Source: Thermoproteota archaeon
GTDB taxonomy: Archaea; Thermoproteota; Thermoprotei_A; Sulfolobales; Acidilobaceae
NCBI GenBank assembly: GCA_030549835.1
Contig: JAUQQR010000012.1
Coordinates: 1-39,931, forward strand
Reading direction: 5' to 3'
DNA: 39,931 nucleotides
Below the pieces are notes generated by a model, which searched no databases, was not told where the DNA came from, and saw nothing but the letters and a program-made list of their open reading frames with translations. Below are positions 1 through 39,931 of this stretch, piece by piece. The first letter of the stretch is position 1, and each line of letters starts with the position of its first letter. Position numbers and translations under genes: made by a program.

Positions 1-117
1 CAGTCCAAGCCTATAGATCCTCACATACCACGTAAGGTATCATAGGAAGCTTATAATGCTCCTATTGATATGCATAGTTTCTAAGACTACTGGTGCTAGG
101 ATGCTATCTCGTCTTAT

Positions 118-262
118 CACCGTTTCCCATTTTAGGTTTTGTAGGTACTCCTAGGATGGGTTGTGCCTCCTGCTCCGTGGTTCGCAGCTGCTACCAAGCC
201 ACTCCACGCGAGGATCATGGACATTCTTCGAGCCTAACGGCATAAGGGCTCACATCTAGTTT
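118..262 (+). repeat. GC-rich dispersed repeat, copy 1 (partial)
   Basis: This stretch is visibly richer in G and C than its surroundings. Its core (about 210-262) aligns with 12300-12345 and, more weakly, with the minus strand near 19920. The shared core reads TTCATGGA-like, then TCGAGCCYAACG, then AGGGCTC and CATCTAG. GAGCCT (230-235) can pair with GGGCTC (246-251) around a 10-nt loop; copy 2 keeps the same stem with C in place of T, so pairing is preserved. Bases 118-160 also resemble the end of the transposase-like relic near 25720-25760 in reverse. No convincing reading frame crosses it. It may be a transposon relic or a structured RNA. Nothing else is recognisable in 1-500. Confidence 0.5.
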
Positions 263-511
263 TTATCCCTAGGATAGGGTGAGGAGTACCTGCAAACCTC
301 CCTAGTAGCGTAGTACTTCTCCAAAAATCCTACAAAAACCCTTATAAACCTAACGCACCGAAACAGCTGTCAACCCTATCTACCTACTTAAATCTCTATA
401 GCTCTACAAGTAGCTTTTTCCCTCAGTAGTTACTAGTTTATATGTGTATACTCTTAGTAGCTTAATTTTAAGTATATTTAGGCTCTTATTATGATTATTA
501 ACTGTGGTGTT

Positions 512-520
512 CCTTATAAG
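512..520 (+). promoter_or_regulatory. TATA box of xpb helicase gene
   Basis: TTATAA at 514-519 lies about 24-26 bases before the GTG start at 540. That is the usual archaeal distance from TATA box to transcription start, so the mRNA is probably leaderless or nearly so. Confidence 0.5.
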
Positions 521-539
521 GTTTTAGTTTTTAGATTAT

Positions 540-2159
540 GTGGTGGCTATGAGTATACAGAAGAGGCTTAGATTTAAGGTTGAAGGTTGGCTAAGCCCGG
601 AGGAGTTTAGAGAGCTTTTAGAGTTCTCAGATTATATTGGTAGGTATGCTGGATCATCTATATTCGAGGTAAACTTATCTAAGATGAAGAAGTCGGGTTA
701 TACTCTGAGAGACATCTATGTTAAGTTATTATCTCTTAAGGGGGTTGATGAGGGTGATCTTGAGGCTATTAAGATAGCGTATCTTGAAGAGTCTAAGGTT
801 GAAATTTGGCTTGGGAGCGATGGTTTCCTTAGAGTCTCTAGTAGGGCTTACCTTAAAGATGTTTTCTTAGAGATGGGGGTTGGATTACATTATGTTTCTG
901 AGGAGAAAGCATATAAGGCTCCGGCTCACCTATACTATAGTATTGTTAGCTTCTTAAAATCTAAAGGATTTAATGTAGTTGATAATATTAAACTCTTAGA
1001 TCTAAAGTTACCTAGAAGTATAATATTTAATGGTAGCCTTAGGAGCTACCAGGAAGAAGCTCTAAATACATGGATTGATAATAACTATAGGGGTGTCATA
1101 GCGCTCCCCACAGGAGCTGGTAAGACTATTGTAGCTATTTCTGGCATAGCTAAGCTTAATACCCCAACATTAATAGTTGTCTACACTAAGGATCATATTA
1201 AACAATGGATTGACGCCTTTAAAAAATTTAGTGATGCAGTGTCACTCGTTGGGGCATATTACTCGGATGAGAAGAAGCTAGCTCCAATAACTATAACAAC
1301 ATACCAAACAGCTTATAGGAAACTTGAAGTATTTGCTTTAAGGTATCCCCTAATAGTATTTGATGAAGCTCACCATCTCCCAGCAGAGAAGTTTAAACAT
1401 ATAGCCTTCAATATACCGGCACCATATAGGCTAGCACTCTCAGCTACACCTGAGAGAGAAGATGGGAGACATGTAGAGATATTCCCATTAATAGGTGGAG
1501 TAATATACCATAAGACTGCCTCAGAACTAGCAGATCAAGGATTCCTAGCACCCTTTATTATAAGAAGAGTAAGTGTGAACATGACAATAGAAGAAATGAA
1601 GAAGTATGAGGAGCTTAAGAGAAGATTCCAAATACTAGCTAGAAACCGTAAATTTAGTGAGCTAGTAGAGGAGGCTAAGAGAGGAGATAAGAGCGCAATC
1701 GAAGCCTTAAAAATACATGCTGATATAAGAGATTTAATACAGTATAGTGAGGCTAAACTAAAAGCTGTAGTAGATTTAATAAAGAAAGAGTTAGAGAAAG
1801 GAAGTAAAATAATAGTATTCACACAGTTTAGAGAACAAGCAGAAGAAATAGCTAGGAGAGCTAACGCACTACTACTACATGGAGAACTTTCAGTAAGAGA
1901 AAGAGATGAGACACTAAGAAGATTTAGAACAGCAAAGACAGGAGTATTAGTAGTAACAACTGTAGGAGATGAGGGATTAGATATACCAGATGTAAATATT
2001 GGAATATTCGTGTCAGGGACAGGATCTAGAAGACAATTCATACAAAGACTAGGGAGACTACTAAGGCCAGCTCCAGGTAAGAAAGCAGTATTATATGAAG
2101 TAGTAGTAAGAGGAACTAGTGAAGAATATCAATCTAAGAGGAGGAAAGAGCTTATATGA
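540..2159 (+). CDS. xpb: XPB/Rad25-type DNA helicase (SF2)
   Basis: This is an ATP-dependent 3'-5' DNA helicase of the archaeal XPB family, linked to DNA repair or promoter opening. An N-terminal damage-recognition-like region (about 1-160) precedes two RecA-like domains. Visible motifs are Walker A PTGAGKT (190-196), DEAHH (275-279), SATP (301-304), the XPB-specific RED motif (306-308) and QRLGRLLRP (502-510). A charged helical insert at about 350-400 fits the thumb. At 539 residues it has the normal archaeal length. The start is GTG 540; ATG at 549 in the same frame is an alternative. The nuclease gene bax1, often next to xpb in archaea, is not adjacent; the downstream genes are convergent. 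Confidence 0.93.
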   Translation: MVAMSIQKRLRFKVEGWLSPEEFRELLEFSDYIGRYAGSSIFEVNLSKMKKSGYTLRDIYVKLLSLKGVDEGDLEAIKIAYLEESKVEIWLGSDGFLRVSSRAYLKDVFLEMGVGLHYVSEEKAYKAPAHLYYSIVSFLKSKGFNVVDNIKLLDLKLPRSIIFNGSLRSYQEEALNTWIDNNYRGVIALPTGAGKTIVAISGIAKLNTPTLIVVYTKDHIKQWIDAFKKFSDAVSLVGAYYSDEKKLAPITITTYQTAYRKLEVFALRYPLIVFDEAHHLPAEKFKHIAFNIPAPYRLALSATPEREDGRHVEIFPLIGGVIYHKTASELADQGFLAPFIIRRVSVNMTIEEMKKYEELKRRFQILARNRKFSELVEEAKRGDKSAIEALKIHADIRDLIQYSEAKLKAVVDLIKKELEKGSKIIVFTQFREQAEEIARRANALLLHGELSVRERDETLRRFRTAKTGVLVVTTVGDEGLDIPDVNIGIFVSGTGSRRQFIQRLGRLLRPAPGKKAVLYEVVVRGTSEEYQSKRRKELI

Positions 2160-2238
2160 TATAATTGTTAGGACTTAAGACTCTACAGGTTCATTAGAGG
2201 ATTCACTATACCTTAACATACTTAACCTACTAGTATCT

Positions 2239-2814
2239 TCACCATATTCTTAGTCTCTCTCTTTTTCTAATATCTCTCATTAACGTGTCTATACGCTTAT
2301 AAACTGTACTATGCATTCTCCCCTCTATTAGCATGTCTATAGCTTCTCTTGCTACCATTGCTCTCTCATATTCTCCTATTATTGCTACGTGTGATTCTCC
2401 AACATGTATATATGTTCCTGTTAGTTCTTCTATTGTCCTCCTAGCTCTCCCCTCTTCTCCTATTATTCTCCCTTTAATCCTCTTAATATGGTTTGGTTTT
2501 TCTCCTACTCTCTCCTTTAAATCTATTATTATGAGTGTGTATTCATCATTTAGTAGTGTTAATGCCTTCTCTGGTGTGAAGCCGTAGGCTATTGCCTTTA
2601 TTATATCTGCTGCTTTTACAACGTTTACTGGTGATATATTCTCGTTTTCAGCCTCAACTACTGCTACTGAGTTCTCAGTATCTATACTAATTGCTACTCC
2701 AAGCTTACTTGATATCTCCTTCTTTACTCTCCCCTCACTCCCTATAACTGCTCCTAGCCTATCTGGAGGTATTTTAACGTACATTCTAGGTCTTATTTTA
2801 CTATCAATAGGCAA
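2239..2814 (-). CDS. Two-KH-domain RNA-binding protein, archaeal Dim2/Pno1
   Basis: This is the archaeal counterpart of Pno1/Dim2, an RNA-binding factor in small-subunit rRNA 3'-end maturation that also contacts aIF2alpha. Two KH domains show their GxxG loops: GSEG at 25-28 and GEEG at 119-122, the second within RIKGRIIGEEGRARRTIEEL. The length, 191 residues, is typical. The start is TTG at 2814, preceded at 9 bases by GAGGTGA; an in-frame ATG ten codons later would cut into the first KH domain. The gene overlaps the end of rio1 by 22 bases and is last in the nmd3-aif1A-rio1-dim2 operon. Rio1 and Dim2 act in the same 30S maturation step, which supports both calls. Confidence 0.9.
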   Translation of the reverse strand: MPIDSKIRPRMYVKIPPDRLGAVIGSEGRVKKEISSKLGVAISIDTENSVAVVEAENENISPVNVVKAADIIKAIAYGFTPEKALTLLNDEYTLIIIDLKERVGEKPNHIKRIKGRIIGEEGRARRTIEELTGTYIHVGESHVAIIGEYERAMVAREAIDMLIEGRMHSTVYKRIDTLMRDIRKRERLRIW

Positions 2815-3584
2815 TGCTCTATCTCACCTCTCAGGTTTTCTATAGGCTCTACTTCAATATATTGGGAGAAGAAGTTTTGAATATTCTCTAAGTCTCTCTC
2901 TAGGAATTCTAGAGCTCTAGGATGACTGTGGTCAACAGCTTGAGATACATCAATTATCCAGGGCTTACTGTCCCAAATCATTATATTATACTCACTTAAA
3001 TCAGCATGTATGAGTCTAGCATTACAGACTATACGTTTAACTTGCTCAACAACCTCATAGTATATATTTTGTAATTCATCTAGGCTAAGATCATTAATAG
3101 CTTCAACTAGTAGCGGAGCCCTATAGCCATCCTCACCTATAAAGCTCATAACTAAGACATTACCTATAAATGTTATAGGTTGAGGTACTCTAACGCCATT
3201 ATCAAACATTCTCTTAAGATTCTTAAACTCCTTCCTAGCCCACTCATATATAAGTCTTCTAAAATTACCCTCAGGGATAGACTCAAATCTAGGATCTCCC
3301 TCAATATACTTCCTAATACTCTTCTTAAAATCAGAAGTTGCTGTAAGATATATCTTAATAGCTAAATCTCTCCCATCCCACCCCTTAGCCCAGTAGATTC
3401 TAGCTTCTTTACCCGCACTTACTACACCTTTAAGCTCTCTGATAACCTTCTTAGTCTCAAGTCTATATATGAATCCTAGTGTTATAGAGTCGAATACTTC
3501 CTCAACTATCTCAAACATATCCTCATCTTTTAATCTCCTAGATTCATCTTTAAACTTTTTAATCCACCTAGCCTTCTTTCTCAA
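2793..3584 (-). CDS. rio1: RIO1-type atypical serine protein kinase/ATPase
   Basis: Rio1 is an atypical kinase/ATPase acting late in small ribosomal subunit maturation. The RIO1-type nucleotide loop SAGKEA is at 56-61, the ATP lysine is K77 in AIKIY, the catalytic loop HADLSEYN is at 193-200 (D195, N200) and the metal site IDVSQ is at 211-215 (D212). The SxGKEA loop separates it from Rio2, which also carries an N-terminal winged helix absent here. The TTG start at 3584 lies 4 bases after the aif1A stop, indicating coupled translation. The length of 263 residues is normal. Confidence 0.93.
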   Translation of the reverse strand: MRKKARWIKKFKDESRRLKDEDMFEIVEEVFDSITLGFIYRLETKKVIRELKGVVSAGKEARIYWAKGWDGRDLAIKIYLTATSDFKKSIRKYIEGDPRFESIPEGNFRRLIYEWARKEFKNLKRMFDNGVRVPQPITFIGNVLVMSFIGEDGYRAPLLVEAINDLSLDELQNIYYEVVEQVKRIVCNARLIHADLSEYNIMIWDSKPWIIDVSQAVDHSHPRALEFLERDLENIQNFFSQYIEVEPIENLRGEIEHCLLIVK

Positions 3585-3588
3585 TTAT

Positions 3589-3924
3589 CTAAGCACCTAC
3601 AGATTCTAGGAGCTCTTCCGATATTAAGCCTGAGTCTAGTAAGAATTTGACCTCTTCTCTCTCATACCTATGAACTACATCGCCTTTCTTATCCCTAGTA
3701 CCCCATGGTAGGAATAGTATTACATCACCCTCCTTAATCCATACTTTTCTTCTCATCTTACCAGGTATTCTAGCCATATATGTCTCATTATCTGTACATA
3801 GTACTTCAACGTAACCTGCTCCTATTAGTCTTTGAACTACGCATAGTATTGTACCCTCCTCTGAGCTAGGTAATGGTAGCTCTCTACTCTTCTCTTTAAA
3901 CTCCTCTTTTCTAGCTTTCTTCAA
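3589..3924 (-). CDS. eif1A: Translation initiation factor aIF1A
   Basis: aIF1A binds the A-site region of the 30S subunit during initiation. The 111-residue protein has a basic N-terminal tail and a single S1/OB-fold domain. It shows the family-typical segments AGYVEVLCTD, RIPGKMRRKVWIKEGDVILF and a C-terminal acidic helix. The TTG start at 3924 overlaps the 3' end of nmd3 by 14 bases. Its place inside a ribosome-biogenesis operon is consistent with coordinated control of 30S assembly and initiation. Confidence 0.93.
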   Translation of the reverse strand: MKKARKEEFKEKSRELPLPSSEEGTILCVVQRLIGAGYVEVLCTDNETYMARIPGKMRRKVWIKEGDVILFLPWGTRDKKGDVVHRYEREEVKFLLDSGLISEELLESVGA

Positions 3925-5014
3925 CTAAGCTCACACCAATAACATATAATGTGTCTCTAAGTAAATAAGCTAAGTAGTCTAGTCCTAACGTCATCTTACC
4001 AGCTAGTACTCTTATCTTATCCCTAGGATGCTCGATTACTGTTAAGCTATTATTATCTTGAAATACTAATGACTCCTTAGATTCACTAATAAACTTTAAT
4101 CTTAATATTCTACCATCTAGTTTAACCTCTCTAGTTATAAGCTTATAGTCTCTAAGATCCTCTAGTTTAACCTCTACTATACTACCCTCACTAGTATCAA
4201 GTAGGGAGGCTTTCAAACCAGTCAATCCTACTAGTATATAAGTTGAGCCCCTATAGGATAGTATACTACCAACTCCTACATTTAATATCCTTGTTGATAT
4301 GCTTAGAATACCCTTCTTCTCCCCGCCCTTCATACCTGTAACTTTAAATGACTCACTAGTTAATCCTCCATATTTAGATCTAATCTTAGAGGCTATTAGT
4401 CTAGCTATATTCTGGTCTTCAACCATAATATCTAAGCCGTCTCTAGTACTCTCAATAGATACTATAGATGAACTCACTCTACCCCCTAGACTTGACAGAA
4501 ACATATTTATATCTCTCTTAATTGAATCATTAAGCTTCCCAATTACTGGTCTAACCTGTATGATAGCCGAATAGCCAGACTTTAATATCCTCTTAGAACA
4601 TATAGGACATACTTGCCTACTCACCTTAACACTAATAATCCTAGATTCTTCAACGATCACATTACCACTCCTACCAGCAATAATAACCTCAAGGCCATAG
4701 ACATTACGCCCCTCATAGCTGGAAACCCTAACATCTTTAATCCATACCTCATCGATAGCGAAAGTAGGCTTAATCTTACGACTCAAATATAGTAGAGCAT
4801 ACTCTCTAATAGACTCCTCAATACTAGATGAGCCCTCAACCCACTCACCTTGAAATCTATAAGAACCACACAAACCACAATAGGTGAACTCTAGAGGTTC
4901 AATTGAATAAGTTAAACCATAAACCTTAACATAACATTCACTACATAGAGCACTGATAAACTCCCTACCACTAACACCACACTTAGGGCAAATCCTCGAA
5001 GATACACTAACCAC
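3911..5014 (-). CDS. nmd3: NMD3-family ribosome-associated zinc protein
   Basis: This is an archaeal homologue of NMD3, which in eukaryotes is the adaptor for export of the large ribosomal subunit; archaea keep the ribosome-binding core. CxxC pairs at C9/C12, C24/C27, C46/C49 and C136/C139 form the expected N-terminal zinc-binding region. The 367-residue length is normal for an archaeal form without the export-signal tail. The GTG start at 5014 is first in the operon; an AT-rich TATA-like stretch at 5043-5053 (minus) lies about 30 bases upstream. Directly upstream of that is copy A of the perfect 183-bp repeat (5061-5243). Confidence 0.88.
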   Translation of the reverse strand: MVSVSSRICPKCGVSGREFISALCSECYVKVYGLTYSIEPLEFTYCGLCGSYRFQGEWVEGSSSIEESIREYALLYLSRKIKPTFAIDEVWIKDVRVSSYEGRNVYGLEVIIAGRSGNVIVEESRIISVKVSRQVCPICSKRILKSGYSAIIQVRPVIGKLNDSIKRDINMFLSSLGGRVSSSIVSIESTRDGLDIMVEDQNIARLIASKIRSKYGGLTSESFKVTGMKGGEKKGILSISTRILNVGVGSILSYRGSTYILVGLTGLKASLLDTSEGSIVEVKLEDLRDYKLITREVKLDGRILRLKFISESKESLVFQDNNSLTVIEHPRDKIRVLAGKMTLGLDYLAYLLRDTLYVIGVSLVEES

Positions 5015-5060
5015 CCTCTATAAGGAAAATAAGGTAAAGGAATTAACTATAACATAATAC

Positions 5061-5243
5061 TTTCAATTTTTTATTGCTTCTGTCTTTACTATATTTATCT
5101 AGCTTATTGTTGGATTTTGGAAAATTCATCAAGCCATATGAGGAGCCGGATGTCTAGCTATAGGCATATGTCTCGTAGCTAAACCTCTATACCATTGAGT
5201 TTTGAGCTTTAGTTTCGCAAGGCTTGGATACTGTTTAGTGCCC
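5061..5243 (-). repeat. 183-bp perfect inverted repeat, copy A
   Basis: Read base by base, 5061-5243 is the exact reverse complement of 25804-25986, with no mismatch found over 183 bases. The similarity stops abruptly at both ends. On the minus strand the unit begins GGGCACTAAACAG and ends AAAAAATTGAAA, 46 bases before the nmd3 start. Copy B has the same orientation relative to glmS. Its longest reading frames are about 12 and 23 codons and are not convincing. It holds a TATA-like ATAAATATA about 27 bases from its downstream end. Confidence 0.95.
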
Positions 5244-5571
5244 AACGTTGAGAATAGTAGAGGTGTGTTCATAAGATTTTTCTTATGGCCGAAGAATTGA
5301 AATTAACTAATGTAAACAAACATAAAACCCGGAAATAGTTGCATTAGGCAACTCCTAAGCTGAAGATTATGGTGAATATAATATGCTTAAGAGTACTATC
5401 AACAGTTAATAGCTCTGAGGAGTCTAGTGTGAAGAATGACGTAGTAATGTAAAATCCAAGATATAGAGTTCGTATAGAGTAGTACTATGGTTTGTATATA
5501 TAGTAATATATCTATGTTTAATATATATTTTCATAGTATACACTAATTAACTCTATCCTTCTTATAGAACT
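5244..5571. other. Intergenic region with two small perfect hairpins
   Basis: No gene is seen here. CATAAGA (5270-5276) pairs perfectly with TCTTATG (5281-5287) around TTTT. AGTTGC (5337-5342) pairs with GCAACT (5348-5353) around ATTAG. CAACGTTG at 5243-5250 is palindromic and begins at the last base of the repeat. The stretch from about 5490 is very AT-rich (TATATATAG, TAATATATAT) and probably contains the malic enzyme promoter. Confidence 0.5.
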
Positions 5572-5595
5572 TTGGATTTAGGGGTGGAGTGTTGC

Positions 5596-6930
5596 TTGAG
5601 CTCTAAGAGGGATTGGTTTAAGTTATCTTTAGATCTCCATAGGTTTTATAGTGGTAAGTTAGAGGTTATTCCTAAGGTTCCTGTTAGGGGTATGGATGAT
5701 TTTTCTATATGGTATACTCCTGGTGTTGCTGAGCCTTCTAGAGCTATATCTAAGGATGCTGAGCTTAGTTTTGAGTTAACGTATAGGTGGAATCTTGTTG
5801 CTGTTGTTAGTGATGGTACTAGGGTTTTAGGCTTGGGTAATGTTGGTCCTGAGGCTGCTCTCCCAGTTATGGAGGGTAAGGCTTTACTCTTTAAGTTTCT
5901 CGGCGGTGTAGATGCTATTGGTATTGTTCATAGGGCTCGTAGTCTTGAATCATTTCTTACTCTATTAGAGTGGCTTGAGCCTAGTTTTGGAGGTATTAAT
6001 CTTGAGGATATTGAGAGTCCTAAGTGCTTCACTTTACTTGAAGAAGCTCAGAAAAGACTTAAGATTCCTGTTTGGCATGATGATCAGCAGGGTACTACTG
6101 CAGCTGTACTAGCTGGGCTTATTAATGCTGCTAAGCTAACTGGTAGGAGTCTTAAGAGTAGTAGGATTATATTATTTGGTGCTGGAGCATCTAATATACC
6201 TCTATATAGGGTTCTGAGAAAAATGGGGGTACCAGCTAGTAATATCGCTATGCTTGATAGTAAAGGTGTATTACATCCTGATAGAGATGATATTGATAAA
6301 CTATTCTTAACACACCCATGGAAGTATAGGATAGCTGTTGAGACTAGAGGTGGAGGATTAAAACCTGGGGCTGGTCCTGCTGAGGCTTTAAAGGGAGCTG
6401 ATATACTAGTAGCTGCTAGCACACCGGGACCTGGTGTAATAAAGAAAGAGTGGGTTAGAGAGATGAATAAGGATCCTATAGTATTTGCTATAGCAAACCC
6501 AGTACCAGAAATTTGGCCATGGGAGGCTAGGGAAGCTGGGGCTAAGATAGTAGCTACTGGTAGGAGTGATTTCCCGAATCAAGTAAATAATAGTCTAGTA
6601 TTCCCAGCTATGTTTAGAGGATTACTAGATGTTAAGGCTAAAGCTGTAGTTGATGAGACTCTAATAGCTGCAGCTGAAGAACTAGCTAGGTATGCTGAAG
6701 AGAGGGGGTTAAGAGAAGACTATATACTACCAACAATGGAGGAGTGGGAGGCTTACGCTAGGGAAGCTGCGGCTGTAGCTGTTAAAACTATAGAGCTAGG
6801 ATTAGCTAGAAGAACTATAACATATAAGGAGGAGCTTGAGAGAGCCCGAACAATAATATTCACGACTAGAGAGAAGTGGAGAAAGCTGTGGGAGGCTGGT
6901 CTCATAGAGAAGCCTGTAGAGGTGGTTTAA
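5596..6930 (+). CDS. Malic enzyme (NAD(P)-dependent malate dehydrogenase, decarboxylating)
   Basis: This enzyme converts malate to pyruvate and CO2 with reduction of NAD(P). In the frame beginning at 5572, the catalytic Tyr is Y48 in WYTPGVAEP, the active-site Lys is K103 in MEGKALLF, the metal ligands lie in LEDIE (144-148) and HDDQQGT (169-175), and the nucleotide-binding GAGASN is at 203-208. ATGRSDFPNQ is also conserved. I prefer the TTG start at 5596 (444 residues) because GGGGTGGAG at 5581-5589 then lies 6 bases upstream; TTG 5572 is the longer option. This is the short prokaryotic form without a C-terminal phosphotransacetylase domain. The stop abuts the next ATG, so it is co-transcribed with two acetyltransferases. 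Confidence 0.92.
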   Translation: MSSKRDWFKLSLDLHRFYSGKLEVIPKVPVRGMDDFSIWYTPGVAEPSRAISKDAELSFELTYRWNLVAVVSDGTRVLGLGNVGPEAALPVMEGKALLFKFLGGVDAIGIVHRARSLESFLTLLEWLEPSFGGINLEDIESPKCFTLLEEAQKRLKIPVWHDDQQGTTAAVLAGLINAAKLTGRSLKSSRIILFGAGASNIPLYRVLRKMGVPASNIAMLDSKGVLHPDRDDIDKLFLTHPWKYRIAVETRGGGLKPGAGPAEALKGADILVAASTPGPGVIKKEWVREMNKDPIVFAIANPVPEIWPWEAREAGAKIVATGRSDFPNQVNNSLVFPAMFRGLLDVKAKAVVDETLIAAAEELARYAEERGLREDYILPTMEEWEAYAREAAAVAVKTIELGLARRTITYKEELERARTIIFTTREKWRKLWEAGLIEKPVEVV

Positions 6931-7404
6931 ATGTATGAGTCTAGGATAGCTATTAGGAAGCCTGTAGAGAGTGATATTAGATCTCTAGCACAATTAATTC
7001 TAAGATTCTATATGTTTAATGAAGAATTTGATCCATCAATGGAGGTAGCAGGGGACGCTAACAGTGCTGCCTTAAAACTATCAGAGTCTAGGGTTAGGGG
7101 TGAGGGTTTAACACTAGTGGCTGATATTAATGGTAGAGTTGTGGGATACATATATGGTACTATAACTGAGAATCTTATGCTTGCAAGACGTAGAATAGGG
7201 TTATTAAAGGAGCTCTACGTAGTACCAGAGGAGAGAGGTCGGGGAGTAGCTAGTATGCTTATAGAGTATGCAATGAGAGAGTTATCAAAGCAAGGTATAA
7301 AGTATGTGGCTGTAGAATTTCCAACACTTAATATTATAGCTGAGAAGTTCTATGAGAAGCTAGGATTTAGGAAATTCACTAGCATCTACCTTAAGGAGGT
7401 GTAA
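6931..7404 (+). CDS. GNAT-family N-acetyltransferase (first of tandem pair)
   Basis: This is an acetyl-CoA-dependent acetyltransferase of the GNAT fold; its substrate is unknown. The acetyl-CoA pyrophosphate loop is clear as VVPEERGRGVAS followed by an amphipathic helix. The C-terminal half (NIIAEKFYEKLGF) has the usual GNAT motif B. At 157 residues it is a single domain. The ATG follows the malic enzyme stop with no gap. It shares length and layout with the next gene (FDPSME versus LDPHFK; KFYEKLGFR versus KFYEKAGFK), pointing to an old tandem duplication. Confidence 0.85.
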   Translation: MYESRIAIRKPVESDIRSLAQLILRFYMFNEEFDPSMEVAGDANSAALKLSESRVRGEGLTLVADINGRVVGYIYGTITENLMLARRRIGLLKELYVVPEERGRGVASMLIEYAMRELSKQGIKYVAVEFPTLNIIAEKFYEKLGFRKFTSIYLKEV

Positions 7405-7407
7405 GTA

Positions 7408-7881
7408 TTGGAGATTGATGTTAGGTATGCTAACTTAAACGATAAGAGTCAAATAGCAGAGCTCATAGCAAGGCTAAAAATATTAAATGAAGAGTTAGAT
7501 CCACATTTTAAAACAGTAGACGAGCTACATGATATAGCACTGAAGTATATAGAGGAGTCGCTAGGCAGAGATAATGTCCTAATACTAGTAGCGTATAATG
7601 TAGAATCAGGAGAGATAGCTGGTGTAATAAGGGTAGAGATATTAGATAGGCTATTCTATAACCCAAGAATAAAAGCTTTAATAACAGACATATATATAAA
7701 ACCGAGGTATAGGGGGAGGAGGGTAGCTACACTTCTACTAGAGAAAGTAAAAGATGAGGTTAAGAAGAGAGGAGCGGGTGTACTAGTAGCTACATATCCA
7801 GCAAATAACCTAATAGCAGATAAATTCTATGAAAAAGCAGGATTTAAGATATTACAAGTAGAGAGATATATATCATTATAA
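7408..7881 (+). CDS. GNAT-family N-acetyltransferase (second of tandem pair)
   Basis: This is the paralogue of the preceding gene, with the same 157-residue length. The acetyl-CoA loop reads PRYRGRRVATLLLEKV, so the second glycine of the usual R-G-x-G/A loop is replaced by Arg while the following V-A is kept. Activity is plausible but less certain than for its neighbour. The TTG start at 7408 has a strong AAGGAGGT (7393-7400) seven bases upstream, inside the end of the previous gene. No substrate can be inferred; the malic enzyme context may be only transcriptional. Confidence 0.82.
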   Translation: MEIDVRYANLNDKSQIAELIARLKILNEELDPHFKTVDELHDIALKYIEESLGRDNVLILVAYNVESGEIAGVIRVEILDRLFYNPRIKALITDIYIKPRYRGRRVATLLLEKVKDEVKKRGAGVLVATYPANNLIADKFYEKAGFKILQVERYISL

Positions 7882-7899
7882 TAGCTTAAACAGTTTAAC

Positions 7900-7905
7900 T
7901 TTTTT
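7900..7905 (+). terminator. Oligo-T terminator after the malic enzyme operon
   Basis: A run of six T follows the second acetyltransferase stop by about 18 bases. Archaeal RNA polymerase terminates on such T-runs, and the next gene has its own Shine-Dalgarno sequence 40 bases on. Confidence 0.35.
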
Positions 7906-7949
7906 AATTCCCTCCTAAGTTATAATTTTTTAGTATTGGAGGAATAAGT

Positions 7950-8672
7950 GTGGTTACCGAGTTAGAAAAGTCTAGAGACCCTCGAAGGGAGGCTATTACA
8001 CTATTAAGAGTTCTCTCCTACTATTATAGTTTTAGAGATTTAGAGAAAATGCTCGGTATTCACTTCCAAAGCCTGTGGAGATATGCTACACTAAATAGTG
8101 TCCCAGAGAAGGATACTGCCGAGAGGATTCTATATAAGGTTAGAGAGCTTAACATAATAAAGTCTATAATTGATAATGAGCTTAATGGCGCTGAAGGAGA
8201 ATACCACATACTAGCTAGATCCCCGGGCTTTACAAATATATTAGCTTACATAATAACAGATACTATTAACTTCAATAGTAATATGAAACTTAACTCTATA
8301 ATAGCATTATCACATGATGCTATAAGCTTAGCAACAACTATAGCATTAAATACTGAAGCTAAAATATGCTATATACAGAGTGAGTCAAAACTAGAGAGAG
8401 GAGGATTCCTAACAATACACTATAAATCTAAGAAGTATAAGGAGCTCAAATCAATAATAATACCAAAAGACTGTATAGGTGAGGAAACAAATATAGCGAT
8501 AGTAGATATAAAACTAGATGATATAGATAAAATACTAGCAGTAGAAGGGTTAGCTAAGAAGACTAAATCAAAAATAACCCTAGCAGCATTCATAATAGCA
8601 GATAAAGAGAGTTACAATGAGCTACAGCAAAAACTAAGTAACACAAAGATACTAGTATTAAAGATAACCTAA
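7950..8672 (+). CDS. HTH protein with degenerate phosphoribosyltransferase-like domain
   Basis: The N-terminus (about 13-60) reads as a helix-turn-helix: SFRDLEKMLGIHFQSLWRYA, followed by PEKDTAERIL. The rest has the alternating strand/helix pattern of a type I PRTase fold, as in archaeal PRTase-type regulators such as GfcR. Where the PRPP loop (VDDVxTTGxT) should be, the protein reads VDIKLDDIDKI (185-195), without the TTG signature. PRPP binding in the usual manner is therefore unlikely. The GTG start at 7950 follows GGAGG at 7 bases. It is probably a transcription factor with a ligand-sensing or purely structural domain; its target is unknown. The PRTase relation is inference from motif layout. 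Confidence 0.6.
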   Translation: MVTELEKSRDPRREAITLLRVLSYYYSFRDLEKMLGIHFQSLWRYATLNSVPEKDTAERILYKVRELNIIKSIIDNELNGAEGEYHILARSPGFTNILAYIITDTINFNSNMKLNSIIALSHDAISLATTIALNTEAKICYIQSESKLERGGFLTIHYKSKKYKELKSIIIPKDCIGEETNIAIVDIKLDDIDKILAVEGLAKKTKSKITLAAFIIADKESYNELQQKLSNTKILVLKIT

Positions 8673-8887
8673 CTCTATAGAACCTATATATTACGAAAAT
8701 AAAGTTCTATATTGCTTCCCTTCTCTTAGCGATCCACGAGTAATCTCTAATAGCCTAAATTATTGGATATAAGCTATAATACCAAAGGGTTATCATCTGG
8801 GTTATGTTAGATGAATATTCAGTAAAAATGTCTCTCAATTATCCAGACTTCTAAATGGATTCATATTACCTCTCTCACATGTCTATT

Positions 8888-9274
8888 TTATTGTATTATA
8901 TCGTCTGGTATGAATGGCGGTTTCTCTGTCAGGTTTATTATTGGGATTCCTATCCAGCCCGGTCTTATTTTATCTGTTGTCTCTATTTTTTCTCCTGTTT
9001 CATCTACTTTGATTAGTATATATTTAGCTTTACTATCCTCTACTGCTTCACCATCTTCAATATAGTAGTATATTATTGGTAGCCCGTATAGCTTATAGTA
9101 GTCCTTATATATCGTCTGTATAGCGTATATAATTTTACCTTTTAGCTTAAATCTATAAATTGGCATTATAAGCATCATTTGTGCTGTGCTAGAGGCAAGT
9201 CTAACTAGGTCACCTAAACTAGATACCCTAATAACTATAGCCTTACCTAAATCTTGTTCACTCAAATCTAGCAC
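8888..9274 (-). CDS. Conserved hypothetical protein, possibly crenarchaeal
   Basis: I do not recognise this 128-residue protein. It has no transmembrane segment, Cys cluster or nucleotide-binding loop. The middle part is rich in Tyr/Ile (DYYKLYGLPIIYYYIEDGEA), suggesting beta strands, and the C-terminus ends in a Pro-rich stretch EKPPFIPDD. The start is GTG at 9274. A TTAAAAATA at 9302-9310 lies between this gene and tRNA-Leu and could serve either direction. Codon use matches the neighbours, so I take it as a real gene. Confidence 0.6.
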   Translation of the reverse strand: MLDLSEQDLGKAIVIRVSSLGDLVRLASSTAQMMLIMPIYRFKLKGKIIYAIQTIYKDYYKLYGLPIIYYYIEDGEAVEDSKAKYILIKVDETGEKIETTDKIRPGWIGIPIINLTEKPPFIPDDIIQ

Positions 9275-9345
9275 CTAACATACACATAGATACTCCTAGA
9301 GTTAAAAATAAAGCATTAATAGCCCTAGGACAAGAGATGTATAGT

Positions 9346-9364
9346 GGGTACTCAGAGAGTACCC
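9346..9364 (+). other. Perfect 8-bp hairpin in the tRNA-Leu leader
   Basis: GGGTACTC (9346-9353) pairs without mismatch with GAGTACCC (9357-9364) around an AGA triloop. It ends 9 bases before the first base of tRNA-Leu. If the TTAAAAATA box at 9302-9310 drives the tRNA, the hairpin lies within the pre-tRNA leader. Confidence 0.6.
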
Positions 9365-9373
9365 ATATAGGGC

Positions 9374-9458
9374 GCGGGGGTGCCCGAGCCTGGTCAAAGG
9401 GGTCGGGCTGAGGACCCGATGGCGTAGGCCTGCGTGGGTTCAAATCCCACCCCCCGCA
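9374..9458 (+). tRNA. tRNA-Leu (anticodon GAG)
   Basis: The acceptor stem GCGGGGG (9374-9380) pairs with CCCCCGC (9451-9457), followed by discriminator A. The anticodon arm is TCGGG-CTGAGGA-CCCGA, giving anticodon GAG. A long variable arm follows, as expected for a class II Leu tRNA, and the T arm is GTGGG-TTCAAAT-CCCAC. The length is 85 bases. There is no intron, and CCA is not encoded. Confidence 0.95.
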
Positions 9459-9578
9459 CTATATAAAGTATAGTCATGTGGATATTCGTAAATTATAATA
9501 GATGAAATGTGAGTAGAGATAGTTATAATTTTAATTTAAAGTTTACCCTAGTAATTTTTAACCGGGTGATATGTTGGA

Positions 9579-11150
9579 TTGGGTATTGAGAGTGTTCTTA
9601 GTGATCTTAGAGTCTTAGTTGATAAGCTCTACACCGAGTCTACTATTAATCCTGGTTCTTATGAGGAGGTTAGTGAAGTTGAGAAAATTAGGGGTATTAT
9701 TGAGTCTTATCTTGGTGTTAAGACTAGAGTTATTGAAGTTCCTCTCTTATCCTGGAAACTTAAGAGTGCTAGCTTAGATCCTAAGCCTAGTTTCCTAGGT
9801 ATAGCTCCTTATGTTGAGTCAGGTAGTGTTGAGGGTTTGTGGTTTAGGGTTGAGGGTAATCCTGTTAGACTTGAGTCTTGGAGGAGTTTCCCTGAGGGTA
9901 GAGTAGCTATTGTTAATGAGCCTCAAGACCCTGATGATATAAAGTCTGTAGTGTTGCATGCTTCTGAGGCTGGTGCTTTAGCTGTTATAGTTGAGTCTGA
10001 GAGTGCTCCTAGAGCTATAGTTACTAATGGCTATTGGGGGTTCAATTATAGAGTTGGCTCTCCAACTCCTATCCCTATAGTTATTGTTGAGAGAGGGTAT
10101 AGTTCTAAGCTTTCAAGTAATAATAGGATTAGTTTAAGTATTGATTCTAGAGTTATAGAGAGCACTGGTTATACTATAGAGGCTAATATTCCTAGCTCAT
10201 CTGATGATATTATCCTTATAGGAGCTCATCATGATAAGTGGTATTCTGGATTCTCAGATGATATTATTGGATTAGCTCAAGCTATTATAACTGCTAAGAT
10301 ATTATCTGAGAGTAAGCTAACAGTTAGGCTATTATCGTTTACAGCTGAGGAGTATGGTGCTCTAGGCTACGCCTCATGGTACTGGGCTTGGGGTAGTAGG
10401 TTTTATGCTAAACAATTACTAGATACAGATTTAATTGATAAGATTAGAGTCTATATTAACTATGATATGGCATCTCTAGATCCAATAATAGTCTCTGGTA
10501 GCCCCCAATACGCAGATTTAGTATTAGCTGAGAAAAGATGCTGTGAGTGCCCTGAGTGTGATAGCTTCTCACTAGCATCTATAGGTATACCAACACTATG
10601 TATACACAGCTTATGGAGTAGGAAATCTAGGAGTATATACCATACACCATATGATACCCCCGATAAAAGTGATTTAAGATTAGCTAGTGAAGCAGTTAAT
10701 AAGATTACTAAGGCTATACTTGAGGGTCCTAAATGGGATTATATGGAGAAGATGATAGCAGAAACTCTAGGAGAAGGACCACTAGATGCTAGGAGGATTG
10801 CTTACGTAATCCTATCCTTAGCTAAGAGAGTAGGCTGGAGTAGACTCTATATAGAGTTAGCTAGAGTAGCTTTAAAAACTATACATTACGGCTCCTACAG
10901 GCTTGATGAAGTCAATCTTGAGGCCATATGGTTCCCAGAGGTGGTAGTGTATGTTAAACTGAGAAACGATATCATTAAGGGTATAGCGCCTCATGAAGTG
11001 TGGATTACGGGAGATGAAGCTATACTTTATACACTAAGGGCTGCTAACGGTAAGCCTATACCGGTAGAGGCCTTAGCCCAACAGTACAAATTTAATATTG
11101 AGCATTTATGGAGTAAAATAGAGGATATACAGTATAGGCTTTTAAAGTAG
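9579..11150 (+). CDS. M28-family zinc aminopeptidase with PA-like insert
   Basis: This is a metallopeptidase of family M28. The di-zinc site is recognisable: H217 and D219 in GAHHDKW, D227 in SGFSDD, E257/E258 in TAEEYG, D296 in NYDMAS and H355 in YHTPYDTPD. Residues about 60-195, before the catalytic domain's metal site, look like a protease-associated insert. About 130 residues follow the last metal ligand and resemble nothing I know. There is no signal peptide, so it is probably cytosolic and scavenges peptides. The TTG start at 9579 follows GGTGAT (9565-9570) by 8 bases; the nearby ATG 9571 is out of frame. Confidence 0.88.
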   Translation: MGIESVLSDLRVLVDKLYTESTINPGSYEEVSEVEKIRGIIESYLGVKTRVIEVPLLSWKLKSASLDPKPSFLGIAPYVESGSVEGLWFRVEGNPVRLESWRSFPEGRVAIVNEPQDPDDIKSVVLHASEAGALAVIVESESAPRAIVTNGYWGFNYRVGSPTPIPIVIVERGYSSKLSSNNRISLSIDSRVIESTGYTIEANIPSSSDDIILIGAHHDKWYSGFSDDIIGLAQAIITAKILSESKLTVRLLSFTAEEYGALGYASWYWAWGSRFYAKQLLDTDLIDKIRVYINYDMASLDPIIVSGSPQYADLVLAEKRCCECPECDSFSLASIGIPTLCIHSLWSRKSRSIYHTPYDTPDKSDLRLASEAVNKITKAILEGPKWDYMEKMIAETLGEGPLDARRIAYVILSLAKRVGWSRLYIELARVALKTIHYGSYRLDEVNLEAIWFPEVVVYVKLRNDIIKGIAPHEVWITGDEAILYTLRAANGKPIPVEALAQQYKFNIEHLWSKIEDIQYRLLK

Positions 11151-11166
11151 TCTTAACGGTGTTATC

Positions 11167-12192
11167 ATGGGATCTCAATGTGTAGAAGTTAATAAATTTA
11201 ATACCGAGAGAGTAGTTAAAATACTAAGCTTTCATAGAGTTATTGATAGGAGGTTTAAGTTTAGTAGGGTAGATGATAAAGTCTGTATACCAGTAGTTGA
11301 TGCTAGTAGAGCTTTAGAGGTATTAGCTAGAGAAGGTATTGAGGCTAGGGTTACGAGTGCTGAGTTAAAGCCAATAACTAAGCCTAAGCCGCTAGGTGAA
11401 TTATTTAGAGGGTTATCAAGTTATAGCATTATAGGCGATATAATCGTTTTCAATTGGAGAAGTGAAATCCCAGATGTTGAAGTCTATAAGAGTGCAGCAT
11501 TACATATAATGAGTGAGCAGCCTAGAATTAAAGTAGCTCTACTAAAATACGAGACCTGGGGTGAGGTGAGAGCTCAGAGGATTGAGCATTTAGCTGGAGA
11601 GAATAGGACTAGGACGATACATAAAGAGTATGGGCTATTATTCCATGTAGATTTAGCTAAAGTATACTTTAATCCTAGACTCGCAACAGAGCATCGGAGG
11701 ATTGCTGAGGAGGTTTCAGATAATGAAATTATCCTAGACATGTTCTCTGGTGTTGGAGGATACTCTATACATATTGCTAGCTTGAGAAAAGCAAAAGTAG
11801 TATCTGCAGACTTAAATATTCATGCAGTAAGACTACTAGCAGAGAATATAAGAGAGAATAAGAGGAAGCTAGTAGGAGAAATAGTAGCATTAAGAGCAGA
11901 TGCAACACTACTACCACTCATACTCAAACCTGTCTTCAATAGGATAATAATGGATCACCCAACAGCATCAAAATACTTCATAGGTGAAGCATGTAGACTA
12001 GCATCTAGAGAAGCATATATAGTATACTATACTAGAACAATAAACTGTAATGAGGCCATTAGAGAGTTAGAAGAGAGAGCTACTATGTGCTGCAAAAGAG
12101 TTGACATAGATTATTGTAGGAGAGTCTTAGAATATAGCCCATCACAATCAATATTCAGTATACAAGCTAGAACTATAGGAAGAGGATACTAG
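11167..12192 (+). CDS. Trm5-family tRNA (G37) methyltransferase or Taw2-like enzyme
   Basis: This is an S-adenosylmethionine enzyme of the Trm5/Taw2 family, which modifies G37 next to the anticodon. The family signatures GENRTRTIHKEYG (about 144-156) and VYFNPRLATEHRRI (166-179) precede SAM motif I, DMFSGVGG (191-198), and motif II, SADLN (213-217). The catalytic NLP tripeptide of Trm5b is replaced by DHP (263-265, in IMDHPTAS), so substrate or reaction may differ. The N-terminal D1-like domain is present. The ATG at 11167 follows GGTG by about 6 bases. It lies 16 bases after the M28 gene and may be co-transcribed with it. Confidence 0.8.
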   Translation: MGSQCVEVNKFNTERVVKILSFHRVIDRRFKFSRVDDKVCIPVVDASRALEVLAREGIEARVTSAELKPITKPKPLGELFRGLSSYSIIGDIIVFNWRSEIPDVEVYKSAALHIMSEQPRIKVALLKYETWGEVRAQRIEHLAGENRTRTIHKEYGLLFHVDLAKVYFNPRLATEHRRIAEEVSDNEIILDMFSGVGGYSIHIASLRKAKVVSADLNIHAVRLLAENIRENKRKLVGEIVALRADATLLPLILKPVFNRIIMDHPTASKYFIGEACRLASREAYIVYYTRTINCNEAIRELEERATMCCKRVDIDYCRRVLEYSPSQSIFSIQARTIGRGY

Positions 12193-12244
12193 TAATGCTA
12201 ACCGTTTGTTCCTAGATTTTCATTCTTATCATTTTATTATTGTT

Positions 12245-12475
12245 CATTGTCACATCTAGAAACCTCCACCTCGCCCGCGCAGATTTAGGTATCCATGTGG
12301 GTTCATGGATGGCCGTCGAGCCCAACGACGCAGGGCTCTCATCTAGGTTTAGCTCTGGAAAGCTTAGAGCAATGCTCCCATCACTACTCAGAGCTCATCT
12401 TAGAATTAAACAGGGAAATCAAAGCTATAAACATTTCCTTGAAAATTGAGAAGAAAACATCCTTATCTGTGGATA
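12245..12475 (+). repeat. GC-rich dispersed repeat, copy 2
   Basis: This lies between convergent genes. It aligns over nearly its whole length with the reverse complement of about 19816-20010 and in its core with 210-262. Short stems are visible: ATCCATG (12291-12297) with CATGGAT (12304-12310), and GAGCCC (12318-12323) with GGGCTC (12333-12338). Bases about 12260-12345 are clearly GC-richer than the genes around, as stable RNAs are in AT-rich hyperthermophiles. Two overlapping reading frames of about 70 codons exist, but the frames differ between copies, so I do not call a protein. It may be a decayed transposon end or a structured RNA. Confidence 0.6.
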
Positions 12476-12483
12476 TATTCTCC

Positions 12484-13830
12484 TTAGAGATAATTGAGGG
12501 ACTCTTCAGAGATATCTAATCCTAGTCTCTTTATTATACTTCTATCTCTTCTAAGTTTCTTGATTAAATTCTTTAGATTCTTGTAGTAGCTTATTAGCTC
12601 TTTGACTTCTTCTACTGTAGCCCCGCTTCCTATAGCTATTCTCTTAAGCCTACTCTTATCTATTATTTCAGGGTTGTCTAGCTCTTCATATGTCATACTC
12701 TCCATTATTGCTATCCACTTATCTATCTTCTCTTCTCCTAGCTTAGCTGCTTCTCTTAGAGTCTCAGATGTTAGTGGTATATTTGGTAGCATCTGTAGTA
12801 CTTTAGCTAGGGGGCCCATCCTTCTTAGAGTTTTAAACTGACTATATATGAGTCTTAGTGTTAGCTTCCCTTTCATTAATTCCTTTGCAGTATCTTCTAG
12901 TTTTCTAGCCTCCTCTATAGCCTTAATTCTCTCTAGTAAACCCTCAATATCTCCTAATCCTAGTATCCTGGCTACGAATCTCCTAGGTCTAAATACTTCT
13001 AGTTCATCAAGTTTCTCTCCTGTACCTACAAACTTTACTACTGCCCCTGTAGCCGCGACAGCTGATAGTACTCCTCCACCTCTAGCTGTCCCATCAGCTT
13101 TAGCTACCAGTATTCCACCTATAGGAGTATACTTGTGGAATCTAGATGCTAGATCATAAGCCTTCTGCCCTATAGATGCATCTATAACCATTATAATCTC
13201 GTTGGGATTAATATATTCAGCTATTCTCCTCATCTCTTCTAGTAGAGCAGCCTCTTCTCCATAGCCATGCCTACCAGCAGTGTCAACTATTATAATCTCT
13301 GCCCCCCTCTCTATAAGGTCCATTACACCTCTCCTAGCAATCTCAGCTGGATCACCATTATCTTCACCATAGAATAATGCTCCTGAGAGCTCAGCTAGTG
13401 TTTTAAGCTGTTGTAGTGCCCCAGGCCTATAAGTATCTGTAGATAGGAGTCCAGTCTTGTACCCCTTCCTAGAGTAGTATAGTGCTAGTTTCCCTGCACT
13501 TGTAGTCTTACCTGAGCCTTGGACACCAATAAGTAGTATTATCCAGGGTGTTTTAGGTGGATCTACTCTAGGCTCTATATCACCGCCGAAGAATGCTGAG
13601 AGCTCATCATATACAATCTTAATAAACCAGTCTCTACGGCTTATACCTGGAGGAGGCTCTTCTTTTAATGCCTTCTCTCTAATCTTTCTTGTAAGATCTA
13701 AGACGAGTTTAATGTTGACATCGGCTCTAATAAGCTCCTTCTGTAGGTCTCTAATAAACTCTTCTACTGCTCTCTCATAATGGCCTCCTGTAATAAATTT
13801 TCTAATAGCGTCTCTTAAGCCTTCAAGCAA
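12484..13830 (-). CDS. srp54: Signal recognition particle GTPase SRP54 (Ffh)
   Basis: This is the GTPase subunit of the signal recognition particle; it binds signal sequences and 7S RNA and docks with FtsY. N domain: 1-90. G domain: GVQGSGKTT (102-110), DTYRPGA (132-138), DTAGR (183-187), and the TKxD-equivalent AKADGTARGGG. The C-terminal M domain carries Met-rich helices and a basic RNA-binding segment near IKKLRRDRSIIKRLG. The length of 448 residues is normal. The TTG start at 13830 follows GGGAG by 5 bases; a TATA box lies at 13869-13879. Confidence 0.96.
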   Translation of the reverse strand: MLEGLRDAIRKFITGGHYERAVEEFIRDLQKELIRADVNIKLVLDLTRKIREKALKEEPPPGISRRDWFIKIVYDELSAFFGGDIEPRVDPPKTPWIILLIGVQGSGKTTSAGKLALYYSRKGYKTGLLSTDTYRPGALQQLKTLAELSGALFYGEDNGDPAEIARRGVMDLIERGAEIIIVDTAGRHGYGEEAALLEEMRRIAEYINPNEIIMVIDASIGQKAYDLASRFHKYTPIGGILVAKADGTARGGGVLSAVAATGAVVKFVGTGEKLDELEVFRPRRFVARILGLGDIEGLLERIKAIEEARKLEDTAKELMKGKLTLRLIYSQFKTLRRMGPLAKVLQMLPNIPLTSETLREAAKLGEEKIDKWIAIMESMTYEELDNPEIIDKSRLKRIAIGSGATVEEVKELISYYKNLKNLIKKLRRDRSIIKRLGLDISEESLNYL

Positions 13831-13868
13831 CTATACTCCCAAGAGTTTACGTGGATTCTAGAGATATT

Positions 13869-13879
13869 ATTTATATACT
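13869..13879 (-). promoter_or_regulatory. TATA box of srp54
   Basis: On the minus strand this reads AGTATATAAAT, about 40-45 bases before the TTG start of srp54. It would give a short leader that includes the GGGAG ribosome-binding site. Confidence 0.45.
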
Positions 13880-13903
13880 ATACCAGTAGTGGGGTTAGAG
13901 GTA

Positions 13904-14947
13904 CTAGACTCCTATACCCCAGTACTTACTAAGAATCTTCCTAAGCTCTCCTAGAATCCTATCAGGAGGCTCTCTAGGCTCAATACCCCCACTATACCTC
14001 CTAATGCCTAGTAATGCCTCAATATATGATGTAAATCCTCTCCTAAGACCTTCACCATATCCGCCTTCAAGGTTAGATACTAGAGCCTTAATCCTACCCT
14101 CAACCCATAGGTCTCTGAGTAGCCCGCCTATAGCCTCATATGTCTTCTCAGTAGCTCTAAGTAGCGTTAAGGGATCCCCTACATGAGCATCGAAACCTGC
14201 AGAGACTACTATAGCATCTGGCCTAAAGGATTCTATTAGGGGTTTAAGTACCCTTTCTATAACCCACATGTACTGCTGGTCTCCACTATAAGCTGGGAGG
14301 GGTACATTGATTTTAGAGCCTTCAGCACTCTCTCCTCCAATATCATCAACATACCCAGTCCCCGGGTATATGTCTTCCTCATGTATATCGAAGTGTAGGA
14401 CTCTAGGCTCATACCAGAATATGTCTTGAGTCCCGTTGCCATGGTGAGCATCAAAATCTATGATTAAAACTCTTAAACCCCTATCTAGTAGAGATTTAGC
14501 AGCCATAGCTGCATAATTGAAGATACAGAAGCCGAGAGTAGGTGCTCCCATAGCCCACCCACTCCTACCAGCGTGGTGCCCTCCAGGTCTGGGCATTATA
14601 AGCCATAACTCTCTATTCTCTAGAGACCTAATACTAGAATCATAAGCTGCAGTAGTAAACCTAGCTGCTACGTTAAATGTATGCTCAGCTACGTATGTAT
14701 CATTATCGATATAGTGGAAGCCTAATCTAGACTCTCTCTCAATAAGCCTAATATAGTCTTCATCATGAATAAGTTTTAAGAGATCAACCTTAGCTTCAGG
14801 AGTATTATGTATAGTGATGTGGCTCCAAGCACTAGAATCTCTTAGAGCTGAGAGAGCATACTCCAGCCTCCACGGGTTCTCGGGATGCCTACCAGAGGGG
14901 TCAGAGTGAAGCTTATGAATATCATCAAAGACAATATTAAGTACCAA
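13904..14947 (-). CDS. Histone-deacetylase-superfamily metallohydrolase
   Basis: This is a zinc-dependent amide hydrolase of the HDAC / acetylpolyamine amidohydrolase superfamily. Visible signatures are the N-terminal HSDPSGRHPENPWRLE, the active-site RPGGHHAGR, the zinc ligands in DFDAHHGNGTQ and GFDAH, and the Tyr-bearing LEGGYG loop. The open frame extends upstream to 15268, but that part overlaps a divergent gene and looks non-protein-like. I start at TTG 14947, with GGTG six bases upstream, giving 347 residues, normal for archaeal members. Its substrate cannot be read from sequence: acetylated Alba/chromatin proteins, acetylated polyamines or small amides are all possible. Confidence 0.88.
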   Translation of the reverse strand: MVLNIVFDDIHKLHSDPSGRHPENPWRLEYALSALRDSSAWSHITIHNTPEAKVDLLKLIHDEDYIRLIERESRLGFHYIDNDTYVAEHTFNVAARFTTAAYDSSIRSLENRELWLIMPRPGGHHAGRSGWAMGAPTLGFCIFNYAAMAAKSLLDRGLRVLIIDFDAHHGNGTQDIFWYEPRVLHFDIHEEDIYPGTGYVDDIGGESAEGSKINVPLPAYSGDQQYMWVIERVLKPLIESFRPDAIVVSAGFDAHVGDPLTLLRATEKTYEAIGGLLRDLWVEGRIKALVSNLEGGYGEGLRRGFTSYIEALLGIRRYSGGIEPREPPDRILGELRKILSKYWGIGV

Positions 14948-15100
14948 ACTAGGCACCAAGAACAACTTAGAATACTCAAACTTAAAAATCCAAATAAATG
15001 AGTATTTGATACTATTAGGTAATTTAGAGATCAATACATTAATACTATGTAGCCTCCCCCTACTATACTCAGTAACCATATTGTAGTAGGGTGTCTTAGA

Positions 15101-15370
15101 TTGTGTGGATTTACACTCTTTGATATAAGGTGGAGTATTCCAGCAGCTATTCTCCTCATAGCCATGAGGATATCGAGAGAGAATAATATTGGTATAGAGG
15201 ATGCTTTGAGAATAATAGCTGAGTATAGTGAAGGTTGGGTTAGAGGTGCTGCCTCTATGCTCATACACGATTCTAGTAGGAGGAGGAGGTTACTAGAGGA
15301 TATCGAGTCAGGCTTTAGACCTCCAGACTCTATTATCTTAGAGGTTGAGAGGAGGATTAAGGTTAAGTAG
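15101..15370 (+). CDS. Small hypothetical protein
   Basis: I do not recognise this 89-residue protein. It is mostly helical, with a short hydrophobic stretch near the N-terminus (IPAAILLIAMRI) and a basic cluster in the second half (SSRRRRLLEDIE). A TTG start at 15101 follows GGGTG (15089-15093) by about 7 bases, which supports translation. It runs divergent from the deacetylase gene and lies on the strand opposite that gene's spurious N-terminal extension. It precedes the geranylgeranyl reductase by about 107 bases. Confidence 0.55.
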   Translation: MCGFTLFDIRWSIPAAILLIAMRISRENNIGIEDALRIIAEYSEGWVRGAASMLIHDSSRRRRLLEDIESGFRPPDSIILEVERRIKVK

Positions 15371-15477
15371 CTATACATTTAACCCACTAACCTATTAATA
15401 TAAGGATACTCCTTACTGATCTCTTAATATGATAATTTAAAGGCTAATTAGATATCTTCAACTTTGAGGTTTCTAGT

Positions 15478-16539
15478 TTGCCTGATAGATTCTATATTAT
15501 TGGCGGTGGACCTGGAGGGGTTGGCGCAGCATACGCTATATCCAAGGCTGGATTTAAACCTGTAATTATCGAGGTACATGATAGATTAGCTGTTAAGCCT
15601 TGCGGTAGAGGTGTCCCCGTAACTAGTGATATACCGTTTGTTATACCTAAGAGTATTGTTTTAAATAAGATAAGTTATGTTAAGCTATATGTTGATAGAC
15701 TAAAGTTATTTAAGGCTGGAGGGTGGCTTAACGGATTCATTATTGATAAAAGAGAGTTTCTAGAGCATATCCTCTCAGAGACTAGAGCTGACATATACTA
15801 TAGGGCTAGATATAATCATAAGAGTGGGGTAGCTAGGCTTGGAGGCGAGACTATAGATGTTAGGAGAGGCATATTCTCTGGAGGCTTCCCATACTATGAG
15901 GGGGAGAGGATACCTGTAGTACAGTATATTCTAGGAGGCTCACTAGGAGATGTAGAGATGGATACTATAGAGATATATTTTGATACAGAGATCCTAGGCT
16001 ACTATTATGTCTTCCCACATGGAGATAATGTTGAGGTTGGTGTTGGAGGCTTTAGGGATCATAATACTCTATGGAAGCTACTAGATAAGTTTATCAGTGA
16101 AGATTCTAGACTTAAGAATAGTATAGTTGTAGAGAGAGAAGCCGCTGTAGTCTCTATTGGGGGGTTAAGGTTAGGATATATTAATGGATTAGTTAAGGTT
16201 GGAGAAGCTGCAGGATATGTCTTACCACTTACAGGTGAGGGGATTAGGCCATCGATAATATCAGGCTATATAGCTGGAGAGGCTTTAGCTAAAGGATTAG
16301 ATCCTATAAGAGAGCTGCGTAGGTTAAGGTTAAGTGAGGCTATAAGTATTCAGAGGAGGCTACTAGAATGGGCTAAGAGGCTTAGTGTAGAGGAGAGGAG
16401 GAGGCTAATATCAACATTGACCCCTCAGGCTCACGCTGAGATAGCCTTAGGATACTTTAGACTACATAAGCTAGTACAAAATCTAATATTTAAACCATTA
16501 ACTATGGTTAAGATCCTAACTAAGATAATTGGATTATAG
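15478..16539 (+). CDS. Geranylgeranyl reductase family FAD enzyme
   Basis: This flavoprotein resembles archaeal geranylgeranyl reductases, which saturate the isoprenoid chains of membrane ether lipids. The Rossmann dinucleotide motif GGGPGG is at 9-14, PCGRG at 41-45, and the second FAD motif VGEAAGYVLPLTGEG at about 240-255. The length of 353 residues is slightly short but within the family. The TTG start at 15478 follows GAGGT by about 8 bases. It is followed without a gap by a small membrane protein gene, so the two are probably co-transcribed. An alternative is another FAD-dependent isoprenoid or quinone-modifying oxidoreductase. Confidence 0.85.
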   Translation: MPDRFYIIGGGPGGVGAAYAISKAGFKPVIIEVHDRLAVKPCGRGVPVTSDIPFVIPKSIVLNKISYVKLYVDRLKLFKAGGWLNGFIIDKREFLEHILSETRADIYYRARYNHKSGVARLGGETIDVRRGIFSGGFPYYEGERIPVVQYILGGSLGDVEMDTIEIYFDTEILGYYYVFPHGDNVEVGVGGFRDHNTLWKLLDKFISEDSRLKNSIVVEREAAVVSIGGLRLGYINGLVKVGEAAGYVLPLTGEGIRPSIISGYIAGEALAKGLDPIRELRRLRLSEAISIQRRLLEWAKRLSVEERRRLISTLTPQAHAEIALGYFRLHKLVQNLIFKPLTMVKILTKIIGL

Positions 16540-16548
16540 GTGGCTAGT

Positions 16549-16818
16549 ATGTCAAAGCCTCCTTTTAAACTTAGAAATATTATAAAGGCTTTACAGCAGC
16601 CTTTACTAGTAATGCTCATAGGTTATGCTGGGGTAGTATCTATAGCATACATAGTATCTATACCAGCATCCCAGAGACTACCGAGTACTATAAGTGCTCT
16701 AGTAACAATAGCTGGCTTAATACTAGCAGTAGTATGGCTACTAGCTTGGAGAACTCTCACAAAGACTTTAATAGTGAAGAACCTTAAGAGAGCTGAGAGT
16801 GAATCTAAATCTATGTAG
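16549..16818 (+). CDS. Small two-TM membrane protein
   Basis: I do not recognise this 89-residue protein. Two hydrophobic segments (PLLVMLIGYAGVVSIAYIV and ALVTIAGLILAVVWLLAW) are predicted to span the membrane, with basic ends. The first in-frame start, GTG 16540, abuts the reductase stop, but AGGTGG then serves as a ribosome-binding site for ATG 16549, which I prefer. Its coupling to geranylgeranyl reductase hints at a role at the membrane or in lipid modification; that is inference only. Confidence 0.65.
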   Translation: MSKPPFKLRNIIKALQQPLLVMLIGYAGVVSIAYIVSIPASQRLPSTISALVTIAGLILAVVWLLAWRTLTKTLIVKNLKRAESESKSM

Positions 16819-16819
16819 T

Positions 16820-17815
16820 CTAAATTAAATCTATTACCTTCTTTAGCTTCTCCTTATACTCAGCTATTACTGGTGTTGCTTCTGGATCTACACTCCTCCT
16901 CTGAGCTACAAGAATTGATGCTATACCTCCTATTTGTGCTCCTCTAAGGAGCTCTGCTATACTAGGCATACCTAGTTTTAGCTCAGCTACGGGTCCATGT
17001 TCTCTATACTTAGCTACTACTATATCTACTATATTATCGCATATAGGGTCTCCTCCTCTTATAGCTATAAATCCTATCTTTAGACTTCTCTTAGTCTGCC
17101 ATGCAACTATATCATTATGTGCTGATTCAGGGTATATCTCGCTCTTAACTAGCATTTTAGTATTCTCGCTAAACTCTTGCCTCCACCTATCAGCTACTAT
17201 ACTATAAACTCCACATCCTCCGACTACTAATATATCACTCTCATATGCTACTTTAACGTAGGGCTCTGCATCATCAGCCATAGTGTTCCTTAATGTATTA
17301 TATGCCTCGAGTAGGCTATCCTCAGGTATATCCATTATATTCAGCTTAGATAGAGAGCCTAGTAGACCTCCTAGCATTAATGGTAGGGCAGCTCTAGGTA
17401 GTAGACCGCTCCTAACCTTAACCCATGGTAATCCTAGTCTGGAAGCTTCTCTGCCCAGGTAGCCGCCACTACTAACAGCTATAATTCTAGAGTTAAGCTC
17501 TAAAGCCTTCTTAAAGCATAGTATAGTCTCTAGTGTATCTCCAGAGTAGCTTATAATGTATGTAATATAGTCTTTAGACCAGAGTGGGAGATTATAACTT
17601 TTAATAGTGACTAGAGGGAGCTTAGAGCCATAGACGTATTCTAAGGCTCTAGTAAAATCGCCTACAATCCCACTACCTCCAAGACCGCAGAATAGTACGC
17701 CTCTAACACTCTCTAAGCTAAAGCCTATACTCTCAGAGGCAGTAACACCAGATTCGAAGCCTTCAAGTAAAAAATCATGCCATAGACTATAGTACTCTAG
17801 TAGCTTGAAAGCCAA
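16820..17815 (-). CDS. Bifunctional phosphoglucose/phosphomannose isomerase
   Basis: This SIS-domain enzyme interconverts glucose-6-P, fructose-6-P and mannose-6-P, and is the crenarchaeal PGI/PMI. Phosphate-sugar binding loops GLGGSG (44-49) and SYSGDT (89-94), the PGI/PMI-type RQEFSEN (212-218, with catalytic E214) and PESAHND (229-235, with H233) are visible. The length of 331 residues is typical. The start is TTG 17815. It converges with the small membrane protein gene, with one base between their ends. Its products feed GlmS (26050) and, via mannose-6-P, the mannosylglycerate pathway at 33-35 kb. Confidence 0.92.
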   Translation of the reverse strand: MAFKLLEYYSLWHDFLLEGFESGVTASESIGFSLESVRGVLFCGLGGSGIVGDFTRALEYVYGSKLPLVTIKSYNLPLWSKDYITYIISYSGDTLETILCFKKALELNSRIIAVSSGGYLGREASRLGLPWVKVRSGLLPRAALPLMLGGLLGSLSKLNIMDIPEDSLLEAYNTLRNTMADDAEPYVKVAYESDILVVGGCGVYSIVADRWRQEFSENTKMLVKSEIYPESAHNDIVAWQTKRSLKIGFIAIRGGDPICDNIVDIVVAKYREHGPVAELKLGMPSIAELLRGAQIGGIASILVAQRRSVDPEATPVIAEYKEKLKKVIDLI

Positions 17816-17957
17816 GCACTACACCAATACTAGTTAAATTATCTAAATTTAAAATAAAATCTTAGCTATTTAAAAATCCCAGATCACATTCTAGCACTAC
17901 CTATCATCTTATTGGTTAATAGCTTTAGCTATTATCTCTAACTTAGGGTTTAAGTCT

Positions 17958-19562
17958 TTGAGGCCAGAATTCTTAGGGATATATAAGCCTAGAGCTGTTA
18001 TCCAAGATAGTATTCATGGTATAATCCCTATTAATGAAGCTGAGTACTGGATCCTCCAGACACCATTTCTTAGGAGACTACATGAGATTAAACAACTTGG
18101 CTTAAGCTACCTAGTTTTCCCATCTGCTACTCACTCTAGGCTTGAGCATTCCTTAGGGGTAATGCACCTTGCCTCCCGGATGGCTTATAGGGTTATTGAG
18201 GCTTCTAGGAGGAGCTCTAAAGTTTGTAGTGCTCTCTTTGAAAAATGTGATGATAGAGTATACTCTACATTTATTCAGGTTGCTAGGCTTGCAGGACTCT
18301 TACATGATCTAGGCCATCCCCCATTTAGTCACATGAGTGAGGATACTATAGAGGATCTAATATTCAACCCTGAGCTTAGAGGTTTAAGTGATGATAGCAT
18401 CTTAGGAAGCCTAAGTGAGGCTAAGAACGCTATTATTAAGCTTGGCGAGTATACTAAGATTCATGAGGCTTACACTAAGTACTTTATAGAATCTCTAATT
18501 GATATGTCTAGAAGTATAGAGTATAGTAATTTAAGCTATCTCTTAGAGCTAGCATTAGAGTCTATAAGTCCTGGGAGGTTAAAAGATATAGATGTCGAGG
18601 TAGGGATTAAGCTTGAAGCCTGTGCTGTAATTAATAAAATATTATCTAATAACATAGTAGATGTTGATAGGCTAGATTATTTAGTTAGAGACGCTAAATA
18701 CACTGGGGTTATATATGGATATATCGACATTGATAGAGTTCTTGAAAGCTTAGAGGTTACAGTTATAGAGTCAAAGCCAGATATAAGCTTACCTGTTAAA
18801 GCATTACCAGCTATAGAGGATGTATTTGATGCTAGGTTCAAGATGTATAAATCTCTATACTACCACCATAAGTTTACAAGTATCCAGCTAGCCCTAGATA
18901 GGGCAATAGTTAGGATAGCCGTAGAATGGAGTAACCTTGAAGGTAAAATATTTGATAATACAGTCTCAAATCTAGGAGAGCTCCTAAACCCTATAAGACT
19001 ATCAGATCTCATAAGAGAAGGGATAATATACTTCGATGATATTGAAGTATTGAGTTTAATCAAGATACTAAACTTGAAAGGGTCTAGTATTGGGAGGAGA
19101 TGGGCTAAGCCGCTACTACACGAGAGGAGGTTACTACCAATATCACTAATCAAAAGATCAGATGAGGTTATAGCTGAAATCAAGAAGAGAGTTGGGAAGC
19201 GTGTAGAGAATATTGGTAGAGTCTTAGAGGAAGTATTCCATGATAATGATGTATTTAGTAGTATAGTAGAGAGGAGTATATATAGGATAATTAGGAGCCT
19301 AAGCTTAAATAGTAGTGATATAATTACTGAGAGAGCTCCGAGAAGGATAGTTAAGGAGGTATTAGGGCCTACAAGTGACATTATAGAAACATCAACATAC
19401 TTGAGGATGCTAGTAGATATAGCATCAACACCAATTATATCAACATATCTACTCTCAGACTACGAAGATATACACTTGAAACTATACTCTTATAGAGAGA
19501 CTCTCAGGAAATCTTTTATAAAAGAGCTTGTAGAAGAAGTAACTAGTAGAATTAAATCTTAA
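17958..19562 (+). CDS. HD-domain phosphohydrolase (dNTPase/SAMHD1-like)
   Basis: This is a metal-dependent HD-superfamily phosphohydrolase related to dGTPases and SAMHD1. The N-terminal DSIHGIIPINEAE segment, THSRLEHSLGVMH (58-70, with H64), HDLGHPPFSH (116-125) and VDRLDYL (about 231-238) supply the H...HD...D metal site. The C-terminal half, about 290 residues, is helical and family-like. TTG 17958 is the chosen start; no strong Shine-Dalgarno site is visible, so the transcript may be near-leaderless. It probably hydrolyses deoxynucleoside triphosphates, but HD proteins of this length also act on other phosphoesters. Confidence 0.87.
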   Translation: MRPEFLGIYKPRAVIQDSIHGIIPINEAEYWILQTPFLRRLHEIKQLGLSYLVFPSATHSRLEHSLGVMHLASRMAYRVIEASRRSSKVCSALFEKCDDRVYSTFIQVARLAGLLHDLGHPPFSHMSEDTIEDLIFNPELRGLSDDSILGSLSEAKNAIIKLGEYTKIHEAYTKYFIESLIDMSRSIEYSNLSYLLELALESISPGRLKDIDVEVGIKLEACAVINKILSNNIVDVDRLDYLVRDAKYTGVIYGYIDIDRVLESLEVTVIESKPDISLPVKALPAIEDVFDARFKMYKSLYYHHKFTSIQLALDRAIVRIAVEWSNLEGKIFDNTVSNLGELLNPIRLSDLIREGIIYFDDIEVLSLIKILNLKGSSIGRRWAKPLLHERRLLPISLIKRSDEVIAEIKKRVGKRVENIGRVLEEVFHDNDVFSSIVERSIYRIIRSLSLNSSDIITERAPRRIVKEVLGPTSDIIETSTYLRMLVDIASTPIISTYLLSDYEDIHLKLYSYRETLRKSFIKELVEEVTSRIKS

Positions 19563-19565
19563 ATA

Positions 19566-19766
19566 CTACTTTCTTAGAATCCCTCTAATAACTCTAAACA
19601 CTAAGCTTAGAAACATAATAATACTTACTAGTACTAGTATGAATACTGTAGCTAGAGCTAATCTAGGCGCGAGCACAGCGAGTCTAGCTACAATCAATAC
19701 TACTAGTAGAAGGACTACTACAGTTAACGCAGATCCTAATACTCTCAAAACCCTTGAAATACTCAA
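19566..19766 (-). CDS. Small hydrophobic protein, two TM segments
   Basis: Of 66 residues, two stretches are strongly hydrophobic (ALTVVVLLLVVLIVARLAVL and LATVFILVLVSIIMFLSLVF), flanked by Arg/Lys. The TTG start is at 19766, and the gene converges on the HD hydrolase with a 3-base gap. It has no recognised family. Hydrophobic frames arise easily by chance, so I am only moderately sure it is a gene. Confidence 0.45.
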   Translation of the reverse strand: MSISRVLRVLGSALTVVVLLLVVLIVARLAVLAPRLALATVFILVLVSIIMFLSLVFRVIRGILRK

Positions 19767-19815
19767 GTCTAAACCCTAGATTCTAGAATTCAATTTTAAC
19801 TTAAAGCTTGGGCTG

Positions 19816-20010
19816 TTTTCTCCTTAATTTTTCGAGGAAATACCTATAAGCTTAGGAAAAGCCTGGAAAGCGATGAGAGAAATGCTCCAAGCCGCTCAGA
19901 ACTAAACATAGGTGGAAGCCCTTGCGCTATTGGTAGACAGACACCCATGACTCCACACTGATGCATAGATCCGCGTGAGAGAGGTTTAGGTCCCTAGATG
20001 TTACATCTAA
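19816..20010 (-). repeat. GC-rich dispersed repeat, copy 3
   Basis: The reverse complement aligns with 12245-12475, running from AACATCTAGGGACCTAAAC through GGAGTCATGGGTGTC to CCTCGAAAAATTAAGGAGAAAACA (written in part). Substitutions are scattered, so it is older or less constrained than the 183-bp repeat. The GAGCCC/GGGCTC stem of copy 2 is lost here. The surrounding gap (19767-20144) holds no gene, only this repeat, the hairpin at 20014-20062 and the promoter region of the next gene. Confidence 0.55.
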
Positions 20011-20013
20011 AGA

Positions 20014-20062
20014 CAAACGGTGGTCGTGTGAGAGCCTCCGATCATTATTGTCACACGGTTTG
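20014..20062. other. Long imperfect hairpin beside repeat copy 3
   Basis: CAAAC (20014-20018) pairs with GTTTG, and CGTGTGA (about 20025-20031) pairs with TCACACG (20051-20057), enclosing about 19 bases. Together they form a two-part stem of 12 pairs with an internal loop. It lies about 80 bases before the sugar-phosphate transferase start and could be a transcript feature or a transposon-end structure. Confidence 0.5.
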
Positions 20063-20144
20063 CGTTTCTTCATCCCACCAATTATACCTTAATCTTTTAG
20101 AGTTTAAAGGCCTCAATTATGGCTTATAGGTTTGGGGGGTTTAA

Positions 20145-21146
20145 TTGATAGACTTGATTGTTTATGTCTTCTCTACTGCTTTAATTGTAAGTTTTCTTTC
20201 ATCACTTCTCTTAATTAAATTATTTAAGTCTATTGGTCATGTTGGCTTAGATGTTCATAAACCTTGCCGTGTTGAAGTTGCTGAGAGTGTAGGTTTATCT
20301 ATTATGTTTTCTCTTATAGTATCATCTATACTAGTATATATTTATGGGTTTAGGGTTGAGGCTCTAGCATTTACGATATCTATTATCTTAGCCGGTTCTA
20401 TAGGCCTCCTAGATGATTTTCTAGTCTTAAGAGCTCGTTATAAGATTTTATTAGGTATCATACCATCTATTCCAATAATTGCTCTAGGCGTTTATGAGCC
20501 TAGGCCACTGATCCCACTTGATGGTTTAGCTAGGCTTACCATAGTTTACCCTCTACTCTTACCAATAGTTTACACTATTTCTACTAACGGGTTTAATATG
20601 TATGATACTCATAATGGTGTTATGCTAGCATCAGCTCTAATTATGGCTCTAGCTATGGTTTTCGCTGGCTACATACAGTACAGTGCTGGGTTTGAGGAGA
20701 GTATAAATGCTATTATTTTGGGTATTGCCTTATTAGGGGCAATAATAGGTTTACTATACTTTAACCTATACCCAGCTAAGGCTTTCAATGGAGATGTTGG
20801 TAGTTTTACAATAGGAGCAGCTATAGCATCAATAGCTATTATAGGTAGGGTTGAGGCTATAGCTCTAATAGCAGGGCTTCCAATAGCTTTAAATGGCTTC
20901 CTCAAAGTATCAACTATAGGGTTTGTAGAGAGAAGAGGATTTGAGAGGCCAGTATACATGGATGGATGGATTATTAAGCCTAAAATATCACATAGAGCTC
21001 CCTTAAGCCTACCAGTCCTATTAACATCGAGAGTACCACTATCAGAGCCTGAGCTAGTAATAGCTGAAATTTGGCTAATATGGTTTACAAGTATTTTATC
21101 GCTAATAACATTATATATAACTCTAGCGAGGCTTGTAATGATATGA
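20145..21146 (+). CDS. GT4-family polyprenyl-P GlcNAc/sugar-1-phosphate transferase
   Basis: This polytopic membrane enzyme transfers a sugar-1-phosphate from a UDP-sugar to dolichyl phosphate, the first step of N-glycan assembly (Alg7/AglH type). There are about ten hydrophobic segments. Motifs are DVHKP (36-40), the metal-binding DD (90-91, in GLLDDF), NGFNMYDTHNG (148-158) and FNGDVGS (214-220). The TTG start at 20145 follows a GGGGGGT run (20134-20140). Its TGA overlaps the ATG of the SDR gene by four bases, so the two are translationally coupled. UDP-GlcNAc made downstream of GlmS is the likely donor pool. Confidence 0.87.
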   Translation: MIDLIVYVFSTALIVSFLSSLLLIKLFKSIGHVGLDVHKPCRVEVAESVGLSIMFSLIVSSILVYIYGFRVEALAFTISIILAGSIGLLDDFLVLRARYKILLGIIPSIPIIALGVYEPRPLIPLDGLARLTIVYPLLLPIVYTISTNGFNMYDTHNGVMLASALIMALAMVFAGYIQYSAGFEESINAIILGIALLGAIIGLLYFNLYPAKAFNGDVGSFTIGAAIASIAIIGRVEAIALIAGLPIALNGFLKVSTIGFVERRGFERPVYMDGWIIKPKISHRAPLSLPVLLTSRVPLSEPELVIAEIWLIWFTSILSLITLYITLARLVMI

Positions 21147-22126
21147 AGTATGTATTAGTAGGAGGTATAGGCTACTTAGGGGTTAACCTGGCTGAGGAGC
21201 TGATTAGGAGAGGCTATAAGGTTATAGTTGTTGGTAGGAGAGGCTCTGAGGCTAAGAGGAGGGTTATAGCAGAGTATATTAGAAACCTAGGCGTAGACAT
21301 TAGACTATATGATAGGGTAAACTATGTGAGCCTAGCAGAGCAGCAAGGAGACGCATATATACATATAGCAGGTAAGATAACAGGTAAGCTTGAGGATTTT
21401 AGAGAAGCCCACGTATACTTACTAGATGAAGGTATACGGGCTGCTAGAGAGTTAGGATCCCGTATAGTATATGTTAGCAGTATTGGAGCCATAGGTGAGA
21501 TATTAGGGGTTAAGCCTGGTAGTATAGTGTATGAGGAAGAGAAACATCTAAACGATAAACCCCATAGGCATAATAGCTACCATGAGCTAACTAAGGCTGA
21601 AGGCGAGAAGCTACTAGTATCTAGGGGAGTAGATGTTAAGGGGAAGTGGTCAATAATTAGACCTGGATTAATTATGGGGCCCTGGGCCTACCACATAGAG
21701 TGGAGGCGTTTCATAGATCTACTAAAGCTTAGACTAGCTCCAAGGATAGGAATAGGCTTACCTATAGTACATGTTAGAGACGTATCTGAGGTAATAGCTG
21801 AGGCCATCGAAGGGAGGTATGATGGGCTATGGCTGAATACTGTCTCACCATATTACCCTGATATGGCTGATCTAGTAGCTGAGGGTTGTAGGCAGCTTAA
21901 GAGGAGGTGTTTAAGAATACCTCTAGGTTTAATCATTAAGCTATCTCTATATAGTCTTGGCTATATTACACCTAGAGGATCACCCCTATCTCTTACTATT
22001 AACTTATTAAGATTAAGGTATAGGTATGCTAGTAGGCATCTAAAGAGAGAGTGGAGACCTATTGAGGTCATGGTTAAAGACTTCCTAGAATGGGTTAAAA
22101 GTATACAGGTTAAAAGTTATAGTTAA
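21143..22126 (+). CDS. NAD(P)-dependent epimerase/dehydratase-like SDR
   Basis: This is an extended short-chain dehydrogenase with the Rossmann motif GGIGYLG near the start, then YVSSIGAIG and IRPGLIMGPW. The catalytic YxxxK should sit at SYHELTKAEGE, but counting back four from the Lys gives His, with Tyr one place earlier, so the active site is atypical. The frame is open upstream to 21071, but ATG 21143 overlaps the previous stop (ATGA) and begins exactly at MKYVLVGG; I use it (327 residues). Coupling to the sugar-1-P transferase suggests nucleotide-sugar or lipid-linked sugar metabolism. Confidence 0.82.
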   Translation: MKYVLVGGIGYLGVNLAEELIRRGYKVIVVGRRGSEAKRRVIAEYIRNLGVDIRLYDRVNYVSLAEQQGDAYIHIAGKITGKLEDFREAHVYLLDEGIRAARELGSRIVYVSSIGAIGEILGVKPGSIVYEEEKHLNDKPHRHNSYHELTKAEGEKLLVSRGVDVKGKWSIIRPGLIMGPWAYHIEWRRFIDLLKLRLAPRIGIGLPIVHVRDVSEVIAEAIEGRYDGLWLNTVSPYYPDMADLVAEGCRQLKRRCLRIPLGLIIKLSLYSLGYITPRGSPLSLTINLLRLRYRYASRHLKREWRPIEVMVKDFLEWVKSIQVKSYS

Positions 22127-22150
22127 TATGATGGAGTACGGGGATGTAAT

Positions 22151-23056
22151 TTGAGTAACTGGCTATGGCTCATAGAGTGGGATACACCAACCCATGGCCA
22201 TATTAAGGGTGTGAAGAGAGTAGTATATAGAACTAGATCTAAGTACCAGGATATAATCGTGCTAGAGACTACAGAGTTCGGTAGGCTACTAGTACTAGAT
22301 GGTAAGACTCAATCATCAGAGTTTGATGAGTACATTTACCATGAAGCACTCGTACACTCAGCAATGCTCCTACACGGTAACCCTAGAAACGTCCTCATAT
22401 TAGGCGGTGGGGAGGGGGCAACAGCTAGAGAAGTTTTAAAGTATAGTAGTGTATCTAGAGCTGTCATGGTCGATATTGATGAAGAAGTAGTTAGGGTTTG
22501 TAGAGAGTACTTAAGCTTCATGAACGAAGGAGTATTTAACGATAAGAGACTTAACCTTATTATAGGAGATGCCCTAGACTACGTATTCAATACTAGCGAG
22601 AGCTTTGATGTAGTAATAGCAGACTTATCAGATCCTATAGAGGCTGGACCATCATATAAGCTCTATACGCTGGAGTTCTATAAGAGAATATCGGAGATAT
22701 TAGGTGATAATGGAGTATTCGTAACTCAAGCTACAAGCCCAACTAATACACCGAAAACTCACGCCATCATATATAGTACTATTAGGAGGGTCTTTAAGTA
22801 TGCAACTTACTACCATGTATTTATACCTAGCTTTAGCGCTATGTGGGGCTACGTTATAGCATCTAATACTAGGAATCCTCTAGAACTAAAGCCTGAAGAT
22901 ATAGACTACCTACTCAGAAGACATAACATAAATACTAGATTCTACGACTCTAAAGCTCATGAGCACATGTTTAGTATACCTAAGAATCTTAGAGCCCTAA
23001 TAGAGTCTGAGACAAGAGTAGCAACTATGGATAACCCAGTCTATATGCCGGCTTGA
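22151..23056 (+). CDS. speE: Polyamine aminopropyltransferase (spermidine synthase family)
   Basis: This enzyme transfers the aminopropyl group of decarboxylated S-adenosylmethionine to a diamine or agmatine. Visible are the substrate loop LLVLDGKTQSSEFDE (about 46-60), the cofactor motif GGGEGA (85-90), VDIDEEV (108-114) and the catalytic DLSDP (158-162). The length of 301 residues is typical. Thermophilic archaea often use agmatine and build long or branched polyamines, so the acceptor is uncertain. The start is TTG 22151, 24 bases after the SDR gene. Confidence 0.93.
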   Translation: MSNWLWLIEWDTPTHGHIKGVKRVVYRTRSKYQDIIVLETTEFGRLLVLDGKTQSSEFDEYIYHEALVHSAMLLHGNPRNVLILGGGEGATAREVLKYSSVSRAVMVDIDEEVVRVCREYLSFMNEGVFNDKRLNLIIGDALDYVFNTSESFDVVIADLSDPIEAGPSYKLYTLEFYKRISEILGDNGVFVTQATSPTNTPKTHAIIYSTIRRVFKYATYYHVFIPSFSAMWGYVIASNTRNPLELKPEDIDYLLRRHNINTRFYDSKAHEHMFSIPKNLRALIESETRVATMDNPVYMPA

Positions 23057-23081
23057 ATACTTAGCTAGATATTTATATGGT

Positions 23082-23945
23082 TTAAGTTTTTAACCCTAAC
23101 CTCTTCATGAATAAGTATATCCTAGTATAGTCTTTATCTCCTAATCCTGCCTTCGAGGCTAGCATATATAGCTGCTCTACTGCTGATGCTAATGGTAGGG
23201 GGATGCCTTTATCGAACGCTGCTCTACTAGCATACTCCATATCCTTAGCTGCTAGAGATAACTTAAATCCTGTTGGTATTTCTTCACTTATCAGTCTATC
23301 AAAGTATCTCTCTACTAAATCCTTAAATACAGTTTTCGAGAATACATTCTTCACAATATCGAGGCTTAAGCCGTACGCCTCTGCTAGTACTATAGACTCT
23401 GCTAGTGACGCTATAGAGGTTATAAGCATATTATTATACGCTAGTTTAAGTGCTGAAGCTTTACCAATATCTTCAGAGATGAATATTATATCAGATGCTA
23501 GAGCTTTTAGAATCCCCTCTATGCTCCCCACACAGTGACTTGGACCAGATACTAATATTATAGCTTTACCTTCTCTAACAATCCTAGGCCCTCCTAGTAT
23601 AGGGGCCTCAACATAGCATACACCCCTAGTGCTTAAGAACTCAGATGCCATAATACTAGCCTTGGGTGTTACAGTAGAGAAATTAACAAATATCAAACCA
23701 TCAGCCCTAGGGATTGATGAGACAACTGATAATAGAGCTGAGTCATCAGCTAAGAATGCTAGAGCATAGTCAACACTACTAATAGCTTCAACAATACTCC
23801 TAGCAATATCAACGCCTAAATCTCTAGCAATAACCTCAGTCTTCTCAATACTCCTATTCCATAACACAATATGAAAACCTAATTCCTTCAACCTAGCAGA
23901 TGCAGAGCTCCCCATAAGACCAGTACCGAGTATAGCTAATCTCAA
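23082..23945 (-). CDS. 3-hydroxyisobutyrate dehydrogenase-family reductase
   Basis: This is a beta-hydroxyacid dehydrogenase. The dinucleotide motif GTGLMG is at 7-12, the substrate loop APILGGP at 114-120 (usually APVSGG), and the catalytic lysine is K167 in ALKLAYNNML. The length of 287 residues matches the family. Likely reactions include reduction of glyoxylate or succinic semialdehyde, or oxidation of 3-hydroxyisobutyrate; the sequence does not decide. The TTG start at 23945 follows GGTGTTT at about 7 bases. It converges on speE and is divergent from the transporter gene. Confidence 0.88.
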   Translation of the reverse strand: MRLAILGTGLMGSSASARLKELGFHIVLWNRSIEKTEVIARDLGVDIARSIVEAISSVDYALAFLADDSALLSVVSSIPRADGLIFVNFSTVTPKASIMASEFLSTRGVCYVEAPILGGPRIVREGKAIILVSGPSHCVGSIEGILKALASDIIFISEDIGKASALKLAYNNMLITSIASLAESIVLAEAYGLSLDIVKNVFSKTVFKDLVERYFDRLISEEIPTGFKLSLAAKDMEYASRAAFDKGIPLPLASAVEQLYMLASKAGLGDKDYTRIYLFMKRLGLKT

Positions 23946-24059
23946 ATTGAAACACCAATGGTTAAACTATATTTTCAAGCTTATAACTAAGTTTACAAAT
24001 TCTCATTCCTACTACAATCACATATTATAAAACTTAGGATACTCCTAATATAGGAGTTA

Positions 24060-24069
24060 AGTATATAAG
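24060..24069 (+). promoter_or_regulatory. TATA box of the DAACS transporter gene
   Basis: AGTATATAAG lies about 40 bases before the GTG start. The expected start of transcription near 24091 would leave a short leader containing GGTGTGAT (24096-24103) as ribosome-binding site. Confidence 0.5.
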
Positions 24070-24107
24070 AGTTAAAGGTTAAGTTTCTAACTGAAGGTGT
24101 GATTTAG

Positions 24108-25322
24108 GTGAGCGTTGAGATTAAGAAAGCTAGGTACATTGTAGTAGCTATGGTTATTGCATTAATTATTGGGGGGCTTCTTGGATACGTTGGTGGTGAA
24201 ACCGTCTCTAATCTTAGAATACTTGGTGATATTTTTGTTAGAATACTTAGAACTATTATACCACCTCTCATATTCTTCACTATAGGCTATGCTGTTGCTA
24301 GTATCCTAGATCTTAGAAGGCTTGGTAGTATACTAGTAATAGTTATTATAATTCTCATAGGGACTAGTATAATAGCAGCTAGTCTTGGCGTAGTCTCCGG
24401 CCTAGTATTTAGGCCTGGTGAGGGAATTGGGTTAGAGGTTCCTCCAGGATATACGCCTCCTAAGCCTGCTACTTGGGTTGACATTGTCATGTCATTCTTC
24501 TCAATAGACTTCTCAGAGCTATTAACTGTTGGTGGTGCTCTTAAGCTTATAGTATTTACCTTAATCTTCGGCCTAGGAGTTGCCCTGCTTGGAGATGCAG
24601 GGGCTCCAATAAGATCATTCCTTGAGGCTGGTAGTAGGGTTTTTATTAAGATAGTATCACTACTAATGTACTATGCTCCTATTGCTGTATTCGGCTACTC
24701 CGCATGGCTTGTAGGTGTTTATGGACCAGAGATTGCTAAAGGCTATATTAAGCTTGTTATAGCATTATATACATTTGCACTATTCCACTTTATAGTAATA
24801 TATGGTCTAATGGTTTGGATTGCAGGCTTAGGTCCTAGGAGGTATTTTAGGGAGCAGCTTGAGCCTTTCCTCGTAGCATTTACTACTAGGAGCTCTGTCG
24901 CAACACTCCCAGTAAATATGAGGGCTGCTGAGAGGATGGGTATACCTAGAGATATATTTAATATAACATTACCGATTGGAGCCACAGTTAACATGGATGG
25001 TACAGCTCTATACCAAGCACTCTCAGCATTGTTTGTAGCACAACTTTTCGGGATAACTCTAGGCTTTGATAAACTCTTACTCCTAATACTAGCAGCACTT
25101 ATAGGGTCAATAGCAACAGCAGCAATACCTGGTGGTGGGCTAATAATGCTAGCATTCGTACTCTCAACTGTAGGGCTACCACTAGAAGGAATAGCAATAA
25201 TATTGGCTGTAGACCCGATACTCGACGCTATAAGGACTGCTATTAACGTAAGTGGAGATAATGCTTCAAGTGCCCTACTAACCAGGATACTATATGGGAG
25301 GTTCTTGCAGTCAACTATTTAA
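24108..25322 (+). CDS. Dicarboxylate/amino acid:cation symporter (DAACS, GltPh-like)
   Basis: This is a secondary transporter of the GltPh family, importing acidic amino acids or C4-dicarboxylates with Na+ or H+. Conserved features are the HP1 motif TRSSV (260-264; the third Ser of the usual SSS is Val), NMDGT in TM7 (295-299), the HP2 tip PGGG (341-344), and D373, R376 and N380 in TM8, corresponding to D394, R397 and N401 of GltPh. The retained Arg supports acidic substrates. The length of 404 residues is normal. The start is GTG 24108 with a clear ribosome-binding site. Confidence 0.92.
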   Translation: MSVEIKKARYIVVAMVIALIIGGLLGYVGGETVSNLRILGDIFVRILRTIIPPLIFFTIGYAVASILDLRRLGSILVIVIIILIGTSIIAASLGVVSGLVFRPGEGIGLEVPPGYTPPKPATWVDIVMSFFSIDFSELLTVGGALKLIVFTLIFGLGVALLGDAGAPIRSFLEAGSRVFIKIVSLLMYYAPIAVFGYSAWLVGVYGPEIAKGYIKLVIALYTFALFHFIVIYGLMVWIAGLGPRRYFREQLEPFLVAFTTRSSVATLPVNMRAAERMGIPRDIFNITLPIGATVNMDGTALYQALSALFVAQLFGITLGFDKLLLLILAALIGSIATAAIPGGGLIMLAFVLSTVGLPLEGIAIILAVDPILDAIRTAINVSGDNASSALLTRILYGRFLQSTI

Positions 25323-25366
25323 TCATGTAATATCGATACTTTACCGTTTCCCGTCCTAGGTTTTTG

Positions 25367-25760
25367 GTGCGTGTCACCGCTTTTTCCCTGAGCTTCCTCC
25401 TCACGGTCTGCAATGGGTCTCGGAAACTCTGGGTCACAAGACTTTTATATGCACTCAGGGGTTTATTTATAAGTTATACCTCTATGGGTTTAGATTACGT
25501 AACAATTAGCCTACTATTTCACAGTAGCTACAAAAATAGCCATATTAAGGAGCTCAATCATAGAGAGGATAGTGTGGAAAGTACAACTCTACGGATTAAA
25601 AACAGTATATGTAGAACTGAGAGAAGCAACTAGTTCACGATAAACACGCAGAAGCAATGAGAAAATTAAGATTAGATAAACATACTATTAGCGCGTATCT
25701 AATCGCGTCAAGAACTCTAAGCATCCTAGAGAGACCTACAAAACCTAAAGAAAAGAAACA
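25367..25760 (+). mobile_element. Decayed transposase-like element, copy 1
   Basis: This is repeated in inverted orientation at 39627-39931. A frame with interruptions gives VATKIAILRSSIIER, then VWKVQLYGLKTVYVELRE, then after a frameshift MRKLRLDKHTISAYLIA. This resembles the RuvC-like end of a crenarchaeal IS605 OrfB/TnpB-type transposase, a recalled resemblance of low certainty. A stop and a frameshift break it, so it is not functional. It carries about 75 bases (about 25443-25520) absent from copy 2. Together with the 183-bp repeat it fills most of the gap 25323-26049, where I see no intact gene. Confidence 0.55.
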
Positions 25761-25803
25761 GCCACGAACCCTTCCCAGAAAGTAGTATAACTTGAGATAT
25801 AGA

Positions 25804-25986
25804 GGGCACTAAACAGTATCCAAGCCTTGCGAAACTAAAGCTCAAAACTCAATGGTATAGAGGTTTAGCTACGAGACATATGCCTATAGCTAGACATCCG
25901 GCTCCTCATATGGCTTGATGAATTTTCCAAAATCCAACAATAAGCTAGATAAATATAGTAAAGACAGAAGCAATAAAAAATTGAAA
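25804..25986 (+). repeat. 183-bp perfect inverted repeat, copy B
   Basis: This is the exact reverse complement of 5061-5243. It ends 63 bases before the glmS start and just ahead of that gene's TATA box, in the same relative orientation as copy A before nmd3. It begins about 44 bases after the transposase-like relic, but copy A has no such relic beside it, so the two are separate units. A TATA-like ATAAATATA occurs at 25949-25957. Confidence 0.95.
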
Positions 25987-26006
25987 TGAAAGTAAAGGAA
26001 AGTAAA

Positions 26007-26016
26007 GTTATATAGG
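26007..26016 (+). promoter_or_regulatory. TATA box of glmS
   Basis: GTTATATAGG lies about 38 bases before the TTG start of glmS and 21 bases after the end of repeat copy B. It gives a leader of roughly 10-15 nt. Confidence 0.45.
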
Positions 26017-26049
26017 CTCTTACCTCTCTGAATAGTTGGGGCGTCTTTA

Positions 26050-27894
26050 TTGTGTGGTATTATTGGTATTTGTGCTATTAAGCGGAATGTTGCGCCTATG
26101 ATTTCTCTTGGTCTTAAGAGGCTTGAGTATAGGGGTTATGATAGTGTTGGTGTTGCATTGGTACTTAATGAGAGTAGGGTTCATGTTTTAAAGGCTAGGG
26201 GTGATGTTGATAGTTTCTTATCTAGGTTTAAAGTTAGTGAGTTTAAAGCTTATACTGGGTTAGGTCATACTAGGTGGGCTACTCACGGGGCTCCTAGTGA
26301 TGTTAATGCTCATCCGCATACTGATTGTAGTGGTAGGATTGCTGTTGTACATAACGGGGTTATTAGGAATTTCTCTATCATTAAGAGTATCTTAGAGGTT
26401 AGGGGTCATAGGATTACTAGTGAGACTGATACAGAGCTTATAGCTCATTTAATTGAAGATGAGATTCCATTCTCATCTAACTTTTTCGAGGCTTTTATTA
26501 GAGCTATCTCTAGGCTTGAGGGTAGTTATGCTCTAGCAATTATTAATAGCAGTGAGCCTAATAAGGTATATTTCGCTAGACTTAAGAGTCCGCTCGTCTT
26601 AGGTCTAGGTGATGGTTTTAATATTATAGCAAGTGATATCCCAGCAGTAATAGAGTACACTAGGAGAGTTTTGACGCTAGAGGATGGAGAGGTAGGGTGG
26701 ATTACTCCTACTGAAGTTAAGTTATTTAAGTTAACAGATGATGGTATAGCTGAGGTTAAATATGAGAGTATAATGTCTAGGGTTAGGTTTATAGAGTGGA
26801 GTTTTGAGGAGGCTACTAGGCTAGGCTATCCACACTTTATGCTTAAAGAAATAGTTGAGCAGCCAAATGCCATAAAGAGTACTTATGATGGTAATATCGA
26901 TGACCCAATTGTTAAGTTGGCTGCATCTCTCTTAAATGAAGCCAATCATATAGTCTTAGTTGGAGCTGGTACTAGTTACCATGCTAGCCTCATAATATCA
27001 TATTTCTTATCTAAGATTGCTAAGATTAAATCTACTCCTCTAATAGCCTCAGAGTATAAAGTTGTTGAAGATTCTATAAGCAGAGAGGATGTCATACTAG
27101 CTGTAAGCCAGAGTGGAGAGACATATGATACGTTAGAAGCTATTAGGGCATTTAAGAGTAGAGGGGCTAAGGTTATTGGTATAACTAATGTTGTTGGGAG
27201 TGCTTTAAGTAGAGAATCAGATATAGCTATATATATGAGGTGTGGTCCTGAGATCGGAGTAGCCGCAACTAAAACCTATACATCACAGATTATGGTTGGT
27301 AGCATCTTAGCAATCTATAGTGCTATCGAGAATAAGAGTTTAGATAATAGTAGTACTAGAAACCTTATAGATGACTTATCTAAAGCCTCAGATATACTAG
27401 GATTATCTATAAAGACTTCACTTAGTATATTAAATGATAGTCCACTTAGAGGTATTAAGAGCATGTATATACTAGGTAGAGGTCTTGGATCTATGATTGC
27501 TAAAGAAGCTTCACTTAAGGTTAAAGAGATAGCATATATACATGCTGAATCCTACCCTGCAGGGGAGAGTAAGCATGGGCCTATAGCTCTAGTAGAGGAG
27601 AAGTTCCCCGTATACTTTATAGCTACAAGTGATAGCCTAGAGATTATAGGTAATATTATGGAGATGGCTTCTAGGGGAGCTAGTATTGTTGTAGTTAAGC
27701 CTGAAAACGTAAATCTCAATATTTCAAGCTCTCACTCTATAAATGTAGTTGATATGCCGCCGGTTAATAGCTTACTCTTAGAGCCATATACTCTAATACC
27801 ATACTTCCAGCTCTTAGCATATAAGGAGGCTGTAGCTAGAGGCTATAACCCAGATAAGCCTAGGAATCTAGCTAAGACAGTAACAGTAGAATAA
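26050..27894 (+). CDS. glmS: Glucosamine-fructose-6-phosphate aminotransferase (isomerizing)
   Basis: GlmS makes glucosamine-6-phosphate from fructose-6-phosphate and glutamine, the entry to UDP-GlcNAc. The glutaminase domain begins CGIIGI, with the nucleophile Cys directly after the initiator, which fixes TTG 26050 as start; GHTRWATHGAPSDVNAHPH follows. Two SIS domains carry GAGTSYHAS and SQSGETYDT, then GRGLGSMIAKEASLKVKE and ESKHGPIAL. The C-terminus NLAKTVTVE matches the conserved tail. The length of 614 residues is typical. There is no glmS ribozyme-like leader; repeat B lies immediately upstream of the promoter. Confidence 0.97.
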   Translation: MCGIIGICAIKRNVAPMISLGLKRLEYRGYDSVGVALVLNESRVHVLKARGDVDSFLSRFKVSEFKAYTGLGHTRWATHGAPSDVNAHPHTDCSGRIAVVHNGVIRNFSIIKSILEVRGHRITSETDTELIAHLIEDEIPFSSNFFEAFIRAISRLEGSYALAIINSSEPNKVYFARLKSPLVLGLGDGFNIIASDIPAVIEYTRRVLTLEDGEVGWITPTEVKLFKLTDDGIAEVKYESIMSRVRFIEWSFEEATRLGYPHFMLKEIVEQPNAIKSTYDGNIDDPIVKLAASLLNEANHIVLVGAGTSYHASLIISYFLSKIAKIKSTPLIASEYKVVEDSISREDVILAVSQSGETYDTLEAIRAFKSRGAKVIGITNVVGSALSRESDIAIYMRCGPEIGVAATKTYTSQIMVGSILAIYSAIENKSLDNSSTRNLIDDLSKASDILGLSIKTSLSILNDSPLRGIKSMYILGRGLGSMIAKEASLKVKEIAYIHAESYPAGESKHGPIALVEEKFPVYFIATSDSLEIIGNIMEMASRGASIVVVKPENVNLNISSSHSINVVDMPPVNSLLLEPYTLIPYFQLLAYKEAVARGYNPDKPRNLAKTVTVE

Positions 27895-27916
27895 TACTTA
27901 CTCTAGGGGCATATTC

Positions 27917-28585
27917 TTGAATAGTGATAAGTTGAAATTAATCCTAAGCATACTTGAAGAGTATAAGAGCGAGCTCCCAAAACACGGCTGGTATCCCAGG
28001 GATGGTTTAAGTCTAGAATGGTGGGCTGGGCTAAAAGATTCATTCCACATAATACTAACAGCTATACTCGTAATGAGGACTAGGTGGGTATTAGCAGAGA
28101 GAGTATTCAATAAGCTTAGAGAACTAGGATTAGATAAGCCTAGCGTATTAGCTAAGATGAACTATGAAGATCTAGCATTAAAACTCACAGGTATAAACTT
28201 CAAACTCGACAAAGCCAGAGTAATAGTAGAAATATCTAGGATAATAGAGGATCTCAATATAAGTGAACCAGTCGAAAATCTTAGAATAAGACTCTTAAAG
28301 ATTAAGGGGGTAGGCCGTGAGACCATAGACTCAATACTACTATACGCATTCAATAAGCCAACAATACCAGTATCTAACCAAACAAAGAGAGTACTAGAGA
28401 GACTCGGCATAAAGCTAGGCTCATACGAGAGAGCTAGAGCCCAGATACTAGAAGTAGCTAATAAAGACATCTATAGCTTAAAACTACTACACGCCTCAAT
28501 GACCGCCATAGCTAGAGACTACTGCAAACCAAAGAAACCCAAATGTAACAAATGCCCATTAAGAGGAATATGCTCATACCAATAG
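27917..28585 (+). CDS. Endonuclease III-like HhH-FeS DNA glycosylase, variant active site
   Basis: This helix-hairpin-helix protein belongs to the Nth/MutY/MagIII superfamily. The HhH motif LLKIKGVGRETIDSILLYA is at 126-144. A [4Fe-4S] loop with spacing C-x6-C-x2-C-x5-C is intact (C203, C210, C213, C219). At the position of the Nth catalytic Lys there is Glu (E135), as in alkylbase glycosylases. The catalytic Asp (VDTH in E. coli Nth) is replaced in PVSNQ (151-155). It may be a monofunctional or non-catalytic lesion-binding member. TTG 27917 is used; glmS ends 22 bases upstream and the two are probably co-transcribed. Confidence 0.82.
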   Translation: MNSDKLKLILSILEEYKSELPKHGWYPRDGLSLEWWAGLKDSFHIILTAILVMRTRWVLAERVFNKLRELGLDKPSVLAKMNYEDLALKLTGINFKLDKARVIVEISRIIEDLNISEPVENLRIRLLKIKGVGRETIDSILLYAFNKPTIPVSNQTKRVLERLGIKLGSYERARAQILEVANKDIYSLKLLHASMTAIARDYCKPKKPKCNKCPLRGICSYQ

Positions 28586-28586
28586 T

Positions 28587-28610
28587 GGGCTTAGAGCTCA
28601 GCTCAAGCCC
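28587..28610. terminator. Hairpin between convergent genes
   Basis: GGGCTT (28587-28592) and GAGC (28594-28597) pair with GCTC (28601-28604) and AAGCCC (28605-28610), ten pairs with a single bulged A and a TCA loop. It begins one base after the stop of the Nth-like gene and lies before the end of the convergent unknown gene. It is probably a 3'-end stabilising or terminating structure. Confidence 0.5.
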
Positions 28611-28644
28611 AGAAATATGGCCCTTAATCTCTCCCCAGAAGCTT

Positions 28645-29127
28645 TCAAAGATGGGTAGGTTGGCCTCTAATAACCTCTACGCCGATAGGAGCTATTCTCA
28701 CATCACCTCCCACTCTCCATCCTAGTCTGGTAGGATAGATTATCTCTCCACTTAGGAGATCTAAGCCTTCAGCCTCTCTACCCTTAAATATTAGAGCCCA
28801 TGCTCTCAATATCAAGCTATCACTCACAATCCTCTCCTCACTCCTTACACCTAGTTCTAGTAGAGTGCCTACATGTATTCTAGATATAGGTGTCACAATA
28901 TCACACTTATATGACAAAACTAGGCCGCCATATATCATAGTATATGCCAAAATCTTATCCTTAACACTTAAACCCTCAATTAAATCATCATCTCTATCAA
29001 TAAATGCCCCCAATACAGCTTCCCTAACATGTCCTAAGACCGGTATCCTATCAGTATCTAAAACAGCAGATACAACCAGACACTCTCCCTCAGCAAGCAG
29101 AGCTGAGGGCCTAACACTAATAACCAA
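28645..29127 (-). CDS. Conserved hypothetical protein
   Basis: I do not recognise this 160-residue protein. It has no Cys, His or Walker motif pattern that would indicate a metal or nucleotide site. It contains an acidic turn IDRDDDLIEG (about 43-52) and a C-terminal RLGWRVGGDVRIAPIGVEVI that looks like paired beta strands. The TTG start at 29127 is preceded by GGTGGAT at about 7-9 bases, and a TTTTATAGG box lies about 20 bases further up. It is divergent from the M20 peptidase gene across about 280 bases. Confidence 0.6.
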   Translation of the reverse strand: MVISVRPSALLAEGECLVVSAVLDTDRIPVLGHVREAVLGAFIDRDDDLIEGLSVKDKILAYTMIYGGLVLSYKCDIVTPISRIHVGTLLELGVRSEERIVSDSLILRAWALIFKGREAEGLDLLSGEIIYPTRLGWRVGGDVRIAPIGVEVIRGQPTHL

Positions 29128-29276
29128 AAATAATCCACCAAAAATAACCTATAAAACCCGAGACTTAAACCATTGTTTCTTTGGACATCCAACTCTTAGG
29201 GTGATAACTAGGCAAAACCTTATGATAGAGTTAAATATTTTAACTATACATGATAATAGTTGAGAAGTGGTTACCC

Positions 29277-29367
29277 TCCCTAAAGGGACTCATATAAAGG
29301 GCGATGACAGTGCCCCTAAAGGGGGAATAAGATTAGGAAGGAGCCTAAAGTATTTCCCTAAAGGGAA
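29277..29367 (+). repeat. Three CCCTAAAGGG hairpin repeats before the M20 peptidase
   Basis: Copies are TCCCTAAAGGGA (29277-29288), CCCCTAAAGGGG (29313-29324) and TTCCCTAAAGGGAA (29354-29367). All share the TAAA centre and complementary arms of 4-5 bases that differ in sequence yet still pair. Start-to-start spacing is about 36 and 42 bases. They lie between an AT-rich promoter-like stretch (TTAAATATTTTA, about 29230-29242) and the ATG at 29405, so they would be in the transcript leader or form a regulator-binding array. Confidence 0.65.
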
Positions 29368-29404
29368 TAGAAAGAAGAGAATAGAAAATAGAGGGGATTG
29401 AGGG

Positions 29405-30760
29405 ATGTTTTTAGGCGAGGTTGAGAGGATTGCTGGTAAGAATATTAGTGATGTTTTAGCTAAGCTTGTTGAGATTCCTACAGTCTCGGCTTGGGGAGGT
29501 TCTGAGATGGTTGAGGGTGCTAATCTAGTGTCGTCTCTACTTAAATCTCTAGGTTTTAGGGTTGAGGTTAAGAGTGGTGGGGGTAATCCTGTTGTTTTTG
29601 GTGAAATTGGGGATGGTTCTAAGACTGTACTCATATATAACCATTATGATGTTCAGCCACCAGACCCCATGGAGTTATGGGATAGTGATCCATTCGAGAT
29701 GGTTATTAGAGATGGGAGGATTTATGGTAGAGGTGTAGCAGATAATAAGGGTAATATTGCTGCTAGGCTTGCCGCACTAGAGATCCTACTGCCTCATATA
29801 GATGAGTTAGATCTTAAAGTCAAGTTTATTATTGAAGGCGAAGAGGAGGTAGGTTCCCCAACGTTAGCTAGAGTTGTTGAAGATAATAGGGAGTGGCTTA
29901 GAGCTAGTGGAGGCATATGGGAGACAGGTTATGTTAAGAGAGATGGGAGACTCTCTATAAGCCTAGGATTTAAGGGTATGATATACTTTGAGGCATCACT
30001 GAGGGGGGCTAATAGAGATGTTCATAGCGGCTACTCACCTATAATCCCTAATCCTGTTTGGAGAATAGCTAGAATGCTAACTCTACTAAAAGATGAGAAT
30101 GGTAATGTCTTAGTACCAGGCTTCTATGATGGTATTGATAGGGAATTCTTAGAGACTGGTGAGATTATGCTTAGAGAAGTTGATATAGGAGACTTAGAGG
30201 CTATGGCTTCAGCCCTAGGGATTAAAGAGTTTGTTGGAGGCGTTAGAGGAGTTGAAGCTCTTAGGAGACTATACCTAATGCCTTCACTAAATGTTTCAGG
30301 CCTATACTCGGGATATACTGGTAAGGGGTCTAAGACTATAGTACCCTCAACAGCATCTATTAAGATAGATGTGAGGCTAGTCCCGGGGCAGAAGCCTGAT
30401 GTTATAATGGGTAGTATATTAGAGTATCTTAAATCTAGAGGATTCCAGGATATCGAGGTGAAAATTGAGAGTATGTATCCCTCAGGGTACACTAAGCCTG
30501 GGGAGCCTATAGTTAAAGCATCTATAGGTGCAGCATTAGAAGCTTATGGTGTCAAGCCAGAGGTATTACCTATGGCTGCAGGCTCTGGCCCAATATACCT
30601 GTTCACTAACATACTAGGGATTCCAATGACTGGGGCTGGTGTAGGGTACTATGACTCTAGGGTTCACGCGCCAAACGAGAATATTAGATTAGAGGATTTC
30701 ATTAGAGGGGTTAAACATATAATCTTAACATTAATAAACTTCGCTGCTATAACACGTTAG
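29405..30760 (+). CDS. M20-family dipeptidase/carboxypeptidase
   Basis: This is a di-zinc peptidase of family M20 (CNDP/PepV/ArgE superfamily). Metal and catalytic residues lie in NHYDVQPPDP (79-88; H80, D82), GRGVADNKG (108-116; D113) and EGEEEVGSP (144-152), and the dimerisation-domain histidine in DVHSGYSP. The length of 451 residues is typical. The ATG at 29405 follows GAGGG closely. It probably degrades di- or short peptides in the cytosol. The long leader with three CCCTAAAGGG units suggests specific regulation. The next gene converges on it with a 4-base gap. Confidence 0.93.
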   Translation: MFLGEVERIAGKNISDVLAKLVEIPTVSAWGGSEMVEGANLVSSLLKSLGFRVEVKSGGGNPVVFGEIGDGSKTVLIYNHYDVQPPDPMELWDSDPFEMVIRDGRIYGRGVADNKGNIAARLAALEILLPHIDELDLKVKFIIEGEEEVGSPTLARVVEDNREWLRASGGIWETGYVKRDGRLSISLGFKGMIYFEASLRGANRDVHSGYSPIIPNPVWRIARMLTLLKDENGNVLVPGFYDGIDREFLETGEIMLREVDIGDLEAMASALGIKEFVGGVRGVEALRRLYLMPSLNVSGLYSGYTGKGSKTIVPSTASIKIDVRLVPGQKPDVIMGSILEYLKSRGFQDIEVKIESMYPSGYTKPGEPIVKASIGAALEAYGVKPEVLPMAAGSGPIYLFTNILGIPMTGAGVGYYDSRVHAPNENIRLEDFIRGVKHIILTLINFAAITR

Positions 30761-30764
30761 TTTA

Positions 30765-31175
30765 TTACTTCTCACTCCTACTTTTACTAACCTCACTTTT
30801 CTCTACTGTCTCCATTTTAGTCTTTAACCTATTATCTCTTAGATTCTTTATTCTCTCAGCTACCTCAATTATATTAAGCCATGGTATTATCTCGCTTGGC
30901 TCATTAGAGTTTAATGCTTCATATGCCCTCTTTATAGCATAATACTCTATACGTCTTAAGACATAATCTACTTCTATCTCCTCAGCTTCAGCCTCACTTG
31001 TAACAATCCATACTCTCCCATGAGCTGGGCATACAGTCTCTCCTGTCTTTAGCTTAAATAATGGTAACCCACATATTGGGCATGTCTCTGATAGCATTGA
31101 AGCTCCTTCAGCTATTAACCTAGCCATCCTCTTAACAATCTCTGGATCTTTATAGTAATCTTTACCTTCACTCAA
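30765..31175 (-). CDS. Autoantigen p27 (SSSCA1)-like zinc-ribbon protein
   Basis: This 136-residue protein resembles the Sjogren's/scleroderma autoantigen 1 (UPF0148) family, common in archaea and of unknown function. The core is CPICGLPLFKLKTGETVCPAHG, a zinc-binding knuckle with CxxC and CxxH (quoted in part; residues about 36-56). The preceding PEIVKRMARLIAEGASML helix is typical of the family. A charged helical tail follows. The start is TTG 31175, divergent from the AmrS-like gene 79 bases away. Confidence 0.8.
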   Translation of the reverse strand: MSEGKDYYKDPEIVKRMARLIAEGASMLSETCPICGLPLFKLKTGETVCPAHGRVWIVTSEAEAEEIEVDYVLRRIEYYAIKRAYEALNSNEPSEIIPWLNIIEVAERIKNLRDNRLKTKMETVEKSEVSKSRSEK

Positions 31176-31254
31176 TACTAGTCTCCTATTATCTCCTCTA
31201 CTCCCTGTAAGGTAATAAGGTTAGATTTACAGTTAAAACTTTAAGGACTAAAGC

Positions 31255-32130
31255 ATGAGCTCTAACCGAGATATAAAAGTACTCTTATTTGGCTTATCAA
31301 CAGTAGAGGCTATCCCACTATACCACGCATACCCTGGTGGTGTAGCACTAAGAATACTAGTTAAACCTACTAAGAGTATAGAGTGTTTAGAAGATTTTAG
31401 TTTTGAGATATGTGAGTGGATTAAGGGGCCACAATTATTCCCCGATATTACTATCCCAAGCTCTATACTAGTGAGGCTTACCACAGCCTGGAAGCCTAGC
31501 ATGATTATGATCGATGGCTTAGAGCCTCTAGAATCTCTAAATTTAAGTATCATAAGGGATACTATTAAGGATAAATTCATTGCTACCAGAGCTCACGGCT
31601 ACACTGATATACCAGTAGGTATAGATTACGTCCTAGTAGAGGATATATCTAGACTCGTAGGATTAGATTATATTAGGAGAAACATTATAAAGTTAGCTGA
31701 GAAATTATTAGAGAGAAGAGTAGGCTTTGAAATACAAGTCTACGCAATAAACCCTTACCTTGAAGAGCTTGGAGAATTAATTGAAGTAGCTGAGATACGT
31801 GAAATACCAATACATATACAAGTAGAGAATCCTAGAGGCGGTGGCCCCGTAATAAGACTCTATGAAGAGCTCTCTAAAAAATTAAAATATGTATACATAC
31901 ATACCAGGATATATGATGCTCTAGATACCCAATGTCCTAACTGTAAAACCATACTATTATACAGGAGTGAAGGCATACTTAGGGGTATAAACATATCTAA
32001 TAGTAAATGTCCTAAATGTGGATATACTATAAGATTAGAGGGGAGCGCGAAACCTAAGACTAAACCTACAATAGTGAGATTAACTAGAGGGAGGACAGTA
32101 TGGTATAATCCTCTAATGTATGTCAAGTAG
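31255..32130 (+). CDS. Degenerate AmrS-like protein lacking the radical-SAM cysteines
   Basis: The ends match the AmmeMemoRadiSam radical SAM enzyme (AmrS). Near the N-terminus is IPLYHAYPGG (20-29), like the KPLYHFYPG segment that in AmrS directly precedes the CxxxCxxC cluster motif. At the C-terminus KYVYIHTR is followed by CPNC (227-230) and CPKCG (252-256), the AmrS zinc ribbon. Where CxxxCxxC should be there are only C44 and C53, nine apart, so a [4Fe-4S]-SAM site is not possible in the usual form. The length, 291 residues, is short for AmrS. The start is ATG 31255. Its role is unknown. Relation to AmrS is inference from motif order. Confidence 0.6.
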   Translation: MSSNRDIKVLLFGLSTVEAIPLYHAYPGGVALRILVKPTKSIECLEDFSFEICEWIKGPQLFPDITIPSSILVRLTTAWKPSMIMIDGLEPLESLNLSIIRDTIKDKFIATRAHGYTDIPVGIDYVLVEDISRLVGLDYIRRNIIKLAEKLLERRVGFEIQVYAINPYLEELGELIEVAEIREIPIHIQVENPRGGGPVIRLYEELSKKLKYVYIHTRIYDALDTQCPNCKTILLYRSEGILRGINISNSKCPKCGYTIRLEGSAKPKTKPTIVRLTRGRTVWYNPLMYVK

Positions 32131-32185
32131 TATCTTTAAGTGTTTAAATGTCCTCCTCTTAACATGTAGTTATGGGTTATTAGAG

Positions 32186-33085
32186 TTGGCGGTAATAGTC
32201 TCAGGATCTAGAGATTATTCTAGGAGTATCGCTAGGGCTATAGCATTGAGACTAAATTTAAAGTTAGTAGATGTTCTTAGTAAGAGGTTCCCCGACGGGG
32301 AGCTATACGTTAGAGTAGTTAATGGATTAGAAGATGAGCATTATATCATAGTCCAGTCTATGGAACCCCCCAGTAGTAATTCTATCATTGAATTAATACT
32401 ATTACTAGATGCTTTAAGCGAGTTTAAGCCTAGAGAGGTTACACTAGTAGCCCCATATCTACCCTATGCTAGGCAGGATAAAGTATTCTTGAGAGGCGAA
32501 CCTATTAGTGTTAGAGCTCTACTTAAAACATTTAAAACACTAGGCGTTAATAGGCTTATCACAGTAGAAGCTCATAGTCCTACAGCTCTCTCATACTTCC
32601 CCGGCGATGTAATAAATATTAGACCACTAGAATACATGGCTAAACTAGTAGGCTTTAGTAGCGATATACTAGTAATATCGCCAGACATAGGTGGGATAGA
32701 TAGGGCACGTAGAGTAGCGGAAGCGTTGAATGCAAGAAGTGACTACATTGTAAAGAGGAGAGATAGAGTAACTGGGGAGATATTAGTAGAGCCTAGAGAA
32801 TTAGACCCCAGAGGCCTAGAGGTGCTCATAGTAGATGATATAATAAGTACAGGCGGGACGATAGCTGAAGTAGCAAGAATACTAAGAGAGAAGGATGCTA
32901 GTAAAATCAACGTAATGACTGTACACTACCTAAACATAGAGGGAGCTCTAGAAAGAATTCTAAAATTTACTGATAGAATAATAGCATCAAATACAATACA
33001 ACCACTATATCCAGATAAGATAGAGTACATAGACGTTATACCCCTAATATGTGATACACTAACTACAATATTAGAGAGAGTCTAA
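32186..33085 (+). CDS. prs: Ribose-phosphate pyrophosphokinase (PRPP synthase)
   Basis: This enzyme makes PRPP from ribose-5-phosphate and ATP for nucleotide, His and Trp synthesis. Motifs are RFPDGELYVRV, APYLPYARQDKVF, the flexible loop KRRDRVTGEI, and the PRPP-binding loop LIVDDIISTGGT. The frame is open from 32120, overlapping the upstream gene, but homologues begin near MAVIVSGSRD; TTG 32186 gives 299 residues and fits. No strong ribosome-binding site is visible, so translation may be coupled to the AmrS-like gene. tRNA-Ile follows on the opposite strand 11 bases downstream. Confidence 0.93.
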   Translation: MAVIVSGSRDYSRSIARAIALRLNLKLVDVLSKRFPDGELYVRVVNGLEDEHYIIVQSMEPPSSNSIIELILLLDALSEFKPREVTLVAPYLPYARQDKVFLRGEPISVRALLKTFKTLGVNRLITVEAHSPTALSYFPGDVINIRPLEYMAKLVGFSSDILVISPDIGGIDRARRVAEALNARSDYIVKRRDRVTGEILVEPRELDPRGLEVLIVDDIISTGGTIAEVARILREKDASKINVMTVHYLNIEGALERILKFTDRIIASNTIQPLYPDKIEYIDVIPLICDTLTTILERV

Positions 33086-33095
33086 GTGATAGTTG

Positions 33096-33169
33096 TGGGC
33101 CCGGGGGGATTCGAACCCCCGACCTCCCGGTTATCAGCCGGGCGCTCTACCAGGCTGAGCTACGGGCCC
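33096..33169 (-). tRNA. tRNA-Ile (anticodon GAT)
   Basis: On the minus strand, GGGCCCG pairs with CGGGCCC, followed by discriminator A. The anticodon loop is CT-GAT-AA closed by a CCGG-type stem, and the T arm is GGGGG-TTCGAAT-CCCCC. The length is 74 bases. There is no intron, and CCA is not encoded. The T arm and acceptor are almost all G-C, as in hyperthermophiles. Confidence 0.95.
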
Positions 33170-33208
33170 TCCAATAATCTTGTTATTACTGAAGCTTAAT
33201 AGCTCTTC

Positions 33209-34018
33209 CTAGACTAGATTTAGTGTAATTAGCTTACTAGCCCATACCCACCCTTGAGGTGCCGGGTATGGTGCTATTATGTAGTCTCCTCTCCTTGGCT
33301 TAACTTTAGTACTCCCATCAATGTTGGGTATTACTATAGCTTTATCTGTTATCTCTAACATTTCCTGGTCCATTATTGAGTCTCCTATACCTATGCTTTC
33401 TAAGCCTACAATGATGGGGTTCTTCAATAGCTCTAGTATAGCTTTAATTTTACCATGGTGTGATCCTACATGTATGAATCTATCCCCCACTACAATATTT
33501 AATCCCTCTTTTCTTAGATCCTCCTCTCTCTCTAATATACATCTCCTATCTTTGCTCCACAGTACTTCTAAGAAGTATCTTCTTGTAGCCAATATAGCTG
33601 TAGGTTCTGGGAGGAGTACTATTTGCTTAGCTTCTGAGGGGGAGGCTTTAGATAATCTTATGTAATCACAGTCTCTCAATATTCTCTCCAATCTATCCTC
33701 AAATTCTCTTATAGGTAGGCCTAGAGCTTTACACTCAAACTCCTCTAATCTTAAAGGGTTATCAGTTACTATATATCCTCTAGGAGCACATATGGCTCCA
33801 CCCATCTCAGTAATAGCTATAAGCTGATCATATGGGGCAATATTACTCCATAAGTGTGAGACTTCAGCTAAAGTCTTAGTCGTTACAGGGATAACTTTAA
33901 CTCTAAGCCTATATAGAGTCTCTAAAGCCACACTAATACCATCAATCCTCCCATCATAACCTATCATACTACCATCTAAATCTGTAAATATAAGTTTAGA
34001 CCACTTCAACCCATACAA
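33209..34018 (-). CDS. mpgP: Mannosyl-3-phosphoglycerate phosphatase
   Basis: This HAD-superfamily phosphatase completes mannosylglycerate synthesis by dephosphorylating mannosyl-3-phosphoglycerate. HAD motif I is FTDLDGS (11-17; D13 and D15), motif II VTTKT (about 45-49), and motif IV GIGDSIMDQEML; the cap sits between them. The length of 269 residues is typical. The start is TTG 34018. It follows mpgS by 4 bases on the same strand, which makes the assignment secure. Mannosylglycerate is a heat- and salt-protective solute of many hyperthermophiles. Confidence 0.93.
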   Translation of the reverse strand: MYGLKWSKLIFTDLDGSMIGYDGRIDGISVALETLYRLRVKVIPVTTKTLAEVSHLWSNIAPYDQLIAITEMGGAICAPRGYIVTDNPLRLEEFECKALGLPIREFEDRLERILRDCDYIRLSKASPSEAKQIVLLPEPTAILATRRYFLEVLWSKDRRCILEREEDLRKEGLNIVVGDRFIHVGSHHGKIKAILELLKNPIIVGLESIGIGDSIMDQEMLEITDKAIVIPNIDGSTKVKPRRGDYIIAPYPAPQGWVWASKLITLNLV

Positions 34019-34022
34019 GCCC

Positions 34023-35198
34023 CTAGCCAGTAGTAATATCTAAAGCCATAGAACTTAACATTAAATAACGTGATATAACTTTAGATGGATCTACTCCTTC
34101 AAGTGAATATATGGGCGGTCGTGGTGGATCCTCATAGTAGTGATAGTTCTCTATTAATGTACTTTTAATTAACGTCTTGATATCGCTATTGGCTAAGCTA
34201 GAGTAGAATATTGCCCCTAAACTTTCAGCAGCCATTCTAGCAATATGCTCGTCTCCCTTCTCTGAGTGTATATGAGGATTCCTAGTCATAACCTGGATTA
34301 TCTTAACACCCTCAGGTAACATTTCACAAGTTCTCTCTCCAAACTCTAAGCTTAAGTAGCAAGACTCTAGTAGGTATACGAGCTGGTATGTTTCAATTGC
34401 ATATTTACCAGCCCATCGTATACTCATAGCTAAATCTATTGTCATAGCATGCTCTCCACTATTAGCTGTCTTAACTACATCTGTTTCAATCCTCCTATAT
34501 GATGTTATAGCTTTATTAAGAACACTATTAGTATGAGCTGATACCCTACCCCACTTCCTCAAGATTATATCTGAAGGAGGCATTTTACTCTTATAATGCC
34601 ATACTATCCTAACCATTGAATACCTGCTATTAGCCATAGCTAGCCCTGTATAGTAGGCTAGAGCATATTCATGAGCAGATCCTGGTATGTAATTATCTGA
34701 GTCAATAAAACCAACATATCTAGCTCCCAGCCATGAAGCTACTAATACTCCTAACACCATACCCTCACCTTTACCATACCTAACACCTTTACTATCTAGA
34801 AGTTCTTCTAGAATAGTGCCAGATAATGCCTCATTCCAAGCTTCATCTCTCTGATGTACTACAATAGCTCTCCTCTTAGTAAGTTTACTATGAGTCTTAA
34901 TAATCTCTAATTCATGCTTATAGACATTTACTGGATCAGTAGATGATGCTGAGACAATTATAATAGGTGAAGCTAGTGGGATAGCCGATATAACACCCTC
35001 AAGTAAACTTAAATCCTCATCTTTAACGGGAATTACTATAGCTGTCTTACTGGCATAATCTAATAATACATCTCTATTAAGCCCAAAGACTGTATCTCCT
35101 CTTACTAAACCTAAATTATCTAAGCTTACAACTTCAGAGACATCATACATGAGGATAGCGCCAAACCTATCAAACTTAACAGGGATCCTAAGTAGCAA
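34023..35198 (-). CDS. mpgS: Mannosyl-3-phosphoglycerate synthase (GT55)
   Basis: This glycosyltransferase joins mannose from GDP-mannose to 3-phosphoglycerate. Family-typical segments are VIPVKDED (55-62), HQRDEAW (115-121), GKGEGMVLG (142-150), the metal-binding FIDSDNYIPG (164-173), and the NSGEHAMT/WAGKYAIETYQLVYLLE region. The length of 391 residues is normal. The TTG start at 35198 follows a GGGGGT run; CTATAAAATA (35221-35230, minus) is a strong TATA box about 28 bases upstream. It forms a two-gene operon with mpgP, flanked on both sides by tRNA genes. Confidence 0.95.
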   Translation of the reverse strand: MLLRIPVKFDRFGAILMYDVSEVVSLDNLGLVRGDTVFGLNRDVLLDYASKTAIVIPVKDEDLSLLEGVISAIPLASPIIIVSASSTDPVNVYKHELEIIKTHSKLTKRRAIVVHQRDEAWNEALSGTILEELLDSKGVRYGKGEGMVLGVLVASWLGARYVGFIDSDNYIPGSAHEYALAYYTGLAMANSRYSMVRIVWHYKSKMPPSDIILRKWGRVSAHTNSVLNKAITSYRRIETDVVKTANSGEHAMTIDLAMSIRWAGKYAIETYQLVYLLESCYLSLEFGERTCEMLPEGVKIIQVMTRNPHIHSEKGDEHIARMAAESLGAIFYSSLANSDIKTLIKSTLIENYHYYEDPPRPPIYSLEGVDPSKVISRYLMLSSMALDITTG

Positions 35199-35220
35199 TT
35201 TAGACCCCCAAACAATAGTA

Positions 35221-35230
35221 TATTTTATAG
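35221..35230 (-). promoter_or_regulatory. TATA box of mpgS-mpgP
   Basis: Minus-strand CTATAAAATA is centred about 28 bases before the mpgS start codon, so the transcript should begin at or just before the start. Confidence 0.55.
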
Positions 35231-35286
35231 AATATTTAATTCTTAGATTTAAACCTATCTATCATAAACTCTTATAAACTCCAGCC

Positions 35287-35293
35287 TTATAAA
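35287..35293 (+). promoter_or_regulatory. TATA box of tRNA-Ala
   Basis: TTATAAA lies 17-23 bases before the mature 5' end of tRNA-Ala. A second CTTATAAAC occurs about 17 bases further upstream, so the TATA element is duplicated. Confidence 0.5.
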
Positions 35294-35309
35294 CCCCTTT
35301 TAATGGTGC

Positions 35310-35386
<77 letters not shown>

Positions 35387-35387
35387 A

Positions 35388-35834
35388 CTATAATTCCACT
35401 ATACGAGATACTATATCATATAGTTGTGGATCTTTCTCCTTAATCTTCTCTAAACTCCATGGAGGCCATCCCCTACTTTTAACAGATTCTAAGACCCTCC
35501 TAATCCATGACCTGTATATTTTACCACAGTTTCCGTGATTCTTACAGCTATTCTCTATGAATATACTTATTGTTTTCTCTGCCTCATCTAAACCTAAACC
35601 CTTAATGTTAACAAGGTACCTACTAATAACATATAGTATTAACCTAGACCTACCATCTGGAACCCCAGACTCAATAATCTTATCAACCCAAACAAACCTT
35701 CTCCTAACCTTAACCTTGCCATGAGCCTCCTCACATAAACTTTCATCGGGACACATAGACTTAAAGAATCTCTCTAAAGCTTCAATACAATTCTCAATAC
35801 TAACACAAGACTCTACAACATGATCCCAGCTCAC
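35388..35834 (-). CDS. priX: Candidate primase non-catalytic subunit PriX
   Basis: The 148-residue protein contains WVDKIIESGVPDGRSRLI followed by YVISRYLVNIKGLGLDEAE (about 49-87), resembling the PriX and primase C-terminal-like fold, in which a V/I-PDGR helix precedes a YLVN-KGLS/G segment. Sulfolobus PriX, a third primase subunit, has nearly the same length. Several Cys residues (C10, C16, C28, C34, then C-x4-C) are not part of an obvious FeS site. The start is GTG 35834. The catalytic partners PriS/PriL are not in the window. It ends one base after the tRNA-Ala CCA. Confidence 0.6.
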   Translation of the reverse strand: MSWDHVVESCVSIENCIEALERFFKSMCPDESLCEEAHGKVKVRRRFVWVDKIIESGVPDGRSRLILYVISRYLVNIKGLGLDEAEKTISIFIENSCKNHGNCGKIYRSWIRRVLESVKSRGWPPWSLEKIKEKDPQLYDIVSRIVEL

Positions 35835-36048
35835 TAATATCCCCTAAACTGCTAAAACTCAAAGCCAGATATTAAAGGGTTCAGGGGTAAGTCGGTCATC
35901 ACATATCAGTGTCGCTCCACCCTCCTCACAACCCACATATAATCTAGGTAAATTAAAACTTAAAAGTTATAGAATTACCTAGAACTTTCCAAGATTCTAA
36001 GGCTTAAGACTTAACAGGAATTTAGAAAAGTCGAGCTCTATGTGTTCT

Positions 36049-36882
36049 TTAGCTGCATTTTGGATCTTTATCTATGTGAACGGTTAAGTCTATATTATTT
36101 CTTTTTAGGAAGTCTGTTATTTCATCAACTATTATGTTGGCTGCCTCTAGGCTTAGATTACAGGGAGCTACTACTGTGGCGTCTCCCGCATACCTACCCG
36201 GTACTAGCATTCTCACTCTTAGACTTATTATCTTAAGCTTTCTACTCTCTAATTCTTCTCTTATCCTCTCTTCTATACCCTCTTCAGCTACATCTGATAT
36301 CTTGAAGATGAGATCTCTTGATTCTCTAAGTATAGCTACTAGTAAGTATCCTAGTATGAGTATTCCGCCAAAATAATCTATGATGTATGAGTATGATGCT
36401 CCAGCATAGGCAGCTATAGCTGATACTAGACCTTCTAATACCTCACTCCACCCAAATACTGCTAGTGTAGACCCACCTATAGGATCAAGTCTTGCAATTA
36501 AGATTGCTATAGAATATAGGAGAGTTCCTAGTATAGCGCTATATGTAGCTCTCACATCAACACTATAAGGTTCTGGGAAACCCATAGAAGCTAGTGCTAC
36601 CCCTAGAGATGCAGAGTATATTATAAGAATGCCTAAGGGCCCACCATAAGCTATCCTCCAATGCCCATAGTGGTGATCTACATCTGGAGGTTTTAGTGCA
36701 GCTCTAGTAGTTACAATAACAATTAAACCACTTAGAAATGCAGCCACGCAAGTAATACCGTCTACTAAAACAGCCTTAGAACTAAATAGTATAAATCCCA
36801 TAAGCTTAACAGTACCGCCTAGGAATATAAATATGAGAGCTACTAGCAATATCCTAATATTCATTGAAGTTCCTAGGCTCAC
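36049..36882 (-). CDS. Cation diffusion facilitator (CDF) family transporter
   Basis: This is a membrane exporter of divalent metals such as Zn, Fe or Mn. It has about six transmembrane segments followed by a cytosolic domain from about residue 200. The TM2 region AVLVDGITC and the loop DHHYGHWR (the equivalent of DHPYGHGK) are present. The TM5 site usually HxxxD reads WSEVLEGL, so the metal site differs from the Zn-type. The GTG start at 36882 follows GGAGG by 7 bases. Its ligand is uncertain. It is divergent from the antiporter gene. The 35835-36048 gap downstream shows nothing notable. Confidence 0.83.
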   Translation of the reverse strand: MSLGTSMNIRILLVALIFIFLGGTVKLMGFILFSSKAVLVDGITCVAAFLSGLIVIVTTRAALKPPDVDHHYGHWRIAYGGPLGILIIYSASLGVALASMGFPEPYSVDVRATYSAILGTLLYSIAILIARLDPIGGSTLAVFGWSEVLEGLVSAIAAYAGASYSYIIDYFGGILILGYLLVAILRESRDLIFKISDVAEEGIEERIREELESRKLKIISLRVRMLVPGRYAGDATVVAPCNLSLEAANIIVDEITDFLKRNNIDLTVHIDKDPKCS

Positions 36883-36964
36883 ACTACATCCTCCATAAAG
36901 ATCTGTGTAGACTTAGAGTTATAATAATAAGAGGCTAAGCTTACCTCTATAACTAGGGAGGATA

Positions 36965-38533
36965 ATGGGGTTACTTGAGCTAATATCTCTAATGTTTGCT
37001 CTAGCAGCTATAATGGGCTTTATTACTGATAGACTTAGGCTCACTGTTCTCCCAGGCTTCCTACTAGCGGGTATTACTATTAAGATTATTTCAGATAACA
37101 CGTGGCTAAGTTATTTATTTGGGGTTGATAGTAGTACAGTCTCTAGTCTTGGTTATAACCTTCTACTATTTAGTGGTATACTAATAGCTTTCGAGATTGG
37201 TAGAGAAGTAGGATCTGTAGGGTTTGATTTTAAAGTTGCATATATTGTCATTTTTGAGTCTACCCTTATACTAGGTTTAACATTAATTGCTACAAGACTA
37301 CTAGGTATTAGTACTATCGAGGGTCTAATCATAGCTCTCGCTTTCATATCATCTAGTACTATTACCGTATATAAGCTAACCCATACGTTAAAGTTAGAGG
37401 ATGCTAGGAGAATAGCTTTAACAATGACTACCCTAGAAGATGTTGTTCTACTATCAGCATTAAGTCTAACAACTCGGGCTGGAGAGAACCCTATTACTAT
37501 CCTCGTACTAACAGTTATCTTAGCCCTTTTAGGGGCCCCAATTTTTAGAATAATATTCGAGAAAATGCCTACTAAGGGGGAGTATGGGACTATAATAGCT
37601 TTAGCCTTAACACTTGCATATTCTAGTATAGCTCAGTTATTCGCGACACCATATCTTGGAGCATTTATTGCAGGCTACTTCTTTAGTAGAGCACTTGGAG
37701 GTAGAAGTATACTGGGGCCTCTCACAGATATCATAATGCTACTGTACATGATATCTGTTGGAATACTTTTACCTCTCCCAGACGCTATTAGATTAGAGAT
37801 TACATTAATGCTTATAACACTAGTTGTTTTAGCCATAGTTGTTAGAGTAGTATCAGTATTCTTAGTAACACTTCTAATAATGAGAAGCTCATACTATGCC
37901 TCAGCTTTAAGCTTACATATGGCTAGCATTAGTGAATTATCACCTCTTATTGCTATAACAGCATATAGTACTGGGATGATACGTGAGGATACTGCTGCCT
38001 CCCTCATACTATTACCACTAATCACTATATCTATTGTTAGTATAGCTAGTAGTAAATGGGAGAAAGTTGCAGTATTAACTAGTAACCTCGTACCTATAGA
38101 GATTCCATTACTAATACCAGAGAGTGTTTATAAGATAGGAGTAGATATTATAGTAGCTTCAGCTAAGATAAGCGGCCTACTACTAGGTGTAGTAGCAGCC
38201 ACAATACTAATGGATTTATGGAACCTAGGCTTCCTAGGTATCCTACTACTCATACCAGTTAGTATAGTAATATTCAGGATCTATAGGGTTATGATTAGAG
38301 AAGCGTTTATGATTGGAGAGATCCCAGCATTAATAACTAGACTCCTAGTGATATTAGTGGTAGCAACAATAGCAACATATACATTACTAGAAGTAACTAA
38401 GCATCTAGTACATCTAAGATGGATCATAGGAGTAGCCTACTACATACTAATAGTTGCTTTGACAATAGAAACACTAATAGTAATTAAGAGGAGAATAGAG
38501 AGGATTATAGGGAAGAAAAGACCACCACTCTAA
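36965..38533 (+). CDS. CPA2-type monovalent cation/proton antiporter
   Basis: This membrane antiporter exchanges Na+ or K+ for H+. About twelve to thirteen hydrophobic segments are visible. FLLAGITI, LLFSGILIAFEIGREV, ALAFISSSTITVYKL and the TTLEDVVLLSAL segment (a candidate ion-site acidic residue) match the Kef/NapA group. The extra C-terminal hydrophobic region is longer than in the shortest members, and there is no RCK/TrkA-N domain. The length is 522 residues. The ATG at 36965 directly follows GGGAGGAT. Confidence 0.87.
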   Translation: MGLLELISLMFALAAIMGFITDRLRLTVLPGFLLAGITIKIISDNTWLSYLFGVDSSTVSSLGYNLLLFSGILIAFEIGREVGSVGFDFKVAYIVIFESTLILGLTLIATRLLGISTIEGLIIALAFISSSTITVYKLTHTLKLEDARRIALTMTTLEDVVLLSALSLTTRAGENPITILVLTVILALLGAPIFRIIFEKMPTKGEYGTIIALALTLAYSSIAQLFATPYLGAFIAGYFFSRALGGRSILGPLTDIIMLLYMISVGILLPLPDAIRLEITLMLITLVVLAIVVRVVSVFLVTLLIMRSSYYASALSLHMASISELSPLIAITAYSTGMIREDTAASLILLPLITISIVSIASSKWEKVAVLTSNLVPIEIPLLIPESVYKIGVDIIVASAKISGLLLGVVAATILMDLWNLGFLGILLLIPVSIVIFRIYRVMIREAFMIGEIPALITRLLVILVVATIATYTLLEVTKHLVHLRWIIGVAYYILIVALTIETLIVIKRRIERIIGKKRPPL

Positions 38534-38625
38534 TATTCTAGATTTAAGAGCTAGACATGTAACGTTAAATTGGAATATAGACACCAGTAGAGCTTTAACC
38601 TGGAATCGATAGGTGAGTTAAGGAT

Positions 38626-39597
38626 TTGGATTTAAAGAGAATAGTGATCCTATCATATGAGGAGATAATAGAGAGAATTAGGGCTAGATATTCTCGAGCT
38701 AATAAGAGTGAGATTAGTAGACTTCAAACTATCTATAACATAGTAACCTCTAGTACCCAAAGTGTTGAAGAGCTTAGTGATGTATTGAGAGGATTGCATA
38801 GCTTCTACTGGAAGCTTATTGAGATAGAATTTAATAGGAGTAATGTTGAGGAAGCATTAAGATGTGTTACTAGAGCTAGAAGACTCTCTAAGAAGTTCTG
38901 GGAGAAGTATAGATACCTAATACTAGCTTCTACTAGTAGGGAGTCTCGGAAAGTTTTAAGAGAGGGTAGAGGTAGAATCCTCTCACTATATAAGAGATGT
39001 AGGAGGCACCTTCTCCTACTTAAGAATCTTATCGTATATCTACAGAGATTACCAAGTATTAATCCAGAAGAGCCCATACTGATAGTAGCAGGTCCCCCAA
39101 ATGTAGGTAAATCTACTTTTGTGAGAAGTATCTCTACAGGGAAACCTGAGATTGCAAACTACCCCTTCACTACGAAGCATATAACAGTAGGTCATAGAGA
39201 TTATGGTAGGTTTAAATTACAAGTTATAGATACGCCAGGCCTACTAGATAGGCCAGTAGAGGAGATGAATATTATAGAGAGGAGAGCTATAGCAGCCTTA
39301 GGAGAGCTCAAGGGGATCATACTCTTCCTCATAGACCCGTCAGACCAAAGCCATATGGATATAAATAGACAATTTAGAATAATTGAGAATATAGTAGAAG
39401 TATTAGCAGATAAGCCATTATTCATAGGAATTAACAAGGTAGATATAGCCTCAAAAGAGCGCATTGAGGAAGCATTAATGAAAGCTGAAGAGCTAAAAGC
39501 CAAAGGTATAGCTCTAAATATATATAAACTATCAGCCTTAAATAGAGAAGACGCTAGTAATGTAGTAGATGATATAGTATCTAAATGTAAACTCTAG
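38626..39597 (+). CDS. Nog1-like GTPase
   Basis: This is a TRAFAC GTPase of the Obg/Nog1 group, associated with large ribosomal subunit assembly. An N-terminal helical bundle (1-145) of Nog1 type precedes the G domain: G1 GPPNVGKST (156-164), the G2 Thr in PFTTKH (180-185), G3 DTPG (202-205), G4 NKVD (270-273) and G5 SAL near 307. The 323-residue length is the short archaeal form. The TTG start at 38626 follows GGTGAG (38612-38617) by 8 bases. It stands alone, followed by the inverted relic element. Confidence 0.92.
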   Translation: MDLKRIVILSYEEIIERIRARYSRANKSEISRLQTIYNIVTSSTQSVEELSDVLRGLHSFYWKLIEIEFNRSNVEEALRCVTRARRLSKKFWEKYRYLILASTSRESRKVLREGRGRILSLYKRCRRHLLLLKNLIVYLQRLPSINPEEPILIVAGPPNVGKSTFVRSISTGKPEIANYPFTTKHITVGHRDYGRFKLQVIDTPGLLDRPVEEMNIIERRAIAALGELKGIILFLIDPSDQSHMDINRQFRIIENIVEVLADKPLFIGINKVDIASKERIEEALMKAEELKAKGIALNIYKLSALNREDASNVVDDIVSKCKL

Positions 39598-39626
39598 AAC
39601 AATATACCTCAGCATAGCTAGACTAG

Positions 39627-39931
39627 GTTTCTTTCCTTTAGGTTTTGTAGATGCTTAGAGCTCTTAACGCAATCAGATATGTGCTAGCAGTATTTTTATC
39701 CAATCTCAGTTTCTTCATAGCTTCTGTGTTCTCGTGAGCTAGTTACTCCTCTCAGTTCTACATATACTGTTTTTAATCCGTAGAGTTGTACTTTCCACAC
39801 TATACTCTCTATGATTGAGCTCCTTAATATGGCTATTTTTGTAGCTACTACTTCCTTTTTGTGACCCTAAGTTTCCGAGACCCATGGCAGACAGTGGGAA
39901 GGGAGCTTAGGGAAAAAGCGGTGACACGCAC
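39627..39931 (-). mobile_element. Decayed transposase-like element, copy 2 (cut by window end)
   Basis: The minus strand matches 25367-25760 beginning GTGCGTGTCACCGCTTTTTCC. The part equivalent to 25523-25633 is almost identical between copies. On this strand the same interrupted frame is seen (VWKVQLYGLKTVYVELRG, then MKKLRLDKNTASTYLIALRA). A 75-base block of copy 1 is absent and the C-terminal part is 12 bases shorter. It is not coding as it stands. Bases 39598-39626 hold nothing recognisable. Confidence 0.55.

Follow-up and report, generated by a model that had tools for sequence, protein, structure and literature searches.

Probable CRISPR leader relics in an identical inverted pair ahead of nmd3 and glmS in a Sulfolobales-order archaeon

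An identical non-coding pair facing two genes

How did the same non-coding sequence come to stand, without a single difference between its copies, ahead of two unrelated housekeeping genes? The window, 39,931 nucleotides long with a G+C content of 38%, is the entire contig C29 of genome G000, a draft of 1.42 Mb in 68 contigs (96% complete) that appears to be a metagenome-assembled genome. Copies A (5061-5243) and B (25804-25986) were complementary at 183 of 183 nucleotides, in inverted orientation and spaced by 20,560 nt, and the sequences around them diverged abruptly at either side of the unit, confirming what the preliminary description had reported. Copy A lies 46 nt from the GTG start (5014) of nmd3 (3911-5014, minus strand; Pfam NMD3, E = 3e-42), and copy B lies 63 nt from the TTG start (26050) of glmS (26050-27894, plus strand; SIS and GATase domains, E = 8e-43). 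These distances were as first given, both genes are supported by Pfam, and the orientation of the unit towards both genes and its lack of coding capacity were also borne out. The nmd3 orthologues of congeners are merely 41-47% identical.

An intact gltP gene encoding a dicarboxylate symporter (24108-25322, plus strand; Pfam SDF, E = 2e-105) was found upstream of copy B, and a gltP-like fragment of 107 nt (5347-5453, minus strand), 83% identical to the intact gene at 24478-24584, was found beyond the tail of copy A, in the same relative order and orientation. At the divergence of this fragment (83% over 107 nt), the probability of 0 differences in 183 positions is about 1.6e-15, and the identity of A and B is thus not due to chance, although an assembler can merge near-identical repeats and, in a 68-contig metagenome-assembled genome, the "100%" may mask a few differences. 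Remnants of another repeated sequence, probably IS-derived, occur beside copy B (25367-25759) and at both contig ends (39627-39931 and 131-158); the two short peptides from these remnants had no Pfam match.

Probable leader and repeat of a subtype I-D array class

In a working CRISPR locus, the leader serves both as the array promoter, for crRNA, from which transcription traverses the repeat, and as the docking site in spacer insertion. Read towards their genes, A and B each open with a leader of roughly 163 nt whose last letters are ..GACA; a single degenerate repeat of a 24-nt class comes next. The leader of copy B spans 25804-25966 (plus strand) and its repeat, GAAGCAATAAAAAATTGAAA, 25967-25986 (plus strand); the identical leader of copy A spans 5081-5243 (minus strand) and its repeat, GAAGCAATAAAAAATTGAAAG, 5060-5080 (minus strand). 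By alignment, these are degenerate 20-21 nt forms of the parent repeat GAAGCAATCAAAAAAGACTGAAAG.

When searched as GAAGCAATYRRAAAAGACTGAAAG with up to three mismatches, the parent repeat formed arrays in eight of the 214 genomes of the order (45, 73, 29, 33, 23, 18, 12, and 7 matches), while the reversed pattern, used as a control, gave two matches in all. The 45 copies in G104 follow a period of about 75 nt and were exact in all 18 among the matches listed, and the spacers in arrays of this class are 35-59 nt long. We then compared the leaders. Profile R1, built from seven copies, all from G000, grouped copy A with seven other leaders and with the leaders of true arrays. Its matches were correctly oriented and abutted the repeat on its leader side; they lay in front of the 27-repeat array of G158 (E = 1.1e-9), at short units of G142 (2.5e-9), G031 (6e-8 and 5e-7), and G110 (9e-6), and before the 29-repeat array of G161 (6e-4). 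With the repeat excluded, copy B aligned to the leader of the 27-repeat array with z = 14.6 (CATCCGGCTCC..GGCTTGATGAATTTTCC versus CATCCGGTTCC..GGCTTGATGGATTTTCC), whereas the leaders of six arrays with other repeats scored near background. The most conserved leader motif, CATCCGGCTCCTCATATGGCTTGATGAATTTTCC (25895-25928, plus strand, in B; 5119-5152, minus strand, in A), aligned to CATCCGGTTCCTAAGGAGGCTTGATGGATTTTCC upstream of the G158 array. Genes adjoining the arrays of G158, G113, and G161 matched Cas3d, Cas5d, Cas7d, Cas6, Cas1, and Csa3-type models, and weakly Cas10d; arrays with the parent repeat thus adjoin predicted subtype I-D cas genes in these three genomes, and the 27-repeat array looks active.

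Several lesions separate A and B from such arrays. No second repeat was found within about 240 nt downstream of either copy, and the parent TATA box (CTTATAAG region) is deleted in both, as alignments show. Neither cas1 nor cas6 was matched in the 96% complete, 68-contig draft, in searches that did match the positive controls and several relatives. The search of G000 covered these two cas families, and the genome may still carry other cas genes, or an array on a contig missing from the draft. A relic is thus the best reading of A and B, both of which would be inactive. The TATA-like box first noted near the end of the unit holds as a promoter-like box at that place; the box of the parent leader itself is gone. 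Similarly, the suggestion of a small RNA gene holds for the ancestry of the unit, as a CRISPR leader is a crRNA promoter. Rfam, run over the window, returned tRNAs only and no known structured RNA family at A or B, and a plain small-RNA family was rejected.

The parent system was not seen nearby, as GAAGCAATCAAAAAAGACTGAAAG was absent from the other genomes of the same genus and family. Near relatives carry 24-nt CRISPR repeats of other types, which resemble the family 24-mer in length and 3' end. A GTDB-wide scan with the repeat pattern gave one archaeal match, the Sulfolobales metagenome-assembled genome SKW88, in which the layout of TATA box, leader, and repeat is present twice; the second locus reads leader, repeat, 49 nt, repeat, and then a more degenerate repeat. 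The main array of SKW88 uses a different repeat, GAATCTGAACGATAGAATTGAAAG. Resemblance to the repeats of neighbours is thus insufficient. Viral contigs gave no match to the repeat class, neither they nor GTDB matched the exact leader pattern, and a DNA search with copy A alone in 40 relatives gave nothing beyond G000, because leaders diverge fast.

Further units in the genome and their neighbouring genes

A and B belong to a larger family, which the preliminary description had not seen. DNA searches of G000 itself returned diverged copies, 71-86% identical, on contigs C63 (two), C24, C38, C43, C57, C27, and C58, and a search with profile R1 added members on C19 and C9. The family comprises about 11 leader units, mostly with one repeat each: A, B, and about nine more (C63:21935, C24:37926, C38:28337, C63:33259, C43:5239, C57:12070, C27:1, C19:4792, and C9:1220). 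A lone CRISPR repeat without leader lies at G000:C58:34373-34396, about 25 nt past tRNA-Leu(TAA). Towards the outward gene, the common layout is a motif GCTCCTCATATGGCTTAATGAATTTTCC, a BRE/TATA-like CAATAAAGCTTATAAGG, about 23 nt ending in ..GACA, and then GAAGCAATCAAAAAAGACTGAAAG. The older units on C57, C19, and C9 retain chiefly the promoter-repeat half. Only A and B, within the family, have lost the TATA stretch and have their last element shortened to GAAGCAATAAAAAATTGAAA.

At G000:C24:38071-38087, about 45 nt beyond its leader, the C24 unit has the 17-nt repeat core, GAAGCAATCAAAAAGAC, a second time and inverted; the simple collapse of an array does not account for this. Contig C27 opens with a perfect repeat (1-24, before cobT), the exact 24-mer from which the 45-copy array is built, and contig C43 breaks off within another (5330-5343), which suggests an unassembled copy or array. 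These breaks, together with the 68-contig draft and the IS-like relics at both window ends, could also point to an assembly artefact, in which a short-read metagenome assembler duplicated one leader or merged two similar copies. However, A and B are each flanked by unique genes in a plausible order, and eight other units have distinct sequences, so that the family at least is real; we regard an artefact as highly improbable.

The number of dispersed copies, the freshly copied look of A and B, and the inverted copies of the repeat core at both ends of the C24 unit are features that a MITE, with an end merely resembling a CRISPR repeat, would share. This reading is already contradicted by the homology of the pre-repeat sequence to the leaders of real arrays in other genera. 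Moreover, terminal inverted repeats and target duplication were not found at A, B, and one of the C63 units (C63a), nor was a related element found in viral contigs, and a MITE is hardly credible here. A MITE with a 24-nt terminal repeat had been our first reading of the C24 copy and was dropped once that repeat was recognised as belonging to CRISPR.

Eight of the 11 units face a gene start: those of nmd3 (A), glmS (B), PCNA (C63), cobT (C27), a PHP-domain gene (C38), dcd (C19), an FBP aldolase/phosphatase gene (C9), and a SCO1-like gene (C57). This count would fit a recruitment of the units as promoters or upstream elements of their neighbours, a CRISPR leader being turned into a housekeeping promoter, and so would the promoter-repeat half mostly kept by the old units. 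At C19 (1262-1350 of the C19 locus), the 45 nt that separate dcd from the repeat relic contain no TATA-like stretch, and the leader's own box is thus the only evident dcd promoter. However, the share of 8 in 11 does not reach significance (one-sided binomial, about 0.11), and only four of nine units outside G000 face a start. A and B have lost the parent TATA box, which makes a promoter role doubtful for the pair, and AT-rich TATA-like stretches were seen by inspection in the 46 and 63 nt between the copies and their genes. Recruitment as promoters is thus unlikely.

These counts also bear on the functions first proposed for the pair. Its multi-copy nature was established and most units of G000 face starts, but the orientation is inconsistent elsewhere (four of nine), and promoter targeting is not supported by these counts; with neither terminal inverted repeats nor target duplication at A and B, the proposal of a mobile element that targets promoters is likewise unsupported. 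Nor is there support for a module that would couple the assembly of ribosomes with amino-sugar synthesis: the other copies precede the PCNA, cobT, dcd, FBP aldolase/phosphatase, PHP, and SCO1-like genes and also lie at gene 3' ends.

The C38 unit reads leader, repeat, 32 nt, repeat, 58 nt, repeat, and is the sole unit of G000 with at least two repeats separated by spacers. Its 58-nt insert (positions 2987-3044 of G000:C38:25500-31500) is exactly bounded by repeats, fits the spacer range of the class (35-59 nt), and is 90% identical to part of the neighbouring deoC, in inverted orientation; it has the look of an old spacer derived from the genome itself. The 5' side of the insert carries no CCN motif. 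A changed base in the insert turns GTATCTAATGG into the TATA-like GTATATAATGG, ahead of the PHP-domain gene.

Such a chromosomal "spacer" would also suit CreA-type genes for crRNA-like regulatory RNAs, in which a leader promoter and an ectopic repeat yield a transcript that guides a Cas complex onto host genes. Ectopic degenerate repeats with such regulatory roles are known in haloarchaea (PMC9458426), and SKW88 retains a leader followed by two repeats 49 nt apart. Nevertheless, neither cas6 nor cas1 was found in G000, A and B each retain a single repeat without a spacer, the TATA box is missing from its parent position in both, and no toxin-like gene lies beside them. CreTA is recognised by a repeat-spacer unit with a partial match to a nearby promoter, together with a Cas effector; A and B have no second repeat, and cas6 was not found. 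A role as regulatory RNA genes is thus very unlikely.

Copying of the pair and comparison with known CRISPR remnants

The lesions shared by A and B are not carried by the other units, which suggests that the two were copied or gene-converted after decaying, from one decayed copy. It is very likely that A and B are relics of a lost subtype I-D CRISPR, each a leader with its first repeat, and that they were homogenised after decay, most likely by ectopic gene conversion. Both would descend from the leader and first repeat of the array class that serves I-D CRISPR-Cas elsewhere in the order. The arrays would then have been lost, leaving one shortened repeat at A and at B and a deleted parent TATA box, and one of the two copies would finally have been copied onto the other. 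The pair is thereby recent, while the family is old.

Because the identity stops exactly at the ends of the leader-repeat unit, with no target duplication, conversion between existing relics appears to be the likeliest route, judged from two copies, A and B; a fresh duplication is the alternative. With its order and orientation matching those at B and its divergence at 17%, the gltP fragment near A is a hint of an old duplication common to both sites. If so, the leader, with 0 differences in 183, was homogenised later. A gltP duplication that carried the leader with it fits in order and orientation but was set aside as an explanation, since 17% versus 0% divergence requires a later conversion.

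The same leader sequence, leader-repeat junction (..ACA followed by GAAGC), and repeat class characterise the subtype I-D arrays of the order, which consist of a leader and GAAGCAATNRRAAAAGACTGAAAG repeats. In A and B, by contrast, spacers are absent, the only repeat is degenerate, the TATA box is missing from its parent position, and searches of the genome found neither cas1 nor cas6. In M. jannaschii, the long-repeat/short-repeat elements of Bult et al. 1996 reportedly repeat one leader-type sequence across many loci, with anything from few to many short repeats behind it; those elements are active multi-repeat arrays, whereas G000 has single repeats and an apparent loss of cas genes.

Orphan and relic CRISPR arrays are already known. 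CRISPR 3 of P. abyssi (PMC3124441) and the I-F orphan arrays of E. coli (PMC8616872) are likewise decayed loci without neighbouring cas genes, but they are confined to one or two loci and keep several repeats with spacers, in contrast to about 11 dispersed units of a leader and a single repeat. The leader-bearing mini-CRISPR arrays of Sulfolobales viruses (PMC6858448) are likewise very short and have a BRE/TATA leader; the units of G000 are chromosomal and without viral match, and they bear leaders, whereas the stand-alone repeats of viruses (PMC6858448) are leaderless. Repeat-like sites within transposons are also bound by Cbp1 (PMC10883916). The literature searched did not describe leader and single-repeat relics dispersed as a family; such a family, seen also in two or more other species, is the unusual feature here.

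An apparent promoter-targeting repeat is thus reinterpreted as a fossil of CRISPR immunity. These results suggest that CRISPR leaders can multiply and persist as dispersed single-repeat units where cas1 and cas6 are not found. As array-finding software needs several repeats, units with a single one are invisible to it. Leader relics may offer a route to tracing lost CRISPR systems, to asking what seeds new array loci, and to testing the recruitment of leader promoters by host genes. The dispersal is not unique to G000, as G031 (99% complete) has leader units at four scattered places, each with one or two repeats; one pair of these units is 94.7% identical over 188 nt. A broader proposal is that such units form a persistent, self-copying population in some genomes of the order, through gene conversion or an unknown mobility, outliving Cas and serving locally as promoters of housekeeping genes, e.g., dcd; this is speculative and, on present evidence, rather unlikely. 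Finally, a recurrent unit made of AATAAAACTTATAAGGC and a GC-rich hairpin-like sequence of about 150 nt was observed at several places of G017, contig C1 included, and is probably a different repeated element.
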